NCBI GenBank assembly: GCA_020630065.1
Contig: JAHDCC010000021.1
Span: 2,819-59,504 of the forward strand
Direction of reading: 5' to 3'
DNA from: Acidimicrobiales bacterium
GTDB taxonomy: Bacteria > Actinomycetota > Acidimicrobiia > Acidimicrobiales > SZUA-35
Length of the DNA stretch: 56,686 nucleotides
This document shows positions 1 to 56,686 of the stretch, one piece after another (the first letter of the stretch is position 1; each line of letters starts with the position of its first letter). The notes beneath the pieces were generated by a model, which did not search any database, had not been told where the DNA came from, and saw nothing but the letters and a program-made list of their open reading frames with translations. A program made the position numbers and the translations under genes.

Positions 1-60
1 GTGCTGGTGCTGGTGCTGGTGCTGGTGCTGGTGCTGGTGCTGGTGCTGGTGCTGGTGCTG
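1..60. repeat. (GTGCTG)n hexanucleotide tandem repeat
   Basis: Ten uninterrupted copies of gtgctg fill positions 1-60 and may continue outside the window. On the minus strand the tract lies in frame within the DUF2510 gene and codes for alternating Ala and Pro. Because the unit is six bases, slippage would change stalk length without breaking the frame. Confidence 0.95.
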
Positions 61-517
61 GCGTTGATGCTGGTTTTGGCGTCGTCGTACTGGTAGTTGA
101 GGTTGTCGTTGTTGATTCTGTAGAGGCAGAGCTACTTTTAGCCATTGTTGTTTCGGCCGCTGAGCTTGGAATAGGGTCGTCAAGTAGCGGTGCGATCGAC
201 TCTGACTCAGGCGATGAAGCTGCGATGGACTCACGTTCGCTAACTAACGCTCCGACGAAACTAAGTGCGAAAAGAGCTCCAACAGCAGCGCCAGGAATCA
301 AGAACCGCTTTTTCTGATGCCATCTTCTGGGTTCTGTTGGTTGCAGTGGTGCCACACCAATAGGGCGGCGAACTGCTGCCGGTTTCTGAAACGAGGTATC
401 TACGAATTGACGACCTCCAGTAGCGACATGTTCAGTCCACTCGAAGCCACTCCACCAGCGAACGTCAAATCGTCCTGAAGGGTCGGCTAACCATTGGGGC
501 GGCGTGGGGCGGTTCAC
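1..517 (-). CDS. DUF2510 membrane protein with Ala-Pro repeat tail (3' end outside window)
   Basis: Reading the minus strand from a GTG at 517 gives an open frame of 172 codons that runs off the left edge; an in-frame TAG lies seven codons upstream, so GTG 517 is the only reasonable start. Residues about 8-35 (WLADPSGRFDVRWWSGFEWTEH) fit DUF2510, a short Trp/Tyr-rich domain common at the N terminus of actinobacterial membrane proteins. A basic stretch (RRWHQKKR) and one hydrophobic helix (FLIPGAAVGALFALSFVGAL) follow, then a Ser/Thr-rich linker and an Ala-Pro repeat coded by the hexanucleotide tract at 1-60. I infer a single-pass protein with an extended extracytoplasmic stalk. What lies beyond the stalk is not visible. 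Confidence 0.75.
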   Translation of the reverse strand, partial: MNRPTPPQWLADPSGRFDVRWWSGFEWTEHVATGGRQFVDTSFQKPAAVRRPIGVAPLQPTEPRRWHQKKRFLIPGAAVGALFALSFVGALVSERESIAASSPESESIAPLLDDPIPSSAAETTMAKSSSASTESTTTTSTTSTTTPKPASTPAPAPAPAPAPAPAPAPAPA

Positions 518-607
518 ACCAAAAGATCTTAGTTTCTAGTTGGCAAAGTAATTGCGTTTTAGGGGAATTGGCTTATACCAAAGCGTCTTATCTCAAGTAA
601 GTGAACG

Positions 608-2965
608 CTAGAACGGTTCGGCTTCAGACGTCAACGTATTCACCAGCAACGCCAACGCTGCGGTTTTATCTAACGGCTCATTTCCGTTGCCGCACTTGGG
701 CGACTGCACACACGATGGGCAACCCGCCAAACATTCGCAGTCGGTGAGCAGCTCGATCGTGGCTTCAACGTGTCGTTGAGCAGCCTCGTAGGCCAACTGG
801 GCGATCCCGGCGCCCCCGGGATATCCGTCGTAAATGAACACCGTAGGCAGACCGGTTTCGGGTGCCGCCGCGATCGAAACCCCGCCGACATCCCACCGGT
901 CACAAATCGTGAACAACGGCAAAATTCCGATGGCGGTATGTTCAGCCGCATGTAACGCGCCAGGCAGCGCCCGTTCGGAAATGCCGGCCTGTTCGATGAG
1001 TTCGGGTTGCCATTCATACCACACTGCGGTGGTCACCAACTCTTGAGGGGGTAGCTCCAACGCAACCTCTTCGACAATTTTTTTGGTTCGAGCCTTTTTG
1101 AGCTGATACCCAAGAACAGTGTTCGTTACTTTGGCCTGACCAACATAGACGGTCGCTTCACCAAGCTGCTTCGTTTCACTAACCGAAACCGGCTCGATCA
1201 TCGTCGACGATTTAGTTTGGGTGGTGTGTTTACCGTCGGCTGGTTCGACGACGGCGGTACGGTCGCTTAGGTCGAGAGATTCGACCCGCCACGGTTGGCC
1301 CCGATGCAGATAAATCGCCCCGGGGTGGACCACACTGGGAGCCCTCGACGATTCAACGGTTCCTATCACAGTCCGGTCGGCGGTGACGATCTTGACTTCG
1401 CCGCCCGACGCCGAACGAAGCCCGAACCGGTTAAAGGGAACGCCGTCGCCGTCCCACACCGCTCTCGGCTGGTCCCGCTGGTCGGGGCGAATTCTGAGAC
1501 GGTCAGCGACAACGCCCCGATGAATTGACTCATCTAACTCATTCCACCAGCGGTCGTCGTCGGGAAGAAGAGGCATTTCGTAGGCGGCGCATTCCAAATG
1601 AGGGTCGTGAATATAGGGGTTGTCAAGATTGACGACCGCAGGTTCACACGCCCGTTCGATCAGTTGTTTCGGCTGGTTGATGTACCACTGGTCGAGCTGG
1701 TCGCTTCCCGCTACGAACACGGCCAACGATTCCTGCCCGCTGCGCCCGGCCCGGCCTACTTGTTGCCAAAACGATGCGATCGTGCCGGGGAAGCCGCAGA
1801 GGACGGTGGCGTCCAGGTTACCGATGTCGATGCCGAGTTCTAACGCGCTGGTGGTGATTATCGCCCGGACGGTTCCCGCTTCGACCTCGGCTTCGATCTC
1901 TCGTCGTTCCTCAGCCAGATAGCCGCCACGGTACGACCGGACAATGTCAGCAAACTCTGGGGGTAGTGAACGTTGAACCCCGGCCGCTATCTGTTCGGTC
2001 ATAACCCGAGACGCACAGAAACAGATGACGCGTCGACCCGACAACACCAGTTCGGTGACGGTGTTGATCGTTTCAGTGATCGGCGATTGACGGATGCCTT
2101 TATCGACGTCGACGAGCGCGGGTTGAATAGCCGCTAACGTACGCGGCCCGCTAGGCGAACCGTCGTTGGTGATGGCGGTAACCGATTTGCCGCACAGCTC
2201 GGACGCCAACGTGGCTGGTTCGCCGATGGTGGCTGAGGTGAAAATAAATGTTGGGTCGCTTCCGTAGCGTTGGCAGAGCCGTCGAAGCCGCCGCAGAATG
2301 TGGCCGACATGCGACCCGAACACGCCACGTAGAACGTGCAGTTCGTCGATGACGACATAGTCCAGCCGTTTCAGAAACGTCGCCCATTTACGGTGTTGAG
2401 GGAGGAGCCCGTAGTGCATCATCTCGGGGTTGGTGAGAATAACGTTGGCGTGGTTACGGGCCCAGGTGCGTTGGTCGCGAGAAGCGTCACCGTCGTAGGT
2501 TTCGGCCACCAACCGTTTAACGCCGAGCTGGCCAAACGCCCGTAGCTGGTCGTGGGCCAACGCTTTGGTGGGGTAAAGCAGCAGCGAGGTTCCCGCCCGC
2601 AGGCCGGTGTTGACAGACTCGGCGATAGCGGTCTGGTAACAACGTGATTTGCCTGACGCGGTTGGGGTGGCGATCACCACCGACTCGCCGTTTCTGATCA
2701 GGTCGATCGCTTCGGCCTGGTGCGTCCAGAACGGCTGGTCAGCCAAATGGTTTAACGAGTCGGGTAACGGTTCGGTCAGTTCAGCGAACTGGGCCGGTTC
2801 GGGTTCGAACCGGTGATCATAGACGAGGCGGCCTTCGACGTCGAGTTTGTCTAACACGTGTTGCAGCGAAACGATCGGAGACTCAGCGGCCGGAGCTTCA
2901 GTCAGGTCAATCGCGACCTCCGGTTCACCAGCGGTGCTTTGTCTAGTCGACGGAGTCACTCTCAC
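608..2965 (-). CDS. DEAD/DEAH-box helicase with C-terminal DUF1998/MZB zinc domain (MrfA/YprA-like)
   Basis: Superfamily 2 helicase of 785 aa from a GTG start. Walker A is TPTASGKS (residues 100-107), motif II is DELH in VVIDELHVL (about 205), motif III is SAT in TSATIGEP, and motif VI is QQVGRAGRSGQ (about 400). The C terminus carries a four-cysteine cluster (CECLAGCPSCVQSPKCGNG), the zinc site of the DUF1998/MZB domain. This combination defines the MrfA/YprA family, known in Bacillus for a role in DNA repair of mitomycin-type damage. Length and motif order are normal. It is transcribed alone; the VapBC-like pair upstream has the same orientation but is separated by about 190 bp. Confidence 0.9.
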   Translation of the reverse strand: MRVTPSTRQSTAGEPEVAIDLTEAPAAESPIVSLQHVLDKLDVEGRLVYDHRFEPEPAQFAELTEPLPDSLNHLADQPFWTHQAEAIDLIRNGESVVIATPTASGKSRCYQTAIAESVNTGLRAGTSLLLYPTKALAHDQLRAFGQLGVKRLVAETYDGDASRDQRTWARNHANVILTNPEMMHYGLLPQHRKWATFLKRLDYVVIDELHVLRGVFGSHVGHILRRLRRLCQRYGSDPTFIFTSATIGEPATLASELCGKSVTAITNDGSPSGPRTLAAIQPALVDVDKGIRQSPITETINTVTELVLSGRRVICFCASRVMTEQIAAGVQRSLPPEFADIVRSYRGGYLAEERREIEAEVEAGTVRAIITTSALELGIDIGNLDATVLCGFPGTIASFWQQVGRAGRSGQESLAVFVAGSDQLDQWYINQPKQLIERACEPAVVNLDNPYIHDPHLECAAYEMPLLPDDDRWWNELDESIHRGVVADRLRIRPDQRDQPRAVWDGDGVPFNRFGLRSASGGEVKIVTADRTVIGTVESSRAPSVVHPGAIYLHRGQPWRVESLDLSDRTAVVEPADGKHTTQTKSSTMIEPVSVSETKQLGEATVYVGQAKVTNTVLGYQLKKARTKKIVEEVALELPPQELVTTAVWYEWQPELIEQAGISERALPGALHAAEHTAIGILPLFTICDRWDVGGVSIAAAPETGLPTVFIYDGYPGGAGIAQLAYEAAQRHVEATIELLTDCECLAGCPSCVQSPKCGNGNEPLDKTAALALLVNTLTSEAEPF

Positions 2966-3151
2966 AGTCTATTCGTCTGGGTTTAGATAGGGCTAAGTGA
3001 CACGAAACAACAGAGCGGTCTTTTGATCGGGCTTGTTTGCCTCTGAAACAACATCGTTAGTTGTGGCCGGTGAGTACGAGTCGAAAAACAGACGACGTCG
3101 GGATCAGCTGACGTATCGGTGTGCCAGCATCAGACGCCGCCCGATACGTTG

Positions 3152-3538
3152 TCACCAAATAACTTCGTGGTCGTACTTTGCTATCTCAGAGTTGACTGTT
3201 AGCATCGGCAAATTTTCGAGTTGCCCTTGAGCGACAAGCAGCCGGTCGAACGGATCGTGGTGGAAGGCAGGTAGGGAGTGAACGGCTGCGGCATGGTAGA
3301 GGGAGATTGGCAGAGGAGTAAAAGTATGTAGCCTTACTCGTTCCGCAACAAATGTTTCAGGCGGTTCAGGCAGCTGGAGGCGGCCTTTGCCGAACTTGAT
3401 CGATATCTCCCATGCTGTCGCCGCGCTCAGGAAAATTTCGTTAGCCTCATTCTCGATAATAGTGTGCGCTTTGTGTGATAGTTTCTCATCACCGGAGTTC
3501 CACCACAAAAACGTATGGGTGTCGAGGAGTGCTCTCAC
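3152..3538 (-). CDS. PIN-domain toxin, VapC-like
   Basis: 128-aa PIN domain. The first acidic residue is in LLDTHTFLWW (Asp6), Glu is in AATAWEISIK, and the third acidic group is in HHDPFDRLLVAQ. This pattern is typical of the VapC branch whose members begin LLDTH; these enzymes are Mg2+-dependent ribonucleases that usually cut tRNA or rRNA. The start is GTG 3538, two bases after the stop of the antitoxin gene, so the two are translated as an operon. Length is normal for the family and no catalytic residue appears missing. The RNA target cannot be read from sequence. Confidence 0.88.
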   Translation of the reverse strand: MRALLDTHTFLWWNSGDEKLSHKAHTIIENEANEIFLSAATAWEISIKFGKGRLQLPEPPETFVAERVRLHTFTPLPISLYHAAAVHSLPAFHHDPFDRLLVAQGQLENLPMLTVNSEIAKYDHEVIW

Positions 3539-3540
3539 AG

Positions 3541-3762
3541 CTATTCGAATTCGGATAGCGGTTCATCAAAATTTTCTGCCATCTCAACTAGGCCACGGTC
3601 GTTGCCCGGTTGCCGCTTTCCGTTTTTCTCAATAAGTGTGAGCCGAACCAAAGGTTGGTCGGCCCTTGCGATAATGACCTCTTCGCCACTTGCGGCCCGA
3701 GCAACCAGCTTCGAAAGATGTGTTTTAGCTTCGTGCATGTTAACCGTGACCATGCCTCTCAT
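3541..3762 (-). CDS. Phd/YefM-family antitoxin
   Basis: 73-aa protein with the classic Phd/YefM N terminus (VTVNMHEAKTHLSKLVARAASGEEVIIARADQPLVRL) and a variable acidic tail (EMAENFDEPLSEFE) that would bind and mask the PIN toxin. ATG 3762 is the first start; ATG 3753 (MVTVNMHEAK) fits the family equally well. It precedes and nearly touches the toxin gene, the usual antitoxin-first order. Such antitoxins repress their own promoter; a weak inverted repeat (tggt..acca, 3762-3775) overlaps the start, but its arms are only four bases. Confidence 0.88.
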   Translation of the reverse strand: MRGMVTVNMHEAKTHLSKLVARAASGEEVIIARADQPLVRLTLIEKNGKRQPGNDRGLVEMAENFDEPLSEFE

Positions 3763-3952
3763 GGTAGACTAACCACTTAGCTAGGTCAAGGTGGGTCGTT
3801 GAGTCCAGTCAGATTCCGAACTCCTTGTTGTGCTAGCAAGCCCAGTAGATATTCCGACTCGACCTTCCCTTAAACAGAGCCGACCGAAAGGCGTCGAAAA
3901 CTGGGTGTACGGTCAGTAGTGTCAGCCCGGAAATGTAATAAAGTGGCCGCTG

Positions 3953-5170
3953 ATGATCCAATTGCCTACACCTATGGCCGGGGTAACGGCGAGCCGACAG
4001 TTCGTAGCAAACCATCTCGGCCATCTACTCGCAGAAAACGACAAAATCCTCCCATCTACCGAATTTCGGGGAGGCCAACGAGCCGCCGACAACGCGCTCG
4101 AACAGTTCGACGTCACCGGCTACGCCAACAACCGAAGCCAGTCGTATCCGCAAACAAAACGGGGAGCGTCAAAACTCTCACCCTGGATCCGGCACGGATT
4201 TCTCAGCCTCCAACAAGTATGGGACCACGTCGAAGGCGGTCCAGACAGAGACGTCGCCAAGTTCCGCGACGAACTACTTTGGCAAGAATACGCCCGCCAC
4301 ACCTACGCCCGACTCGGAGAACGAACCAAACGCCCCGTCCGTCACCGCATCGCCGCATCAGCCGAAGGCCCGTTGACGTGGGACACCAAAATGGGATGTA
4401 TCGAAGCGACAGTCGACGAACTAGAAGAAGACGGCTGGCTCGTCAACCAAACCCGAATGTGGCTAGCCAGTCACTGGACCGTCCGACACGGCCACAGCTG
4501 GGAATCAGGCGAAGACTATTTTTTCCGCCATTTACTTGACGGCTCCCGAGCGGCGAACCGTCAAGGCTGGCAATGGGTGACCGGCGCCGGATCGTCAGAA
4601 CAATACGGATTCTCCCGCTGGCAAGTCGAAAAATGGGCGGCCGGACTGTGTGGGTCATGCGAACTGTCACCCGACTGCCCGATCGAAGAATGGCCAACAC
4701 CGAGACAACTCGAACCCGTCGATGAAGACCCCGACCTGCGGGCCGACCCCGACCTTGACCGCACCAGAGGTCCCCGAGACCCCATCATCGATCGGATAGC
4801 TACCACGGTCTGGGTAACCGCCGAATCGTTAGGCGACGCCGACCCGGCGCTGGCAGCCAACCCAAACCTCCCCGTCATCTTCGTATTCGACGAGCCGCTC
4901 CTACAGAAACTTCAACTCTCCTCCAAACGCCTGATTTTCTTGACCGAATCATTGGCAGAGCTGGCGACGAGACGCGACCTGCAACTCTGGTTAGGCGACC
5001 CCGTCGAGGTGCTACAAACCATGTCGTTGGCGACAACGTTCGCCCCGGTGCCGGGCTGGCGTAAACGATCAGCCAAACTAGAACTAGCGAGGCTTTATCC
5101 GTGGCGATGGCTCGTACCTCCCCACGCCGGTTCGGTTCGGTCGTTTTCTAGCTGGCGAAAGGAGATCTAG
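3953..5170 (+). CDS. Photolyase/cryptochrome-like FAD protein with C-terminal antenna-like domain
   Basis: 405 aa. Residues about 40-228 match the FAD-binding helical domain of photolyases and cryptochromes: SKLSPWIRHGFLSLQQVW, ELLWQEYARH, GWLVNQTRMWLASHW, and WESGEDYFFRHLLDGSRAANRQGWQW followed by TGAGSSEQYGFSRWQV. In ordinary photolyases an alpha/beta antenna domain comes before this; here the first 35 residues cannot hold one. Instead residues about 284-355 (TTVWVTAESLGDADPALAAN, PVIFVFDEPLL, SSKRLIFLTESLAELATR, LWLGDPVEVL) read like the first half of the antenna domain, placed after the FAD domain. Between them is a Cys-x2-Cys-x5-Cys cluster (233, 236, 242). Lesion repair or light sensing is a family expectation, not shown. 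ATG 3953 is the chosen start. Confidence 0.8.
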   Translation: MIQLPTPMAGVTASRQFVANHLGHLLAENDKILPSTEFRGGQRAADNALEQFDVTGYANNRSQSYPQTKRGASKLSPWIRHGFLSLQQVWDHVEGGPDRDVAKFRDELLWQEYARHTYARLGERTKRPVRHRIAASAEGPLTWDTKMGCIEATVDELEEDGWLVNQTRMWLASHWTVRHGHSWESGEDYFFRHLLDGSRAANRQGWQWVTGAGSSEQYGFSRWQVEKWAAGLCGSCELSPDCPIEEWPTPRQLEPVDEDPDLRADPDLDRTRGPRDPIIDRIATTVWVTAESLGDADPALAANPNLPVIFVFDEPLLQKLQLSSKRLIFLTESLAELATRRDLQLWLGDPVEVLQTMSLATTFAPVPGWRKRSAKLELARLYPWRWLVPPHAGSVRSFSSWRKEI

Positions 5171-5235
5171 CCCACGATGGCTCCGAGTGGCCGGGTCCCT
5201 AAGGTTCGGACAAGATCTGCGGTACGATAAGGTTC

Positions 5236-5733
5236 GTGGACGCGCCGGAAACGGGTTCTGATTCTACGTCCGGACCCGACATGTCAGTAACGATAGAGAT
5301 CCCGTCACGGGTCGACTTCGTAGCGCTCGCCAGAATGATCGTGGCAGCAACCGCGAATTCGGTCGGCGTCTTGTCAGGTGACCGGCTTAACGATCTTCGC
5401 CTCGTTGTTTCCGAAGCTACAACCAACGCTATCGAGGCCAACGTCGACGCAATCTGTGCACCCGGTTTAGCCGAGATCGGCGAGCATGAACCCCTGTGCG
5501 GGCCAGTCAAAATACGATGTGACGTGGCCGACGACCGGGTTTTGCTCGAAGTGGAAGACTCCGGAGCAGGCTTGAGTGAACCGTCGCCGTTGCCTGAAAT
5601 CACTCATCCGGACCGCTTATTTATCGAAGGTGGCTTCGGAATACCATTAATAGAGCATCTTTCAAGTGTGGTGGATTTCAACTCAGTCAGCGCAGGAACG
5701 ACCGTTACAATAGAGATGCGTCAGCAGCAGTAA
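5236..5733 (+). CDS. RsbW-type ATP-binding protein (anti-sigma factor/serine kinase fold)
   Basis: 165-aa GHKL/HATPase_c_2 protein. The N box is LVVSEATTNAIEAN (with the catalytic-type Glu), the G1 box is VEDSGAGL and the G2 box EGGFGIPLIEHL. Single-domain proteins of this kind bind sigma factors or phosphorylate anti-anti-sigma partners. No sigma-B-like or STAS partner is adjacent, so its target is unknown. The GTG at 5236 opens the frame, but ATG 5281 (MSVTIEIPSRVDF) starts right at the conserved first strand and may be the true start. The nhaA gene follows after 42 bp and may be co-transcribed. Confidence 0.83.
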   Translation: MDAPETGSDSTSGPDMSVTIEIPSRVDFVALARMIVAATANSVGVLSGDRLNDLRLVVSEATTNAIEANVDAICAPGLAEIGEHEPLCGPVKIRCDVADDRVLLEVEDSGAGLSEPSPLPEITHPDRLFIEGGFGIPLIEHLSSVVDFNSVSAGTTVTIEMRQQQ

Positions 5734-5775
5734 CGAACTGTCTAGCCTGCACCAAACAGAGGGAACTAACTAGCG

Positions 5776-7185
5776 GTGTCATCAAAACCAAATTTATCCG
5801 TTAACCAAGAAACCTGGAGTGGGAGTGACAACCCGCTAGCCAAGGTTGTCGCCCGCCCGATGGTTCGATTTCTACGACAGGAGGCCGCCTCAGGGTTGCT
5901 GCTGATCATAGCGACAATTGTTGCGTTGCTTTGGGCGAACTTAGCGTTCGACAGCTACGAGACATTCTGGGACTATCACCTCAAAATCGAAATCGGGGGA
6001 TGGAAGTTCCTGGACAAAGGATTAAAGCTTGTCGTAAACGACGCGTTGATGGTCATCTTCTTCTTCGTTGTCGGCCTGGAAATCAAGTCGGAACTGGTCG
6101 GTGGAGACCTAAGTAACCCCCGGGTAGCCGCATTGCCTGCCATCGCGGCGCTCGGCGGCATGATTGTTCCAGCCGGATTGTTCCTGCTTCTCAACGTCGG
6201 TGGCGAAGGCGCCGGTGGCTGGGGAATCGCCATGGCAACCGACATCGCTTTCGCTGTAGGCGTCTTAGCGTTATTCGGTAACCGGATACCTCAGAAATTG
6301 AAACTGTTCTTGCTGATGCTGGCGATCGTGGACGACATCGGCGCTATTGCCGTAATCGCGTTGTTCTACACCGAAGCGATCAAGATGGGTTGGCTGGCCT
6401 TAGCCGTCGGTGGAATCATTCTTGTTGTAGCACTCACAAGATTTCGGGTCTGGTACCAGCCGGTTTATGTTCTGATCGGGTTTGTGGTTTGGTACGCGAC
6501 GTTCCGCTCTGGTGTTCACGCCACCATCGCTGGTGTTGTATTAGGATTCTTGGCTCCAGCGAAGCCGCTGCTTGGCGAGCGAATGTTTGAATCGGTGGAA
6601 GACTTCTTCTCAGGCGACGACCCAGCCGACATCACCCAGGTGCGAGATTTAAGTTTCCAAGCCCGTGAACAAATACCGGTCACCCAACGACTTCTCACGT
6701 TGATTAGTCCTTGGTCCAGCTTCCTGATCATTCCGATCTTCGCGTTGGCGAACGCCGGAATCAAACTGACCGGAGACAAAGTATCTGACGCAAGCGGCTC
6801 AGCTGTTACCTGGGGCATCATCCTCGGTCTTGTCGTCGGTAAACCAGTCGGAATCTTCCTATTCACCTGGCTTGCTACCAAACTCAAACTCGCGACTCTT
6901 CCCGAACGAGTGTCCTGGATTCACGTCCTCGGCGGCGGCGCTGTTGCCGGTATCGGGTTCACGGTCGCCCTCTTTATTGGCGAGTTGGCATACGAGGCGT
7001 CAGAAAGCGCGTCAGCTGCTGAGATCGAACTGGCCGAAGCGTTACAGGACCAAGCGATCATGGGTATCTTGTTGGCGTCGCTGCTCGCAAGCCTGGTCGG
7101 CGCCGGCATCCTGCTGTTCGCTAAAGCACCTGGGGATGGCGAAGACGCCGAGCACGGCGATGTTGACGTCGACGTAGCCGTATAA
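5776..7185 (+). CDS. nhaA: Na+/H+ antiporter NhaA
   Basis: 469-aa membrane protein with about 12 hydrophobic segments. Family landmarks are present: FFVVGLEIKSELVGGDLSNP, ATDIAFAVGVLALFG (with the Asp equivalent to E. coli Asp133) and LLMLAIVDDIGAIAVIALFY (the Asp163/Asp164 pair that binds Na+ or H+). The C terminus contains HVLGGGAVAGIGFTVALFIGELA and an acidic cytoplasmic tail. It exports Na+ (or Li+) in exchange for protons and so handles pH and salt stress; this fits a saline habitat. The start is GTG 5776. It is longer than E. coli NhaA because of an extended loop near residue 275 and the acidic tail. Confidence 0.95.
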   Translation: MSSKPNLSVNQETWSGSDNPLAKVVARPMVRFLRQEAASGLLLIIATIVALLWANLAFDSYETFWDYHLKIEIGGWKFLDKGLKLVVNDALMVIFFFVVGLEIKSELVGGDLSNPRVAALPAIAALGGMIVPAGLFLLLNVGGEGAGGWGIAMATDIAFAVGVLALFGNRIPQKLKLFLLMLAIVDDIGAIAVIALFYTEAIKMGWLALAVGGIILVVALTRFRVWYQPVYVLIGFVVWYATFRSGVHATIAGVVLGFLAPAKPLLGERMFESVEDFFSGDDPADITQVRDLSFQAREQIPVTQRLLTLISPWSSFLIIPIFALANAGIKLTGDKVSDASGSAVTWGIILGLVVGKPVGIFLFTWLATKLKLATLPERVSWIHVLGGGAVAGIGFTVALFIGELAYEASESASAAEIELAEALQDQAIMGILLASLLASLVGAGILLFAKAPGDGEDAEHGDVDVDVAV

Positions 7186-7221
7186 GCATCTGACTCGATA
7201 GGTTCAATAGTTGATCTGAAG

Positions 7222-7254
7222 TTCCGATCGGAAGCAGTTGGCTTCCGGTCGGGA
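7222..7254 (+). terminator. Stem-loop after nhaA, probable terminator
   Basis: A 14-bp stem (7222-7235 with 7241-7254, some G-U pairs) around a 5-nt loop lies 37 bp after the nhaA stop and before topA. The U run is poor, so termination may be weak or factor-dependent. Confidence 0.5.
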
Positions 7255-7368
7255 CTCAACATGTTTGTCTGAACCTCAGCAAACAAAATGGCGTAAATTC
7301 GGGGTTTTTTGATCGCTTCAGCAAATATTTTGCCGATTATGGTCTGAAAGCTCCGGGAATAACGTAAG

Positions 7369-10107
7369 GTGCCGAACGTGGCTCAACCACTTGTCATTGT
7401 CGAATCTCCTGCAAAAGCCAGGACTATCGCCGGTTATTTGGGCGATGAATATGTAGTCGAATCTTCGATCGGTCATATCCGTGACTTGCCGAAGAACGCA
7501 GCCGCTGTGCCCAAAAAGTACAAGTCTCAGAAGTGGTCACGGCTAGGCATAGACGTCGAGAACGACTTCGCCCCCCTATATGTAGTATCGGACGAAAAAA
7601 AAGACCACGTTAAGAAACTCAAGGCTCTACTTAAAGAAGCGACTGAACTTGTTCTCGCAACTGATGAGGATCGCGAAGGGGAAGCGATCGCCTGGCATCT
7701 GCTCGAAGTGTTGAACCCTCGAGTCCCGGTAAAACGGATGGTGTTTCATGAGATCACGCCCGAAGCGATCCAGCGAGCGATCGACAACCCTCGAGAAATA
7801 GATAAACGCCTGGTCAACGCTCAAGAAGCCCGTCGCCTCCTCGACCGGCTCTACGGGTACGAAGTTTCGCCCGTGTTATGGAAAAAAGTTAAACCTCGCC
7901 TTTCGGCCGGACGAGTACAAAGCGTCGCCACCCGGGTCATCGTTGAACGAGAACGTCAACGCATTGCGTTTCAATCAGCGAACTACTGGGATCTGAACGG
8001 AACATTCACCGCCGGATCGGAACGCCCATTCACCGCGATGCTTCTCGAAGTTGACGGCAAGCGGATAGCGAGTGGTAAAGATTTTGCCCAAAGCGGCGAA
8101 CTGAAAGCCGACAAGTTTGTTCACCTCGACGAGGCTCGCGCCCGGTCGTTAGCTACATCGTTAGAAGGCCGCCCGGCGACCGTAGTCAGCCGAGAAGCGA
8201 AACCTCACCGACGCCGCCCAGCAGCACCGTTTATCACCTCGACATATCAGCAAGAGGCAAGTCGAAAACTTCGCCTGTCTTCAGCTCAAGCGATGCGAGT
8301 AGCGCAAGGCCTGTACGAGCGAGGTTTCATCACCTACATGCGTACCGACTCGACGACGCTATCACAGTCAGCGCTCGACGCGGCACGCTCTCAAATCAAG
8401 GAACGTTTCGGGGCCGACTACGTGCCCGAAAAGCCTCGAACCTATCAGAACAAAGTAAAGAACGCTCAAGAAGCCCACGAAGCGATCCGCCCAGCCGGTG
8501 ACACGTTCCGAACCCCTGAACAGGTAGCAGATCAACTCAGCGCACCAGAGCTTCGAGTGTACGAACTGATCTGGAAACGGACTGTGGCTTCTCAGATGAC
8601 CGACGCGGTTGGTGAAACCGTTACGTTGCGTCTCGGCGTCGACTCGGCCAACGGCGAAAACACGACCTTCACCACCTCCGGTACCACCCTCACCCATCAA
8701 GGTTTCCTGAAGGTTTACGTCGAAGGAACCGACGACGTCGAAAAATCCAAAGACGGCAAAGAAAAAGATCAACGCCTCCCAGCGTTGGCTAAAGGCGACT
8801 CGGCGCAGCTGACCACGGTCGAAGCAGCCGGCCACGATACACAACCTCCGGCCCGGTTCACCGAAGCGTCGCTGGTCAAACGACTTGAAGAGTTAGGTGT
8901 AGGCCGACCGTCAACCTACGCCTCGATCATGGGCACAATCCAGGCCCGCGGTTACGCCTGGAAAAAAGGTTCAGCTCTGGTTCCCAGCTACCTAGCTTTT
9001 GCTGTCATCACCTTGCTCGAACAGCACTTCCCCGACCTGGTCGACTACGCGTTCACCGCCCGCATGGAAGACGACCTCGACAACATCGCCAACGGGTCCA
9101 AAGACCAAGGTCCATGGCTGTCACAGTTCTACTTTGGTGAAGACGAAGACCCGGGCCTTAAAGATAAGGTCAACGACCGTCTCGGTGACATCGATGCCCG
9201 AGCCGTTAACTCGATTCCTCTCGGCGCCGACTCCGACGGGGTAGCCATCGTGGCCCGTGTCGGCAAATTCGGTCCGTATCTCGAACGAGGCGAAGACACC
9301 AAATCTATCCCCGACGACATTCCACCTGACGAGTTGACCGCGGAACGGGCCGAAGAGATTCTGGCGGTTCCCGACTTAATCAAACTAGGTGACCACCCCG
9401 AAACAGGTCTCGCTGTAACCGTCCGAGACGGCAAATTCGGCCCGTACGTCCAAATGGGGGAGATGCCAGAGAAAGGCGACAAAGACGCTGAGAAGCCTCA
9501 AACATCGTCGCTGTTCGAGGCTATGGACATGGGCACCGTCACGTTAGACGACGCCGTTGAACTGTTGAAGATCCCTCGAGTGCTTGGGGTCGACCCGTCG
9601 GACGGCCGTGAGATCGTAGCAAAAAATGGTCCGTTCGGTCCCTACATTCACAAAGACCCATTAGAAGAAGGGAAGCGGGCCGAGACCCGATCGTTCCCCG
9701 AAGAAGACCGACTGTTCACAATGACGTTGGACGAGGCGATCAAAATGTTCGCCGAGCCGAAACGCAGACGTGGTCAACGGGCCGCAGCCGGACCGCTTAA
9801 AGAGCTGGGTATCGACCCAACAACCGACAAAGCGGTAGAGGTCAAGTCTGGTCGTTTTGGTGAGTACGTAACCGACGGCGAAATCAACGCGTCACTCACT
9901 GTGAACGACTCGGTAGAACGAATAGACATCACCCGAGCCTCCGAACTGTTGGCTATCCGCCGCCGGAAACTCGAACTTGACCCGCCGAAGCCGAAGAAAA
10001 AGGCCAAAAAGAAGGCGGCAAAAAAGAAGCCAGCTAAGAAAGCGGCAGCCAAGAAAAAGACCGCTAAGAAAGCTACGGCCAAGAAAAAGCCAGCCAAAAA
10101 AGCGTAG
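7369..10107 (+). CDS. topA: DNA topoisomerase I (TopA), actinobacterial type with basic tail
   Basis: 912-aa type IA topoisomerase that relaxes negative supercoils. The N-terminal TOPRIM domain has LVIVESPAKARTIAGYLG and ATDEDREGEAIAWHLLEVL; the catalytic tyrosine is in GFITYMRTDSTTLS (about residue 323). The C-terminal half lacks the four-Cys zinc fingers of the E. coli enzyme and instead has repeated RDGKFGPYV-type modules, then a 45-residue Lys/Ala/Pro tail. This layout is the one known for actinobacterial TopA, where the basic tail increases processivity. The start is GTG 7369 (gtgccgaacgtg). No neighbour is fused or overlapping. Confidence 0.96.
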   Translation: MPNVAQPLVIVESPAKARTIAGYLGDEYVVESSIGHIRDLPKNAAAVPKKYKSQKWSRLGIDVENDFAPLYVVSDEKKDHVKKLKALLKEATELVLATDEDREGEAIAWHLLEVLNPRVPVKRMVFHEITPEAIQRAIDNPREIDKRLVNAQEARRLLDRLYGYEVSPVLWKKVKPRLSAGRVQSVATRVIVERERQRIAFQSANYWDLNGTFTAGSERPFTAMLLEVDGKRIASGKDFAQSGELKADKFVHLDEARARSLATSLEGRPATVVSREAKPHRRRPAAPFITSTYQQEASRKLRLSSAQAMRVAQGLYERGFITYMRTDSTTLSQSALDAARSQIKERFGADYVPEKPRTYQNKVKNAQEAHEAIRPAGDTFRTPEQVADQLSAPELRVYELIWKRTVASQMTDAVGETVTLRLGVDSANGENTTFTTSGTTLTHQGFLKVYVEGTDDVEKSKDGKEKDQRLPALAKGDSAQLTTVEAAGHDTQPPARFTEASLVKRLEELGVGRPSTYASIMGTIQARGYAWKKGSALVPSYLAFAVITLLEQHFPDLVDYAFTARMEDDLDNIANGSKDQGPWLSQFYFGEDEDPGLKDKVNDRLGDIDARAVNSIPLGADSDGVAIVARVGKFGPYLERGEDTKSIPDDIPPDELTAERAEEILAVPDLIKLGDHPETGLAVTVRDGKFGPYVQMGEMPEKGDKDAEKPQTSSLFEAMDMGTVTLDDAVELLKIPRVLGVDPSDGREIVAKNGPFGPYIHKDPLEEGKRAETRSFPEEDRLFTMTLDEAIKMFAEPKRRRGQRAAAGPLKELGIDPTTDKAVEVKSGRFGEYVTDGEINASLTVNDSVERIDITRASELLAIRRRKLELDPPKPKKKAKKKAAKKKPAKKAAAKKKTAKKATAKKKPAKKA

Positions 10108-10123
10108 TCCGGCTAGTTGAAGC

Positions 10124-10139
10124 TGCCGGGGTCGGCAGG
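10124..10139 (+). terminator. Short GC stem-loop after topA
   Basis: ctgcc-ggggtc-ggcag stem, about 17 bp past the topA stop; only 5 bp and no U run, so a weak candidate. The rest of 10140-10272 shows no gene; it must hold the promoter for the GH92-GT4 operon, but I see no convincing -35/-10 pair. Confidence 0.3.
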
Positions 10140-10272
10140 TCCGGTTGATAGATGGGTCTAAACTTTTTCACTAATAGTTAGCGATTCATCCGCCGGAAAC
10201 AAACACGAAATATTGATGATCTACTGTTCTTTCTATGAAGGAACTGGTGGTACTTGATCGGCGAACACGACG

Positions 10273-12486
10273 TTGAGCGATCACGTTGTAGACCCGTTCA
10301 TAGGCACCGGGGTAACGGACCTAGGAGATCCTGAAGGAGTTTCGGCCACATGGTGGTGGCCGAAACCCCAGGTAGGCAACACTCATCCTGGCGCGACGTT
10401 CCCGCTGGGGATGGTATCGGCCTGCGCCTATTCGGGGGCGTACCCCACCGGGTACGGGCAACACCAGTTAGCGACCGAAGGGGTCCCGCCCCAACTATTC
10501 GACCGGCTAGCCGCTTCCGGGTTTACCCACTTCCAACAGTCCGGGACAGGAGCGATCCGCAAGTACTACAACTATCTTCGAACAACCCCAATGCTGGACC
10601 CGCTCGACGATGTCGGCAACAACTGGAACCTCGAAGACGAACACGCCGAACCGGGATATTACCGGACCAAACTATCTTCAGGCATCGAATGTGAACTGAC
10701 AGTCGGCCCTAAAAGCGCCGTCCACCGATACACGTTCCCAGAACACGACGACGCTCGACTCGTAATCGACTTTTCGTTGGGTGGCCTAGCCATAGAACAC
10801 GGCCGGACCGTCCCGGTTAGAGCCCACATCCAGTCATTGGGTCACGGCGTATCCCAAGGCGAACTGATGGTCGAAGGGGTCCCGCTGGCAGTCCACATCG
10901 AATGTGACGCCCCCGAATGGCGTCAAATGTTGTGGTACGACCGTCGCCTCATGCCTGGGGGAACCCAACTCGAATTCGACTACATCCGGCCCACCACGCT
11001 TCGGCCATTCGGCATGCTGTATCGAGGGCCAACAAAACCCGGCCAAACCATCGAGATAAGTTTCGGGTTCTCGCTACGGGGAACCGAACAAGCAAAACAG
11101 AACCTGGTTGAAGACGTAGCCAGTGAACAACCCCGGTTTCAACATCGACGCGACGCCACCACCGCTGTTTGGTGCGATCATTTAGAAACCATCGAAACCG
11201 GCGCCACCGCCGACGATCGTAAAACCGTCTTTGAAACAGCTCTCTACCATTCGCTGATCAAACCGTGTTTCGCTCAAGACGAAAGCCCTTTTTGGGATGT
11301 CGAAGGCCCGTTCGTGTTCGACATTTGCACCCTGTGGGACATTTACAAAACCCAGTTACCGCTGCTAGCGGCGATCGAGCCTGAACGGGCCGTCGAACTG
11401 GCCGTCGCCCAAATCCAGACGTTTGAACAAGAAGGCAACTTCCCGATCGGCTACCGCATGGCCCGCGGCTCAGACCGGTTCTTCCGGCAAGGCAGCAGCC
11501 TTATGCACACCTTCCTCGCTGACCTTTGCGCAATTGGGGTCACCGGAATCGACTGGGACTGGGCGCTCGTCCATATGGAAACCGACCTGCGCCGCAACTA
11601 CGGCGAAGAGTACATCGAAAAAGGTGTTGTCCATCCAGTCAGCCACACCCTCGACTTGGCGACCGCCTACCATTGCACCGCAAAAGTAGCGAGACATCTG
11701 GGCGATGCGGCATCGGCCGAACAGCTTGAAACGCTCTCCGGCTCATGGGTGAACGCATTCGACCCGTCAACCGGGCTGCTGATCGACTCGACGTTCTACG
11801 AGGGCGGTAAATGGAACTACTCGTTCCGTCTGCTGCACGACATGGCCCGCCGAATAGACATTGCCGGTGGTGAAAACCAGTTCTGTGAACTGCTCGACCA
11901 GTTCTTCGGGATCGGGCAGCCGCCCGTCAAACAGCCTTCGGTAAACCCGACCGCATACGACATGCAAGCCGGTTATGCGCTAAACCGCTTCGAAGGTTTA
12001 AATAACGAACCCGACATGGAGACGCCATGGGCGTACCATTACGTAGGTCGACCAGACCGCACCGCCGAAGTCGTACACGCCGCGATAAACAACCAGTTTG
12101 GTTTGGGTCGCGGAGGGCTACCCGGCAACGACGACTCGGGCGGGTTGAGCGCATGGTACGTGTGGGCAAGTCTCGGCCTGTTCCCGGTCGCAGGCCAAAA
12201 CCTGTTCCTGCTGCACCCTCCCTCCTTTGCTCAGAGTCGTCTAAAAGTCGGCTCGAAGAAGGTCACGATCGAAGCCGACGGTTTCGTTGAACCACAGGCC
12301 ACTCGACCGCCACAGTATGTCCAGTCCGTCGAAGTAGACGGCGAACCACTTGACCGCACGTGGATATCGGGCACCGAACTGCGGGCGGCGAACGTCATCA
12401 AATTCTCGCTAGGGGACCAACGGTCCAGCTGGGGCAAAAAAACCCGGCCACCATCGCTTTCAACACAACAAACGATCAAGGAGTAA
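10273..12486 (+). CDS. GH92 family glycosidase (alpha-1,2-mannosidase type)
   Basis: 737-aa glycoside hydrolase family 92 protein. The N-terminal beta domain begins VVDPFIGTG and has GNTHPGATFPLGMVSACAYSG; the catalytic (alpha/alpha)6 domain ends with NNEPDMETPWAYHYVG and GLPGNDDSGGLSAWYVWASLGLFPV, the family's Ca2+ and catalytic Asp region (about residue 617). GH92 enzymes are inverting, Ca2+-dependent exo-alpha-mannosidases. The start is TTG 10273: an in-frame TGA lies 18 bases upstream, so nothing longer is possible. Most GH92 enzymes are exported, but this one has no signal peptide and begins directly at the conserved domain, so it should act in the cytoplasm. It ends 2 bp before the glycosyltransferase gene. 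Confidence 0.87.
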   Translation: MSDHVVDPFIGTGVTDLGDPEGVSATWWWPKPQVGNTHPGATFPLGMVSACAYSGAYPTGYGQHQLATEGVPPQLFDRLAASGFTHFQQSGTGAIRKYYNYLRTTPMLDPLDDVGNNWNLEDEHAEPGYYRTKLSSGIECELTVGPKSAVHRYTFPEHDDARLVIDFSLGGLAIEHGRTVPVRAHIQSLGHGVSQGELMVEGVPLAVHIECDAPEWRQMLWYDRRLMPGGTQLEFDYIRPTTLRPFGMLYRGPTKPGQTIEISFGFSLRGTEQAKQNLVEDVASEQPRFQHRRDATTAVWCDHLETIETGATADDRKTVFETALYHSLIKPCFAQDESPFWDVEGPFVFDICTLWDIYKTQLPLLAAIEPERAVELAVAQIQTFEQEGNFPIGYRMARGSDRFFRQGSSLMHTFLADLCAIGVTGIDWDWALVHMETDLRRNYGEEYIEKGVVHPVSHTLDLATAYHCTAKVARHLGDAASAEQLETLSGSWVNAFDPSTGLLIDSTFYEGGKWNYSFRLLHDMARRIDIAGGENQFCELLDQFFGIGQPPVKQPSVNPTAYDMQAGYALNRFEGLNNEPDMETPWAYHYVGRPDRTAEVVHAAINNQFGLGRGGLPGNDDSGGLSAWYVWASLGLFPVAGQNLFLLHPPSFAQSRLKVGSKKVTIEADGFVEPQATRPPQYVQSVEVDGEPLDRTWISGTELRAANVIKFSLGDQRSSWGKKTRPPSLSTQQTIKE

Positions 12487-12488
12487 CT

Positions 12489-13763
12489 ATGTCTAAACCA
12501 ACTCGCCGCCTGGTTATCGTCGTACGAGCCGACCCTGTGATCTGCGGACATTCCGGAGAGGCCCGAAATCTGGCCGAGGCCGCCCTCTCTCGAGGTTTCG
12601 ACGACGTCCGAATCGTGACCTGGCCGATCGAACAGCTGCAACGCTCAGGTCTGCCGCTCAAACCGCTCGAATCGGTTCTTCCGTACAGTGAAGGCATCAC
12701 CGTCGAACGGCCAGCCCCAGTAGGAGACTACAAAATCCCGGACGGCCGCTACCTGGCCGGTATGGTTGGCCGCCTAGTTGAACTCTTCACCGACGGCGTC
12801 CCAACTGTGGCGATGTCTCTCTACCTCACCCCGCACGCTACCGCTATCAGCGAAGCGTTATCGGTCGCCCGCCGAACAGGTCTACCAGTGAAAGTAACCT
12901 CGATTGCAGAAGCTGTCGGCTCCGACATCACGAACGTCGTCCGATCATGCGTCGACGAAGGCAACTTCGGAGCCGCAGCCCAAGTTTTCGCCAACTACTT
13001 GTCCCACAACGTGTGTGTCGCCGTTTCTGACTACACAAAGCGGCTCATCGTTGAGGCGGCAGAAGCCATCGACACCGCCCAAGGCACCATGTTCGCCAGC
13101 CAATGCCAAGACCGGGTAACGGTCTCCTACCCGGCGATCGACAGTTCCGTGTTCACCGAAATAACCGACAACGAAATCGAATCGGCGTTAGAGAAACGAG
13201 ACCTGGAACGAGGAAACTATGTTCTGTTCCTTTCACGTCAAACTAAAGCAAAAGGCGTCGACGATCTGATAGACGGCTTCTGCCGCTCGAAAGCGTCAGC
13301 GACCTCGAAACTAGTCCTCGGGGGAACCGGTCCAGATTCGGAAAGTTTCCGCAAACAAGCCAGCGAATCTGCGGCCGCCGACCGGATCGTGTTCTTCGAC
13401 GATATTGACGACACCGAAAAACGTTTGCTTATGGCCGGGGCGGGTGCATACGCTTTGCCAAGTAAACCACGCCCAGAATTTACCGAAACATTCGGGATCG
13501 CTCTGGTCGAAAAAATGTTGGCCGGAGGTGGCCCGGTCATTACCACCACGACCGGGGGTATTCCCGAAGCGGTCGGCGACGCCGCCCTAATCGTCGAGGC
13601 AGGCTCACCCAACTCGATCGCATCAGCAATCGATGATGCCATGCTGTACATGTCTGCCGAAGAGCTAAAGGCATTCGAGTCTCAAGCCAAAGCCCATGCG
13701 TTGCAGTTTGACCGGATCAACGTCTTTGACCAACTCTTCGACAACGTATTGGTCCCGAACTAG
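12489..13763 (+). CDS. GT4-family glycosyltransferase
   Basis: 424-aa GT-B glycosyltransferase. The N-terminal half starts RLVIVVRADPVICGHSGEARNLAEAAL; the C-terminal half has YVLFLSRQTKAKGVDDLIDGF, KLVLGGTGPDSE, and the GT4 E-x7-E signature in TETFGIALVEKMLAGG (about residue 332), which contacts the sugar nucleotide. The frame is open further upstream, but the ATG at 12489 has an AAGGAG ribosome site just before it and lies 2 bp after the GH92 stop. The pair is therefore one transcription unit: one enzyme that probably builds and one that breaks a glycoside. Donor and acceptor cannot be told from sequence. A strong hairpin follows. Confidence 0.85.
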   Translation: MSKPTRRLVIVVRADPVICGHSGEARNLAEAALSRGFDDVRIVTWPIEQLQRSGLPLKPLESVLPYSEGITVERPAPVGDYKIPDGRYLAGMVGRLVELFTDGVPTVAMSLYLTPHATAISEALSVARRTGLPVKVTSIAEAVGSDITNVVRSCVDEGNFGAAAQVFANYLSHNVCVAVSDYTKRLIVEAAEAIDTAQGTMFASQCQDRVTVSYPAIDSSVFTEITDNEIESALEKRDLERGNYVLFLSRQTKAKGVDDLIDGFCRSKASATSKLVLGGTGPDSESFRKQASESAAADRIVFFDDIDDTEKRLLMAGAGAYALPSKPRPEFTETFGIALVEKMLAGGGPVITTTTGGIPEAVGDAALIVEAGSPNSIASAIDDAMLYMSAEELKAFESQAKAHALQFDRINVFDQLFDNVLVPN

Positions 13764-13772
13764 TAAAACAAC

Positions 13773-13801
13773 AATGTCCGGCCCTGAAAGGGCCGGACAT
13801 T
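13773..13801. terminator. Strong bidirectional terminator between GT4 and fba
   Basis: Perfect 13-bp stem (13773-13785 with 13789-13801) around a gaa loop, centred between two convergent genes. It is GC-rich (tgtccggccct) and has A/T bases on both sides, so it can serve both strands. Confidence 0.85.
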
Positions 13802-13845
13802 CAGTTCTAGATATGTCGTTCTAGCTGACGAATCTAAAGAAGTTG

Positions 13846-14925
13846 TTAGCTGAGCGTGTTGACGTTATTGAGCTGTTCAAACGCTTCGGTGAGTCGTTCA
13901 GTGAACGAAACTTCGGCGGCCCGCAGCCAGCTACGAGGATCATACTTCTTCTTGTTAGGAGAGTCGTCGCCTTCAGGGTTCCCGATTTGGCCCTGAAGGT
14001 AGTCATGGTTTTCGGCTTCGTAGGCTCGGATACCGTCCCAGAACGCCCACTGAAGGTCGGTGTCGATATTCATTTTTATGACACCGTAAGAGATTGCTTC
14101 GGTGATCTCTTCCGGCGTTGAACCTGAACCGCCGTGGAACACAAAGTCGACTGGTTTCTCAGCAGTATCGAATTTCTCCTGAACGTGGACTTGAGCGTCA
14201 CGCAGAATCGTCGGGGTCAGCTGAACGTTGCCTGGCTTGTACACGCCGTGAACGTTACCGAACGCTGCGGCGATCGTAAAGTTAGGGCTTACCGCCGACA
14301 GTTTTTCGTAGGCTTCAGCGATTTCTTCTGGTTTCGAGTACAGGTCTTCTGGCTTGGCGTCAGAGTTATCGACACCATCTTCCTCACCGCCGGTGATACC
14401 CAACTCGATTTCGAGGGTCATACCGATCTTCGACATGCGCTTCAAATAGTCGACGCAAATATCGATGTTTTCGTCCATCGGCTCTTCAGAAAGGTCGAGC
14501 ATATGTGAGCTGAACAGCGGTTCGCCGTGAGCTTCGAAATACGCTTCGCTTTCGTCGAGAAGGCCATCGATCCAGGGAAGAAGTTTTTTCGCTGCGTGGT
14601 CGGTGTGAAGAATAACTCGAGCTCCGTAAGCTTCCGCCATAGTTCGTACGTGAAGTGCGCCAGCGACTGCGCCCTTAACCGATGCTGACAGGTCAGAGTT
14701 GTCGAGTGATTTCCCGCCAACAAACGCCGATCCGCTGTGTGAGAACTGGATTACAACCGGCGAGTTAAGCTTCGCTGCGGTCTCCATAACCGCATTCATG
14801 CTGTTAGTTCCAATGCAGTTAGCAGCAGGGAGAGCAAACTGATTGGCTTTTGCTAAGGCAAATACCTGTGAAACGGCGTCGCCGGTAAGAACGCCGGCGG
14901 GGAATGTGTTTGACAGATCGGACAT
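13846..14925 (-). CDS. fba: Fructose-bisphosphate aldolase, class II
   Basis: 359 aa from ATG 14925, which has a GGAG site just upstream; a longer frame to 14961 adds residues unlike the family. Class IIA features: ARVILHTDHAAKK (catalytic Asp and first Zn-ligand His), LEIELGITGGEEDGVDNS, FGNVHGVYKPG and FVFHGGSGSTPEEI (further Zn-ligand His), and KMNIDTDLQWAFWDGIR. It splits fructose 1,6-bisphosphate into dihydroxyacetone phosphate and glyceraldehyde 3-phosphate in glycolysis, or the reverse in gluconeogenesis. It stands alone between a terminator and the divergent tmk. Confidence 0.96.
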   Translation of the reverse strand: MSDLSNTFPAGVLTGDAVSQVFALAKANQFALPAANCIGTNSMNAVMETAAKLNSPVVIQFSHSGSAFVGGKSLDNSDLSASVKGAVAGALHVRTMAEAYGARVILHTDHAAKKLLPWIDGLLDESEAYFEAHGEPLFSSHMLDLSEEPMDENIDICVDYLKRMSKIGMTLEIELGITGGEEDGVDNSDAKPEDLYSKPEEIAEAYEKLSAVSPNFTIAAAFGNVHGVYKPGNVQLTPTILRDAQVHVQEKFDTAEKPVDFVFHGGSGSTPEEITEAISYGVIKMNIDTDLQWAFWDGIRAYEAENHDYLQGQIGNPEGDDSPNKKKYDPRSWLRAAEVSFTERLTEAFEQLNNVNTLS

Positions 14926-15022
14926 ATAGTCTCCAATTCGGGGTTCGGTGCAGATACACACCGCTGAATACGCGTCTAAGTCTAGTGAGCTATTGCAATG
15001 TTAGTTGATAGGTTATTAGCCG

Positions 15023-15625
15023 ATGACCTATGTTACTTTTGAAGGCGGCGAAGGGTCGGGCAAGAGCACCCAGGCCCGGCTGTTGGCCAATCGTCTAGAA
15101 AACCCGGTGATAACCCGCGAACCGGGCGCCACACCACTAGGTGTTCAACTACGAGCATTGCTTCTGACCAGCGAAGAGTTCGATATTGACGCTCGGGCCG
15201 AAACACTTTTGATGGCCGCTGACCGGGCTCAACATATGGCAGAAGTCGTGCGTCCAGGACTAGCCGAAGGCCGGGTTGTGCTTTCAGACCGGTCGGTGTA
15301 TTCGTCGTTGGCGTATCAAGGTGCGGGCCGTCAACTCGGCGTCGCCCAAGTTAAACAACTCAACGAATGGGCGTTGGACGGATGCTGGCCAGATTTAGTA
15401 GTTCTGCTCGACGTTCAACGAGAAACGGCCCAAGCTAGGCTCGACCGGGCGTTAGATCGGTTAGAACAGGCGTCAGAAGAGTTCCACAAAAGAGTGCTTG
15501 AAAGTTACCGGCAGATGGCCGCCGACGACCCCGACCATTGGGTTGTCGTGTCAGCCGAAGGCACCATCGACGACGTGTCTGCTCGGGTCTGGTCGGCGGT
15601 ACGTACACGGTTGGGGTGGTCATGA
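15023..15625 (+). CDS. tmk: Thymidylate kinase
   Basis: 200 aa. The P-loop is FEGGEGSGKSTQ (about residues 6-17), the dTMP-binding stretch is DRSVYSSLAYQGAGR, and LDV.RETAQARLDRALDRLE covers the LID region. It phosphorylates dTMP to dTDP. The stop overlaps the start of holB (ATGA at 15622-15625), the familiar tmk-holB pairing, so both are translated from one mRNA. Confidence 0.95.
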   Translation: MTYVTFEGGEGSGKSTQARLLANRLENPVITREPGATPLGVQLRALLLTSEEFDIDARAETLLMAADRAQHMAEVVRPGLAEGRVVLSDRSVYSSLAYQGAGRQLGVAQVKQLNEWALDGCWPDLVVLLDVQRETAQARLDRALDRLEQASEEFHKRVLESYRQMAADDPDHWVVVSAEGTIDDVSARVWSAVRTRLGWS

Positions 15626-16686
15626 TTACCGGCATCGACCCGTGGGTCAACCTTGTAGGTCAACAAAAAGTTCGTGAACGGTTGACGGCCGCGGTCGACA
15701 ACATGGTCCACGCCTACCTTTTTCTCGGGTCGCCAGGCAGCGGAACGATGCAAGGAGCGTTAGGGTTCGCCGCGTTAATACTGTCGGACGAAGCCGACAA
15801 CCCCGAGGAGGCTGAACGCGCCGTCAAGCTAGCGGTCGCAGGCACCCACCCGGACGTTGTTGTCATCGAATCCCAAGGTTCTGCCCTTCGAGTTTCCGAA
15901 GCCGACGAGATCGCAAAAGCAAGCATGAGAACCCCCGTTGAAGGTTCGCGCAAAGTGATCGTGGTGCCAAACATCGACGTCATCGAACCGGCCGCGATCG
16001 GTAAACTGCTGAAAGTTATCGAAGAGCCGCCGCCATCAACCGTATTTGTGTTACTCGGCCAGGAAGTAGCCCCCGAATTCATCACCATCGCCAGTCGATG
16101 CGTCACCATCGAATTTGGGCCGCTTTCTGTCAACGAGATTTCAACCGTTCTACAAAACGAAAATCCGCAGGCCGGCACGGCCCGGATCGAGCTAGCGGGT
16201 ACAGCCTCCGGCGGCGACCTTGACCGCGCTAGGTTGTTACTCACCGACGAGGCGTTACATGCCCGTTCACAACTGTGGGCGTCGGTTCCATCAACTCTTG
16301 ACGGGCGAGGAACCACCACCGCTGGGTTGGTCAACGATATTCGAGACGCTATCGAAAAGTCGCTGGAACCGTTAGCGGCGAAACAACAAACCGAACTCGA
16401 AGAGTTAGCTGAATGGGTTGAACGTTTCGGTGAACGCGGCTCGGGTCGTGCCGAGCTGGTAGCGCGCCACAAACGAGAAGCCCGACGGCTTCGCACCGAC
16501 GAACTTCGCTTCGGGTTCGCTATTTTGGCTCGGCACTATCGTGACGCTGCGGTTTCGACCGGAGGTGCTGAAGTGTTTGCGCTCAACGCTATTCAGAACG
16601 CAGCCGAAAATCTCGTTCGAAACCCCAACGAGGTTCTGCTGCTCCAGAACCTGTTCATCACCGTCCAACGAACGTCGGCTCGCTGA
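15622..16686 (+). CDS. holB: DNA polymerase III subunit delta' (HolB)
   Basis: 354 aa from ATG 15622, which overlaps the tmk stop. The N terminus is typical (WVNLVGQQKVRERLTAAVDNMVHAYLFLGSPGSG), and KVIVVPNIDVIEPAAIGKLLKVIEEPPPSTVFVLL is the conserved clamp-loader core, ending in the SRC-like sensor motif (ASRCVTIEF). The P-loop is degenerate: GSPGSGTMQG lacks the Lys, and the zinc-binding cysteines of many delta' subunits are absent. Delta' does not hydrolyse ATP, so this need not affect function. The 3' end overlaps the convergent thpR gene by 29 bp. Confidence 0.88.
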   Translation: MITGIDPWVNLVGQQKVRERLTAAVDNMVHAYLFLGSPGSGTMQGALGFAALILSDEADNPEEAERAVKLAVAGTHPDVVVIESQGSALRVSEADEIAKASMRTPVEGSRKVIVVPNIDVIEPAAIGKLLKVIEEPPPSTVFVLLGQEVAPEFITIASRCVTIEFGPLSVNEISTVLQNENPQAGTARIELAGTASGGDLDRARLLLTDEALHARSQLWASVPSTLDGRGTTTAGLVNDIRDAIEKSLEPLAAKQQTELEELAEWVERFGERGSGRAELVARHKREARRLRTDELRFGFAILARHYRDAAVSTGGAEVFALNAIQNAAENLVRNPNEVLLLQNLFITVQRTSAR

Positions 16687-17266
16687 TCGGGTCGTACAAG
16701 ACTGCATACTTTGCAAAACCCGGTTGGGGCTGATTAAGGTCAGACTCGTACATACGAATTCCCGTTAGACGCGCTTGACCAAAGTTAGCCGATGATCTGA
16801 AGAGTTCACTAATGCTGCTTTGGGTTGCGTCGGGAAGTTCCCGCAACGGTCGACGTAGACGGGCGATAGTGACGTGGGGGCGAAACGTTCGAGGGTCTCT
16901 CTCAATCCCAAATGGCAAAAGGTTTTGGGTGAGAGTCGCTGCTGCTTTGATTAGCTGGGCGTCAGGTTGAGGTTTGATCCAAAGCACACTGGCGTTGTCG
17001 ATAGTGGGAAAAGCGTCAACTGACGTGAGGTCTACTGTCGGCTGGTCGAAGCCTTCCGTTGTGTCTTTAACTACGTCAGCCAACAATGGAACGATGCTGG
17101 GCTCGACGTCACTGATGAACCGCAACGTTATGTGAAGGTCCTCAATCAGGGTTGCCCGAACATCATTGCCGATTTCGGTTAGCTGGTTGAGTACAGCAAT
17201 TAGACTGGCCGTCGGTTCGACACCCACCGCAACGAACACGCGCCGAGTGGACCTCGTAGCCTTCAT
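16658..17266 (-). CDS. thpR: RNA 2',3'-cyclic phosphodiesterase (ThpR/LigT, 2H family)
   Basis: 202 aa from ATG 17266 (MKATRSTRRVFVAVGVEPTAS); the frame is open to 17341 but that part is Cys-rich and unlike the family. The two catalytic H-x-T/S motifs of 2H phosphoesterases are DLHITLRFISDVEP and RPHVTIARLRRPL, about 85 residues apart as expected. The family opens 2',3'-cyclic phosphate ends and was first described as a tRNA 2'-5' ligase. Its tail overlaps holB on the other strand. Confidence 0.9.
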   Translation of the reverse strand: MKATRSTRRVFVAVGVEPTASLIAVLNQLTEIGNDVRATLIEDLHITLRFISDVEPSIVPLLADVVKDTTEGFDQPTVDLTSVDAFPTIDNASVLWIKPQPDAQLIKAAATLTQNLLPFGIERDPRTFRPHVTIARLRRPLRELPDATQSSISELFRSSANFGQARLTGIRMYESDLNQPQPGFAKYAVLYDPISEPTFVGR

Positions 17267-17362
17267 AGTTGGACTAATCGGGGGAACGTTAAACTGCCGA
17301 CGCAGATAAGACCGTCCACAGTGACATACTACACACTGCATGTTGTGCTCGTAAAGAGCTGA

Positions 17363-18502
17363 TCAGGGGTAATAGGGCGACGCTGTTGGTTCACCGGGAG
17401 GGTTAACCGCCAGACGTCCCCAGTTGAAACTAACGTCGTTGTCGCTTCGGGGGGTGACAGACGAGACGGCGTACACGAAAAACTGTTGACTGAAAAGTTC
17501 GCTCGAAATCTGTTTCGATGTGTCGAAGTCTGACTGCTCGAAATATTTGACCCCGTTGACAAACAACGTTAGTCGATCGACGGTCAGCTCCAGCCGAAAC
17601 CGGTCGAGGCAATCCCGAGGGTCGGCTCCTGTTGCACAATGGCGAAAAAACTGTCGATTATCTACCGAGTCATTCCCGCCAAACGAAGTTTGACCGGCCG
17701 GTTCAAACCACGAGGCTGTCCAGTTAGTTGACGGGTTAGCACCGACACGTTGATCACAAACGACATTATGGGTGGCCTCAATACGGCAGCCGATAGAAGT
17801 TTCACTCTCGAAATAGTCGAACCCGAAAATGCCGGTGGTGTCATCTGGACTTGAACCAGTGCTGACTATCAACTCCACCCAAGTCTGCTGCCCGTATTCC
17901 TCACGTCCGGCAGCGACGTCGGCTTCGACCACGATCATGCCATCGGCTGCAGTGAACGGCTGCTTAGGCCGAACGAGAACGTTTCCGTGCCCGTTCTGTG
18001 TCACGTTAACCGACCAACGATCCGCCCCTTCAGAAACGACAGTCAGGTCGTCGAACCCACGATCAACAGTGTTGTAGTCGCCAGGGTCGTAGCTGCTGGG
18101 ATTGAACACAACCGGTGCCGAACCGTCGACGCTATCAGTTGCGGTATCCGGTGTTGTCTCCGGTTCGTCTACCGGCGGTTCGACCTCAACAACATCTTCG
18201 CGTATTGAGGTCGTCGAACCTGTAGATGGCTCGGTGACCGAACTTTCCGATGCTGCAGTGCTGATGTCTTGTGGAGATGAGCGTTGCGATACGAAAAACA
18301 GGACCGACATGCCAACAACGGCAACGATGCTGGCCGCTACCGCGAACACTCGGCTGCCGGGAAAGGAACGATGAGACGAGACGTCGATACTGGTCGATTG
18401 GTTCGGTTGTGTTTGGTCGGACACGGCGCCGTCAAACACGGCGTCAGCGCCCCGTGGTTTGCCTCTCCGACTTCTTCGAGCCAGTTCTTCTTCGATGTTC
18501 AT
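17363..18502 (-). CDS. Probable anti-sigma factor with single TM helix and lectin-like extracellular domain
   Basis: 379 aa. It has a short cytoplasmic N terminus of about 55 residues starting MNIEEELARRSRRGK, one TM helix (VFAVAASIVAVVGMSVLFFV), a Ser/Thr/Pro/Glu-rich linker (to about residue 125) and a C-terminal beta-rich domain of about 220 residues. Its start overlaps the stop of the ECF sigma gene (ATGA), the usual place for an anti-sigma gene. No classical zinc (ZAS) motif is seen. The outer domain shares a pattern with the secreted protein encoded divergently: (D)FT..G.....V, W.E..I.......G, YAVSSVTPRSDNDVSFNWG here against HAYTPQKANNVDNYTFHWD there. I infer a concanavalin-like fold that senses a ligand and releases the sigma factor. 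Confidence 0.7.
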   Translation of the reverse strand: MNIEEELARRSRRGKPRGADAVFDGAVSDQTQPNQSTSIDVSSHRSFPGSRVFAVAASIVAVVGMSVLFFVSQRSSPQDISTAASESSVTEPSTGSTTSIREDVVEVEPPVDEPETTPDTATDSVDGSAPVVFNPSSYDPGDYNTVDRGFDDLTVVSEGADRWSVNVTQNGHGNVLVRPKQPFTAADGMIVVEADVAAGREEYGQQTWVELIVSTGSSPDDTTGIFGFDYFESETSIGCRIEATHNVVCDQRVGANPSTNWTASWFEPAGQTSFGGNDSVDNRQFFRHCATGADPRDCLDRFRLELTVDRLTLFVNGVKYFEQSDFDTSKQISSELFSQQFFVYAVSSVTPRSDNDVSFNWGRLAVNPPGEPTASPYYP

Positions 18503-19044
18503 GACATGTCACCATCTACTATTGTTCGAAGTTTTCTTCGAGCCCGTGACGCTCTCAGACGCACCGCGTTTTCAGTCATTTCCAGTTCGTCGCCGATAAA
18601 TGCCATCGACCTTCCTTCGACTTCAGCCAAATAAAGAATGGCTCTGTCTAACGGTTCGAGATGTTCAAGGTCAGCCAAATCCGACGGATAGGTGGCCGAC
18701 ACATCTTCGGCGGCACCGATCCTGGCCCACGCCCGCCGACGCCTACCTAAACTGCGTCGCCGGTTACTGGCCACATGATTGATGGCTCGGCGAAGATAGG
18801 CGCGAGGGTTGTCTAACTCGTCGAGCGAATGATGCTGTAACGTTCGGGCGAGAGCTTCCTGAACCAAATCGTCGGGATCTAAATCGAGGGGCCCCATCGC
18901 CGCGGCGTATGACCGTAACGACGGGTACTGTTCAGCAAAAATGTCGCGGTTCGTTTTTCGACCGGCACGCCCCGAAGACCCCACAACACTCAACACTACC
19001 GGCTTCGTTTCACCTGTGTTCAACGCTTCGACAAATTGGGGCAC
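18499..19044 (-). CDS. ECF-type RNA polymerase sigma factor
   Basis: 181 aa. Region 2 is FAEQYPSLRSYAAAMGPLDLDPDDLVQEALARTLQHHSLDELDNPRAYLRRAINHVASNRRR, and region 4 is LDRAILYLAEVEGRSMAFIGDELEMTENAVRLRASRARRKLR. The first possible start is GTG 19044, which would lie within a few bases of the transcription start predicted from the upstream motif (19051-19079), so the mRNA could be leaderless; GTG 18996 or 18984 are alternatives closer to region 2. It is co-transcribed with the TM anti-sigma candidate and divergent from the secreted protein. Confidence 0.92.
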   Translation of the reverse strand: MPQFVEALNTGETKPVVLSVVGSSGRAGRKTNRDIFAEQYPSLRSYAAAMGPLDLDPDDLVQEALARTLQHHSLDELDNPRAYLRRAINHVASNRRRSLGRRRRAWARIGAAEDVSATYPSDLADLEHLEPLDRAILYLAEVEGRSMAFIGDELEMTENAVRLRASRARRKLRTIVDGDMS

Positions 19045-19050
19045 AACCTA

Positions 19051-19079
19051 TAGACACCGCAAATGGCCAAAACATGTCA
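19051..19079 (-). promoter_or_regulatory. Predicted ECF promoter for the sigma operon
   Basis: On the minus strand: TGACATG (19079-19073), 13 bases, CGGTGTCTA (19059-19051). The same two blocks with the same spacing occur in the opposite direction at 19102-19130. ECF promoters are bipartite with a -35 and a GTC-containing -10 block, so this is very probably the autoregulatory promoter. Confidence 0.8.
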
Positions 19080-19101
19080 ACAAAATTTTGGCGGATTCTT
19101 C

Positions 19102-19130
19102 TGACATGATTCGCCGCCTATCGGTGTCTA
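19102..19130 (+). promoter_or_regulatory. Predicted ECF promoter for the secreted protein gene
   Basis: TGACATG (19102-19108), 13 bases, CGGTGTCTA (19122-19130). It is identical in both blocks and in spacing to the promoter of the divergent sigma operon. The leader to ATG 19188 would be about 50 nt and contains a GGGAAGGAAC ribosome-site region. Confidence 0.8.
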
Positions 19131-19187
19131 ACACAGCGTTGGGTGAACACACCTAACCCGTAGGCGGGAAGGAACAATCCATATCTC

Positions 19188-21068
19188 ATGGACCGATTGA
19201 CGACACGAACAATAACCGTAGTTTTGGCTGCGTTTGCCACACTGCTTGGTGTGCCGACCCTGGTGTTGGCCTCCACGTCAGGTGGAGCAGGCACGGTCAC
19301 GCCCGTGTACACAGATTCGTTGCAAAGCGGCATGCAGAACTGGTCGTGGGCTGACACGGTCGAAGGCGACAACTTGACAGTAACGTTCGACGAATTCGAG
19401 GCGCTGTTTCTTTCAACCCCGGAACCCATAACCCTTGGATCGGACACGAACTCGTTGGTTTTTACCGTCGATGCTACACCGGCCAGTTCGGTTCAACTTG
19501 AAGTTCTTGTCTTCGAACAGGACTGGCAGGTGAACGACAAGTTCAGTGTCGAAACCAACACCCAAACGGCGGTCGAGTTCGAACTCGAACTCGGTTCGAC
19601 CTCAACCGTTCGTGCCCTATGGTGGCGCAACGTCAGTTCAGACACCGTCGGCCCCGTAGTGTTCGACGACATCAAACTCGTCGGCAGTGACCAAGTCGAC
19701 GAAACCGTCCCAGCCGACACAACACCGGATTCGGGTGTAGTACCTGAGATCGAACCACCGGAGCAAACACCTCCGGTGGAATCAACGCCGGAAACTCCGG
19801 CAGCTGAACCAACCCCAGACGGGTTCGCTCTGTTCGAAACATTCGACGGCGCACCCGATGGGCCAAGCCAGTCACTACTGCCCGACAACTTCGACTTCGC
19901 GTTAACCCATCGCACCCATCCGGGAGACTCAGTCGGGCCGTTTGACCCGTTCCCCGGCGATCATGGCGACGACTGCGGCGGGCCTCCGACCCCAACCGCA
20001 GCGTTCCCGTCGCACCAAATTTCGACCAGTCACGATTCGAACGGCACCAACCCTGACGAAGCGTTCTACATTTGCCGCGACCATATGATGACCGCGTTAG
20101 GTGACGTCGCCGGATATTCGGTCAACGCCTACTGGCCTCAACAAGAGTTCGACTTTACTGAAGGAGGCAAACTCACACTCGACGTCAACATCGACGAAAA
20201 AGGCCCACGCCTGTGGTGGGAAGTCATGATCGTGCCGGCCGACAAACTTCGCATCGGCGCAGCAGAGGAAATCTGGCCGATCGACGAAACCTACCCGGGT
20301 GAACGTATCGTCTTCGAATTCCGAGAAAACAAACGACGTATGCACACCGCCACCGGATCAGGTTCACAAGGCCGCACAGCGGACGTCTTCGTTGAGGAAT
20401 CCACATTCGCGCAACGGCATCCCGACCATCCGGCCAACACTGACCGTCGACCACGACTCACCCACGAGTTCCGATTCGACCCCGACGCCAACATGATCTG
20501 GTGGGACATCGAACACGAAGACGGTTCGTTCGACCAAATGACCTACACCCTGTCCGAAGATATGCCAGTCACCAAAGGCCTTGTGGTTGTCACCCAACAC
20601 GCATACACGCCGCAGAAAGCCAACAACGTCGACAACTACACGTTCCATTGGGACAACTTCGGGTTCACGGGTCCGGTAACGGGAACATATGAATCTTACG
20701 AAGCCGACAGTGCTGTGTATCTGGAAGCCAACGGTGACCGGCCGATCGGTGATTCCGAAACCGTCACCATCGACATTCCGTCGGTGCCCGCAGACCCGAA
20801 GATGTTTGGGCAGCTGCACGCCCCGGCCAAAGGACAAGTTCTGTTATCAGTCAACGGGAGCGAACCGTTTGAGGTTCACGCTGACGAATATCCGAAAGAT
20901 AACTGCACGTCGGAAGGGTGGGCGTCGTTCACCACCGACATCGACCCAGCATTGCTGCGTGCAGGTTCGAACGACTTCGAATGGATTGTCGGACCGCGCC
21001 CTGCGTGCAGCGACGGATACCCGTGGGATGGGTTCTCAGTCAAGTCGTTAGAGATCCAGGCCCGATAA
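19188..21068 (+). CDS. Large secreted protein with lectin/CBM-like domains, ECF-controlled
   Basis: 626 aa. A signal peptide (MDRLTTRTITVVLAAFATLLGVPTLVLAS) leads to a first beta-rich module of about 130 residues ending VVFDDIKLVG, which resembles carbohydrate-binding modules. A Thr/Pro/Glu linker (about 170-210) follows, then a central domain (about 215-500) rich in Trp and acidic residues (WWEVMIVPADKL, NMIWWDIEHEDGSFDQ, YTFHWDNFGF), and a C-terminal module of about 120 residues with two Cys that may pair. I do not recognise a catalytic motif. The central domain resembles the outer domain of the anti-sigma candidate. I infer a cell-surface or released polysaccharide-binding protein or enzyme controlled by the neighbouring ECF factor. 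Confidence 0.72.
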   Translation: MDRLTTRTITVVLAAFATLLGVPTLVLASTSGGAGTVTPVYTDSLQSGMQNWSWADTVEGDNLTVTFDEFEALFLSTPEPITLGSDTNSLVFTVDATPASSVQLEVLVFEQDWQVNDKFSVETNTQTAVEFELELGSTSTVRALWWRNVSSDTVGPVVFDDIKLVGSDQVDETVPADTTPDSGVVPEIEPPEQTPPVESTPETPAAEPTPDGFALFETFDGAPDGPSQSLLPDNFDFALTHRTHPGDSVGPFDPFPGDHGDDCGGPPTPTAAFPSHQISTSHDSNGTNPDEAFYICRDHMMTALGDVAGYSVNAYWPQQEFDFTEGGKLTLDVNIDEKGPRLWWEVMIVPADKLRIGAAEEIWPIDETYPGERIVFEFRENKRRMHTATGSGSQGRTADVFVEESTFAQRHPDHPANTDRRPRLTHEFRFDPDANMIWWDIEHEDGSFDQMTYTLSEDMPVTKGLVVVTQHAYTPQKANNVDNYTFHWDNFGFTGPVTGTYESYEADSAVYLEANGDRPIGDSETVTIDIPSVPADPKMFGQLHAPAKGQVLLSVNGSEPFEVHADEYPKDNCTSEGWASFTTDIDPALLRAGSNDFEWIVGPRPACSDGYPWDGFSVKSLEIQAR

Positions 21069-21088
21069 GCGGGTCGCTCTATCGGGTC

Positions 21089-21120
21089 GTTGTCTGCCTT
21101 CGGTCGTGGAGGCAGACAAC
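21089..21120 (+). terminator. Stem-loop after the secreted protein gene
   Basis: Perfect 10-bp stem gttgtctgcc/ggcagacaac (21089-21098 with 21111-21120) with a 12-nt loop, 20 bp past the stop. The U tract is weak. Confidence 0.65.
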
Positions 21121-21260
21121 TGCTTGGTGTCATTGGTGCAGCAGTTTCTGTTTCACCTTGTCTGGGCCGTCTCAGCCATCGGGATTTGTAATAGAGTGCC
21201 TATGTCATTGATGGAACGAGACGGTCGCCCACTCGGCCCGAACCAGGAGATAGATAGACG

Positions 21261-21890
21261 ATGAAGGTCGAAGCGGACTTTGTTTGCGACCACGGTATGC
21301 CTCAGCCATGGGCGACATGTCACGAATGTATGTTTCTGCCGTTCGATCAGCGGCCGGTGCCGCCGAAACCCAAACCAGAGCCACCAAAACCGAAACCGAA
21401 GCGTGCTGCTAAACGTAAAACGTCGACTGGTTCTGCTTCTAGCCGGGGGTCGTCGACTAGGAAACCTCGGGCGTCGGTGGCGGCTCCGTCTCGGGCGTTA
21501 CCGAAATCGGTTGACGATGAATGCCCAGACCTGTTCGGTGATAAAGATTTGGCCTACGAGATTCCCGACAGCAACGTTCGGTATCATGTGCAGGGTCCTG
21601 ACCAGGGGTGGCTGCCGATTTCGACTATGCCGACCGAGCTGCGTGAACACGGCTGGGTGTATTTGAAGAGTGACGACTATTTAGTGGCACGTTGCCGGGT
21701 GAAAAGTGTGGGGTTTCGTGATCAGCGTTGGTCGCATGAGCATCCTGATACGACGTCTGATGTTGGTCCGGGTGCGACTCTTGAACTTGACGGGGGTTGG
21801 GAGTTTCTGTCGGATGATGTCGGCCCTGACGGGATTGTCGAAATTCGGGGTTATCAGTATTTGAAGAGGGGCGATGAGGGTTCTGTTTAG
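21261..21890 (+). CDS. Hypothetical protein with N-terminal zinc-knuckle-like motif
   Basis: 209 aa, family not recognised. The N terminus has a compact Cys/His set (CDHGMPQPWATCHEC: C-x-H-x8-C-x2-C) that could hold one zinc. A basic Pro/Lys/Arg-rich disordered stretch (about residues 33-80) follows, then a globular C-terminal half with YHVQGPDQGWLPISTMP, ELREHGWVYLKSDDYLVARCRVK and a final GYQYLKRG. The basic linker plus zinc motif suggests nucleic-acid contact, but that is inference. It is the last gene before tRNA-Thr and the island. Confidence 0.65.
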   Translation: MKVEADFVCDHGMPQPWATCHECMFLPFDQRPVPPKPKPEPPKPKPKRAAKRKTSTGSASSRGSSTRKPRASVAAPSRALPKSVDDECPDLFGDKDLAYEIPDSNVRYHVQGPDQGWLPISTMPTELREHGWVYLKSDDYLVARCRVKSVGFRDQRWSHEHPDTTSDVGPGATLELDGGWEFLSDDVGPDGIVEIRGYQYLKRGDEGSV

Positions 21891-21967
21891 TCGGTTTCGT
21901 GACCGGTTGGTTGATTGATGGTTTGTTCGGACGTATCTTTGTGGCTGTCCGATAAGATACGATCCGT

Positions 21968-22040
21968 GCCCGGATAGCTCAGTTGGTAGAGCAACTCATT
22001 CGTAATGAGTAGGTCGCCGGTTCAATTCCGGCTTCGGGCC
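21968..22040 (+). tRNA. tRNA-Thr (anticodon CGU)
   Basis: Complete cloverleaf: acceptor GCCCGGA/TTCGGGC (one G-U), D arm GCTC/GAGC, anticodon stem CTCAT/ATGAG with loop containing CGT (reads ACG), T arm GCCGG-TTCAATT-CCGGC. CCA is not encoded and the discriminator base reads C, which is unusual. The 3' part of this gene, from the anticodon onward, recurs at 26308, 30501 and 32218, so the gene is the attachment site of integrative elements. Confidence 0.93.
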
Positions 22041-22128
22041 CTACGCTGACCAGGCAAAACGGCTTTCTATAAGTCGAAACCCAGGCAAAACGGACGAGAA
22101 TCCAACACCCATCCAACATTTCTGCCGT

Positions 22129-22608
22129 CTACCTATGAAACAGTTCTCGGCACTCTTTTCTCATGAACCCACTGATCGAAAACGGTTTCGGATTCCCGTT
22201 GTCCAATATGTACCGTGAATCGATACCGATTGTTCTCCACGTGCAGTCAGCACTTCCGAGTTCTTCCTCAGCCTTGTTCATGTCTTCGATCAAACTTCCG
22301 AACACGATGCCTTCCATTCGAGCCCAGATGGCTGCCGAGGCGCACATTGGACAGGGTTCAGCTGTAGAGTAAAGAACCGTCCCTTCGATGTGCCTTGTTC
22401 CAGCTTTTGCACAAGCTTTCCTGATCGCTGCGACCTCAGCGTGCTGAGTTGCATCGTTCTCGATTTGGACTCTATTGCCGGATGAAGCGAGTACATTCCC
22501 GTTCTTGACCACTACGGCACCAATAGCGTAGTCCCCCGCTTCTCGGGCTTTTTGCGCTTCAGATATAGCAAGCTCCATGAGAGCCTTTGTTGGTTTATAG
22601 TTAGTCAT
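22129..22608 (-). CDS. Cytidine-deaminase-fold nucleoside/nucleotide deaminase (KomA-like candidate)
   Basis: 159 aa from ATG 22608, which overlaps the SIR2 stop by 8 bp; the frame is open further upstream only inside the SIR2 gene. Zinc and catalytic motif: THAEV-type QHAEVAAIRKA (His ligand and proton-shuttle Glu) and STAEPCPMCASAAIWARMEGIVFGS (two Cys ligands), as in the TadA/guanine-deaminase branch. It is an active-looking hydrolytic deaminase. Third gene of the operon HAM1-SIR2-deaminase. In the Kongming anti-phage system a deaminase makes deoxyinosine nucleotides that signal to a HAM1/SIR2 effector; assignment to that role rests on gene company. Confidence 0.85.
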   Translation of the reverse strand: MTNYKPTKALMELAISEAQKAREAGDYAIGAVVVKNGNVLASSGNRVQIENDATQHAEVAAIRKACAKAGTRHIEGTVLYSTAEPCPMCASAAIWARMEGIVFGSLIEDMNKAEEELGSADCTWRTIGIDSRYILDNGNPKPFSISGFMRKECRELFHR

Positions 22609-23419
22609 CAAGAATTCCGTTTTTGGCATCGAGTAGATGTTGAAGGAAGCTCTCCAAGGCTTCTCCTGGATTGTCTGAATCGGCGACGATGGCGTTGATG
22701 CCACGTTCTTCGAGTAGGCGTTGTTGAACTGCATTCGGTCGGGAGAGAAAAACAAAAGATTCTGGTCGGGTTGATTCTTCTCGGCACGATTTTTTCCATT
22801 GGCGGTCGAGTTTGTACAACATATACCGGACATTGATATCCGTCAGGCTGTAGCCGATGAAGAGTACCGACCTTCGCAGAAGATCCGCCCGTAGTTTGAC
22901 ATCCAAGGGGGATTCAAAATCTAGACGGGAGAAGTAGCTAGACTCTGTGAGAACAAGTTGTTCATTGTCTTCGAGGTCGCCGTGAAACTTGATAACTTGG
23001 CACTTTCCAGATCTGATATCGGCTAGATCTGAAACATTGGAAATTTTTGTGAAGGGCTTTCCCCTATGCTCGAAAACATCCTCAATTAATGAGTCGTAGT
23101 TCGTCGTATAAATGAGTGGGAAGTCAAGTTCTACAATTAGTTGATGAATCTTCGAATCTGAGACTACAGAGCTTTCAGGCAAGCCGGTTTCGATCCAGCT
23201 CTTTAACCCATCGAGATTTCCCTTTTCCAATTTGTAGTATTCACACAAAGTTAGGTAGTCGCCGTGAGCATGGAATAATTTTGGATTGAATCCGAGTTCT
23301 TTGCCAAGGTGGGCGACCAGTTCGTCAAATGTTGGGAGACCGCAATTGCGAGACACGCCTGCCCCAACAAAAAGAATAACACTTCCTTGCGATATCAGTG
23401 AAGCAAGTTTATCTATCAT
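22601..23419 (-). CDS. SIR2-like NADase-type effector (KomC-like candidate)
   Basis: 272 aa. SIR2-fold motifs: ILFVGAGVSRNCGLPTFDEL (NAD-binding GAG, about residues 18-31), LIYTTNYDSLIEDVF (about 106-120), VIKFHGDLED (the catalytic-type His, about 142-151) and VLFIGYSLTDINVRYML. This is the SIR2_2 branch used in bacterial defence to destroy NAD+ rather than deacetylate proteins. The ATG at 23419 overlaps the HAM1 gene by 11 bp and the stop overlaps the deaminase, so the three are translationally coupled. Base composition is visibly AT-richer than the backbone genes. Confidence 0.88.
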   Translation of the reverse strand: MIDKLASLISQGSVILFVGAGVSRNCGLPTFDELVAHLGKELGFNPKLFHAHGDYLTLCEYYKLEKGNLDGLKSWIETGLPESSVVSDSKIHQLIVELDFPLIYTTNYDSLIEDVFEHRGKPFTKISNVSDLADIRSGKCQVIKFHGDLEDNEQLVLTESSYFSRLDFESPLDVKLRADLLRRSVLFIGYSLTDINVRYMLYKLDRQWKKSCREESTRPESFVFLSRPNAVQQRLLEERGINAIVADSDNPGEALESFLQHLLDAKNGILDD

Positions 23420-23975
23420 CTTGATCCTGATTTGCTAGAAATTTTGCGAACTCGTCGAGTGCTATGCGGCGCATCGATATCTCGTTCTTCCTCTGTTCTC
23501 CCATTACGGCGAAAGTCTCTTCTGAGCCGTCGGGGATAAACACACAGTCCCACTGGAAACTCCTGTCACCGGAGGGTTTTTGAGCGATCCTTCCTTTTAT
23601 CTCGCCTTCAAATGTGTGGATCTCCTGACAGTCGGTATAACCTATGACGGTCTTTGCGGTAGCCCGGGTATTTACATTGTTCCCGTAGAGTTCTGCGAAA
23701 CGATCAGCTTCGAGAGTGTCCCAAAAAACCTGGGTGAGTCCGCCAGGAAATCCGTTCAGACATTCTAGGTATAGGCCAGTATGGTCGACGAAGACCTTTC
23801 TCCCGACCTGATTGAACGCTTTCAGAACCTTGTCCTCCACCAGACTTTGGGTTTCCTTGGTTTGCAGTTCATCTATTTTGGTTTCAAATGGCAAGATCGA
23901 AATTTTCATAGGTTCCAGAATCGATTTAGCTTCCCTAAATTTGTCTTTATTTGTTGAGACGTATCGAATGCTCAT
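23409..23975 (-). CDS. HAM1/RdgB-like non-canonical purine NTP-binding protein (KomB-like candidate)
   Basis: 188 aa from ATG 23975 (MSIRYVSTNKDKFREAKSIL); a longer frame to 24065 adds residues not seen in the family. Family features: STNKDKFREA (canonical SGNxxKxxE), VFVDHTGLYLECLNGFPGG (canonical DDSGLxVxxLxGxPG; the Asp is kept, the second position is His), FEGEIKGRI and FQWDCVFIPDG. RdgB/HAM1 enzymes hydrolyse ITP and dITP. Fused or adjacent to SIR2 effectors, such proteins can act as dITP sensors. It is the first gene of the operon; a TTGACA box at 24014-24009 could be the -35, with no clear -10. Confidence 0.83.
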   Translation of the reverse strand: MSIRYVSTNKDKFREAKSILEPMKISILPFETKIDELQTKETQSLVEDKVLKAFNQVGRKVFVDHTGLYLECLNGFPGGLTQVFWDTLEADRFAELYGNNVNTRATAKTVIGYTDCQEIHTFEGEIKGRIAQKPSGDRSFQWDCVFIPDGSEETFAVMGEQRKNEISMRRIALDEFAKFLANQDQDDR

Positions 23976-24119
23976 CTGGCCTAGACTTTTCTGAGTTAGA
24001 GGTTCGTATGTCAAAGTAGGAACGGGCGAACTTACTACTTTCCGATTGTTCTTCGGTGAGTTCAATCAATTTCTAGAGTAATTGGGTACTTTTTAGATAA
24101 TCTCAAAGGCTTCGATGGA

Positions 24120-24659
24120 TGTCGGGCAATCCGAGGTCGCTTCGGCTAGGGTGGAAGGACCCGGTGTTAGTACCAGCCGGTGCTAGAGAATCAGCGTTCC
24201 TGAGATCGGTTCTGGCCCGTTATCGCAACGCAACAGCACAGGTTACCCCGGGCTTGGATTACAGCGTCGAGTTCGGTTTCCAATTTCTCAGCGTTGATGG
24301 ATCGGTCGACGATGTGAAGAATCGATTCTCTGATGTGTTAATCGATCGTCGAAGCGATGTTGAATTGCCGGTCATCCGCTGTCGAGTCAAACTGAAATCA
24401 ACAGCCCATACCTGATTCGAAACGGCCGCTACCGGTGGAACCATAGTTGAATGGCCAGTTCGTTCCGACGTCTACGTTTCTGCACCCGTAGCCCTTCTTC
24501 GCCAGACCTGCTGCACCTTTTACGGTTCACGACATAGCCCTCACCTCGCAGTTCAGCCCACGCCCGCCCGTACCCTTTCCTCCAGGTACTTCGTTTTCGT
24601 TGTTCAGGGTCGTCCTGAAATCGCTGCATCTCGTAATAGCAACTTGACACGGGCGACAA
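24120..24659 (-). pseudogene. IS3-family transposase OrfB remnant
   Basis: The minus strand holds pieces of an IS3 OrfB in shifting frames: GYGRAWAELRGEGYVVNRKR, then EEGLRVQKRRRRNE after two compensating frameshifts; NQVWAVDF (first catalytic Asp), then after a shift QFDSTADDRQFNIAST with a stop, IRESILHIVDRSINAEKLETEL, and in another frame VLLRCDNGPE (second catalytic Asp). The remainder up to the last Glu is degraded. No terminal inverted repeats or OrfA are recognisable. The element is dead and old, and marks earlier insertions into the island. Confidence 0.8.
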
Positions 24660-25614
24660 ACCTTGCTGCGGTGAAGCAAGTACTGGTTTGGGTGCTGTGC
24701 TCTCTGGGCTTTGGCAGGCCTGGCAGTTAAGCAGGGGTTGTTGGAACTCTAAACACTGGGTTTCATTGCCGGTTTGATAGTCCCTGGCTCCTCAGGGGTG
24801 CCGAGTGTTCGTACTGTGATGAATGCCAGTAGGAACTAAGTTCAGGGAGAATCGTAGACTTTGGCGTTGCTTCAAGGGTTATTTGCAAAGAAACCGTCTG
24901 GAATCAGCTGTTCAGAACCCCGAAATGGCATTTCAAACCGGCATCAACAGGATCGGCGTGGATTCGGCCTACTGATGCGTTGGATTTTTCTATCCGCTCT
25001 ATGGTGTCATTTCTCAGCCCACCAAGTGGCGACCTTAACCGATTGGAACGATGGCTGCAGCTCATTCTTCGCTTTCTGGGGCCTGCAATCCTCGCCCAAG
25101 CCATTCTTGCCATCAGGGAAAAGTCGCGCGCTGAATTTGTTCTTGTGGATCTAGCCGAGTCGTGCATGTTGGTGTCATGAGCGTTGCTCCCTGCCTGGCA
25201 GGCAGCCCGATAACGAAACCCTGCGGGGTTGCGTCAAGGCGCACAGCCATAAGTGCACGGTCTGAGTGTCGTGGGACAGAAGAGGTCAATTCTCTTTGGC
25301 GCCACGCTAAACACTTTCCTCTGCGGTGCCAGTCGTTGTTTGTCTAGAGGCGACATACCTTCATGAGATCCAAAGTAGCTTGGTACTCTGAGAATCATTG
25401 AAGCCGGGAGAGTTTGGTCGATAGTTTCGGCGATTTTCCGTAACCCATATTGTGCCTAACTAAAAGCAGGGTTTGGCTTACCATGGTGGCGAACAGATTG
25501 TCCTACCTGCCCGCATCTAGTTTGAAGCCACAAGCCCGATCGCAATGACTAGACTCACCATTGTCAAATTCGGGATAGCGACCCGTCCATATAAAAAGGC
25601 CCGGCTAACATACA
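24660..25614. other. Stretch without a supportable gene
   Basis: About 950 bp between the IS3 remnant and the small membrane protein. Open frames of 60-97 codons exist on both strands (24861-25180) but overlap one another, lack ribosome sites and resemble nothing I know. Small hairpins are present (gcctggcaggc near 25192; aaccc-tgcg-gggtt near 25219). It is probably decayed mobile DNA. Confidence 0.5.
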
Positions 25615-25977
25615 CTAGGACCGAATTTCGCTCTGGGGGCCTAGATCAGTGGCGATCCGTGGGCCGTCGTAACTTGAGCAGTCACCTCGGAGGAACTGTT
25701 CAACGACAAGACTACGATCCATTGCTCCTAGCTGAGCCATTGAATACCAAGCTTCGATGATCCATCCAGATACGATGATACCAAGGCCAAGAAGTAGAAA
25801 TGTGGCCCGACCGACACTCAGATCATGATTAAGGTGAGCAATCGTAAGCCCGGTCAAGATTGCTAGCGACCAGCCACGCGTCGTCAACCTAAACTCCTCC
25901 TGTTTCGAAATTAGCGCTGAGAGTAGCTTGAGCTCTTCGAGAGCCAAAGATTTGGTCTGCTCATTTAACTTGGTCAC
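25615..25977 (-). CDS. Small two-helix membrane protein
   Basis: 120 aa from a GTG at 25977. A charged N-terminal helix (LNEQTKSLALEELKLLSALISKQEEFRLTTRGW) precedes two hydrophobic segments (SLAILTGLTIAHL and ATFLLLGLGIIVSGWIIEAWY) and a polar C-terminal tail. A soluble helix followed by a pair of TM helices recalls the small membrane effectors of defence systems (SLATT or 2TM types), but no family signature is certain. It sits alone in segment A, same strand as the HAM1-SIR2-deaminase operon. Confidence 0.55.
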   Translation of the reverse strand: MTKLNEQTKSLALEELKLLSALISKQEEFRLTTRGWSLAILTGLTIAHLNHDLSVGRATFLLLGLGIIVSGWIIEAWYSMAQLGAMDRSLVVEQFLRGDCSSYDGPRIATDLGPQSEIRS

Positions 25978-26307
25978 GCTACGAGCCTATATTATTTGAG
26001 GACCAGGACCAGCTCCAGGCTGAGCCTGAGGGTCGTCTCGGGTGCCGAGTACACTGACAAGCCTCAGCATTCCTTGGTATCTTGGATGGCTAGCGCACTC
26101 ATGTTCAGCGAGGTTAGCGCTACCGAGAATGCTTGTGGTCCCTTTGAAAGCGGACGAGTTGGCTGAGTCTTCAACGGTGGGGTTGAGTCAAGAATGTGGC
26201 CAAGAAACTGTTTGTAACTAGTTGGAACGGTAAGAAACGTGTTAGGCCGAAAATCACTCACCCAGCCAACAAGTTAGTGCTGGTTGTACGGATTGAACAC
26301 CAGTTTT

Positions 26308-26356
26308 CTCATTCGTAAAGAGTAGGTCGCGAGTTCAATCCTCGCTTCGGGCCCTA
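26308..26356 (+). repeat. Attachment-site repeat: tRNA-Thr 3' part, copy 2
   Basis: From ctcattcgtaa to gggccctagg this copies the anticodon arm, T arm and acceptor 3' strand of the tRNA-Thr at 21968. The T stem reads gcgag/ctcgc instead of gccgg/ccggc, a compensated change, which shows it came from a different ancestral tRNA tail and not from recent local duplication. The 5' half of a tRNA is absent. It closes segment A. Confidence 0.88.
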
Positions 26357-26651
26357 GGTGCTTGCACACTCTGAACAGGGAAAACGCCGATTTGGTGGGT
26401 GCGTTCTGGGTCGTGCAGATAGCGTGAGTCAAGAATCAGCCAAGAAACGCAATCCGCTAGCTTGGTATTGTAGGCGCTAGTTCCTGTCGAATGCTGAGGT
26501 TTGGGTTGTTCCGATCTCGCCAGACATGGTCGAACCTGGCTGGTTACTCTAGGGTTTCTTGTTTGGTATCGGGCTTTCAAAATCAGTTTTGTGTTGACCA
26601 CAGCTTTGGGGCTATGCTCGCCAATATGAGCTGGCTCGTACACGATGTTGC

Positions 26652-27113
26652 GTGGTAGTTCCGCCAAAGTGGGCATATGCGGTACTGCTACTTGTAGTCC
26701 TCTTTCTCATCTGGACCGAACCGGTGCCGACCGGGGTCGGGACAAGAACTTTTGCGGGATATATAGGGGAGCTAGGAGCGTTTGTTCTTAGTTTACTTGA
26801 TGGCTTTGTCCCTTCGCCTCCTCGTTCTGAACCGCTTGAATTAGACCGATCCTCGCTCCCGTCTATTTACACAGGCGAGACAATCGATACAGATGGCGAT
26901 GGGAACCCCGATATAGCGCTATTCGGGGATCTGTCTTCCCCGACTCTCCACCCTCTGAGTAGTGGGGGAAGCCCGCTTGAATTTTGGACAGGTCTCGCAG
27001 CGCTTGTGGCACCTGCTGCCATTCTCCGACCTGGTCTGGTAAAGACCTGGCAGTGGTTGAGGTCGAGGCTATCTCACGAGAAAGATCCTAAACAGAGCGC
27101 GGGGTACATGTGA
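26652..27113 (+). CDS. Membrane protein of unknown function
   Basis: 153 aa from GTG 26652, family not recognised. An N-terminal TM helix (WAYAVLLLVVLFLIW), a second hydrophobic stretch (GYIGELGAFVLSLLDGFV), a polar loop containing DTDGDGNPD, which looks like a Ca2+-binding EF/dockerin-type loop, then a third hydrophobic helix (LEFWTGLAALVAPAAILRPGLV) and a basic C terminus. No ribosome site is obvious. It is the only plus-strand gene of segment B. Confidence 0.5.
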   Translation: MVVPPKWAYAVLLLVVLFLIWTEPVPTGVGTRTFAGYIGELGAFVLSLLDGFVPSPPRSEPLELDRSSLPSIYTGETIDTDGDGNPDIALFGDLSSPTLHPLSSGGSPLEFWTGLAALVAPAAILRPGLVKTWQWLRSRLSHEKDPKQSAGYM

Positions 27114-27180
27114 GGACTGGAAATGCGTCTTCTTCTGTCTAGGCTCATTTGGGTTGACTGGCGAATAAGCTCTTCAAGAT

Positions 27181-27342
27181 TCATTCTTCTTCATGTGATC
27201 CCTCAGCTTCCTCCGCTTCACCGGGACCAATTTCTGGCAACCCACCGGCGATCGCGTCAAGGCCACTCTTCACACTTCCAAATTTCTTAGAAATGGTGTC
27301 AGCCGTCGCCTCGTAAAAGTCGGGAGGCATCAGTGCGGCCAT
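27181..27342 (-). CDS. Possible 53-aa small protein
   Basis: Reading from ATG 27342 gives MAALMPPDFYEATADTISKK and then an amphipathic, acidic C terminus ending EEAEGSHEEE, with a TGA at 27181. The frame continues upstream without a start for 13 codons (LPLLAAGLS) to a TGA, so this could be the surviving 3' end of a membrane protein whose 5' part is broken. No ribosome site is seen. Confidence 0.35.
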   Translation of the reverse strand: MAALMPPDFYEATADTISKKFGSVKSGLDAIAGGLPEIGPGEAEEAEGSHEEE

Positions 27343-27590
27343 CGATAGGCCAGCGGCTAATAGGGGAAGGCCCGTACCTCAACTGGAACAACGAGCCATC
27401 TATTTGTCATCTACTCGCCCGACAGCTATCAAAAGTGAACGCAGGTCAACGTGGGTAAGCGTGTCCAAAATCCCTCTTAGAAAGCGGTACAGGGCGTCCC
27501 CCGCAGGCAAGTAAAGGTGTGCGGAGTGGGGCTCATAACCAGAAGGTCGTATGTTCAGATAAGTGATCAGACCGGAACGTAGTCTGGCCG

Positions 27591-28346
27591 CTAAGGGCAT
27601 TTTTGGGTTTGTGGAGGTTTCCGTTGTTTTGTTGCAGGAATTTTAGCGGCCATCGATGCATGTCTGCGTGGTGTGGCGATGGCGGCCTCTGCGACCTCAT
27701 TTATTACTTCAAACAGATAGAGGACTAGCTCGGGGTCTGCAGTTAACGTGGCAATCGACTCGTGCGCTGCCTCATTTCCTACGATCCTGACAACTTCAAG
27801 GCGCGTGAACAGGCTTGTGAGTTCTGGGAGTTTGCTGGCCTCAGCTATTCGTTCGATCAGTTTGCCCGAAAGGTTGAATGGTGAGCCTCCAAGGAACGTC
27901 TCGAGTGCTAGCCGGAGTAGTACTGAAGCCGAACGAGGTGAAGTGATTGCAACGCTCCTTGCCTCTAAGTACAAGGCTTCAACTTCGGATGGAAGATCGG
28001 TGTGAGGTTCGGGGCCGTCCAAGGGTGCAGGATAAACTTGCTTGAAGTCGCCGACAGCATCGTCTTTCTCGAACTCACGAATGACAAGGGCTTGTCCCTT
28101 GCAACCTGGGCAAGTGAGATGGGAGACCTCTACCCAATTCTCGATTCCATAGGTGTGCTCCCCAATGAAAATGTCGGGTTCGAATTTCCGTGTCCGACCA
28201 GTAAGATCGTGTCCGGGTGTGACGATGTTGCTGCAATGAACGCACCCCCAAGGTGAACGCTGTTTGGGGAAGTGGGGTGGGTTTTGTTTGCCAGGGACGT
28301 CAAAGGCCATGGCAAGATCGTAGTGACTGTCAGACGCCTCGATCAA
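27591..28346 (-). CDS. DUF4145 domain protein with N-terminal zinc ribbon-like motif
   Basis: 251 aa. The start is TTG 28346, preceded by AGGAAG at good spacing; ATG 28310 is the alternative. Two Cys pairs (CVHCSN about residue 35 and CPGCKG about 80) suggest a zinc site. The C-terminal two thirds match DUF4145: LPSEVEALYLEARSVAITSPRSASVLLRLALETFL, followed by LTSLFTRLEVVRIVGNEAAHE. DUF4145 proteins are often found in restriction-modification and other defence loci; their biochemical role is unclear. It lies in segment B upstream of nothing obvious on the same strand. Confidence 0.82.
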   Translation of the reverse strand: MIEASDSHYDLAMAFDVPGKQNPPHFPKQRSPWGCVHCSNIVTPGHDLTGRTRKFEPDIFIGEHTYGIENWVEVSHLTCPGCKGQALVIREFEKDDAVGDFKQVYPAPLDGPEPHTDLPSEVEALYLEARSVAITSPRSASVLLRLALETFLGGSPFNLSGKLIERIAEASKLPELTSLFTRLEVVRIVGNEAAHESIATLTADPELVLYLFEVINEVAEAAIATPRRHASMAAKIPATKQRKPPQTQKCP

Positions 28347-28617
28347 GACTTCCTAGCATATGAGAGTAGCGACGGCTCTAGCTGGGTCGGCAGAATAGGT
28401 CTTATTTAGTTGAGTGTCGAGCCTTACGAGATTCGGACTGGCGAAAATCAGTGCAGCTCGAATGCTAGCCATACGTACCGTTCGTCACTGGTGTTGCTTG
28501 GTGGAAAGGGTGACCGTTCTAGCCTTCTCCAGCGTTGCACAACACGGTGTCGATCGCTTTGAGGGTGACGGAGCAGATCTGGCTAATCCCAGCGCTTCCA
28601 CTTCCTGGTTATTCTTC

Positions 28618-29277
28618 TTAAGCAGGGTCTGGCTTTGTCCATTTATCGGGTCGTCGTTGGCGTCTAGCGCCTTTGTGGCTTTGCAATTCGTCAGGTAGCT
28701 GGGATTGCTTCCATATCCGAGGCTGTATCCAGAATGGATTATTGCCGGATGCTTTTACGAGTTCGTCGCCGCCTGCCCCGGAGCCTGAACCGTCTGGCGG
28801 TTTGATTATCACGACCTTTATTCCGAATTCATCTATCAGGGTTCTGACGAGTGGGGCGAGATCGCTGTCACGGCTCACGATCCAGACCTCATCTGCTCGG
28901 TTGTGCATAGCGTCCAGCATTGCTTCGACAGCAATACTGACGTCTGACTCTTTCTCTTGAGCTCGTTGCGTTTTCGTGTGGCAGGTTTTGCATTTGTGAG
29001 GCCGGTTGACGATCCTGCCTTTGAATATTGAGATACCTCCCTTGATTTCGAGAGCGTTGAGATATGTTTCCTGACGCTGGCGGCTCTCACCTTTGAGGCT
29101 AAGAGCGGTGAAGTACTTCACGTCGATGAGCTCTTGATTCTGTTTGAGAATCGACTCGAACACTTGGCGGTAATCGAGCCATAGAAAGTAGTTCCACTTC
29201 TTCCGTTTAAAGCCGTAGTAGACATTAAAGCCATCGACGTAGACGAGGACCCGCTTGTTCATTTCCGGATCTTGCAT
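28618..29277 (-). CDS. NYN (PIN-like) domain ribonuclease candidate
   Basis: 219 aa. N-terminal RVLVYVDGFNVYYG carries the first Asp and the DGxN motif of NYN domains; ESDVSIAVEAMLDAMHNRADEVWIVSRDSDLAPLVRTLIDEFGIKVVII supplies the other acidic residues (SD.A and SRDSDLAPLV). A Cys-x2-Cys pair (CKTCH) sits between them. NYN proteins are metal-dependent RNases of the PIN superfamily. The C terminus is Gly-rich, then basic (HKGARRQRRPDKW). The start could be 29277 or 29262 (MNKRVLV). Such genes are frequent cargo of islands. Confidence 0.85.
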   Translation of the reverse strand: MQDPEMNKRVLVYVDGFNVYYGFKRKKWNYFLWLDYRQVFESILKQNQELIDVKYFTALSLKGESRQRQETYLNALEIKGGISIFKGRIVNRPHKCKTCHTKTQRAQEKESDVSIAVEAMLDAMHNRADEVWIVSRDSDLAPLVRTLIDEFGIKVVIIKPPDGSGSGAGGDELVKASGNNPFWIQPRIWKQSQLPDELQSHKGARRQRRPDKWTKPDPA

Positions 29278-29393
29278 GCAGCTACAATATCATTGGAAGT
29301 TGATTTAGATTTTGTGCTGTTGGTAGGGTATAGTTGTATTTACAACACGATTTGGTTGAGGCCTTCGGGAGTCCGATCGAATTGCACTAACGG

Positions 29394-29424
29394 CCCGCCT
29401 TCTGAAGGCGGGTTCGTTTGTTTT
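29394..29424 (+). terminator. Rho-independent terminator (plus strand)
   Basis: cccgcctt-ctg-aaggcggg hairpin (29394-29412) followed by ttcgtttgtttt. It is a textbook intrinsic terminator, yet no plus-strand gene lies directly upstream. It may be left over from a lost gene. Confidence 0.75.
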
Positions 29425-29545
29425 CTACGCAGCAACGTTCGTTTTTCGGGTTGATTCGCCAAGCTAGTCCTAGGTTGCAACGCCAGCCTCGGCCAAGAAT
29501 TTAGCCAAGAAACTGTTTGTAATCGGTTCGAACTGATTGCACATT

Positions 29546-30186
29546 CTGACCAGTTAAAACGTGTGTTTTCGGGTTCGAGCCGGGAAACTTGGATCGCCCG
29601 AGCCAAGAATCGATCCAGTAACTCGTCGCACCGTGGTGTGTAATTGGTGTGATGCGGCGAATCTCGCAGTGGGGTCCGGCAGAACATGCAGTAGGTATCC
29701 GGCAGAACATGCAGTAGGGATCCCGAAACGCTAACCAAAGAACAGTTTCGATGCGATATTCAGCAGGTTCTGGGGCCGTTAACTATGGGCGAGACGGTTG
29801 CTGATTAAGCGGTTTAAGCTTATGCCTTCTTCGGCTGCGGTTAGTGCTAGTTCGCGGTGGAGCGATTCGGGAACGCGGACGTTAAATTTGCCTGAATAGC
29901 GTCGATCTGCAATTGGTTCTGGGGCAGACTCGCCGGCTGTTTTTAAGTCGGTGACTACTTGTTCGACAAGTTCGGTCAGGCCACTCAACGCCTTGCCTTG
30001 CTCGGCGTGTAGCCACGACAATGATGGGAACTCAACAACGGTGGCCACGAACTCGTCGTCTCCACTAGACCACGACACTCGGTAGGTGTAACGCTTGGGG
30101 TCAGTCATTTCGGTTCTCCATTCAGTTTGTCGATTGCCTTCAGTATCTGTCGTACTTGGTATGCCTTGGCTTTGCCGCCTTTGGAC
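29546..30186. repeat. Long direct repeat, copy A (hicB unit)
   Basis: Similar along its whole length to 32277-32926. The first 200 bp (containing ccaagaat-type repeats and two gcagaacatgcagta words) are diverged, while the last 410 bp with hicB and the end of hicA are almost identical. The match stops at ttggac (30186 and 32926). Confidence 0.9.
29779..30108 (-). CDS. hicB: HicB-family antitoxin
   Basis: 109 aa. The N-terminal half has the HicB partial RNase H-like fold (YTYRVSWSSGDDEFVATVVEFPSLS, then GLTELVEQVVTDL), and the C-terminal half has a ribbon-helix-helix-like DNA-binding piece (SGKFNVRVPESLHRELALTAAEEGISLNRLISNRL). It neutralises HicA and represses the operon. The start overlaps the hicA stop (ATGA, 30105-30108), the normal hicA-hicB order. 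The protein is identical to the copy at 32520-32849. Confidence 0.92.
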   Translation of the reverse strand: MTDPKRYTYRVSWSSGDDEFVATVVEFPSLSWLHAEQGKALSGLTELVEQVVTDLKTAGESAPEPIADRRYSGKFNVRVPESLHRELALTAAEEGISLNRLISNRLAHS

Positions 30187-30329
30187 TTTTGAATATTAAC
30201 TCGCGGGTCTCCGGGCCATGGGGTTTTGAACACTGCGTGTGATGAGCCATTTTGGCGAGGTTCACCGAAGAAATGGACGCACACTGAGTGGAGGTCTTTG
30301 TATGAGATGTTCTGTGGTGAGTTGCGCAT
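30105..30329 (-). CDS. hicA: HicA-family mRNA interferase toxin
   Basis: 74 aa from ATG 30329 (MRNSPQNISYKDLHSVCVHFFG). The dsRBD-like core has NGSSHAVFKTPWPG, where the conserved GSH-type His sits, and a C-terminal YQVRQILKAIDKLNG helix. HicA cleaves mRNA during stress. The open frame reaches ATG 30395, which even has an AAGGA site, but the extra residues are coded by the palindrome at 30367-30388 that I read as the operator, so I prefer the downstream start. Confidence 0.82.
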   Translation of the reverse strand: MRNSPQNISYKDLHSVCVHFFGEPRQNGSSHAVFKTPWPGDPRVNIQKSKGGKAKAYQVRQILKAIDKLNGEPK

Positions 30330-30366
30330 CCCAGAAATGGTCTTGTCAATTTTGGCCACTCCTGGA

Positions 30367-30388
30367 ATGGTACCAATAACGGTACCAT
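30367..30388. promoter_or_regulatory. Palindromic operator candidate for hicAB
   Basis: Perfect 8-bp arms atggtacc (30367-30374) and ggtaccat (30381-30388) separated by 6 bp, 38 bp upstream of hicA. RHH-type HicB antitoxins bind such inverted repeats to autoregulate. Confidence 0.65.
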
Positions 30389-30500
30389 ATTGCAAGTCCT
30401 TGAGTGATGATCAAACAACGGCTCGATCTGGTAGGCGCTGCGTAATGGCAGTACGCTGCTGATTCGTATAGAACTCCGGCCAATTGAACGTTAGCTTTCG

Positions 30501-30547
30501 CATTCGTAATGAGTAGGTCGCTGGTTCAATTCCGGCTTCGGGCCCTA
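30501..30547 (+). repeat. Attachment-site repeat: tRNA-Thr 3' part, copy 3
   Basis: cattcgtaatgag through gggccctagg, nearly identical to the tRNA-Thr 3' part; the T stem is gctgg/ccggc with one G-U pair. It closes segment B and opens segment C. The following taggtgct is shared with copy 2. Confidence 0.9.
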
Positions 30548-30741
30548 GGTGCTCTGCATAAGCATTGGCGGATGTTGGCTTTTTGGAGCTGTCGCACGTT
30601 ACTAGCTAGCCTAGGAATTGTGTCATCATGGTTCGTGGGAATCAGGTTTCCTGGGTTGGGGCAAGAACACTTGAGGGCGATCTAGATTCCACGAGTCGCG
30701 CTGTTGGCCTGACGTTTTGTGCACCTTTGTATTGGGCGTGA

Positions 30742-30805
30742 AGATAAATAAGGGAGTAGTGTCGAGATAAATCAGGGATTAGGGGTAGGATTAATCGGGG
30801 AGTAG
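30742..30805 (+). promoter_or_regulatory. Three direct repeats upstream of the AAA/DUF4143 gene
   Basis: Three imperfect copies of AGATAAATCAGGGAGTAG start at 30742, 30765 and 30787, i.e. every 22-23 bp (about two helical turns), ending 36 bp before the ATPase start. The placement fits tandem operator sites through which the downstream protein or a host factor regulates the gene. Confidence 0.7.
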
Positions 30806-30841
30806 GCCGCTAGGTTGGGTTAAGCTCTAAGGAAAGAAACT

Positions 30842-32095
30842 ATGTCGAGCTACATGCCGAGAATTGTTGACCAGGAGCTACTGCAACGTCTCGGTCGGGC
30901 TGGCGCCGTGGTGATTGAAGGGCCGAAGGCTTGCGGCAAGACCGAGACTGCTCGTCAGGTAGCCAAAAGCGAGCTCCTTCTCGATATAGACAATAACGTC
31001 GAAACGGCTCGTCTTGTTCCAGATATCGTCCTCGAAGGTCCAACGCCTCGTTTGTTGGATGAATATCAGCTCGAACCGACCCTATGGAATGCTGTTCGTC
31101 GCGAGATCGACCATCGGGGCAAAGATGGCCAGTTTGTTCTTACCGGCTCGGCCACCCTTCCTGAGGACGTCAGCCGTCATAGTGGAGCTGGTCGGTTCAG
31201 TTTTGTTCGTATGCGACCAATGTCGATGTTTGAGTCAGGCTCCTCAAGCGGGGAGGTATCCGTTAGTAGCCTCTTGGATGGGGAAGCCGGACAAGCTGCG
31301 GCTAGCGAAGTGTCGATCCCGGATCTAGCGGAGATAGCGGTGAGGGGCGGCTGGCCCCTCCAACAAAAACGTTCCGTCAGCGATGCGCATGAGGCGTCGA
31401 AGGACTACATCAAGCAAGTAATCGAAGCTGATGTCAGCGCCGTAACCGACATCCGAAGCCCAGGAAAATTCGAGAAACTGATCAGGGCGATCGCTCGAAA
31501 CACTGCCACCGACCGTTCAGCGGCGAAGTTGGGACAAGAAATCGGAGGTCCTGACTCCCCGGTGGACGTGAAAACAGTAAACGCGTGGATCGAAGCTCTC
31601 AAACGCATCTGGATTTTGGAAGAGCAGCCAGGCTGGGGTGCCCATCTTCGGTCTAACGTTCAGGCCGTTCAACGACCTCGTCGCCACCTTGTTTGCCCAT
31701 CGCTCGCAACAGCGGCACTCAATGCCTCAGCCCCTAAACTTATGAAAGACCTCAACACGTTTGAGTTTATCTTCGAATCTCTCGTCGTCCGGGACCTTCG
31801 AGTCTACAGTCAATCCGTCGATGGCAAGGTTGAGCACTACCGTGACAAGAGCGGCCTTGAAGTTGACGCGGTGGTTACCGCCAGCGATGGCAGGTGGGCG
31901 GGGTTTGAGGTGAAGCTAGGTTCGGCTCCCGATACTCTCGATACGGCAGCGAACAACCTCATCAGATTCAAAAACAAAGTTGATACAAGCAAGATTGCGG
32001 AACCCTCCGCACTTGTGGTGATTACAGGCCACGGCATGTCCTATCGTCGAGATGATGGTGTTCAGGTTGTGTCGATTTCCACGCTTGGTCCGTAA
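30842..32095 (+). CDS. AAA-type ATPase with DUF4143 domain
   Basis: 417 aa. The N-terminal AAA_14 domain has a Walker A-like GPKACGKTETARQ (about residues 28-40), Walker B-like RLLDEYQLEPTLW and sensor-1 LTGSAT. The C-terminal DUF4143 region ends with HYRDKSGLEVDAVVTASDGRWAGFEVKLG, whose D..E-x-K spacing resembles PD-(D/E)xK nucleases. This family is very common on mobile and accessory DNA; biochemical function is not established. The ATG 30842 has an AAGGAAAG ribosome site. It is the only gene of segment C and is preceded by three direct repeats. Confidence 0.88.
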   Translation: MSSYMPRIVDQELLQRLGRAGAVVIEGPKACGKTETARQVAKSELLLDIDNNVETARLVPDIVLEGPTPRLLDEYQLEPTLWNAVRREIDHRGKDGQFVLTGSATLPEDVSRHSGAGRFSFVRMRPMSMFESGSSSGEVSVSSLLDGEAGQAAASEVSIPDLAEIAVRGGWPLQQKRSVSDAHEASKDYIKQVIEADVSAVTDIRSPGKFEKLIRAIARNTATDRSAAKLGQEIGGPDSPVDVKTVNAWIEALKRIWILEEQPGWGAHLRSNVQAVQRPRRHLVCPSLATAALNASAPKLMKDLNTFEFIFESLVVRDLRVYSQSVDGKVEHYRDKSGLEVDAVVTASDGRWAGFEVKLGSAPDTLDTAANNLIRFKNKVDTSKIAEPSALVVITGHGMSYRRDDGVQVVSISTLGP

Positions 32096-32217
32096 CCCAG
32101 GAATTCACCCAGGAAACTTTCGGATACTACGTGGAATCATGCGTACGTAGTAGAAAATGTAGAACGGTGGTTCTCCTGTTTAGGCGGTTTCTGGCCCCGG
32201 TTGGACAGTAGCCAAGG

Positions 32218-32263
32218 CATTCGTAATGAGTAGGTCGCAAGTTCAATTCTCGCTTCGGGCCCT
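32218..32263 (+). repeat. Attachment-site repeat: tRNA-Thr 3' part, copy 4
   Basis: cattcgtaatgagtagg through cttcgggccct. The T stem is gcaag/ctcgc with one mismatch. It ends segment C; the sequence beyond starts the second hicB-containing repeat. Confidence 0.88.
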
Positions 32264-32519
32264 TCTGATTTAACATCTGACCTGGTAAAACGTGTGTTTT
32301 CGGGTTCAAGCTGGGAAACTTGGATCACCCGAGCCAAGAATTGATCCGGTAACTCTTCGTATAGTGGTGTGTAATTGGTGTGATACGGCGAATCCCTCAG
32401 TGGGGTCCGGCAGGACATGCAGTATAAACCCGGCAGAACCTGCAGTAAAGGTTCGGCTGAACATGCATAATAGTTACGATGGAACCTGTTTCTGTCCAGA
32501 AGTTGGCTCTCTGGGGCAG

Positions 32520-32849
32520 TTAACTATGGGCGAGACGGTTGCTGATTAAGCGGTTTAAGCTTATACCTTCTTCGGCTGCGGTTAGTGCTAGTTCGCGGTG
32601 GAGCGATTCGGGAACGCGGACGTTAAATTTGCCTGAATAGCGTCGATCTGCAATTGGTTCTGGGGCAGACTCGCCGGCTGTTTTTAAGTCGGTGACTACT
32701 TGTTCGACAAGTTCGGTCAGGCCACTCAACGCCTTGCCTTGCTCGGCGTGTAGCCACGACAATGATGGGAACTCAACAACGGTGGCCACGAACTCGTCGT
32801 CTCCACTAGACCACGACACTCGGTAGGTGTAGCGCTTGGGGTCAGTCAT
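32520..32849 (-). CDS. hicB: HicB-family antitoxin, second identical copy
   Basis: 109 aa, identical in protein sequence to the copy at 29779-30108; the DNA differs at only a few positions (for example 32563). It has no complete hicA partner. It may therefore be an orphan antitoxin able to neutralise the HicA encoded 2.5 kb upstream, or a passive leftover. Without its own hicA promoter, expression is uncertain. Confidence 0.85.
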   Translation of the reverse strand: MTDPKRYTYRVSWSSGDDEFVATVVEFPSLSWLHAEQGKALSGLTELVEQVVTDLKTAGESAPEPIADRRYSGKFNVRVPESLHRELALTAAEEGISLNRLISNRLAHS

Positions 32850-32926
32850 TTCGGTTCTCCATTCAGTTGTCGATTGCCTTCAGCATCTGTCGTACTTGAT
32901 ATGCCTTGGCTTTGCCGCCTTTGGAC
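32846..32926 (-). pseudogene. hicA: Truncated hicA remnant
   Basis: Only the last 80 bp of hicA remain. One base of the ttt in cagtttgtcg is lost compared with copy A, which shifts the frame, and the 5' two thirds are missing. The toxin is certainly not produced from here. Confidence 0.85.
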
Positions 32927-32942
32927 CTACCTAAATGACAAA

Positions 32943-34328
32943 TTAATGATGATCGTCTGCTGGCGCCTCGGGCTCTGTAGTGGGAACGGAGATACGCGTG
33001 ACCCGAACCTGGGTAATCTTGTGATTGTCCACCTCGATCACTGACAGCTTGTGTCCCTGCACCTCGACGGTTTCACGCTCGTTGGGGATTGTGCCGGTAG
33101 ATGCCAGTATCAGACCAGCCAGGGTGGTGACGCCTTCGCTTTCGAAGCTAAAGCCGAAGTCTTCGTCCAGCTCGGCCAGCGTCGTTTCGCCGTCGAGCGT
33201 CATAGACCCGTCGGCGTGCTCAATCGCTGGCAGGTCGTGATCGCCAGCCGGGTCGTCGATCACCTCGGAGATAATATCGTCCAGCGTTACCAGACCGATA
33301 GTGCTACCCAGTTCATCGACCACCAGCGCGGCGTGGATCCTCTCCCGTTTGAATCGATCGAGTATCACATCGGCAGCGGTGTTTCGGGTGACGGTTGGTA
33401 AGCGACGAACGATTTTGCCGAGGTCGAGTTGATCTTCGCCTTGGCTTTCACGTACGAAATCTTTCACGTGCAAAATGCCGACCACATTGTCGAGATCGTC
33501 CACATAAACCGGGTAGCGAGACCTTGTCGCCCCGGTCACCTTGGCCGCGATTTCGGCTCGGGTTGCGCTCTGCTCGATAGCGTCGATGTGGGACCGTGAC
33601 GTCATAAGCTCTTCGGCCATGAGGTCATCTAACTCAAAGATGTTGTGAATGATCTCGCTTTGGAGCTTCGGGAGTTCGCCGACGGTAGCCGATTCCTCGG
33701 TAACGATCGCTAATTCGTCGGCACTGTACAACGACAGGGCCTTGTCCGGCTCGGGAATACGCAGCATCCGCATCAACCCGAAAGCGATCCAGTTGAGCAG
33801 GGCCACGACCGGTCGGAACAGCAGCGAGAACATCCGCATAATCGGGTTTACCGACAGACTTGTCCCCTCTGGGGACTGCAACGCCAGCGCCTTGGGGATC
33901 ATCTCGCCGAATACAACGTGTAGGAAGGTGATTATGGCGAGGGCGATACCGAACCCGATGGGGTGCAGGGCGCCGTCTGACACCACACCTTCGAGTGGTT
34001 TCTCGATGAGGTGGGCAATCGCTGGCTCGCCGTACATGCCGAGGCCGATGGAAGCGAGGGTGATACCGAGCTGAGCGACGGCGATGTAGCTGTCCTTGCC
34101 TGCTGGGCGGTCGAAGATTTTCAATAGCCATTTGGCACCCCGGTTGCCGCCGTTGGCGAGGTCGACAAAGCGGGCTCGGCGTGAGCCGACCAGCGCGAAT
34201 TCGGCGGCGACGAACACGCCGTTGATTACTACTAGCGCGATGACGGCGATGATTGGAAAAACGATGTCGCCGAATAGGGTGATTTCAGAATCGCCGGATT
34301 CAGCGGCGGCCAGGAACGAAGCGATCAT
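32943..34328 (-). CDS. CNNM/CBS-domain transporter-like protein (CorC/HlyC family)
   Basis: 461 aa. An N-terminal CNNM domain with about four TM segments (FPIIAVIALVVINGVFVAAEFALVGSRRARF first), two CBS domains (about residues 225-345; MTSRSHIDAIEQSAT, then VDELGSTIGLVTLDDIISEVI) and the C-terminal transporter-associated domain (LAELDEDFGFSF, TLAGLILASTG). Relatives act in Mg2+ or Co2+ efflux. The start overlaps the stop of a paralogous gene (ATGA at 34325-34328): the pair is one operon and probably one heterodimeric transporter. Confidence 0.92.
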   Translation of the reverse strand: MIASFLAAAESGDSEITLFGDIVFPIIAVIALVVINGVFVAAEFALVGSRRARFVDLANGGNRGAKWLLKIFDRPAGKDSYIAVAQLGITLASIGLGMYGEPAIAHLIEKPLEGVVSDGALHPIGFGIALAIITFLHVVFGEMIPKALALQSPEGTSLSVNPIMRMFSLLFRPVVALLNWIAFGLMRMLRIPEPDKALSLYSADELAIVTEESATVGELPKLQSEIIHNIFELDDLMAEELMTSRSHIDAIEQSATRAEIAAKVTGATRSRYPVYVDDLDNVVGILHVKDFVRESQGEDQLDLGKIVRRLPTVTRNTAADVILDRFKRERIHAALVVDELGSTIGLVTLDDIISEVIDDPAGDHDLPAIEHADGSMTLDGETTLAELDEDFGFSFESEGVTTLAGLILASTGTIPNERETVEVQGHKLSVIEVDNHKITQVRVTRISVPTTEPEAPADDHH

Positions 34329-35719
34329 GATCGACCTCCCGACATTCCGTCATCCGGCTGGATGAGCCCGTCGGGCAGATCGAAGCTGACCCTATCCACC
34401 AGTGTGCCGTCGACCGAATCGACCCGCAGTGGCGGATGCGGCGGCGGCAGTTCGACGTCGTCGTCGCTTTCCAACGCCGCCCGACCTTCGACGGTGACTA
34501 TCGGAACTTCATCACCGACTTTAGGTAACCGTCCGAGGTGGTGCCACACGTAGCCGCCCGCAGTGTCTACCTCTTCAGCAGGCAGGGCCAGGCCGAATCG
34601 ATCATTCAGCACCTCCAACAGCACATCGCCTCGGATCGAAACCCGAGCTCCGGTGATGGTGATCGGGTCCGGTTCGACGTCGAACTCGTCGTTGAACTCC
34701 CCGAATATCTCTTCGATGGCGTCCTCCCGGGTTACCAGCCCGGAGACGGTGCCGAACTCGTTCACCACGATGGCGGCGTGGATGCCTTCCTTGGAGAACG
34801 TATCGAGCAGCGGAACCACCTCGTACGCTTCGCTTACCACCATAACTTCGGAGGTCACGTCGGCTACGGTGGCTGTGGTTCCGGTGGGTGTATTTTCGTT
34901 GGCTGTGAACAGATCTCGAAGGGTTACGATGCCGACCACTTCCTCCCTGCCATCGGTGACCGGGAACCGCGAGTACGCACTGGCTGAGAGTTGCTGAAGG
35001 GCTTCGGCGAGCGTTGCGTCTTTGTCGATGGTGACCAACCGTCGGCGAGGCGTCATGATCCCGCGTGCCACCCGTGTCGAGACTCGCAACGCCCCGGCCA
35101 ACATTTCCCGTTCGGCCGAGTCGATCAGGCCGCCCTCGGCACTGTCCCGGTACAGCCCGGCCAGCTCCTGGGGCGAATGCACGTGGCTATGGCTGTGGTC
35201 AACATCGAGCCTCATCCGCTTCATCAACCAGAACGCCGAACCGTTGAAGATGACCACTAGGGGTCGAAGCAGCCACTGGCTGATACGCATCGCTGGGAGG
35301 GTCGCCATCGCCAGGGCTTCGGGGTAGCGGAGGGCCACTGTCTTGGGTAGCAGTTCACCTAACACCACCTGAAGCGCCGTTATGAGCAGAAGGACGACGA
35401 TTACCGCTGCCCCTCGTCCGGCTGATCCCAGCCACTGCTCGAAGATCGGGGTGAGTCGGGCCTGGCCGTAAACACCGGCGATCAGGCTGGAGAGCGTGAT
35501 GCCGATTTGGCAGGCGGCGACGTAGTTGTCGAGTTTCTCTGCGTCCTGCAGGATTCCCAGCAGTCCTTTGGCTCGCCCGCCTCCCGCGTCGGCGCTTTCC
35601 TGAACTCGGGATCGTCGAGAGCCTACGGTGGCGAACTCAGCAGCGACGTACAGTGCGTTGAAACCTACCATCACGAGTATGAGTAGGAGCGTAATAAGTG
35701 CAGTCATGTCAATAGCCAT
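34325..35719 (-). CDS. CNNM/CBS-domain transporter-like protein, paralogue
   Basis: 464 aa from ATG 35719 (MAIDMTALITLLLILVMVGFNALYVAAEFATVGSRR); the frame opens at 35746 but the extra residues are polar and unlike the first TM helix. Same architecture as the following gene: CNNM TM region, two CBS domains (GIMTPRRRLVTIDKDATLAEAL, VNEFGTVSGLVTREDAIEEIF) and a CorC_HlyC domain (LNDRFGLALPAEEVDTAGGYVWHHLGRLP). Tandem, overlapping CNNM paralogues are common in actinobacteria. There is no visible ribosome site. Confidence 0.92.
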   Translation of the reverse strand: MAIDMTALITLLLILVMVGFNALYVAAEFATVGSRRSRVQESADAGGGRAKGLLGILQDAEKLDNYVAACQIGITLSSLIAGVYGQARLTPIFEQWLGSAGRGAAVIVVLLLITALQVVLGELLPKTVALRYPEALAMATLPAMRISQWLLRPLVVIFNGSAFWLMKRMRLDVDHSHSHVHSPQELAGLYRDSAEGGLIDSAEREMLAGALRVSTRVARGIMTPRRRLVTIDKDATLAEALQQLSASAYSRFPVTDGREEVVGIVTLRDLFTANENTPTGTTATVADVTSEVMVVSEAYEVVPLLDTFSKEGIHAAIVVNEFGTVSGLVTREDAIEEIFGEFNDEFDVEPDPITITGARVSIRGDVLLEVLNDRFGLALPAEEVDTAGGYVWHHLGRLPKVGDEVPIVTVEGRAALESDDDVELPPPHPPLRVDSVDGTLVDRVSFDLPDGLIQPDDGMSGGRS

Positions 35720-35904
35720 CGTATTGACTTTGTGGCGATTCGGCATGGATCTGGTTCTGTTGACAAGAAAGTTGCCTGCATGAACTTACTCGACCACTCG
35801 GCCAGACACGTTAACACCACTCCTAAGTTCGCTATGTTCGATATTCGTTGACAGGCTCGTAGAGAAGCTCTCGTAACAATATGCTCACTGAGATGAAGCA
35901 AGTA

Positions 35905-37875
35905 TCAGAGGAGGCTGTCGAAATCACTGATCTCGGTGAGATTGTTGAGTTTTAGGTAGGTGAGGTTGTCGAGGTTATTGAGGATGGCTGCTGTGCCGGT
36001 TGGCCCGACGTTGCGGCCAAGCGTCAGTTCGGTTAGTTGAGGTAGCCGGTTAGCGATGGCGGTTGCGCCCTCGTCGCCAACGCCGCCAGATCCATAACGG
36101 TTGTGTCCGAGGTAGAGATCGGTGAGGTTGTGGAGGTTGTCAGCGATGGCTCGTGCGCCAGCGTCTCCGAAGTTGCAGCTGAAAAGAAGGAGTGTGTCGA
36201 GATGGGTAAGCCCGTTGGCGATGGCGATCACCCCATCGTCTCCTAGACTGTCGCTGTGGATTCGTAGATGCGTAAGGTTGCGTAAGTTGTCCGCTATCGC
36301 TGCTGCACCTTTATCTCCAACACCGTCAGACCCGCTTAGGCTGTAGTGAAGGTCGAGGTGGGTGAGGTGGCGAAGGTTGTTTGCTATCGCTTGCGCCCCG
36401 CTATCTCCCGTATCGTCGATAAGGTCAAGCGTCGTAAGTTGAGGCAGCCCGTTAGCGTTAGCGATCGCGCCTTCGTCTCCGAACGTGTCGCCGTCGCCGC
36501 ACCAATTCTCGCCGAGGCAGAGCTGCGTAAGGTTGTGGAGGTTACCTGCGAGCGAACGTACACCGTCTATCTTGAGGATGTTGAGATGAAGGTTAAGTGC
36601 GGTTAGTTGGGGTAGTCCGTTGGCGATTGCGATCGCGCCTTCGTCTCTTATGCGGTTTCGTTCGAGGTTGAGGTTTGTCAGGTTGGTAAGGTTCTCGGCG
36701 ATTGCTGTTGCGCCAACCGCTCCGATACCGTTGTGGACGCTGAGGTTAAGTGTGACCAGTTGGGGAAGCCCAGTAGCGATGGCGACGGCACCTTGGTCTC
36801 TGACGTTGCTGCCTTCGAGGCTGAGTGTGGTGAGCTGAGGCAGCCCGTTGGCGATAGCGATCGCGCCTTCTGTCCTGATGCGAGAATGGTCTTCGATGCT
36901 GAGTGTGGTGAGTTGAGGCAGCCCGTTGGCGATGACGGTTGCGCCGTCGTCGCCGACTTGGTTGTTGGAACCTAGGTAGAGATGGGTGAGGTCAGGAAAG
37001 TTCTCGACAATTGCTTGTGCGCCGTCTGCCCGGATCTGGTTGTTGTCGACGGCTAGTTTCCTAATTCGGTTACTTCCTGCTCGAAGCAGCTCGGTTGTTG
37101 AGAAGTCATCAGAAATGTAGAAGCAGTGCGTAAACTCTCGTCGTACTTTTTCTGTGAAATCCCTTCCTGGCCGGAGGAACGCAAGGTCGACCGTGTCGAG
37201 TTTTCGAATTTCGTCAAGCGAGGTGAGCGTCGGTATCGACGTATCTATGAAAGATCTAGAGAGTGCCCTCAGTTTCTGAATCGAGGCCTCTCGTTCCGAG
37301 CGGCGAGCTTTATCTGTTGGAACTGCGTTGTCACGAGCCGGGCGAGGACGTTGTGAATCTTGTTTGCTTGAGCTCGACGGAGCTTCGACAAACGGGCTTT
37401 CATAGATGGGGAGCCCCCGTCTGTAAAGATCGATGTCGTGGAGGTTGGTGAGGTTGTTCAGGATCGCCCGTGTGCCGGTTGCTCTGATGTCGTTACCGTC
37501 GAGGTTTAGTTCAGTGAGGTTGTGGAGGTTGTTTGCGATTGCCCGTGCGCCGTTTGGTCCGACGTTATTGTTGTTGAGATGGAGTGTCGTGAGCTGAGGG
37601 AGTCGGTGAGCAATCGCGAATACTTCTTTGTCTTCGATGTCGAAGTTGATAAGACCGAGAGCAGTGCCGTTATATTTATCGACTAGTTCGGCTAGCTCGT
37701 CGGTTGAGAGTTCGGGTAAATAGTAGGAGTATGTGAACGTCTGCTGGATATGTTCGATATAGGTCGGGTGATATCGATCGGGTTTAATAAGTGCGAGCGA
37801 GTCAAACGAATCAAGCTCTGGTGAGATTTCGTTAAGCGAAACAAGCGTCGAGATTGACTTGTCGGTGGAACGCAT
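35905..37875 (-). CDS. Leucine-rich-repeat protein (ribonuclease-inhibitor-like repeats)
   Basis: About 656 aa from ATG 37875 (MRSTDKSISTLVSLNEI); the frame extends to 37938. More than fifteen repeats of roughly 24-28 residues of the form GA.AIA..L.QLT.L.L..N.I.DEG form an RNI-like solenoid. A capping module occurs twice: STLVSLNEISPELDSFDSLA.IKP near the N terminus and IPTLTSLDEIRKLDTVDLAFLRP near residue 215, each followed by a FT..FY(I/L)...STDEL-like segment, so the protein arose by duplication of a cap-plus-LRR unit. No signal peptide or TM helix, so probably cytoplasmic protein binding. The partner is unknown. Confidence 0.82.
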   Translation of the reverse strand: MRSTDKSISTLVSLNEISPELDSFDSLALIKPDRYHPTYIEHIQQTFTYSYYLPELSTDELAELVDKYNGTALGLINFDIEDKEVFAIAHRLPQLTTLHLNNNNVGPNGARAIANNLHNLTELNLDGNDIRATGTRAILNNLTNLHDIDLYRRGLPIYESPFVEAPSSSSKQDSQRPRPARDNAVPTDKARRSEREASIQKLRALSRSFIDTSIPTLTSLDEIRKLDTVDLAFLRPGRDFTEKVRREFTHCFYISDDFSTTELLRAGSNRIRKLAVDNNQIRADGAQAIVENFPDLTHLYLGSNNQVGDDGATVIANGLPQLTTLSIEDHSRIRTEGAIAIANGLPQLTTLSLEGSNVRDQGAVAIATGLPQLVTLNLSVHNGIGAVGATAIAENLTNLTNLNLERNRIRDEGAIAIANGLPQLTALNLHLNILKIDGVRSLAGNLHNLTQLCLGENWCGDGDTFGDEGAIANANGLPQLTTLDLIDDTGDSGAQAIANNLRHLTHLDLHYSLSGSDGVGDKGAAAIADNLRNLTHLRIHSDSLGDDGVIAIANGLTHLDTLLLFSCNFGDAGARAIADNLHNLTDLYLGHNRYGSGGVGDEGATAIANRLPQLTELTLGRNVGPTGTAAILNNLDNLTYLKLNNLTEISDFDSLL

Positions 37876-37974
37876 AGTGGAGACTATAGGTCCGCCATTC
37901 TCCCTGTCAAAGTCACGAACTTTCCATCCGGTACACACTGAATATCGAAACTGCCGAGACCTCGAGCCGGAATT

Positions 37975-38103
37975 CTAACATCCGTCCAGTTCGTCGAAAC
38001 AGTTGTTGCTGATTGCGATGATAGAAAAAACGACTGCTGCGACAATGGCGATAATCGCTAGTCCGACAATAATCTGGAAAGTCCTGTTGCGTAGTAACTC
38101 CAT
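37975..38103 (-). CDS. 42-aa single-pass membrane protein
   Basis: ATG 38103 to TAG 37975: MELLRNRTFQIIVGLAIIAI continues as a long hydrophobic helix (VAAVVFSIIAI) and ends SNNCFDELDGC. A basic N terminus, one TM helix and two Cys outside fit a small membrane peptide with N-in topology. A ggtgag lies just before the start. Being too short for usual gene calls it may be overlooked. Confidence 0.5.
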   Translation of the reverse strand: MELLRNRTFQIIVGLAIIAIVAAVVFSIIAISNNCFDELDGC

Positions 38104-38175
38104 CTCACCAGTATGGCCCATAGGGCACTGGTGGATCAAGTAGGGTACCTGGGCTTTCAGGACTTGGGTGTGTCG

Positions 38176-38502
38176 CTACCAATTGTTGCGGCTTGCTTCA
38201 GCGGTTGTTTGCCAGTCGGCGAGCGCAGAAATAAACGACCCGATATCGGAGTCCGAATCGGCCTGCCGGGCCGTGACTTCCATATCGGCCAGGAAGTCTC
38301 CGATTTTGTCGTCTGGTAAGTCACGAATCCACTCGGCGAGGTCGCGTTGCTCAAGCAGGACAAGGTGGTTCAGCACTGCTGATAAGTCTGCGAGAATCGC
38401 CGTTGCCGTCGATGTTTCTAGGTTCTGATCAGAAGCAAAGGCATGTTGGCATCGTTCGATCACAGCTTCTAGAAATGCGGGGGTAACGGGAGAGTTGGCC
38501 AC
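38176..38502 (-). CDS. Small soluble hypothetical protein
   Basis: 108 aa, predicted all-helical and acidic (FLEAVIERCQHAF, ATAILADLSAVLNHLVLLEQRDLAEWIRDLPDDKIGDFLADMEV). No family recognised. ATG 38502 is the first start and gives a family-sized helical bundle. Codon usage and the absence of an alternative long frame support it as real. Confidence 0.55.
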   Translation of the reverse strand: MANSPVTPAFLEAVIERCQHAFASDQNLETSTATAILADLSAVLNHLVLLEQRDLAEWIRDLPDDKIGDFLADMEVTARQADSDSDIGSFISALADWQTTAEASRNNW

Positions 38503-38638
38503 AGCCCAATCATAGATTCAGCGTCGAACAGGTCGCACCGTCGGACACCCCCGGTCGGTTTCGCAGACAATCGTTTGCATGACGAAACCGACCGGTCATT
38601 TACAGCAAGGTTGTTAGACGAGGCGACGCCATCTAGTT

Positions 38639-39115
38639 CTAGAAACCGGGGACTAAGAATGCGCAACCAGAAGCCACCCGCCATTTGCTGGCCACAGTTG
38701 ATCTTCTGCCCCATACTCCGTCCGCTGGGACACCGATGATCCGCTGGACCCGGGCAACAGCGCTTCTAGTTTGTGTGCCATAGATGCCATCAGCTCTCAG
38801 GTTCTGCCGGTAGCAAACGTTCAAATTTGTTTGCAATGCGGCCACGAATGCGCCTACGTCTCCGAATTTTACAATGCAGTCGGCGGATCCATTAGCAAAG
38901 TGCGGACCTCCGACATAGACCAGAATGGGAGCTCTCTGCCCCGAATCGGTCGGTCGTTCTCTGAAACCGTTGCAGGGCGGTGAAGCGGCTTCGGCTTCCT
39001 GAATGCTGACAATCTGCTCAAGTGGGCCTGGTGTAATTGCGCTTGGAACCGCTCCGGTGAGTACGCTCGTCATGGCTAGAACGGCAACGGGTATGGATAT
39101 TGCTCTAAATTTCAT
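38639..39115 (-). CDS. Secreted protein with peptidoglycan-binding-like domain
   Basis: 158 aa. Signal peptide MKFRAISIPVAVLAMTSVLTG to about residue 28 (AEA). The mature part has CIVKFGDVGAFVAALQTNLNVC and LRADGIYGTQTRSAVARVQRIIGVPADGVWG, matching PG_binding_1 repeats (the DGIYG.QT..AV..FQ...G...DG..G pattern), with four or more Cys likely to form disulphides. It should bind cell-wall peptidoglycan; no catalytic domain is attached. A 41-bp element shared with 39877-39917 lies 45 bp upstream of its start. Confidence 0.8.
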   Translation of the reverse strand: MKFRAISIPVAVLAMTSVLTGAVPSAITPGPLEQIVSIQEAEAASPPCNGFRERPTDSGQRAPILVYVGGPHFANGSADCIVKFGDVGAFVAALQTNLNVCYRQNLRADGIYGTQTRSAVARVQRIIGVPADGVWGRRSTVASKWRVASGCAFLVPGF

Positions 39116-39159
39116 AACTGCCTTTCAAATATAGTCGTACCGCCCGAAGCCATTTGAAT

Positions 39160-39200
39160 GCCGTATCCAGCGAGGTCAACAAGAAATCTGAATACGGAAC
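39160..39200. repeat. 41-bp element, copy 1
   Basis: Starts gccgtatcc and ends atacggaac; 34 of 41 bases match the copy at 39877-39917. The ends ccgtatcc/gaatacgg form an almost perfect inverted repeat. It lies 45 bp upstream of the secreted PG-binding protein gene (minus strand). Confidence 0.75.
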
Positions 39201-39738
39201 CATCAAACTCCGGTCTGGCGGCGAGTATCGAAAAACGGAAATGCTGATGGAGATTAGCGATTCTGGGACGCTGGCGTTTGCCGGTAGTCTAACGGCATGC
39301 GCATCGTGGGTTTCCTGAAAACGGATCGCGGGCTGGTTCCTGAACCTTGCTTTGACCGCTGGCGATATTTGGGAGGACCCCGAACCACCGAATAGAGATT
39401 GAGTGAGTGGACGTTATGGTCTGAGCTGCTCAGGCCAGTCTGGGGTTCGTGGCTAACTGTTGTGATCCTGCCTGTGTGGCTCACAACGTATTGTGCCACC
39501 AACCCCATCTGGTTACGTGTCGGTCTTCAATACGTCAGGTTTAGCTGACGCGTCGCACAGTGGTGTATGTGCTTAATCCGTTGGGCTGCCTAACGCGACG
39601 ATCTTTGCCCCAGCACCGGGTTTGTTCTCTATCGCAATCACATCAGGCCCGCTAGTTCCGCGGATGGACCCGTGTCGCTCACGATCGTGGCGGCTTCGCC
39701 GTAACAGGTTGGGTTTTTTTTGTGGGTTTGTTGGGCGA

Positions 39739-39785
39739 CTGGCAGGTTCCGTCTTTGGCTGTTGGTGGATGGCGGAACCTGCCAG
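39739..39785. other. 13-bp-arm inverted repeat
   Basis: ctggcaggttccg (39739-39751) and its exact complement cggaacctgccag (39773-39785) flank a 21-nt loop. It could be a structured RNA, a terminator or an operator. It follows a run of eight T. Confidence 0.7.
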
Positions 39786-39876
39786 GTTTTGTCGGGCACC
39801 ACGACTTTCCTTGCCGGGCAGTGCCTAAGAGCCTGCTGTGTCGCCTTTGTGCTTGTCTTTCCTTGTCGAGTAGAGC

Positions 39877-39917
39877 GCCGTATCCGCCGATTCCAACAAA
39901 AAATCTGGATACGGAAC
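39877..39917. repeat. 41-bp element, copy 2
   Basis: gccgtatcc...ggatacggaac, here with perfect 8-bp inverted ends ccgtatcc/ggatacgg. It lies about 170 bp upstream of the HTH-membrane protein gene (plus strand). Shared upstream elements of two divergent genes for envelope proteins suggest a common regulator. Confidence 0.75.
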
Positions 39918-40088
39918 GTCCTCTGACCGTCGGCTGGAGGCCTAAAACCGCAGTTCAGTCGACGTTGAAGGGGTATTTGTGTAAACAGGTGCAGGTTGTT
40001 CAGGATAAAAAACCTTGTGGGGTGACATTCCAGAACCGGGACTGAACAAGTAAACTCGCGAGGCGGTTGGTGGGAAACGGAACGGTTG

Positions 40089-41258
40089 ATGTCGGAATTT
40101 TCTGAGTTATTGCGCGGGCAGATGTCTGCAGGTGGGTTTAGTGGTCGCGGTCTGGCCCGAAACGCAAATAGTATTGGCCAACAATTTGAAGGTTGGACGC
40201 CGCTGCATTCCGATGGAGACGGGATCGAGAACTGGATTCGTCGGCGGCGTATCCGGCGTCGAATCCGCCCTCGATATTGGATGCAGCTCGCAGCGGTTGC
40301 CCAAGTTCTAGAGCTGGACGAGCCAGAAGCGCAAAAACTGTTCACCGCCGCCGGGCATTCACTTGACGGTCTTCGAGTTAAAGCCGCGTCTGAGCTTCAA
40401 CCTTTACTCGACTTCGGTAAGGTTCCGCTGTTGGCTGGTGTCTCCTCAACGGTTCCTCCGGGCAAAGAACTTGTTCCCACTATGCAAGAAATGGTGCCGT
40501 TCCGGGATGCCGAAATGGCGTTGGTGCCGGTTTCTCAACTGCGGCGATCAAAGATGTGGGCGATGGCGGCCACCACCGGCCTATTAGGTGTTGCCTGCCT
40601 ATCCGGTGTTGCGATGGCTGACGTCGGCCCGTTCAGTAACGACACGGTGGTGTCGGAACGAAACGAGATAGCGGCTTCTCCGGTAGCCAACACCCTTGAA
40701 GTCGCCGATCGGGATAGCCCGCCGTTGCCTCCTACGCCGGTAGGCCGTAGCTGTGTGGTTGATCTTTCGTTGCAGCCTTCAGGTGTCGGATATATCGGTG
40801 GTCAACGGCCCGACGAATGCCCAGAGATGATGATCTGGCATCAATACGCTGGATACGAGGGAGATGATCTTCTTCCTTGGGATGAAGGCGTCGCCCAATG
40901 TTACGCCGCTCCGCCTTTGGTGCGGATGTGGGTTGGTTTTAGATTGCCGGACGGAACCGAAGGTTGGTTGCCGTTGACGCCAGGGCAGAGCGGGGCCGAC
41001 ATCTTTAAAGAAACCCGGCCTGCGGAACCGGAGTTGCGGGAAATAGCTGAGACGACTGCCCCATCCGTCGGTAAGTTCGACTACACCGAGCTTGCGGGCA
41101 ACGCCTTTGCCGTTCAGGTAGATTTGCCGGTCGAACTGGATTTGTCGCGAGCCGATCCGAATCGAGGCCACTATTCGTTGGGTGGCTGTTGGCAAGAGGC
41201 TGACCGGGACGGTTCTCGAGGGCTCGCACTGTTCTGGCCGCCGGGTGTTAACCCGTAA
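40089..41258 (+). CDS. HTH-like membrane-anchored protein
   Basis: 389 aa from ATG 40089 (a TTG lies directly before). The N-terminal 100 residues are cytoplasmic and look like an atypical XRE-like helix-turn-helix (FSELLRGQMSAGGFSGRGLARN then WMQLAAVAQVLELDEPEAQKLFTAAGH) with an Arg-rich loop (WIRRRRIRRRIRPRYW). One TM helix (WAMAATTGLLGVACLSGVAMA, about residue 160) leads to an extracytoplasmic domain of about 200 residues with several Cys and Trp. A DNA-binding domain tied to an outer domain suggests one-component transmembrane signalling, as in CadC/ToxR or RodZ-like proteins. I cannot name a family. Confidence 0.6.
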   Translation: MSEFSELLRGQMSAGGFSGRGLARNANSIGQQFEGWTPLHSDGDGIENWIRRRRIRRRIRPRYWMQLAAVAQVLELDEPEAQKLFTAAGHSLDGLRVKAASELQPLLDFGKVPLLAGVSSTVPPGKELVPTMQEMVPFRDAEMALVPVSQLRRSKMWAMAATTGLLGVACLSGVAMADVGPFSNDTVVSERNEIAASPVANTLEVADRDSPPLPPTPVGRSCVVDLSLQPSGVGYIGGQRPDECPEMMIWHQYAGYEGDDLLPWDEGVAQCYAAPPLVRMWVGFRLPDGTEGWLPLTPGQSGADIFKETRPAEPELREIAETTAPSVGKFDYTELAGNAFAVQVDLPVELDLSRADPNRGHYSLGGCWQEADRDGSRGLALFWPPGVNP

Positions 41259-41284
41259 AACGTTGTCGGATGGGTTCCAACAAA

Positions 41285-41313
41285 CCAAAAATTGCGGAAA
41301 TCGCAATTTTTGG
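41285..41313. promoter_or_regulatory. 12-bp-arm inverted repeat, operator of the XRE-PIN operon
   Basis: ccaaaaattgcg (41285-41296) and cgcaatttttgg (41302-41313) are perfect complements with a 5-bp spacer, 15 bp before the XRE-ImmA/IrrE start. The position over the promoter fits an autoregulatory XRE binding site; it might also terminate the upstream gene. Confidence 0.75.
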
Positions 41314-41328
41314 CCGATACTGGTATGT

Positions 41329-42564
41329 ATGGCAACTGAGACCGATGTTGGACAACAAATTCGAAAGGTGCGAACAGCCTGCGGCATGGCCAGCAAAGAC
41401 TTGGCCAACGCGGTTGGACTCAACTCATCTGCCCTGAGTCGCATCGAATCGGGGCAACGTAACGTATCTTCGACAGAGCTGGCCGAGATCGCCGACGCCC
41501 TCAACGTATCACCGATGGTGCTGCTCGAACCCAACTCGGCGATCGCCGACATGGCGATAGCGCCCCGGACCGGATCGGACTCTCCGACCGTCTACGCCCC
41601 CAACGATCCAGTCAAACGACGCCTAACCGGATTTGTTGAACTGGCCGGATTGCTCAAACCGTTGTCGCCTCAACCACAGTTAGACGACTTCCCGACAAAG
41701 GGCGACTGGTTACAACTTGCAGCCCTTCAAGCTCGTTGGGCGCGCCAACAATTAGGTATCGAAAACGACCACACATCGTTCAACCACACATCGTTCAACC
41801 ACGCATCATTCAACCAAATAGCGCAACAAATCGAAGCCGTGTTCGGATTCGACGTGATCGTTGAAAGCCACCAAGATGGGCTAGTCGGCGCAACCATAAA
41901 AGATGGCACCTGCCCAATGATCTTCGTTAACGCCGAACAGCAACTCAACCGGGCCCGGTTTACCTTAGCCCACGAACTCCACCACGCCCTCGACCCAAAC
42001 ATAACCTCATCGGTATATGACACCGACCTCGTCGGACAAACCGAACGCAACGCCAACGCTTTCGCCGCCTGTTTCCTGATGCCAGAAGAAGCGGTACGAC
42101 AGCAAGCGGCACAACGAGACGGTCGCAGCCTAGCGGCAATGGTCGCCACGTTCGGCGTAAGTTTCAACGCTCTTGTTTACCGGCTTCATAACCTGTCGAT
42201 CATCGACCGCGACGGCCGTGACAAACTCTTGGAAGCCGGATACTCCGGCCTTTTAGACACGCTGACTGAACACGACGCTCAGCTACGGCTCCAACTCAGC
42301 CAGCTTCAAACACTTTCCCCAGCCGCCAGGCGGCCATCGATTCTCACCGACCGAGCCATCGAAGGCTACCGAACCGGGCAAATATCGATCCGTCCAGTAG
42401 CCGACCTTCTAGGCGAAGCCCCCGAGATACTCAGCGAAATGCTCGGCACCGCAAACCTCGACGCAGCATCATATTTTGATGCGCCTCAAACACCGGGAAC
42501 GTTCCAACAGCGAAGCCCCGACGACCTCGAAGAGTTTTACACCTCTGCCGCGTCAACAACCTAA
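41329..42564 (+). CDS. XRE regulator fused to ImmA/IrrE metallopeptidase
   Basis: 411 aa from ATG 41329; the frame is open upstream but that runs through the operator palindrome. An N-terminal XRE HTH (VGQQIRKVRTACGMASKDLANAVGLNSSALSRIESGQRNVSSTELAEIADALNVSP), a linker with three copies of a pentapeptide (HTSFN), then a zinc peptidase with HELHH (LAHELHHALD, about residue 220) and TERNANAFAACFLMPEEAV. Such proteins are regulators and antitoxin-like partners that can be cleaved or cleave on stress. The PIN gene starts 5 bp after its stop, suggesting a toxin-antitoxin type unit. Confidence 0.88.
   Translation: MATETDVGQQIRKVRTACGMASKDLANAVGLNSSALSRIESGQRNVSSTELAEIADALNVSPMVLLEPNSAIADMAIAPRTGSDSPTVYAPNDPVKRRLTGFVELAGLLKPLSPQPQLDDFPTKGDWLQLAALQARWARQQLGIENDHTSFNHTSFNHASFNQIAQQIEAVFGFDVIVESHQDGLVGATIKDGTCPMIFVNAEQQLNRARFTLAHELHHALDPNITSSVYDTDLVGQTERNANAFAACFLMPEEAVRQQAAQRDGRSLAAMVATFGVSFNALVYRLHNLSIIDRDGRDKLLEAGYSGLLDTLTEHDAQLRLQLSQLQTLSPAARRPSILTDRAIEGYRTGQISIRPVADLLGEAPEILSEMLGTANLDAASYFDAPQTPGTFQQRSPDDLEEFYTSAASTT
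41769..41813. repeat. 15-bp tandem repeat inside the XRE-ImmA gene
   Basis: Three units of ccacacatcgttcaa; the first two are identical and the third differs at two bases. They code for repeated HTSFN in the linker between HTH and peptidase domains, so copy number can change without a frameshift. Confidence 0.85.
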
Positions 42565-42569
42565 ACCAG

Positions 42570-43100
42570 ATGCCCGCCGGTCTTATCGATGCCACAACTC
42601 TGATCTCGTTTTGGAAAGCCGGATCGGTCGACGTTCTAGCCACAGTCTTCGGGGGCCAGCCACCCTGTTGGTGCGCGGCCGTCAAATCAGAAATAGAACG
42701 AGGGCCACGTCAACAATCGCAAGATCTTCTCGACTGCGACTGGCTAGCCGCCACCGCCGAACCCGACGACCTAGTCGAAGTGATTCGACTACGCGCCGCG
42801 TTAGCTAAACCCGGTGACAAAGCTACAGCCCACCTAGGCGAAGCCGAATCGATCGCCATCGCTGCGAAACGAAACATTGTTTTTGTCACCGACGATTTCG
42901 CCGCCTACGACTTCGCAACAAGAAAGATGAAACCCGAACACGTTTGGGACTCGGTCCGAGTCCTCCAAGAAGCCGTAACGCTCGGCGCTCTAACCGCCGA
43001 CGAAGCCGTTGAGACCGTCCAGTCGATCAGAGACAACGGCAGATATTTACGTCGAACCCATCCGGACCCGTTCACGATCATCGACTTTTCCCGACGCTAG
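42570..43100 (+). CDS. PIN-domain protein (toxin candidate)
   Basis: 176 aa. PIN motifs: LIDATTLISFW (first Asp), VKSEIERG (Glu), HLGEAESIAIAAKRN (Glu pair) and FVTDDFAAYDFA (C-terminal Asp pair). The core resembles COG2405/DUF3368-type PIN nucleases, with a C-terminal helical extension of about 45 residues. It follows the XRE-ImmA/IrrE gene at 5 bp, the arrangement of predicted PIN toxins with a Zn-peptidase regulator. No ribosome site is needed if translation is coupled. Confidence 0.85.
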   Translation: MPAGLIDATTLISFWKAGSVDVLATVFGGQPPCWCAAVKSEIERGPRQQSQDLLDCDWLAATAEPDDLVEVIRLRAALAKPGDKATAHLGEAESIAIAAKRNIVFVTDDFAAYDFATRKMKPEHVWDSVRVLQEAVTLGALTADEAVETVQSIRDNGRYLRRTHPDPFTIIDFSRR

Positions 43101-43161
43101 TTTGTTCCTGACGGCGACTACAGTTTGAATGAACCACAACGAGACCAGCAGGGGGAGTCCG

Positions 43162-43704
43162 GTGTCTGAAGCTTTCGTCGAAATGTTACGCGGCGCTCGA
43201 AACAACTTGGGTCGAACCGAAGAAGTCGTCGATGTTGTGCTGCAAAACCCTGAACGAATCGACGAACTCTACGACTGCTATTTTCAGCCAGATGAATGGG
43301 TTCGGCTACGAACCTCAAGTTCGTTTAAACGAATCTGGCGGGCCGACAACGAGCTATTCCTTCCGTTCCTCGATCGATTCGTCAAAGACATATCAAAAAT
43401 AGATCAACCATCTGCTCAATGGACTTTTGCCGAAATGTGTAGCGATCTGGATGAACATTTGAGCGGTGCTCAACGTCGTTCAGCTAAAACCAGAATCAAA
43501 AAATATCTCGAAACGTCTGACGATTGGATAGTGCAAAACCGGTCAATCGAAACGTTAAGCACGTGGGCGTTGGACGACCAGAAACTACGGGAATGGATTC
43601 TTCCCAAACTGGTCGTCTTTGCAGACGGAGAACGTAAATCTGTCGCCCGGCGCGCTCAAAGCTGGCTAAACAAACTCAAAGACCGAGACCCAAAATCCGA
43701 TTAG
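43162..43704 (+). CDS. Helical-repeat protein of unknown function
   Basis: About 180 aa from GTG 43162, which has GGGGGAG directly upstream; ATG 43129 is the alternative but has no ribosome site. The sequence is rich in amphipathic helices (PERIDELYDCYFQPDEWVRLRTSSSFKRIWR.., TRIKKYLETSDDWIVQNRSIETLSTWA, RKSVARRAQSWLNKL) and reads like HEAT/ALK-type repeats. No catalytic motif. It ends 6 bp before the P450-like gene and is probably co-transcribed with it. Confidence 0.6.
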   Translation: MSEAFVEMLRGARNNLGRTEEVVDVVLQNPERIDELYDCYFQPDEWVRLRTSSSFKRIWRADNELFLPFLDRFVKDISKIDQPSAQWTFAEMCSDLDEHLSGAQRRSAKTRIKKYLETSDDWIVQNRSIETLSTWALDDQKLREWILPKLVVFADGERKSVARRAQSWLNKLKDRDPKSD

Positions 43705-43710
43705 GGATAT

Positions 43711-46113
43711 GTGGAAAAGTTGCGACCAGCCCGACCCGCCATCTACCAGCTACCTCAGTGGGCGTCAGCGACAACGTTTTTCGAATCGGCACTGATACCG
43801 CCGACCGATACACAACCCGTCGATGCGGCCAACGAGGTCCCGTCGCCGTCAACGCATCACGAGAAGTCGACTCAAAACCGGGTCGCCGACCTTCAACAGC
43901 AAATCAACGAATGGGTTGATCTGACCCACCGGCAACTGGTCGACATCCCAAACATGGGGGTGCACAAACGTTTCGTTCAAATAGCGGAAACGATCCGGGT
44001 CGGCCTCCGGCTAAAACAACAACTAGACACAGCGGAACTCGCCACGTGGCTACGAGAAAACCCGGCGGACACCAAAACCAAACAACTATTTCTAGACCGC
44101 TACGAACTGTTCAACGAAGGCCTAGCCCAGCTCGCCATCATAGGAGAAGCCGCCTTTGTCGGATCTAACATGGCGCTGCCGTCCGAAGTTGGCAACCCTC
44201 GAGCCTTACTCATAAACACCGGCAAATTCGCCGCCCTCCTAGGTGGTCGACGCATCGGCCCTATTCAACTCGGTTTAGTCGGAACCGTCACCGGGGCGGC
44301 AGCCATCGCGTGGCGGGAACGCAAACTTGTGCTCGCCGGAGTTGGCCTACAGCTACGGTCGATCCCGATCTTTGGAGTCAACAACGAAATCCGTGTCGAG
44401 AACATCAACCAGGCGCACGGGGTCGAGCTTCTCGACCGCAACCGGGGCGAACTGTTACGGCAGGTCACGAGAAGTCTCCAAAAAGCTGGAGTCGACGACG
44501 ACACTGCAGGCAAACTCGTTTCGAAGACGCTCGAACTTGGCCAACAAAAAACTGGTCGAGCCTGGAAAGGCCTCGTAACGTTACGAGAGCTAGTTGTACA
44601 CGCCGGAATCGACCCGACAAGCCCTGACTTTTTGGACACGGTCAGTCAAGCGCTTGACGACGACGTCCAATACACCCACACCCCCGGTCGAGAATGGGTT
44701 GTTCGCGAATACAACATTGGACGGGCGTTACTAACGCTCGATAGTAAGGTTTGTCGCACAAACGACCGGGTAGTGCTGTCCCAATCGAGTGCGTCGATCG
44801 CTCCAGGAGCAGTCGCCAACAACGATGCGCTCATGTCAGTCGCCGCCCACTATATGAAGCCGGTACGTATCTACAAAAACTCGATCGTGGCCCAGTCAGG
44901 CATTGACCATCGACGACATCGCAACGTTTATCGAGACTTCTTCACTAAAGGTGCTGTGCTTGAGCGGGCCGCATTCATCGAAAAAACAGTCGACGACATT
45001 CTTGATGATGTCGAACGCGTAGCCAACAACAACGGCGGTTCGTTCGACTTCAAAAACGACTTGGCGATCAAGTTCCCGATCCGTGTGATCTGCGACTTTC
45101 TAGGAATCCCGCCCGAAGACGCCCCACATGTTCAACGCTGGACCGACGAGCTTGTCAGAGCGCTGGACGCCGGAGCAGGCCTGTCGTTGTCCGTTCTGAC
45201 CCAAGGAAATAAGTCGGCTGACCAGTTCATGCAATACCTGGAGTCGATGATTGAAAAACGATGCGGGGGAGAGGACGTACCGGGCATAATCGGCGAGGTC
45301 GCATCCACCGACCAACAAACACGAGATGAGTTGCTAGCTAACCTGGTCACGTTGTCGTTCGCCGGATTTGAGACAACCACCGGCCTCCTATCGATGGGGT
45401 TCGCTGAACTTTTGAACCACCCCAAACAGTGGGCGTACTTAACGGCGCAACTCGTACAAGGTCCCGAGGTTTCAGTAATGACCGAAGGCAAACTAACCAC
45501 TATTGCCGACCGCGACTTACGGTGGATGGTATGGGCCGACCGTGAACGCAAAGGACGACTTACGCTCGAAGCGCACAAGGCCCGCCACGAACGGTTGAGC
45601 AGACTGATCGAAAAATCTGTCGAGCTGAAAGAACGCTTCGAATCGGTTGTCGTTCAGGAGCAGGCGCTCGGAAACGCAGTCGAAGAGATGCTGCGCTGGA
45701 CCACTCCCGGTTCGGTTATCCCATTGACCCTAGAATCGGACTATGAACTGGAGTCGCCGACCGACGCCACCGTTTCTGGATGTCCCGTCGCCAAAGGTGA
45801 ACGGTTGCAGTTCAGCAAGGGCCAAACGATTGTCGTTGATTTGACCGAAGCGAATCGATCCGGATGCCCGTTTGGCGAAGGAACGTTCGCCACTTCCGGA
45901 AACGAGTTTGATATCAGTCGAGCAGACAACACTAAACACCTTAGCTTTGGCGTCAGCCATGTTTGTATCGGGGCCGACCTGGCGGTCGAAAACGCTAAAC
46001 GTATGATCGAAGGTGTTCTGCGCAGATTTCCCACGCTGAAGCTAGATGGCTCACCTAGTGAGAGTGAGGGGCAGCTGTTCATGACGTTGACGTCGGTGCC
46101 GGTCCGGCTGTAG
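43711..46113 (+). CDS. Cytochrome P450 with long N-terminal extension
   Basis: 800 aa from GTG 43711. The last 430 residues carry P450 landmarks: I helix LVTLSFAGFETTTGLLSMGF (A/G-x-x-T-T), E-x-x-R in AVEEMLRWTTP, and heme loop LSFGVSHVCIGADLAVENAK (FGxxxHxCxG with the thiolate Cys). Between I helix and ExxR is an insertion of about 80 charged residues (TEGKLTTIADRDLRW... RHERLSRLIEK), and the loop before the heme has two GCP(V/F) motifs. The first 330 residues have no family I recognise; they include hydrophobic stretches (QLGLVGTVTGAAAIAW). Substrate unknown. A normal bacterial P450 is about 400 aa. Confidence 0.82.
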   Translation: MEKLRPARPAIYQLPQWASATTFFESALIPPTDTQPVDAANEVPSPSTHHEKSTQNRVADLQQQINEWVDLTHRQLVDIPNMGVHKRFVQIAETIRVGLRLKQQLDTAELATWLRENPADTKTKQLFLDRYELFNEGLAQLAIIGEAAFVGSNMALPSEVGNPRALLINTGKFAALLGGRRIGPIQLGLVGTVTGAAAIAWRERKLVLAGVGLQLRSIPIFGVNNEIRVENINQAHGVELLDRNRGELLRQVTRSLQKAGVDDDTAGKLVSKTLELGQQKTGRAWKGLVTLRELVVHAGIDPTSPDFLDTVSQALDDDVQYTHTPGREWVVREYNIGRALLTLDSKVCRTNDRVVLSQSSASIAPGAVANNDALMSVAAHYMKPVRIYKNSIVAQSGIDHRRHRNVYRDFFTKGAVLERAAFIEKTVDDILDDVERVANNNGGSFDFKNDLAIKFPIRVICDFLGIPPEDAPHVQRWTDELVRALDAGAGLSLSVLTQGNKSADQFMQYLESMIEKRCGGEDVPGIIGEVASTDQQTRDELLANLVTLSFAGFETTTGLLSMGFAELLNHPKQWAYLTAQLVQGPEVSVMTEGKLTTIADRDLRWMVWADRERKGRLTLEAHKARHERLSRLIEKSVELKERFESVVVQEQALGNAVEEMLRWTTPGSVIPLTLESDYELESPTDATVSGCPVAKGERLQFSKGQTIVVDLTEANRSGCPFGEGTFATSGNEFDISRADNTKHLSFGVSHVCIGADLAVENAKRMIEGVLRRFPTLKLDGSPSESEGQLFMTLTSVPVRL

Positions 46114-46184
46114 CTAAAAACCGGTTCGATTCTGCCGATCTAAGAGAACGACGATGAACTTCGACGATCGGGAACCCACAACAT

Positions 46185-46940
46185 ATGAGCACGCCAACTG
46201 AACCGATTTCTACCGTGGCGGATGTGGACGGTTGGTCCGACCCGCAAGACCAGTTCGAGTCTGGCGAACGGAAACACCTTGAATACGACGAGCCGGTACT
46301 CAGCTATCACACGATTGTGGCGGAGACCGCAGCCAAACTTGCTCCCCAAAACGGTGTTGTCGCCGACTTTGGTTGCGGGCCTGGACAGATCCTTAGCCGT
46401 TTGGCTGAGCTGCGTCCCGACCTGAAACTGGTCGGTATCGACGGTGACGACGAATGTCTTCGACGGGCTGGCCTGCGATGCTCCACTGCCGAATTCATAA
46501 ACGGCAACATAGAATCCCCAACGTTACCTGAGGGCCAGTCTCGCTTTGATGTGGTCTTGTCTTCGCATTCGTTGGAACACCTCACAACACCAGTGGATTC
46601 GCTGCGACGGTGGAGCCAGTTTCTCTCCGACGACGGTCGTCTGGTAGTCGCAGTCCCCAACTCGCTGCAACCCATTCTTCTGGGTCGGGCCCTTGTGCGT
46701 CGCCCAAAGATCAACGATGGCCACTATTACATTTGGGATTGGGCAACGTTCGCGAATTTCTGTACCCTCGCCGGTTTCAACGTCGAGTCGGTAACACGCG
46801 ACTATGTTCCACTAGCCCCGGTTCGGGTCCGTCGCCGGATACCCATTATTGGCAAGGTCGAAAAGGCTTTGCTCAACGTGATTCCCCAGTTTTCCAATTC
46901 GCATATCGTGGTGTTGGAACCGAAGTTTAACGAAGAGTGA
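46185..46940 (+). CDS. Class I SAM-dependent methyltransferase
   Basis: 251 aa. Motif I is VVADFGCGPGQILSRLAE, motif II VGIDGDDECLRRA, motif IV FDVVLSSHSLEHL, and a post-motif DGRLVVAVPNS, all as in Methyltransf_11/UbiE-like enzymes. The C-terminal part (GHYYIWDWATFANFCTLAGFNVESV) is seen in methyltransferases that act on sugars or lipids, but the substrate is not determined. It follows the P450 by 71 bp in the same direction, and ends 5 bp before the convergent GH36 gene. Confidence 0.88.
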   Translation: MSTPTEPISTVADVDGWSDPQDQFESGERKHLEYDEPVLSYHTIVAETAAKLAPQNGVVADFGCGPGQILSRLAELRPDLKLVGIDGDDECLRRAGLRCSTAEFINGNIESPTLPEGQSRFDVVLSSHSLEHLTTPVDSLRRWSQFLSDDGRLVVAVPNSLQPILLGRALVRRPKINDGHYYIWDWATFANFCTLAGFNVESVTRDYVPLAPVRVRRRIPIIGKVEKALLNVIPQFSNSHIVVLEPKFNEE

Positions 46941-46945
46941 TCGTG

Positions 46946-49096
46946 CTACTCGGCGGTGAGTCTGACAACGATCGCCGACTCGGGAAAGAGTAACGGCGGT
47001 TGAAGCCCCACGGTTTGTAAAGCTTGTCCTGTCGCGACGATTGGTTTCTTATACCAAGTCGGTTGTAAAACGGCTTCGGTGCCTGGTTCTGGTCCAAGCT
47101 TCAATACTGACACTGAATAGCGACGGTCGGGGTCGAGTCCTCGAAGTTGAATACGGCCGTTGACCCCGTTCTCAGCGGTTTCAAGTTGTGCCATCGACAG
47201 GAACGCTTCGGTCCTATCGTCGTTGACCACAATATGGGCCAGCGACGTATCGTCGGATGTTTCTAGTCGCCATGATGTGGCGCCATGTAGTGTGGGGCGA
47301 GCGACTTTGTGGGCGGCGATGATTTCAGATAGATGTTCTAACTCTGCTTGGGATGCTTGGCATAAGTCCCATTCCAGGCCGAAATGTCCAAAGAATGCGG
47401 TTGCGGCTCTAAACCCGAGGGTCGAGTTTCGTCCCGAAGTGTGAGAGATTGAGGGCCCTATGTGGGCGCCCATTATTTCGGGTGGGAACATCATCGAAAA
47501 CCCGCGTTGAATACGTTGACGGACCAAGGCGTCGTTGCTGTCAGATGTCCAAACCCTGTCTGTTCTTTTCAGAATTTCGAAGTCGGCTCTTGCTCCACCC
47601 GACGCGCATGTCTCGATCTCGACGTTTGGGTGGGCAGCGTTTAACCGGTCGATTAGTTCGTACACTCCCAACATGTGGTCGTGCATGCCCGCTCGGGTGC
47701 CTCGACTGCCGTGGACGATATCTCGATTGCAGTCCCACTTTATGTAAAGGATGTCGAGCGTGTCGAGCAGGGCATCTATCTGTTCGAAGAGGTAGTCTCG
47801 AACCTCTGGGAGTCCCAAATCGAGTACGAGTTGAGACCGGCCTAGTACCGGTTTGTACCGGTCATCAACGAGTACCCATTCGGGGTGTTGTCGGTATAGC
47901 TCGGAGTCGGGGTTCACCATTTCGGGTTCGAACCACAGGCCGAATTCCATTCCGAGGTTGGTGACATGGTCGACGAGTGGTTGTAGGCCATCAGGCCAGA
48001 CAGATTTGTCGACCCACCAATCGCCTAAACCGGCAGTGTCGTTTCGTCTGCCGTGAAACCAACCGTCGTCGAGGACGAACCGTTCAACTCCTACCGATTG
48101 GGCTTTGTCAGCCATTTCGGTTAGAACAGTAAGATCGTGGTCGAAGTAGACGGCTTCCCACGTGTTGAGGGTGACCGGCCTTGGCGACGAACCTGCTTTG
48201 TAACCTCTGCGGCTACGAATCGACGTATGGAAAGCTTGGCTCACACCGTTTAGTCCACGGCTTGAGTACGTCATTTCGAGCCATGGTGTGGTGTACGTTT
48301 CGCCGCGTTCGGTAACGACGTCGCCGTCTGCGAGGAGTTCACCTAGGCGTACGGTCCGTAACCCGGCAGCGCCTAGTTCGGCCGAAGCCGAGCTGTTTCC
48401 ACTCCAGCCTAGGTTGAATGCCCAAACCTCTCCGGTGTTGTTGTCGAAGTTGGAGGTGCCAGCGAACAGGGCCGGGACTGCGTTGTGGGAGGTTCGTCCT
48501 GATCGGTTATTTATCTGAGTCGTTCCGGGTAGCCATTCTCGGCGACACAGTTGGAACTCGTTGGCCCATCTTCCTACGAAGTGTTGAAGCTCGGTGGCTC
48601 GGGCAGGAAGCGGAATTGTGGCAGCGAGGTCGTTAACCCAATATGGGGACGTTCCGTAATTGTGAAGGTGAAGACGTACCCGGCAGGAGTGTTCTAGGCC
48701 AACTATTTCGGTTGCCAACGTCAGTTTGGATTGTGGATCTGTACAGGTGATGACGACTGTTTGTTGGTCCGGGTTTGGTTGTGTGACTTCTCCCGGATTG
48801 AACCGGGGCGCCCAGTCAGAACGGTCTTCTCGGTGTCCACGTAGACCCGGTTGACCTTGCCAGCCGGAACCATGCTCGGGGCATATCGATGGAGGCGCCT
48901 CGATGTCGAGGTGTGCTTTGTTTAGCGGCCGCCCGGCTAGTGCCAGCAGCCCATCGAGGTTGTCGATGCCAGTGGGGACACCCATGTATGCGATGACTGG
49001 CGGGCCGGAGGAAACGTCGAGGAATACCTCGAATACGTCGCTTGTTTTTTCGCCGATGGTGAGACGGACTGCGCCATCGAATTGGTCAACGATCAT
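46946..49096 (-). CDS. Alpha-galactosidase, GH36
   Basis: 716 aa. The N-terminal beta-sandwich is followed by the (beta/alpha)8 barrel: FVLDDGWFHGRRND, FGLWFEPEMVNPDSELYRQHPEWVL, ILYIKWDCNRDI (nucleophile Asp in KWD) and RVWTSDSNDALVRQRIQRG (acid/base Asp in SDxxD). It hydrolyses terminal alpha-galactosyl residues of melibiose, raffinose or galactosylglycerol. There is no signal peptide, so substrates must be imported, which fits the neighbouring ABC transporter. Length is normal for the family. It is transcribed with the ATPase gene upstream (48-bp gap). Confidence 0.93.
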   Translation of the reverse strand: MIVDQFDGAVRLTIGEKTSDVFEVFLDVSSGPPVIAYMGVPTGIDNLDGLLALAGRPLNKAHLDIEAPPSICPEHGSGWQGQPGLRGHREDRSDWAPRFNPGEVTQPNPDQQTVVITCTDPQSKLTLATEIVGLEHSCRVRLHLHNYGTSPYWVNDLAATIPLPARATELQHFVGRWANEFQLCRREWLPGTTQINNRSGRTSHNAVPALFAGTSNFDNNTGEVWAFNLGWSGNSSASAELGAAGLRTVRLGELLADGDVVTERGETYTTPWLEMTYSSRGLNGVSQAFHTSIRSRRGYKAGSSPRPVTLNTWEAVYFDHDLTVLTEMADKAQSVGVERFVLDDGWFHGRRNDTAGLGDWWVDKSVWPDGLQPLVDHVTNLGMEFGLWFEPEMVNPDSELYRQHPEWVLVDDRYKPVLGRSQLVLDLGLPEVRDYLFEQIDALLDTLDILYIKWDCNRDIVHGSRGTRAGMHDHMLGVYELIDRLNAAHPNVEIETCASGGARADFEILKRTDRVWTSDSNDALVRQRIQRGFSMMFPPEIMGAHIGPSISHTSGRNSTLGFRAATAFFGHFGLEWDLCQASQAELEHLSEIIAAHKVARPTLHGATSWRLETSDDTSLAHIVVNDDRTEAFLSMAQLETAENGVNGRIQLRGLDPDRRYSVSVLKLGPEPGTEAVLQPTWYKKPIVATGQALQTVGLQPPLLFPESAIVVRLTAE

Positions 49097-49144
49097 CGGC
49101 CGAGATTATCAGATCGGCCGATGATACGACGACGATTGAAGGTT

Positions 49145-50338
49145 TTAAGCATCGGGGGTGAGACGGTTTGTTGTGTCAGGGTCGAAGAAATGGAACTTCG
49201 AAACATCGAAATGGATCTTGCGGGTTTCACCTACTTGGGCGTTTGATGTTGGTGAGAACCGTCCGCTGAACAGAACTTGCGATTTGCTGGCGATGTCGTT
49301 TTCGTCGACGTCGTCATCGTGAATCGAAAGACGGTTGACTCCAGCATCGAAATAGCAGATTACTTCAGAGCCGAGAGCTTCACGTAAGTGGATCTCGACG
49401 TTTAGGCATTGGTGGGCGCTGTACGTCATCGAGTCGGTGACGTTGTCGGCATCGGAGATATCGTCGGGTCGGATTCCGGCAATAACGGACTTGCCGTTGT
49501 AACGGGTGAGCCCGAAGGAGTGTACGACGTCGGCTCCGACGCTGAGTGATTGATCACCAAGAGTGATCGTCCCTGACCCGTCACCGTTTTGGGTGAAGAC
49601 GGTGGTGAAAAGGTTCATGGCCGGTGATCCGATGAAACCGGCGACGAAGACATTGCCTGGCGTGTTGTAGAGTCGCTCGGGGGAGTCGACTTGCTGAAGT
49701 TCGCCCAGGTTGAGCACGGCTACCCGGTCTCCCATAGTCATTGCTTCGACTTGATCGTGGGTTACGTAGATGGTGGTGACTCCGAGTTTCCCGTGGATCT
49801 GAGAAATTTCGGAACGCATAGCGACTCGAAGTTTGGCATCGAGGTTCGATAATGGTTCGTCCATTAGGAAAACTTCAGGTTGGCGAACCAGGGCTCGTCC
49901 CATTGCTACGCGTTGACGTTGGCCTCCAGAGAGTTGGCCTGGTTTGCGTTCGAGTAGCTCTGTGAGTTGAAGAGTTTTTGCGATCTCTTCGACCATTTCT
50001 TTACGGACGGGCTTCGCTACTTTGGCGGTACGTAGCGGGTATTCGAGGTTCTTGTAAACCGTCATGTGAGGGTAGAGCGCGTAGTTCTGGAATACCATTG
50101 CTATGTCTCGGTCTTGGGGTGGCACGCCGTTCATTGATGCTGACCCGATGCGGAGGTCGCCTCCGGTGACGGTTTCTAGCCCTGCGACCATTCGCAGCGC
50201 GGTTGATTTGCCGCAGCCGGACGGTCCGACAAAGACGATAAATTCGCCGTCTCTTACATCGAGATTTAGACGATTGATCGCAACTGCGCCATCATCGCCG
50301 TATGCCTTTACTACATCTTCGAACGTTACCGAAGCCAC
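49145..50338 (-). CDS. Sugar ABC transporter ATPase (UgpC/MalK/MsmK type)
   Basis: 397 aa. Walker [17 protein letters not shown] (about 38), signature [15 protein letters not shown] (about 136), Walker [18 protein letters not shown]-loop [18 protein letters not shown], and a C-terminal TOBE/regulatory region of about 150 residues ([12 protein letters not shown]). It energises uptake of oligosaccharides through a pair of MalF/MalG-like permeases. These are encoded at 53-55 kb on the other strand, with the galK gene divergent from this one, so the transporter is split over two operons. Confidence 0.93.
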
Positions 50339-50502
50339 CTTAATTCCCCTTGCGATACATCATGCAGATTAGATATCTGGATATAGCCAGAGTAGCGTAT
50401 CCTGGACATGGTTGCACATATTCCCTTACCCGTAGCACGTATGCCCACATTCGTGTGGTTGGATGTTGAATCGACGGGCCTAGGGCAGAAAGGAATGAGG
50501 AG
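50339..50502. promoter_or_regulatory. Divergent promoter region between ATPase and galK
   Basis: 164 bp. It contains ctggacatggttgcacatatt (50401 onward); its core gttgcacat recurs inverted as aagtgcaac at 51736 and in variant form as atgtgccac at 51710 upstream of the binding-protein gene. These could be sites of the SorC-type regulator; I see no clean palindrome or -35/-10 pair. Confidence 0.4.
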
Positions 50503-51636
50503 ATGGACTTCTCAAACGAAGCTAAACAACTATTCAAAGAGCACTACGGGCAAGCTCCTTCCATGATTGCTCAAGCGCCGGGGCGGGTCAACTTGATCGG
50601 TGAACATACCGACTACAACGACGGCTTCGTTCTGCCGATGGCGCTTCCAATGAGAACGGTCGTGGCTTTCACCCCTCGGAACGGGCAGCAGGTTCGAATG
50701 ATCTCAAAGGGTTACCCGGCGGTCTCTTTTGATCTGTCGCATGATCCGAGGTCGCTAAATGGTTGGGTTCGCTACGTCGCCGGAGTTGCTCATTTTTTGC
50801 AAGAACAAGGTTTAGAAGTTCCTGGATTTGATGCGGCGATCACCACCGAAGTGCCCGGTGGGGCAGGGCTATCCTCGTCGGCCTCGCTGGAAGTGGCGGT
50901 CGGTATGGCCATGAACGTTATGGCTGGCTCCACTCTCGACGGCGCGGCTATCGCGAGAATAGGTCAGCGGGTAGAAAACGACATCATCGGTGTTTCGAGC
51001 GGGATTATGGACCAGCTAATTAGTGCCATCGCCGTCGAGGGGTCGGCACTTCTCATCGACTGCAGATCACTGGAGGCTTCGGCATATCCAATACCTGCAG
51101 GTAAGTCTGTGGTAGTTTTCGACACGAATACCCGTAGGGAACTTGAGACATCTGCTTACGGGGACCGTCAGCGTACCTGCAGCCGAGCAGCGGCTGTGTT
51201 GGGAGTTGAAAAGTTGCGAGACGCGACATTGACTCAAGTGAACGAGGCTCAGTTGACGCCGCTTGAACGGCGACGGGCTCGTCATGTCGTGTCCGAAAAT
51301 GAGCGAACCGAACGAGCTGCCAAAGCTCTGCATGAAGGTGATGCTGTCGCCTTTGGGGAGTTGATGAATGAGAGTCATCGGTCCCTGAGGGACGACTTTG
51401 AAGTGTCAAGCGTCGCGCTCGACACCATGGTTGGTTTGGCCCAAGGGGAGCCGGGTTGTTTGGGGGCACGAATGACGGGAGGGGGATTTGGTGGTTGTGC
51501 GGTAGCGCTGGTTGATGCAGAAATCGCTGAAGATCTCGCCCGTGCTGTAGCCCAAAAATATGAGATTGAGTTAGGAGTTGAGCCTGCATCGTGGGTTGTA
51601 TCGCCAGGCGGTGGGGCATCGGTCACCACGCTGTAA
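50503..51636 (+). CDS. galK: Galactokinase
   Basis: 377 aa GHMP kinase. N-terminal APGRVNLIGEHTDYNDGFVLPMALP (sugar-binding galactokinase signature), ATP motif VPGGAGLSSSASLEVAVG, a third motif ARMTGGGFGGCAVALV, and SGIMDQLISAIAV containing the catalytic Asp. It phosphorylates galactose released by the GH36 enzyme. ATG 50503 has AGGAATGAGGAG before it. No galT or galE is in the window, so the rest of the Leloir pathway must lie elsewhere. Confidence 0.95.
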   Translation: MDFSNEAKQLFKEHYGQAPSMIAQAPGRVNLIGEHTDYNDGFVLPMALPMRTVVAFTPRNGQQVRMISKGYPAVSFDLSHDPRSLNGWVRYVAGVAHFLQEQGLEVPGFDAAITTEVPGGAGLSSSASLEVAVGMAMNVMAGSTLDGAAIARIGQRVENDIIGVSSGIMDQLISAIAVEGSALLIDCRSLEASAYPIPAGKSVVVFDTNTRRELETSAYGDRQRTCSRAAAVLGVEKLRDATLTQVNEAQLTPLERRRARHVVSENERTERAAKALHEGDAVAFGELMNESHRSLRDDFEVSSVALDTMVGLAQGEPGCLGARMTGGGFGGCAVALVDAEIAEDLARAVAQKYEIELGVEPASWVVSPGGGASVTTL

Positions 51637-51765
51637 CAACCAGTTTTTCCTTCTGTTTAAGTGCTTTTTTGGGTTTCAGAGGGAGTGATTTCAAAATTTT
51701 TAGTTGAACATGTGCCACTTGGCGCAGTAAGCTAAGTGCAACAACGTGCAAAGGGAGAGAAATTA
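51637..51765 (+). promoter_or_regulatory. Promoter region of the binding-protein/permease operon
   Basis: Between galK and the lipoprotein gene. It has T-rich runs (51646-51676) and, at 51705-51753, three related words (atgtgccac, aagtgcaac, acgtgcaaa) spaced about 27 and 13 bp, followed by aagggagag as ribosome site. They could be regulator half-sites; this is inference. Confidence 0.4.
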
Positions 51766-53151
51766 ATGCCTAAAGAATCAGGAATGAATGAGCCGGGAAA
51801 ATCTCTATCGAGACGGTCCCTGCTGAAGGGGGCTGGAGCCGCTGCCGCCGGCGTCTCATTCGCAAGCGTTTTAGCTGCATGTAGCTCCGACGGTGACACC
51901 TCCACAGGTGGAACTGGTGGTAGCAGCGATACCACCACGGCATCTGAAGGATCCGGTGGAGGAAACGGCGGAGAAGTTTCGTTTGGCTCAAACTTCTCTG
52001 ACACTGTTCCGAAAGAAGCTCTTCAAAAGTCGATTGACGGATACGAGTTTGGTGACGAAGTAAAGGTCAACACCATCGAACGTCAGGCTTACCAAGAAAA
52101 CATCAACAGCTACCTCCAAGGTAACCCTGATGACGTGTTCTCTTGGTTCCCGGGTTTCCGTATGCGTGCACTGGCTGACGAGGGCCTCGCAACCCCAGTA
52201 AATGACGTCTGGGATATTCTCGGAGATGATGTCGCTCCAGGTATTAAAGCAACCTGTTCATCGATTTCCGACAGCAACCAGTACTTGGTGCCTTACTACT
52301 TCTACCCTTGGGGTGTCTTCTACCGCAAGAGCGTCTTCGAGGATCGCAACTACACGGTTCCTGAAACTCTTGACCAGTGGGTATCGCTCGCTGACAAAAT
52401 GAAGAGCGATGGATTAACACCGATTGCGTTTGGTGCCGCCGACGGCTGGCCACAGATGGGAACGTTCGACTACATCAACATGCGAGTCAACGGTTACGAC
52501 TTCCACCAAAGCCTCATGATTGGCGAAGAATCATGGGAGTCAAGCGAGGTGAGAGAGACATTTAAGGTTTGGACGGATCTGCTTCCACTGCATCAAGATG
52601 GTCCAACTGGACGAACCTGGCAGGAAGCTGCCCAAAGCATCTTCGGAGACGAGCCGGAATGCGGAATGTACGTCCTCAACACACTCGGTATGGGTCAACA
52701 AGCAGCAGAATCAGATCAAGAAGGCGCACTTGAAGATCTCGACTTCTTCGCTTTCCCTGAAATCAACCCAGAGCATGGCCGCAAGGCTGTTGAAGCCCCT
52801 ATCGATGGTTTCATGCTTTCAAAGGATCAAGCAGACAACCAAGCAGCCAAAGATCTGCTCGCTTACCTTGGCCAGCCAGAAGCTCAAGATCTGTACATCT
52901 CTGCTGACCCTAGTAACTTGGGCACCCACGATGGTACCGACACGAGCGTGTACAACGCATTGCAGCAGAAAGCCGTCGAGATTATCAAAACCTCTGAAAA
53001 CGTTAGCCAGTTCCTAGACCGGGACTCAAAGCCAGCGTTCGTTTCCGAAGTTGTGATCCCTCAGTTCGGAGAGTTCCTCAGCAACCCGGGCAACATCGAC
53101 AGCATTCTGAAAAACATGGAGGCGCAAAAAGTTGAAATCTTCAGCAACTAA
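51766..53151 (+). CDS. Sugar-binding lipoprotein of ABC transporter, Tat-exported
   Basis: 461 aa from ATG 51766 with AAGGGAGAG upstream. The signal is twin-arginine plus lipobox: SRRSLLKGAGAAAAGVSFA then VLAAC, so the protein is folded before export and lipid-anchored at the Cys (about residue 37). A Ser/Thr/Gly-rich linker precedes a type 1 extracellular solute-binding fold (QENINSYLQGNPDDVFSWFPGF, ETLDQWVSLADKMKSDGLTPIAFGA, AAKDLLAYLGQPEAQDLY). It presents a sugar, probably an alpha-galactoside, to the permeases encoded next. Confidence 0.93.
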   Translation: MPKESGMNEPGKSLSRRSLLKGAGAAAAGVSFASVLAACSSDGDTSTGGTGGSSDTTTASEGSGGGNGGEVSFGSNFSDTVPKEALQKSIDGYEFGDEVKVNTIERQAYQENINSYLQGNPDDVFSWFPGFRMRALADEGLATPVNDVWDILGDDVAPGIKATCSSISDSNQYLVPYYFYPWGVFYRKSVFEDRNYTVPETLDQWVSLADKMKSDGLTPIAFGAADGWPQMGTFDYINMRVNGYDFHQSLMIGEESWESSEVRETFKVWTDLLPLHQDGPTGRTWQEAAQSIFGDEPECGMYVLNTLGMGQQAAESDQEGALEDLDFFAFPEINPEHGRKAVEAPIDGFMLSKDQADNQAAKDLLAYLGQPEAQDLYISADPSNLGTHDGTDTSVYNALQQKAVEIIKTSENVSQFLDRDSKPAFVSEVVIPQFGEFLSNPGNIDSILKNMEAQKVEIFSN

Positions 53152-54076
53152 GCTGACGGATTCTGATGATTTGATGACTCCAAAGGCGGCTCCTGTTCGC
53201 AGGAGCCGCCGGAGGGCGTCTGACCGGCTGTCGCTTATCTCGATGGTCGGTTTTCCGGCGTTTCTGCACATTGGTTTAGTGTGGATCCCGGCATTATTAT
53301 CGGTCATTCTGAGTTTCACTAGGTGGAACGGTATTGGCGGCGTCGACAACATCGAATTTGTCGGTATCGACAACTACAAATCAATCACGACCATAAACAC
53401 AGAGTTCGTTCCCGCGCTTACGAACAATGTGCTGTGGCTCGTCGTCCTGATGGCGGTGTCGACCCCACTCGGGTTGTTGCTAGCCGTCTTACTCGACAAA
53501 AACCTAAAAGGCGGACGTTTCTATCAGAGCGCGCTGTACATGCCGGTAATGTTGTCGCTGGCCGTTGTCGGTTTCATCTGGGAACTTATCTATTCAAGAG
53601 AAACCGGAGTCATAAACGCAGCGTTGGGTTCTGACGTCGACTGGCTTGGTAATCAGAGCATCAATATCTGGGCGATCCTCGTCGCCGCGATTTGGCGGCA
53701 CACCGGATACGTAATGATCTTGTATCTGGCTGGGCTCAAAGGCGTAGACAAATCTTTGAAAGAGGCGGCTGCCATTGACGGGGCTTCGAGTTGGCAGGCT
53801 TTTCGTGACGTTGTTTTCCCGGTCATGAAACCGGTCAACATCGTTATTTTGGTTATCACGACCATCGAGTCACTTCGGGCCTTCGACATTGTTGACGTTA
53901 TCAACGGTGGTCGTTTCGGACTAGAACTCATATCGGTTCTTATCACCCGCAACGTGGGCGGCGCTGCGAGCAGGGTTGGCTACGGGTCGGCATTGGCCGT
54001 GATTCTTATGGTTGTTTCGTTGGTTCCAATCATTAGTTTCCTCAGTACTAACCTCCGAAAAGAACAGGCGAGTTAA
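53132..54076 (+). CDS. Sugar ABC permease (MalF/UgpA type)
   Basis: 314 aa from TTG 53132, with GGAGG eight bases upstream and a 20-bp overlap with the binding-protein gene; ATG 53174 is a possible second start. Six TM segments, with the EAA loop EAAAIDGASSWQAFRDVVFPVMKP that docks onto the ATPase. It ends in an overlap with the second permease gene (taatg). Confidence 0.92.
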   Translation: MKSSATKLTDSDDLMTPKAAPVRRSRRRASDRLSLISMVGFPAFLHIGLVWIPALLSVILSFTRWNGIGGVDNIEFVGIDNYKSITTINTEFVPALTNNVLWLVVLMAVSTPLGLLLAVLLDKNLKGGRFYQSALYMPVMLSLAVVGFIWELIYSRETGVINAALGSDVDWLGNQSINIWAILVAAIWRHTGYVMILYLAGLKGVDKSLKEAAAIDGASSWQAFRDVVFPVMKPVNIVILVITTIESLRAFDIVDVINGGRFGLELISVLITRNVGGAASRVGYGSALAVILMVVSLVPIISFLSTNLRKEQAS

Positions 54077-55035
54077 TGTCAACTTCATCCTTACCTGAAA
54101 ACGATATTTCTGGCCACATGACTGGTTCAAGAGATAAAGCCGGAGACTCAACAAGAGCTCTGCGTGCGCAACGGCGAGCGAAACGATCGGGGATGTTGTC
54201 GCAAGGCTTCTTGTCGATAGTGACTTTCCTGTGGCTGTTCCCTCTGTTGTATGCCGTATACACATCGTTCAGGCCATTCTCGGACACGGGAGGTTCGGAC
54301 AAGGGTTATTTCTCTTTGCCGAGTTCGCTGACGTTCGAGAACTACACCACGGCTTGGAGCGACGCCTCATTGCTGAAATTTTTCGTCAACACACTGATTA
54401 TCGTTGTGCCATCGGTAATTCTCGTGTTGATGCTTTCGTCAATGGCAGCGTTCACGGTGTCTCGATACACCTGGAAGTTCAATCTGTTCTTCCTGATGTT
54501 GTTCACGGCAGGAAACCTGCTACCACAGCAAGCGATCATCGTTCCGCTCTATCGCCTTTATCTGGCGATACCGTTGCCAGAATTTTTGTCGGGCAGCGGA
54601 ACGCTCTACGATACGAAGCTAGGAATTATCTTAATTCACGTGGCGTTCCAACTGGGTTTCTGCACGTTCGTGCTCTCTAACTTCATGAAGGCCTTGCCTA
54701 AAGATCTGAATGAAGCTGCGATGCTTGATGGGGCTGGCGTGTTCAAAACCTTCTGGGACATAATACTTCCGTTGACTCGTCCAGCACTTGCCGCACTCGC
54801 AACGCTTCAGGTTACGTGGATCTACAACGACTACTTCTGGGCTCGAACGCTACAGACGACGGGTGATGAAAAACCAATAACCTCGGCTCTGCAAAACCTA
54901 GAGGGTGTCTTCTTCACGAACAATAACTTGGTAGCCGCTGGCTCGCTGATGGTCGCAATTCCAATACTGGTAGTTTACTTTGCGCTGCAGCGTCATTTCA
55001 TTTCCGGTCTTACCCTTGGAGCAACAAAAGGGTAG
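54076..55035 (+). CDS. Sugar ABC permease (MalG/UgpE type)
   Basis: 319 aa. Its ATG 54076 shares a base with the preceding stop. Six TM helices after a polar, basic N terminus of about 45 residues (LRAQRRAKRSGML); the EAA loop is NEAAMLDGAGVFKTFWDIILPLTRPALA. It forms the transmembrane channel together with the MalF-like partner and is driven by the ATPase at 49-50 kb. Confidence 0.92.
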   Translation: MSTSSLPENDISGHMTGSRDKAGDSTRALRAQRRAKRSGMLSQGFLSIVTFLWLFPLLYAVYTSFRPFSDTGGSDKGYFSLPSSLTFENYTTAWSDASLLKFFVNTLIIVVPSVILVLMLSSMAAFTVSRYTWKFNLFFLMLFTAGNLLPQQAIIVPLYRLYLAIPLPEFLSGSGTLYDTKLGIILIHVAFQLGFCTFVLSNFMKALPKDLNEAAMLDGAGVFKTFWDIILPLTRPALAALATLQVTWIYNDYFWARTLQTTGDEKPITSALQNLEGVFFTNNNLVAAGSLMVAIPILVVYFALQRHFISGLTLGATKG

Positions 55036-55066
55036 TTGGCAACATATTGGTCCCCTCCAAAATGGG

Positions 55067-55088
55067 TAGAACGAGTTAACCCGTTCTA
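55067..55088. promoter_or_regulatory. 22-bp palindrome after the permease gene
   Basis: tagaacgagtt/aacccgttcta forms a 22-bp palindrome with one mismatched pair, centred on gttaac, 32 bp past the permease stop. The absence of a loop and its symmetry suggest a protein-binding site more than a terminator. Confidence 0.5.
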
Positions 55089-55100
55089 TCTATGGCCAAG

Positions 55101-55161
55101 CCCAGGGCATTCGGCTTCAAGACGTTATTCTTTCCTCTCGTCTTGAGGTCGGAACCTGGGT
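55101..55161. terminator. Imperfect long hairpin between convergent permease and SorC genes
   Basis: Inner stem tcaagacg/cgtcttga (55117-55124 with 55139-55146) and outer ends cccagg/cctggg. It lies between convergent genes and is followed on the plus strand by ttgtttatttttc, so it may terminate both. Confidence 0.65.
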
Positions 55162-55164
55162 TGT

Positions 55165-56160
55165 TTATTTTTCGCTGTCGAGTTCGACAACTCGTTCAAG
55201 GATCGCAGCGTCCGCTATCAGATGAGTGATGTATCCGCCACGTAACGCCGCAAGCAGCGCTTCCGCCTTTTTCCGTCCTGACGCAACGCAGAGGCGTAGC
55301 GGGATCTTTTTTAAAAGGTTGAGGTCAAGTCCGCTGGAACGTTCGTTGATCCTGATGTCGTCAGTCGAGCCATGGGCGTCAAAAAAGTATGAGCAGATAT
55401 CGCCGACGGCACCGTCTTTGATCAGGGAGGCGGTGTCTTTTTTGTCGAGGAAACCCGACGAAAGAATCTGGTTTGACGTGTTAGCGGTGGTGGACCCGAC
55501 CGAAAAAATCGCGAGGTCACACGACCGTTGTTTTGCGAGTACTCGTTGAACGCTGCGTTCTTCCCATAAAACATCGCGGGTTGTTCCGCGGTCGAAGAAC
55601 GCAGGCACCGGAAACCAAACCGGTGACGCGTTCCACGCTTCGGTGAAGCGTTCCAGCACGTGAACCGCATAGTCAACTTCGATATCAACTGGGCTACCAG
55701 CACCGAAAAGCTGGATTACCTCTGCTTGCGAGATCTGCACCGGAGTCAAATATTCGGAGACAGCGGCGATAGTTGAACCCCAGGAAATGCCAACCTTCAT
55801 GTCGTCATGCAGCAGAGACTTTATTTCTGATGCTGCTCGACGCGCAACCTCTTCGCTAGTGTCCAGCGGGTTTCGTGGTAGAACAGTAAATACTTCGGTG
55901 AGGCCGTATTTTTCTGAAACGCTAACCGAGAGGCTTCCTTGGTGGTGATCGGGATCCCGAACTTCTATCCGGACACTACCGTTGCTTCTGGCCAGGGAAA
56001 TCAGGCGAGAAATCGTTGATCGAGAGACATCAAACTCGACTGCAAGTTCAGGGGTAGGCACTTCATCGATGTAGTAGCGACGCGCAACTTTGGCCGCCAG
56101 CCGCTCCCGTTCCTGTGCATCGAAGCCCGCCCCGTTACTTACCTCGTTGTCTTTACTCAT
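55165..56160 (-). CDS. SorC/DeoR-family sugar-responsive transcriptional regulator
   Basis: 331 aa from ATG 56160 (a TTG lies one codon upstream). N-terminal HTH: AAKVARRYYIDEVPTPELAVEFDVSRSTISRLISLARSNGSVRIEV; then the sugar-binding SorC domain (EEVARRAASEIKSLLHDDMKVGISWGSTIAAVSEYL, CDLAIFSVGSTTANTSNQILSSGFL, LRLCVASGRKKAEALLAALRGGYITHLIADAAIL). SorC proteins bind phosphorylated sugars and regulate uptake operons; here the obvious target is the alpha-galactoside locus. Confidence 0.92.
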   Translation of the reverse strand: MSKDNEVSNGAGFDAQERERLAAKVARRYYIDEVPTPELAVEFDVSRSTISRLISLARSNGSVRIEVRDPDHHQGSLSVSVSEKYGLTEVFTVLPRNPLDTSEEVARRAASEIKSLLHDDMKVGISWGSTIAAVSEYLTPVQISQAEVIQLFGAGSPVDIEVDYAVHVLERFTEAWNASPVWFPVPAFFDRGTTRDVLWEERSVQRVLAKQRSCDLAIFSVGSTTANTSNQILSSGFLDKKDTASLIKDGAVGDICSYFFDAHGSTDDIRINERSSGLDLNLLKKIPLRLCVASGRKKAEALLAALRGGYITHLIADAAILERVVELDSEK

Positions 56161-56221
56161 CAAGAAATATTGTACCCGACTGCTGCACGCATGTTCGTAA
56201 GCCGGTTGACGCTAATCGAGA

Positions 56222-56530
56222 TTAGCGGATGTTGCTGACCATAAATCGGTTGATAAACGGCAAGCTGGCCGCCCCGATCGCCTTCGGGGCGGTGGGAATC
56301 TGTCCCGATGTGAACTCGATTCCTTTGATGCTGTTGTCTAGTAGGTCGCACAGTTCTGCGGTTAAGGTCGCTGAGGCGTATGAAGACAGCACAACGGTTT
56401 CGAGGTTCACGAATTGGGCAAGTGTCTCGACCTGGCTTTGTAGCGCCTGCAGGCATTCTTGTTTCCAAGAAGCATTGTTGTTGGTGCTAGGTTTCGCCCG
56501 TATTCGTTGTACCCGGTGTACGCCGAATGT
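56222..56530 (-). pseudogene. Possible C-terminal remnant of a ROK-family protein
   Basis: An open frame of 102 codons with no ATG, closed upstream by TAG at 56533-56531. The reading (QVETLAQFVNLETVVLSS, then APKAIGAASLPFINRF) resembles the C terminus of ROK sugar kinases/repressors, in which a (V/I)NP..VVLGG strand and a final GAA helix are conserved. The N-terminal ATP, DGT and zinc motifs are missing. I treat it as a decayed gene; a short protein from GTG 56410 cannot be excluded. Confidence 0.4.
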
Positions 56531-56608
56531 CTAGACGGCGAAATAGTCAAGTCTCTGGCTTTCGGTTAGGTTTGAGTGGGCAGCAAGGGGAAAGCTAGCG
56601 ACAGCTAG

Positions 56609-56627
56609 CTGTGCATAATATTCACAG
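56609..56627. promoter_or_regulatory. 19-bp palindrome, operator candidate
   Basis: CTGTGCATAATATTCACAG: eight of nine base pairs are symmetric. It lies 21 bp upstream of the final GTG start, with two gctagc words next to it (56595-56609). This size and AT-rich centre are typical of sugar-regulator operators. Confidence 0.6.
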
Positions 56628-56648
56628 ATTCTAGAAGGGGTTTTTGTT

Positions 56649-56686
56649 GTGTCTGATGGTTCGTTTGAGGTGTTTGAGGGTGTTGG
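56649..56686 (+). CDS. 5' end of a gene cut by the window edge
   Basis: GTG 56649 with AGAAGGGG eight bases upstream opens a frame coding MSDGSFEVFEGV and runs out of the window. Too short to identify; position suggests another member of the sugar locus. Confidence 0.45.
   Translation, partial: MSDGSFEVFEGV

Follow-up and report, generated by a model that had tools for sequence, protein, structure and literature searches.

PupR–PupB, SigI–RsgI and ECF52 are the described systems with which a sigma factor locus from an Acidimicrobiales bacterium is compared here. In PupR–PupB cell-surface signalling, one small fold is common to the two partners. The sigma regulator of this system acts via contact of its outer domain with the protein that it serves (PMC7186176). 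In Clostridium thermocellum, the regulon of each SigI sigma factor correlates with the polysaccharide sensed by its RsgI anti-sigma factor (PMC6056542). In ECF52, an ECF type from actinobacteria with SCO4117 of Streptomyces as an example, a carbohydrate-binding domain, a transmembrane region and a zinc finger are all located inside the sigma factor itself (PMC5826349). The words carbohydrate, lectin and glycan do not occur in one ECF review (PMC8103513), and absence from the open-licence literature covered here carries little weight.

Gene organization and promoters

The window, i.e., the whole stretch of 56,686 nucleotides that was analysed, contains genes for a predicted membrane anti-sigma factor (P0001), an ECF sigma factor (P0002) and a divergently encoded secreted protein (P0003), which are listed with their parts in Table 1. 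The open reading frames and coordinates described earlier were borne out for all three; the gene caller overlooked genes, both in the window and elsewhere. We consider it rather probable that these genes form a dedicated signalling trio, with P0001 as sensor and anti-sigma factor, P0002 as its ECF sigma factor and P0003 as a secreted lectin-like product.

Table 1. Positions in the window of the three genes, their promoters and the protein parts that they encode.
Feature	Position	Strand	Remarks
P0001, predicted membrane anti-sigma factor	17363..18502	-	379 aa; short N-terminal part, single hydrophobic segment, extracellular domain
P0001 ectodomain, residues about 140-370	17393..18085	-	concanavalin A-like jelly roll (AlphaFold2)
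P0001 transmembrane helix, about residues 52-73	18284..18349	-	sequence reading
RG box (RGKPRGADAVF), P0001 N-terminal part	18434..18466	-	predicted sigma-binding element
P0002, ECF sigma factor	18499..19044	-	181 aa counted from GTG
Sigma/anti-sigma operon promoter, TGACAT-N16-GTGTC	19053..19079	-	
P0003 gene promoter, TGACAT-N16-GTGTC	19102..19128	+	1 of only 2 genome matches
P0003, secreted protein	19188..21068	+	626 aa; signal-peptide-like N-terminus read from sequence
P0003 N-terminal domain, about residues 31-172	19278..19703	+	seen in 6 aligned relatives
P0003 central domain, residues 214-498	19827..20681	+	concanavalin A-like, weak model and profile match to P0001 ectodomain
P0003 C-terminal domain, residues 499-626	20682..21065	+	seen in 8 relatives

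P0002 matches the Pfam families Sigma70_r2 (E 1.4e-8) and Sigma70_r4_2 (E 2.5e-9), both above the Pfam cut-off, and its match to TIGR02937 exceeds the NCBIfam cut-off. The protein is small (181 aa) and has regions 2 and 4 only, as is typical of ECF factors; it matches ECF models instead of being a SigI-type sigma factor. Its alignments with relatives, among which 18 sigma genes of its subfamily were gathered, begin near residue 24.

The pattern TGACAT-N16-GTGTC has exactly two matches in the 3.7 Mb genome of the window (G000), namely the divergent promoters of P0002 and P0003. Genome G148 has two matches as well, one before a related sigma gene and one before a secreted-protein gene, and neither genome has a match to the pattern read backwards. 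In the four other genomes, the strict pattern has 11 matches (one in G018, one in G020, six in G034 and three in G038), none of them at the sigma or secreted genes of these genomes. One of those in G034 (G034:C323) is upstream of the sigma gene at a distance of about 2.4 kb; the pattern read backwards matches once in G038. The genome-wide scan was done with the strict pattern, since chance matches would swamp the looser form. Related boxes with a spacer of 16 were found at 12 of the 18 subfamily sigma genes and none at spacers of 12–15 or 17–20, with a chance expectation of 0.016 per scanned region; this count is partly circular, because the regular expression was composed after several upstream regions had been read.

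For the secreted genes, a looser expression than for the subfamily sigma genes was applied. It matches before the secreted gene in all four genomes where both a sensor and a secreted gene were found and before none of 26 other gene starts, which include the sigma gene of sensor genome G018 (L012) and the secreted genes L142, L145 and L146 from genomes outside the sensor search. In the spacer control, four matches had a spacer of 16, and single matches were obtained for 12 (L119) and for 18 (L109). The boxes of L013 and L014 had been spotted by eye ahead of this test; this bias and the circularity of the sigma gene count affect the spacer controls less. The secreted genes of G034 and G038 carry the box [CT]GACAG and escape the strict pattern, and the G038 sigma gene has no promoter match upstream, while the G034 sigma gene has one only at -221. 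As to the gene starts, the start codon used for L014 is inside a longer possible open reading frame, that of L070a was set by hand, the boxes of L063 and L069 are located 3′ of the first start codon of the frame, and L119 has fewer than 200 bases upstream.

Altogether, the sigma operon and its putative target appear to have an autoregulatory promoter in common. The control of the secreted gene by P0002, which had been assumed in the sequence-only reading, is supported because the promoter is shared. With a strict regulon of only two promoters, the sensor, the signal and the output become testable in isolation, and the 16-base spacer rule can be used for target prediction in uncultured genomes.

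The RG box and the predicted anti-sigma role of P0001

The positively charged residues preceding the transmembrane segment suggest that the N-terminus of P0001 is inside the cell. This cytoplasmic part, about 50 aa long, contains no known anti-sigma domain of Pfam or NCBIfam; for the RsgI N-terminal domain in particular, the Pfam scan to E 1 returned only DUF3379 (0.27). It does contain an RG box, RGxxRG[AGS]xx[VLF][WFL], which was found in 15 partner proteins adjoining the 18 subfamily sigma genes. Seven out of 514 called genes have this box within the first 60 residues and all seven are subfamily sigma partners, against a background that is incomplete because of the genes overlooked by the gene caller. 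Five of the 15 partners with an RG box have a P0001-type ectodomain and the remainder have other ectodomains. A box common to partners with differing ectodomains is what is expected for a sigma-binding part, and it is predicted to be the sigma-binding element of P0001.

The missing anti-sigma domain and the short cytoplasmic part would also suit a P0001 that is no anti-sigma factor at all and is a lectin-like surface protein encoded as another target of the sigma operon. We regard this as highly improbable, given the membrane topology, the 4 bp overlap of the P0001 and P0002 genes and the presence of the RG box in 15 partners irrespective of their ectodomains. Moreover, while class I anti-sigma domains are on average 101 aa long, anti-sigma domains of less than 50 aa are regarded as possible class II domains (PMC7406223), and the cytoplasmic part of P0001 is possibly one of these. 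The RG box sets apart a family of short candidate anti-sigma factors in which the ectodomain can be exchanged.

Relation between the sensor ectodomain and the secreted protein

The shared landmarks that had been reported from the sequence of P0001 and P0003 are real and stand in identical order, i.e., FTAADG and FTEGGK, WVELIV and WWEVMI, and VTPRSDNDVSFNW and YTPQKANNVDNYTFHW, respectively, and profile alignments put them opposite each other. A single-sequence search with P0001 returned only the protein itself from its own genome, and none of the 96 stretches that it returned from the genome contigs is a relative. Comparing profiles, six shallow comparisons of the P0001 and P0003 domains gave E-values of 0.0016–0.0048, 7 P0001-type rows against 26 P0003-type rows gave 7e-5, and 10 against 29 rows gave 2.6e-6 with a probability of 88.6%. 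The best of 200 column shuffles reached an E-value of 0.007 and a probability of at most 5.5%, and the nine remaining pairs of domains from the system reached at most 5.0%. The probability drops to 6.9% when the C-terminal 22–35 residues are removed, and to 1.2% or 12.4% when a single P0003 subfamily is used. For the domains of the window, the P0001-type model finds the P0003 domain with an E-value of only 0.32 and the P0003-type model finds P0001 with 0.011, so their homology leans on deep profiles and on the C-terminal part of these. Because of this weakening upon trimming or with single subfamilies, and because of the weak cross-model scores, the sequence evidence on its own argues moderately for homology. 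From the alignments, L015 was omitted in C26 and C29 (it is present in one set of shallow comparisons), L021, which is truncated by a contig end, was omitted in A1, A3 and A9 and retained in E10, and L019 was omitted in A9, which was confined to loci admitted to structure prediction. The ectodomain of a Ser/Thr kinase encoded next to P0003 relatives was tried as a P0003-like domain and rejected, with probabilities of 0.0, 0.1 and 0.2% for the central, N-terminal and C-terminal domains, respectively.

The search for the sigma/anti-sigma/secreted trio elsewhere was positive in three genomes. G148 has all three genes, and its secreted protein is 37% identical to its own sensor ectodomain over 210 aa, which makes the two a homologous sensor and effector pair. 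In G034 and G038, the sensor gene is on one contig, and another contig has a secreted gene of the P0003 type that is preceded by a similar promoter. For two of the six sensor genomes, G018 and G020, a P0001-type sensor was found and a secreted partner was not; the completeness of G020 is 81%, and the sensor gene in it is close to the end of a contig. G018 additionally has a different pair of an ECF factor and a membrane protein, of which the ectodomain is P0003-type (E 3.1e-17). Two further matches were excluded as sensors, one in G036 that covers query positions 60–136, the linker, and a profile match in G009 of 39 positions with a stop. One relative is fused to LysM on a phage-like contig, and some relatives adjoin endolysin genes or, as the neighbours were read, polysaccharide genes. 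No match was found by tblastn with the P0003 domain against phages or with the L139 domain against plasmids, and viral profile scans with A6, A2 and A7 gave no further contig.

The relatedness of sensor and product, which would be produced together, and the restriction of the strict promoter matches in G000 and G148 to the operon and one product also suit a feedback circuit. In cell-surface signalling, too, the domain of the transducer shares its fold with the regulator. P0001 would then detect P0003 or compete with it, either because the related domains pair or because P0003 removes the ligand, and the circuit would gauge its own output. This is rather unlikely, as contact between P0001 and P0003 is hypothetical and G018 has the sensor while its secreted partner was not found. 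We hold it to be improbable that this is a self-measuring circuit, in which a free, secreted relative of the sensor domain would compete for the sensor or pair with it and the sigma factor would weigh ligand against secreted lectin. The regulon would consist of operon and product, and lineages would rewire the parts, either keeping the effector and changing the sensor (to a Ser/Thr kinase and an FHA regulator) or, as in G148, keeping the sensor and changing the effector.

Structure prediction of both domains, the check proposed in the sequence-only reading, revealed no differing folds: both models match concanavalin A-like lectin and GH16-fold structures, the P0003 model being weak. The AlphaFold2 model of the P0001 ectodomain (pLDDT 82, pTM 0.86) has the Emp47p lectin domain as its best PDB match in VIA-align (Z 14.3, 3.4 Å, 192 residues), and that of the P0003 central domain (pLDDT 48, pTM 0.48) has the Emp46p lectin domain (Z 13.3, 3.2 Å, 189 residues); the P0003 matches are tentative because its model is weak. 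The nearest Foldseek structures differ, being Emp47p for P0001 and legume lectins for P0003, and the agreement on Emp46p/Emp47p appears only in the second look with VIA-align, in which the two models are compared through the PDB matches of each. With this proviso, the predicted folds lend independent support to the relation between the domains. Neither P0001 nor P0003 matches a Pfam lectin family to E 1, and P0003 has no Pfam match at all to this threshold and no NCBIfam match. A PDB sequence search with profile A4 gave one match only, to a homeobox protein (E 0.91), and with profile A3 it gave nothing to E 10. GH16 enzymes have a catalytic signature, in simplified form E-x-D-x-(x)-E, on a central strand. 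Since this signature is missing in 10 of 10 P0001-type and 28 of 29 P0003-type domains, a GH16 enzyme was rejected; the sole match, EFDFTE in P0003 of the window, is outside the W-x-E strand and not conserved.

The shared fold could be incidental, the jelly roll being a common extracellular scaffold, with the sensor answering another cue, e.g., envelope stress or a protease, and P0003 as one target. Concanavalin A-like folds are indeed widespread, the ectodomains differ among other partners of this sigma subfamily, and the profile relation weakens once trimmed. This explanation is nevertheless unlikely: the relation exceeds that of the nine other domain pairs, the sensor and secreted protein of G148 have directly homologous domains, and a strict two-promoter regulon fits a specific signal better than general stress.

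Proposed signalling and comparison with described systems

If the three proteins form a dedicated trio, the short RG-box N-terminus of P0001 would keep P0002 at the membrane, while its lectin-like domain would sense a ligand outside the cell, which is most likely a glycan, either from the cell surface or from the surroundings. The lectin fold, the relative joined to LysM and the neighbouring endolysin and polysaccharide genes explain this leaning towards a glycan. Ligand detection would lead to inactivation of P0001, putatively by proteolysis, and the freed P0002 would transcribe two units from the near-identical divergent promoters, its own operon, resulting in autoregulation, and P0003. As the central domain of P0003 shares its predicted fold with the sensor, the two are probably directed at one ligand or at similar ones, although folds of the concanavalin A type are common and having a fold in common is no proof of a shared ligand.

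Both domains resemble L-type lectins (Emp46p/Emp47p, ERGIC-53) and GH16 glucanases in predicted fold and differ from these in having no Pfam match and only 5–18% identity in the structural alignments listed. As in PupR–PupB and its FecR-type sigma regulators, the outer domain of the regulator is related to the protein that it serves, with contact being putative here; this locus differs in having no outer-membrane transducer and in its concanavalin A-like jelly roll fold. Unlike in ECF52, the sensor and the sigma factor are separate proteins, and P0002 has sigma regions only.

The likeness to SigI–RsgI is that the sensor module and a module of the regulated secreted protein are of one kind, by predicted fold and profile in the window and by direct homology in G148. 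By analogy, substrate sensing as in SigI–RsgI may take place here. The locus is no member of that system, as P0002 is an ECF factor and not SigI, the RsgI N-terminal domain was not found in P0001, the domains of the window are lectin-like without a catalytic signature, the strict regulon comprises one secreted protein, and the host belongs to the Acidimicrobiales instead of the Clostridia. The suggestion that the same logic had been built from unrelated domains is nonetheless supported by fold, profile and the G148 pair, and would extend the resemblance between sensor and product known from SigI–RsgI to the ECF factors of Acidimicrobiales, where the domains involved are lectin-like and have no match in Pfam or NCBIfam.

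The predicted sigma/anti-sigma pair and its promoters

The ECF sigma factor P0002 and the membrane protein P0001 very probably form a sigma/anti-sigma pair, next to the gene of the secreted protein P0003. For P0001 and P0003, Pfam gave no convincing match and NCBIfam no family, and a search of the window's own genome (G000, 3.70 Mb) placed each at a single site; P0002 matched its own gene and, weakly, two other sigma genes. The LigT-like gene starting 21 bp downstream of the anti-sigma gene may be co-transcribed with it.

Genes of the window and of related loci
Feature	Location	Strand	Description
P0002	window 18499-19044	-	ECF sigma factor, sigma regions 2 and 4
P0001	window 17363-18502	-	single-pass membrane protein; 4 bp overlap with P0002 gene
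P0003	window 19188-21068	+	secreted protein, divergent from sigma gene
LigT-like 2'-5' RNA ligase/phosphoesterase	window 16658-17341	that of the anti-sigma gene	Pfam E 3e-14
G148 sigma gene	L122 7027-7488
G148 anti-sigma gene	L122 7485-8483
G148 secreted protein gene	L122 9831-10820		two other genes between anti-sigma and secreted genes
P0002-subfamily ECF sigma gene (G079)	L026 11443-12048		same contig as a P0003 relative and kinase; contig ends directly after it
Three tandem P0003-type domain proteins (G347)	L110 6582-11773		N-terminal part different in each

By reading, the 143-base intergenic region contains the same bipartite element in both orientations, TGACATG-N14-GGTGTCTA. The pattern TGACAT-N16-GTGTC has exactly two matches in the whole of G000, both between P0002 and P0003, and exactly two in genome G148, upstream of the sigma gene and of the secreted gene, the latter 2.8 kb beyond the sigma gene. 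In the window, the form ending in GTGTCT matched twice with at most one mismatch (0.20 expected). The P0002 subfamily is sharply bounded: 14 of 61 genomes together contain 15 genes matching at E ≤1.3e-24, and the next match stands at 6.7e-14; three genes from G038, G079 and G148 bring it to 18. NG[AT]CA[CT]-N16-G[CT]GTC stands near the start of 12 of these (0.016 expected per window), and none of the 18 has the same boxes at other spacers from 12 to 20. When 30 further gene starts were screened with a slightly looser form, four matched: P0003 itself, the secreted gene of G148, and one gene each in G038 and G034 for a P0003-type secreted protein, all from genomes in which a P0001-type sensor was also found. 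The remaining 26 had no match; among them are eight close P0003 relatives whose genomes yielded no such sensor. At other spacers, the looser form occurred once at 12 and once at 18. The sensor is on one contig and the secreted gene on another in both G038 and G034; no match was found upstream of the G038 sigma gene, and that of G034 has one only at -221. Control of the secreted gene by P0002, assumed in the sequence-only reading, is thus supported genome-wide, and the promoter sequences make a two-promoter regulon highly likely. Between the GTGTCT box and the GTG taken as the start of the sigma gene (window 19044) there are just 7 bases, so the message would be leaderless unless the true start lies further in.

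Fifteen partner proteins encoded beside the 18 sigma genes share the motif RGxxRG[AGS]xx[VLF][WFL], located in a short N-terminus ahead of a hydrophobic segment; no such partner was found for L026 (at a contig end), L069 and one of two L070 sigma genes. Five of the 15 ectodomains are P0001-type; by reading, the others differ, one of them looking like a beta-propeller. The cytoplasmic part of P0001 measures about 50 aa, which suggests a putative class II-like anti-sigma domain, because PMC7406223 treats domains below 50 aa separately, as possible class II.

Relation between the sensor ectodomain and the secreted protein

A single-sequence search found no link between the P0001 ectodomain and the P0003 central domain. 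Profile comparisons strengthened with depth, from E 0.0016-0.0048 (six shallow comparisons) over 7e-5 to 2.6e-6 with a probability of 88.6% (10 versus 29 sequences), the alignment being collinear across 216 columns when a long alignment was requested. Controls remained far lower: 200 column shuffles reached at best E 0.007 and 5.5%, the reversed profile 0.1%, and nine other pairings (P0001 ectodomain, P0003 central, N- and C-terminal domains, kinase ectodomains) at most 5.0%. Taking out the window rows left the match unchanged (88.7%), cutting the C-terminal 22-35 residues lowered it to only 6.9%, and separate P0003 subfamilies gave 1.2% and 12.4% against the P0001 profile. In profile-to-sequence searches within these sets, the best E was 7.1e-7 (P0003-type model on L017), the window proteins scoring only 0.011 (P0003-type model on P0001) and 0.32 (P0001-type model on P0003); reversed sequences gave nothing below 0.32. 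The likeness seen in the sequence-only reading is confirmed, and the two domains are likely of common descent.

AlphaFold2 modeled the P0001 ectodomain with pLDDT 82 and pTM 0.86 (8 sequences), and the P0003 central domain with only pLDDT 48 and pTM 0.48 (4 sequences), so that structural matches of the latter are tentative. Foldseek led from both models to concanavalin A-like proteins. Nearest to P0001 was Emp47p (E 4.1e-7); nearest to P0003, tentatively, were legume lectins among other proteins (E 1.3e-6). VIA-align placed P0001 nearest to Emp47p (Z 14.3, rmsd 3.4, 192 residues) and the weak P0003 model nearest to Emp46p (Z 13.3, rmsd 3.2, 189 residues), and both top-50 lists contain Emp46p, Emp47p, 5zbt, 1oq1 and several GH16 enzymes. 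Different folds were thus not seen, and the models, weak for P0003, make a shared predicted fold very likely. Both window domains keep a W-x-E, aligned by the profiles, at which the GH16 catalytic signature is absent in both; predicted lectin-like binding is therefore likelier than hydrolysis.

Relatives in other genomes and the candidate ligand

A P0001 search matched six of 148 genomes, its own included, the match being limited to the linker in G036 and to the N-terminal part in G034. Profiles detected P0001-type domains in 4/397 genomes of the order, 5/39 of the family and 1/19 of G148's family. One of the four, in G009, is a short fragment with a stop and was left out. Together, the searches give G000, G018, G020, G034, G038 and G148 as sensor genomes. 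The trio was indeed found beyond the window, most cleanly in G148, where anti-sigma and secreted protein are 37% identical across 210 aa. In G018 and G020, the sensor is present and no secreted partner was found. G018 (L012) has a second, different ECF/membrane-protein pair with a P0003-type ectodomain; the sensor role can thus apparently be filled by either type of domain.

For seven of eight close P0003 relatives (L024, L025, L026, L105, L106, L107 and L108; L109 is the exception), the divergent neighbor encodes a kinase-like membrane protein that has an outer domain, and next comes an FHA-type regulator. Pfam matches bear out the kinase in L026 and L105, as well as FHA and winged helix in L105; six of the eight also have the P0003 N-terminal domain. 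In these loci, the effector seems wired to another sensor.

Relatives of the P0003-type domain also occur in three phage-like IMG/VR contigs (L139/L147, L140/L148, L149). They lie near endolysin-like (L140, L149) or tail-collar-like (L139) genes, and that of L140 is fused to LysM (E 1.4e-6); these are possibly cell-wall-binding virion or lysis proteins. Near another endolysin-like gene lies a P0001-type secreted protein (L146). By reading of the neighbors, L111 has a P0003-type protein amid glycosyltransferase-like genes, and the Chloroflexi contig L142 a P0001-type protein next to sugar-epimerase-like and polysaccharide-deacetylase-like genes. A glycan is a reasonable candidate ligand, leaning toward cell wall or exopolysaccharide; that both domains would bind the same one is a tentative proposal. 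Alternatively, P0001 might measure P0003 itself, as feedback. The PupR outer domain and the PupB signaling domain have a common fold. This feedback is kept as a rival because the outer domain of that sigma regulator binds its partner's signaling domain, as described in PMC7186176.

Comparison with known systems

SigI-RsgI, as outlined in PMC6056542, combines an autoregulated sigma factor, a membrane anti-sigma factor with an outer sensor, and products that fit what is sensed. The sequence-only reading proposed this logic for an actinobacterial system, and sequence and predicted folds support it for the window trio. The trio nevertheless falls outside SigI-RsgI itself, as P0002 belongs to another sigma class (ECF) and Pfam and NCBIfam scans found no RsgI domain in P0001. 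ECF52, likewise an actinobacterial ECF type, differs in carrying its carbohydrate-binding domain inside the sigma factor, according to PMC5826349.
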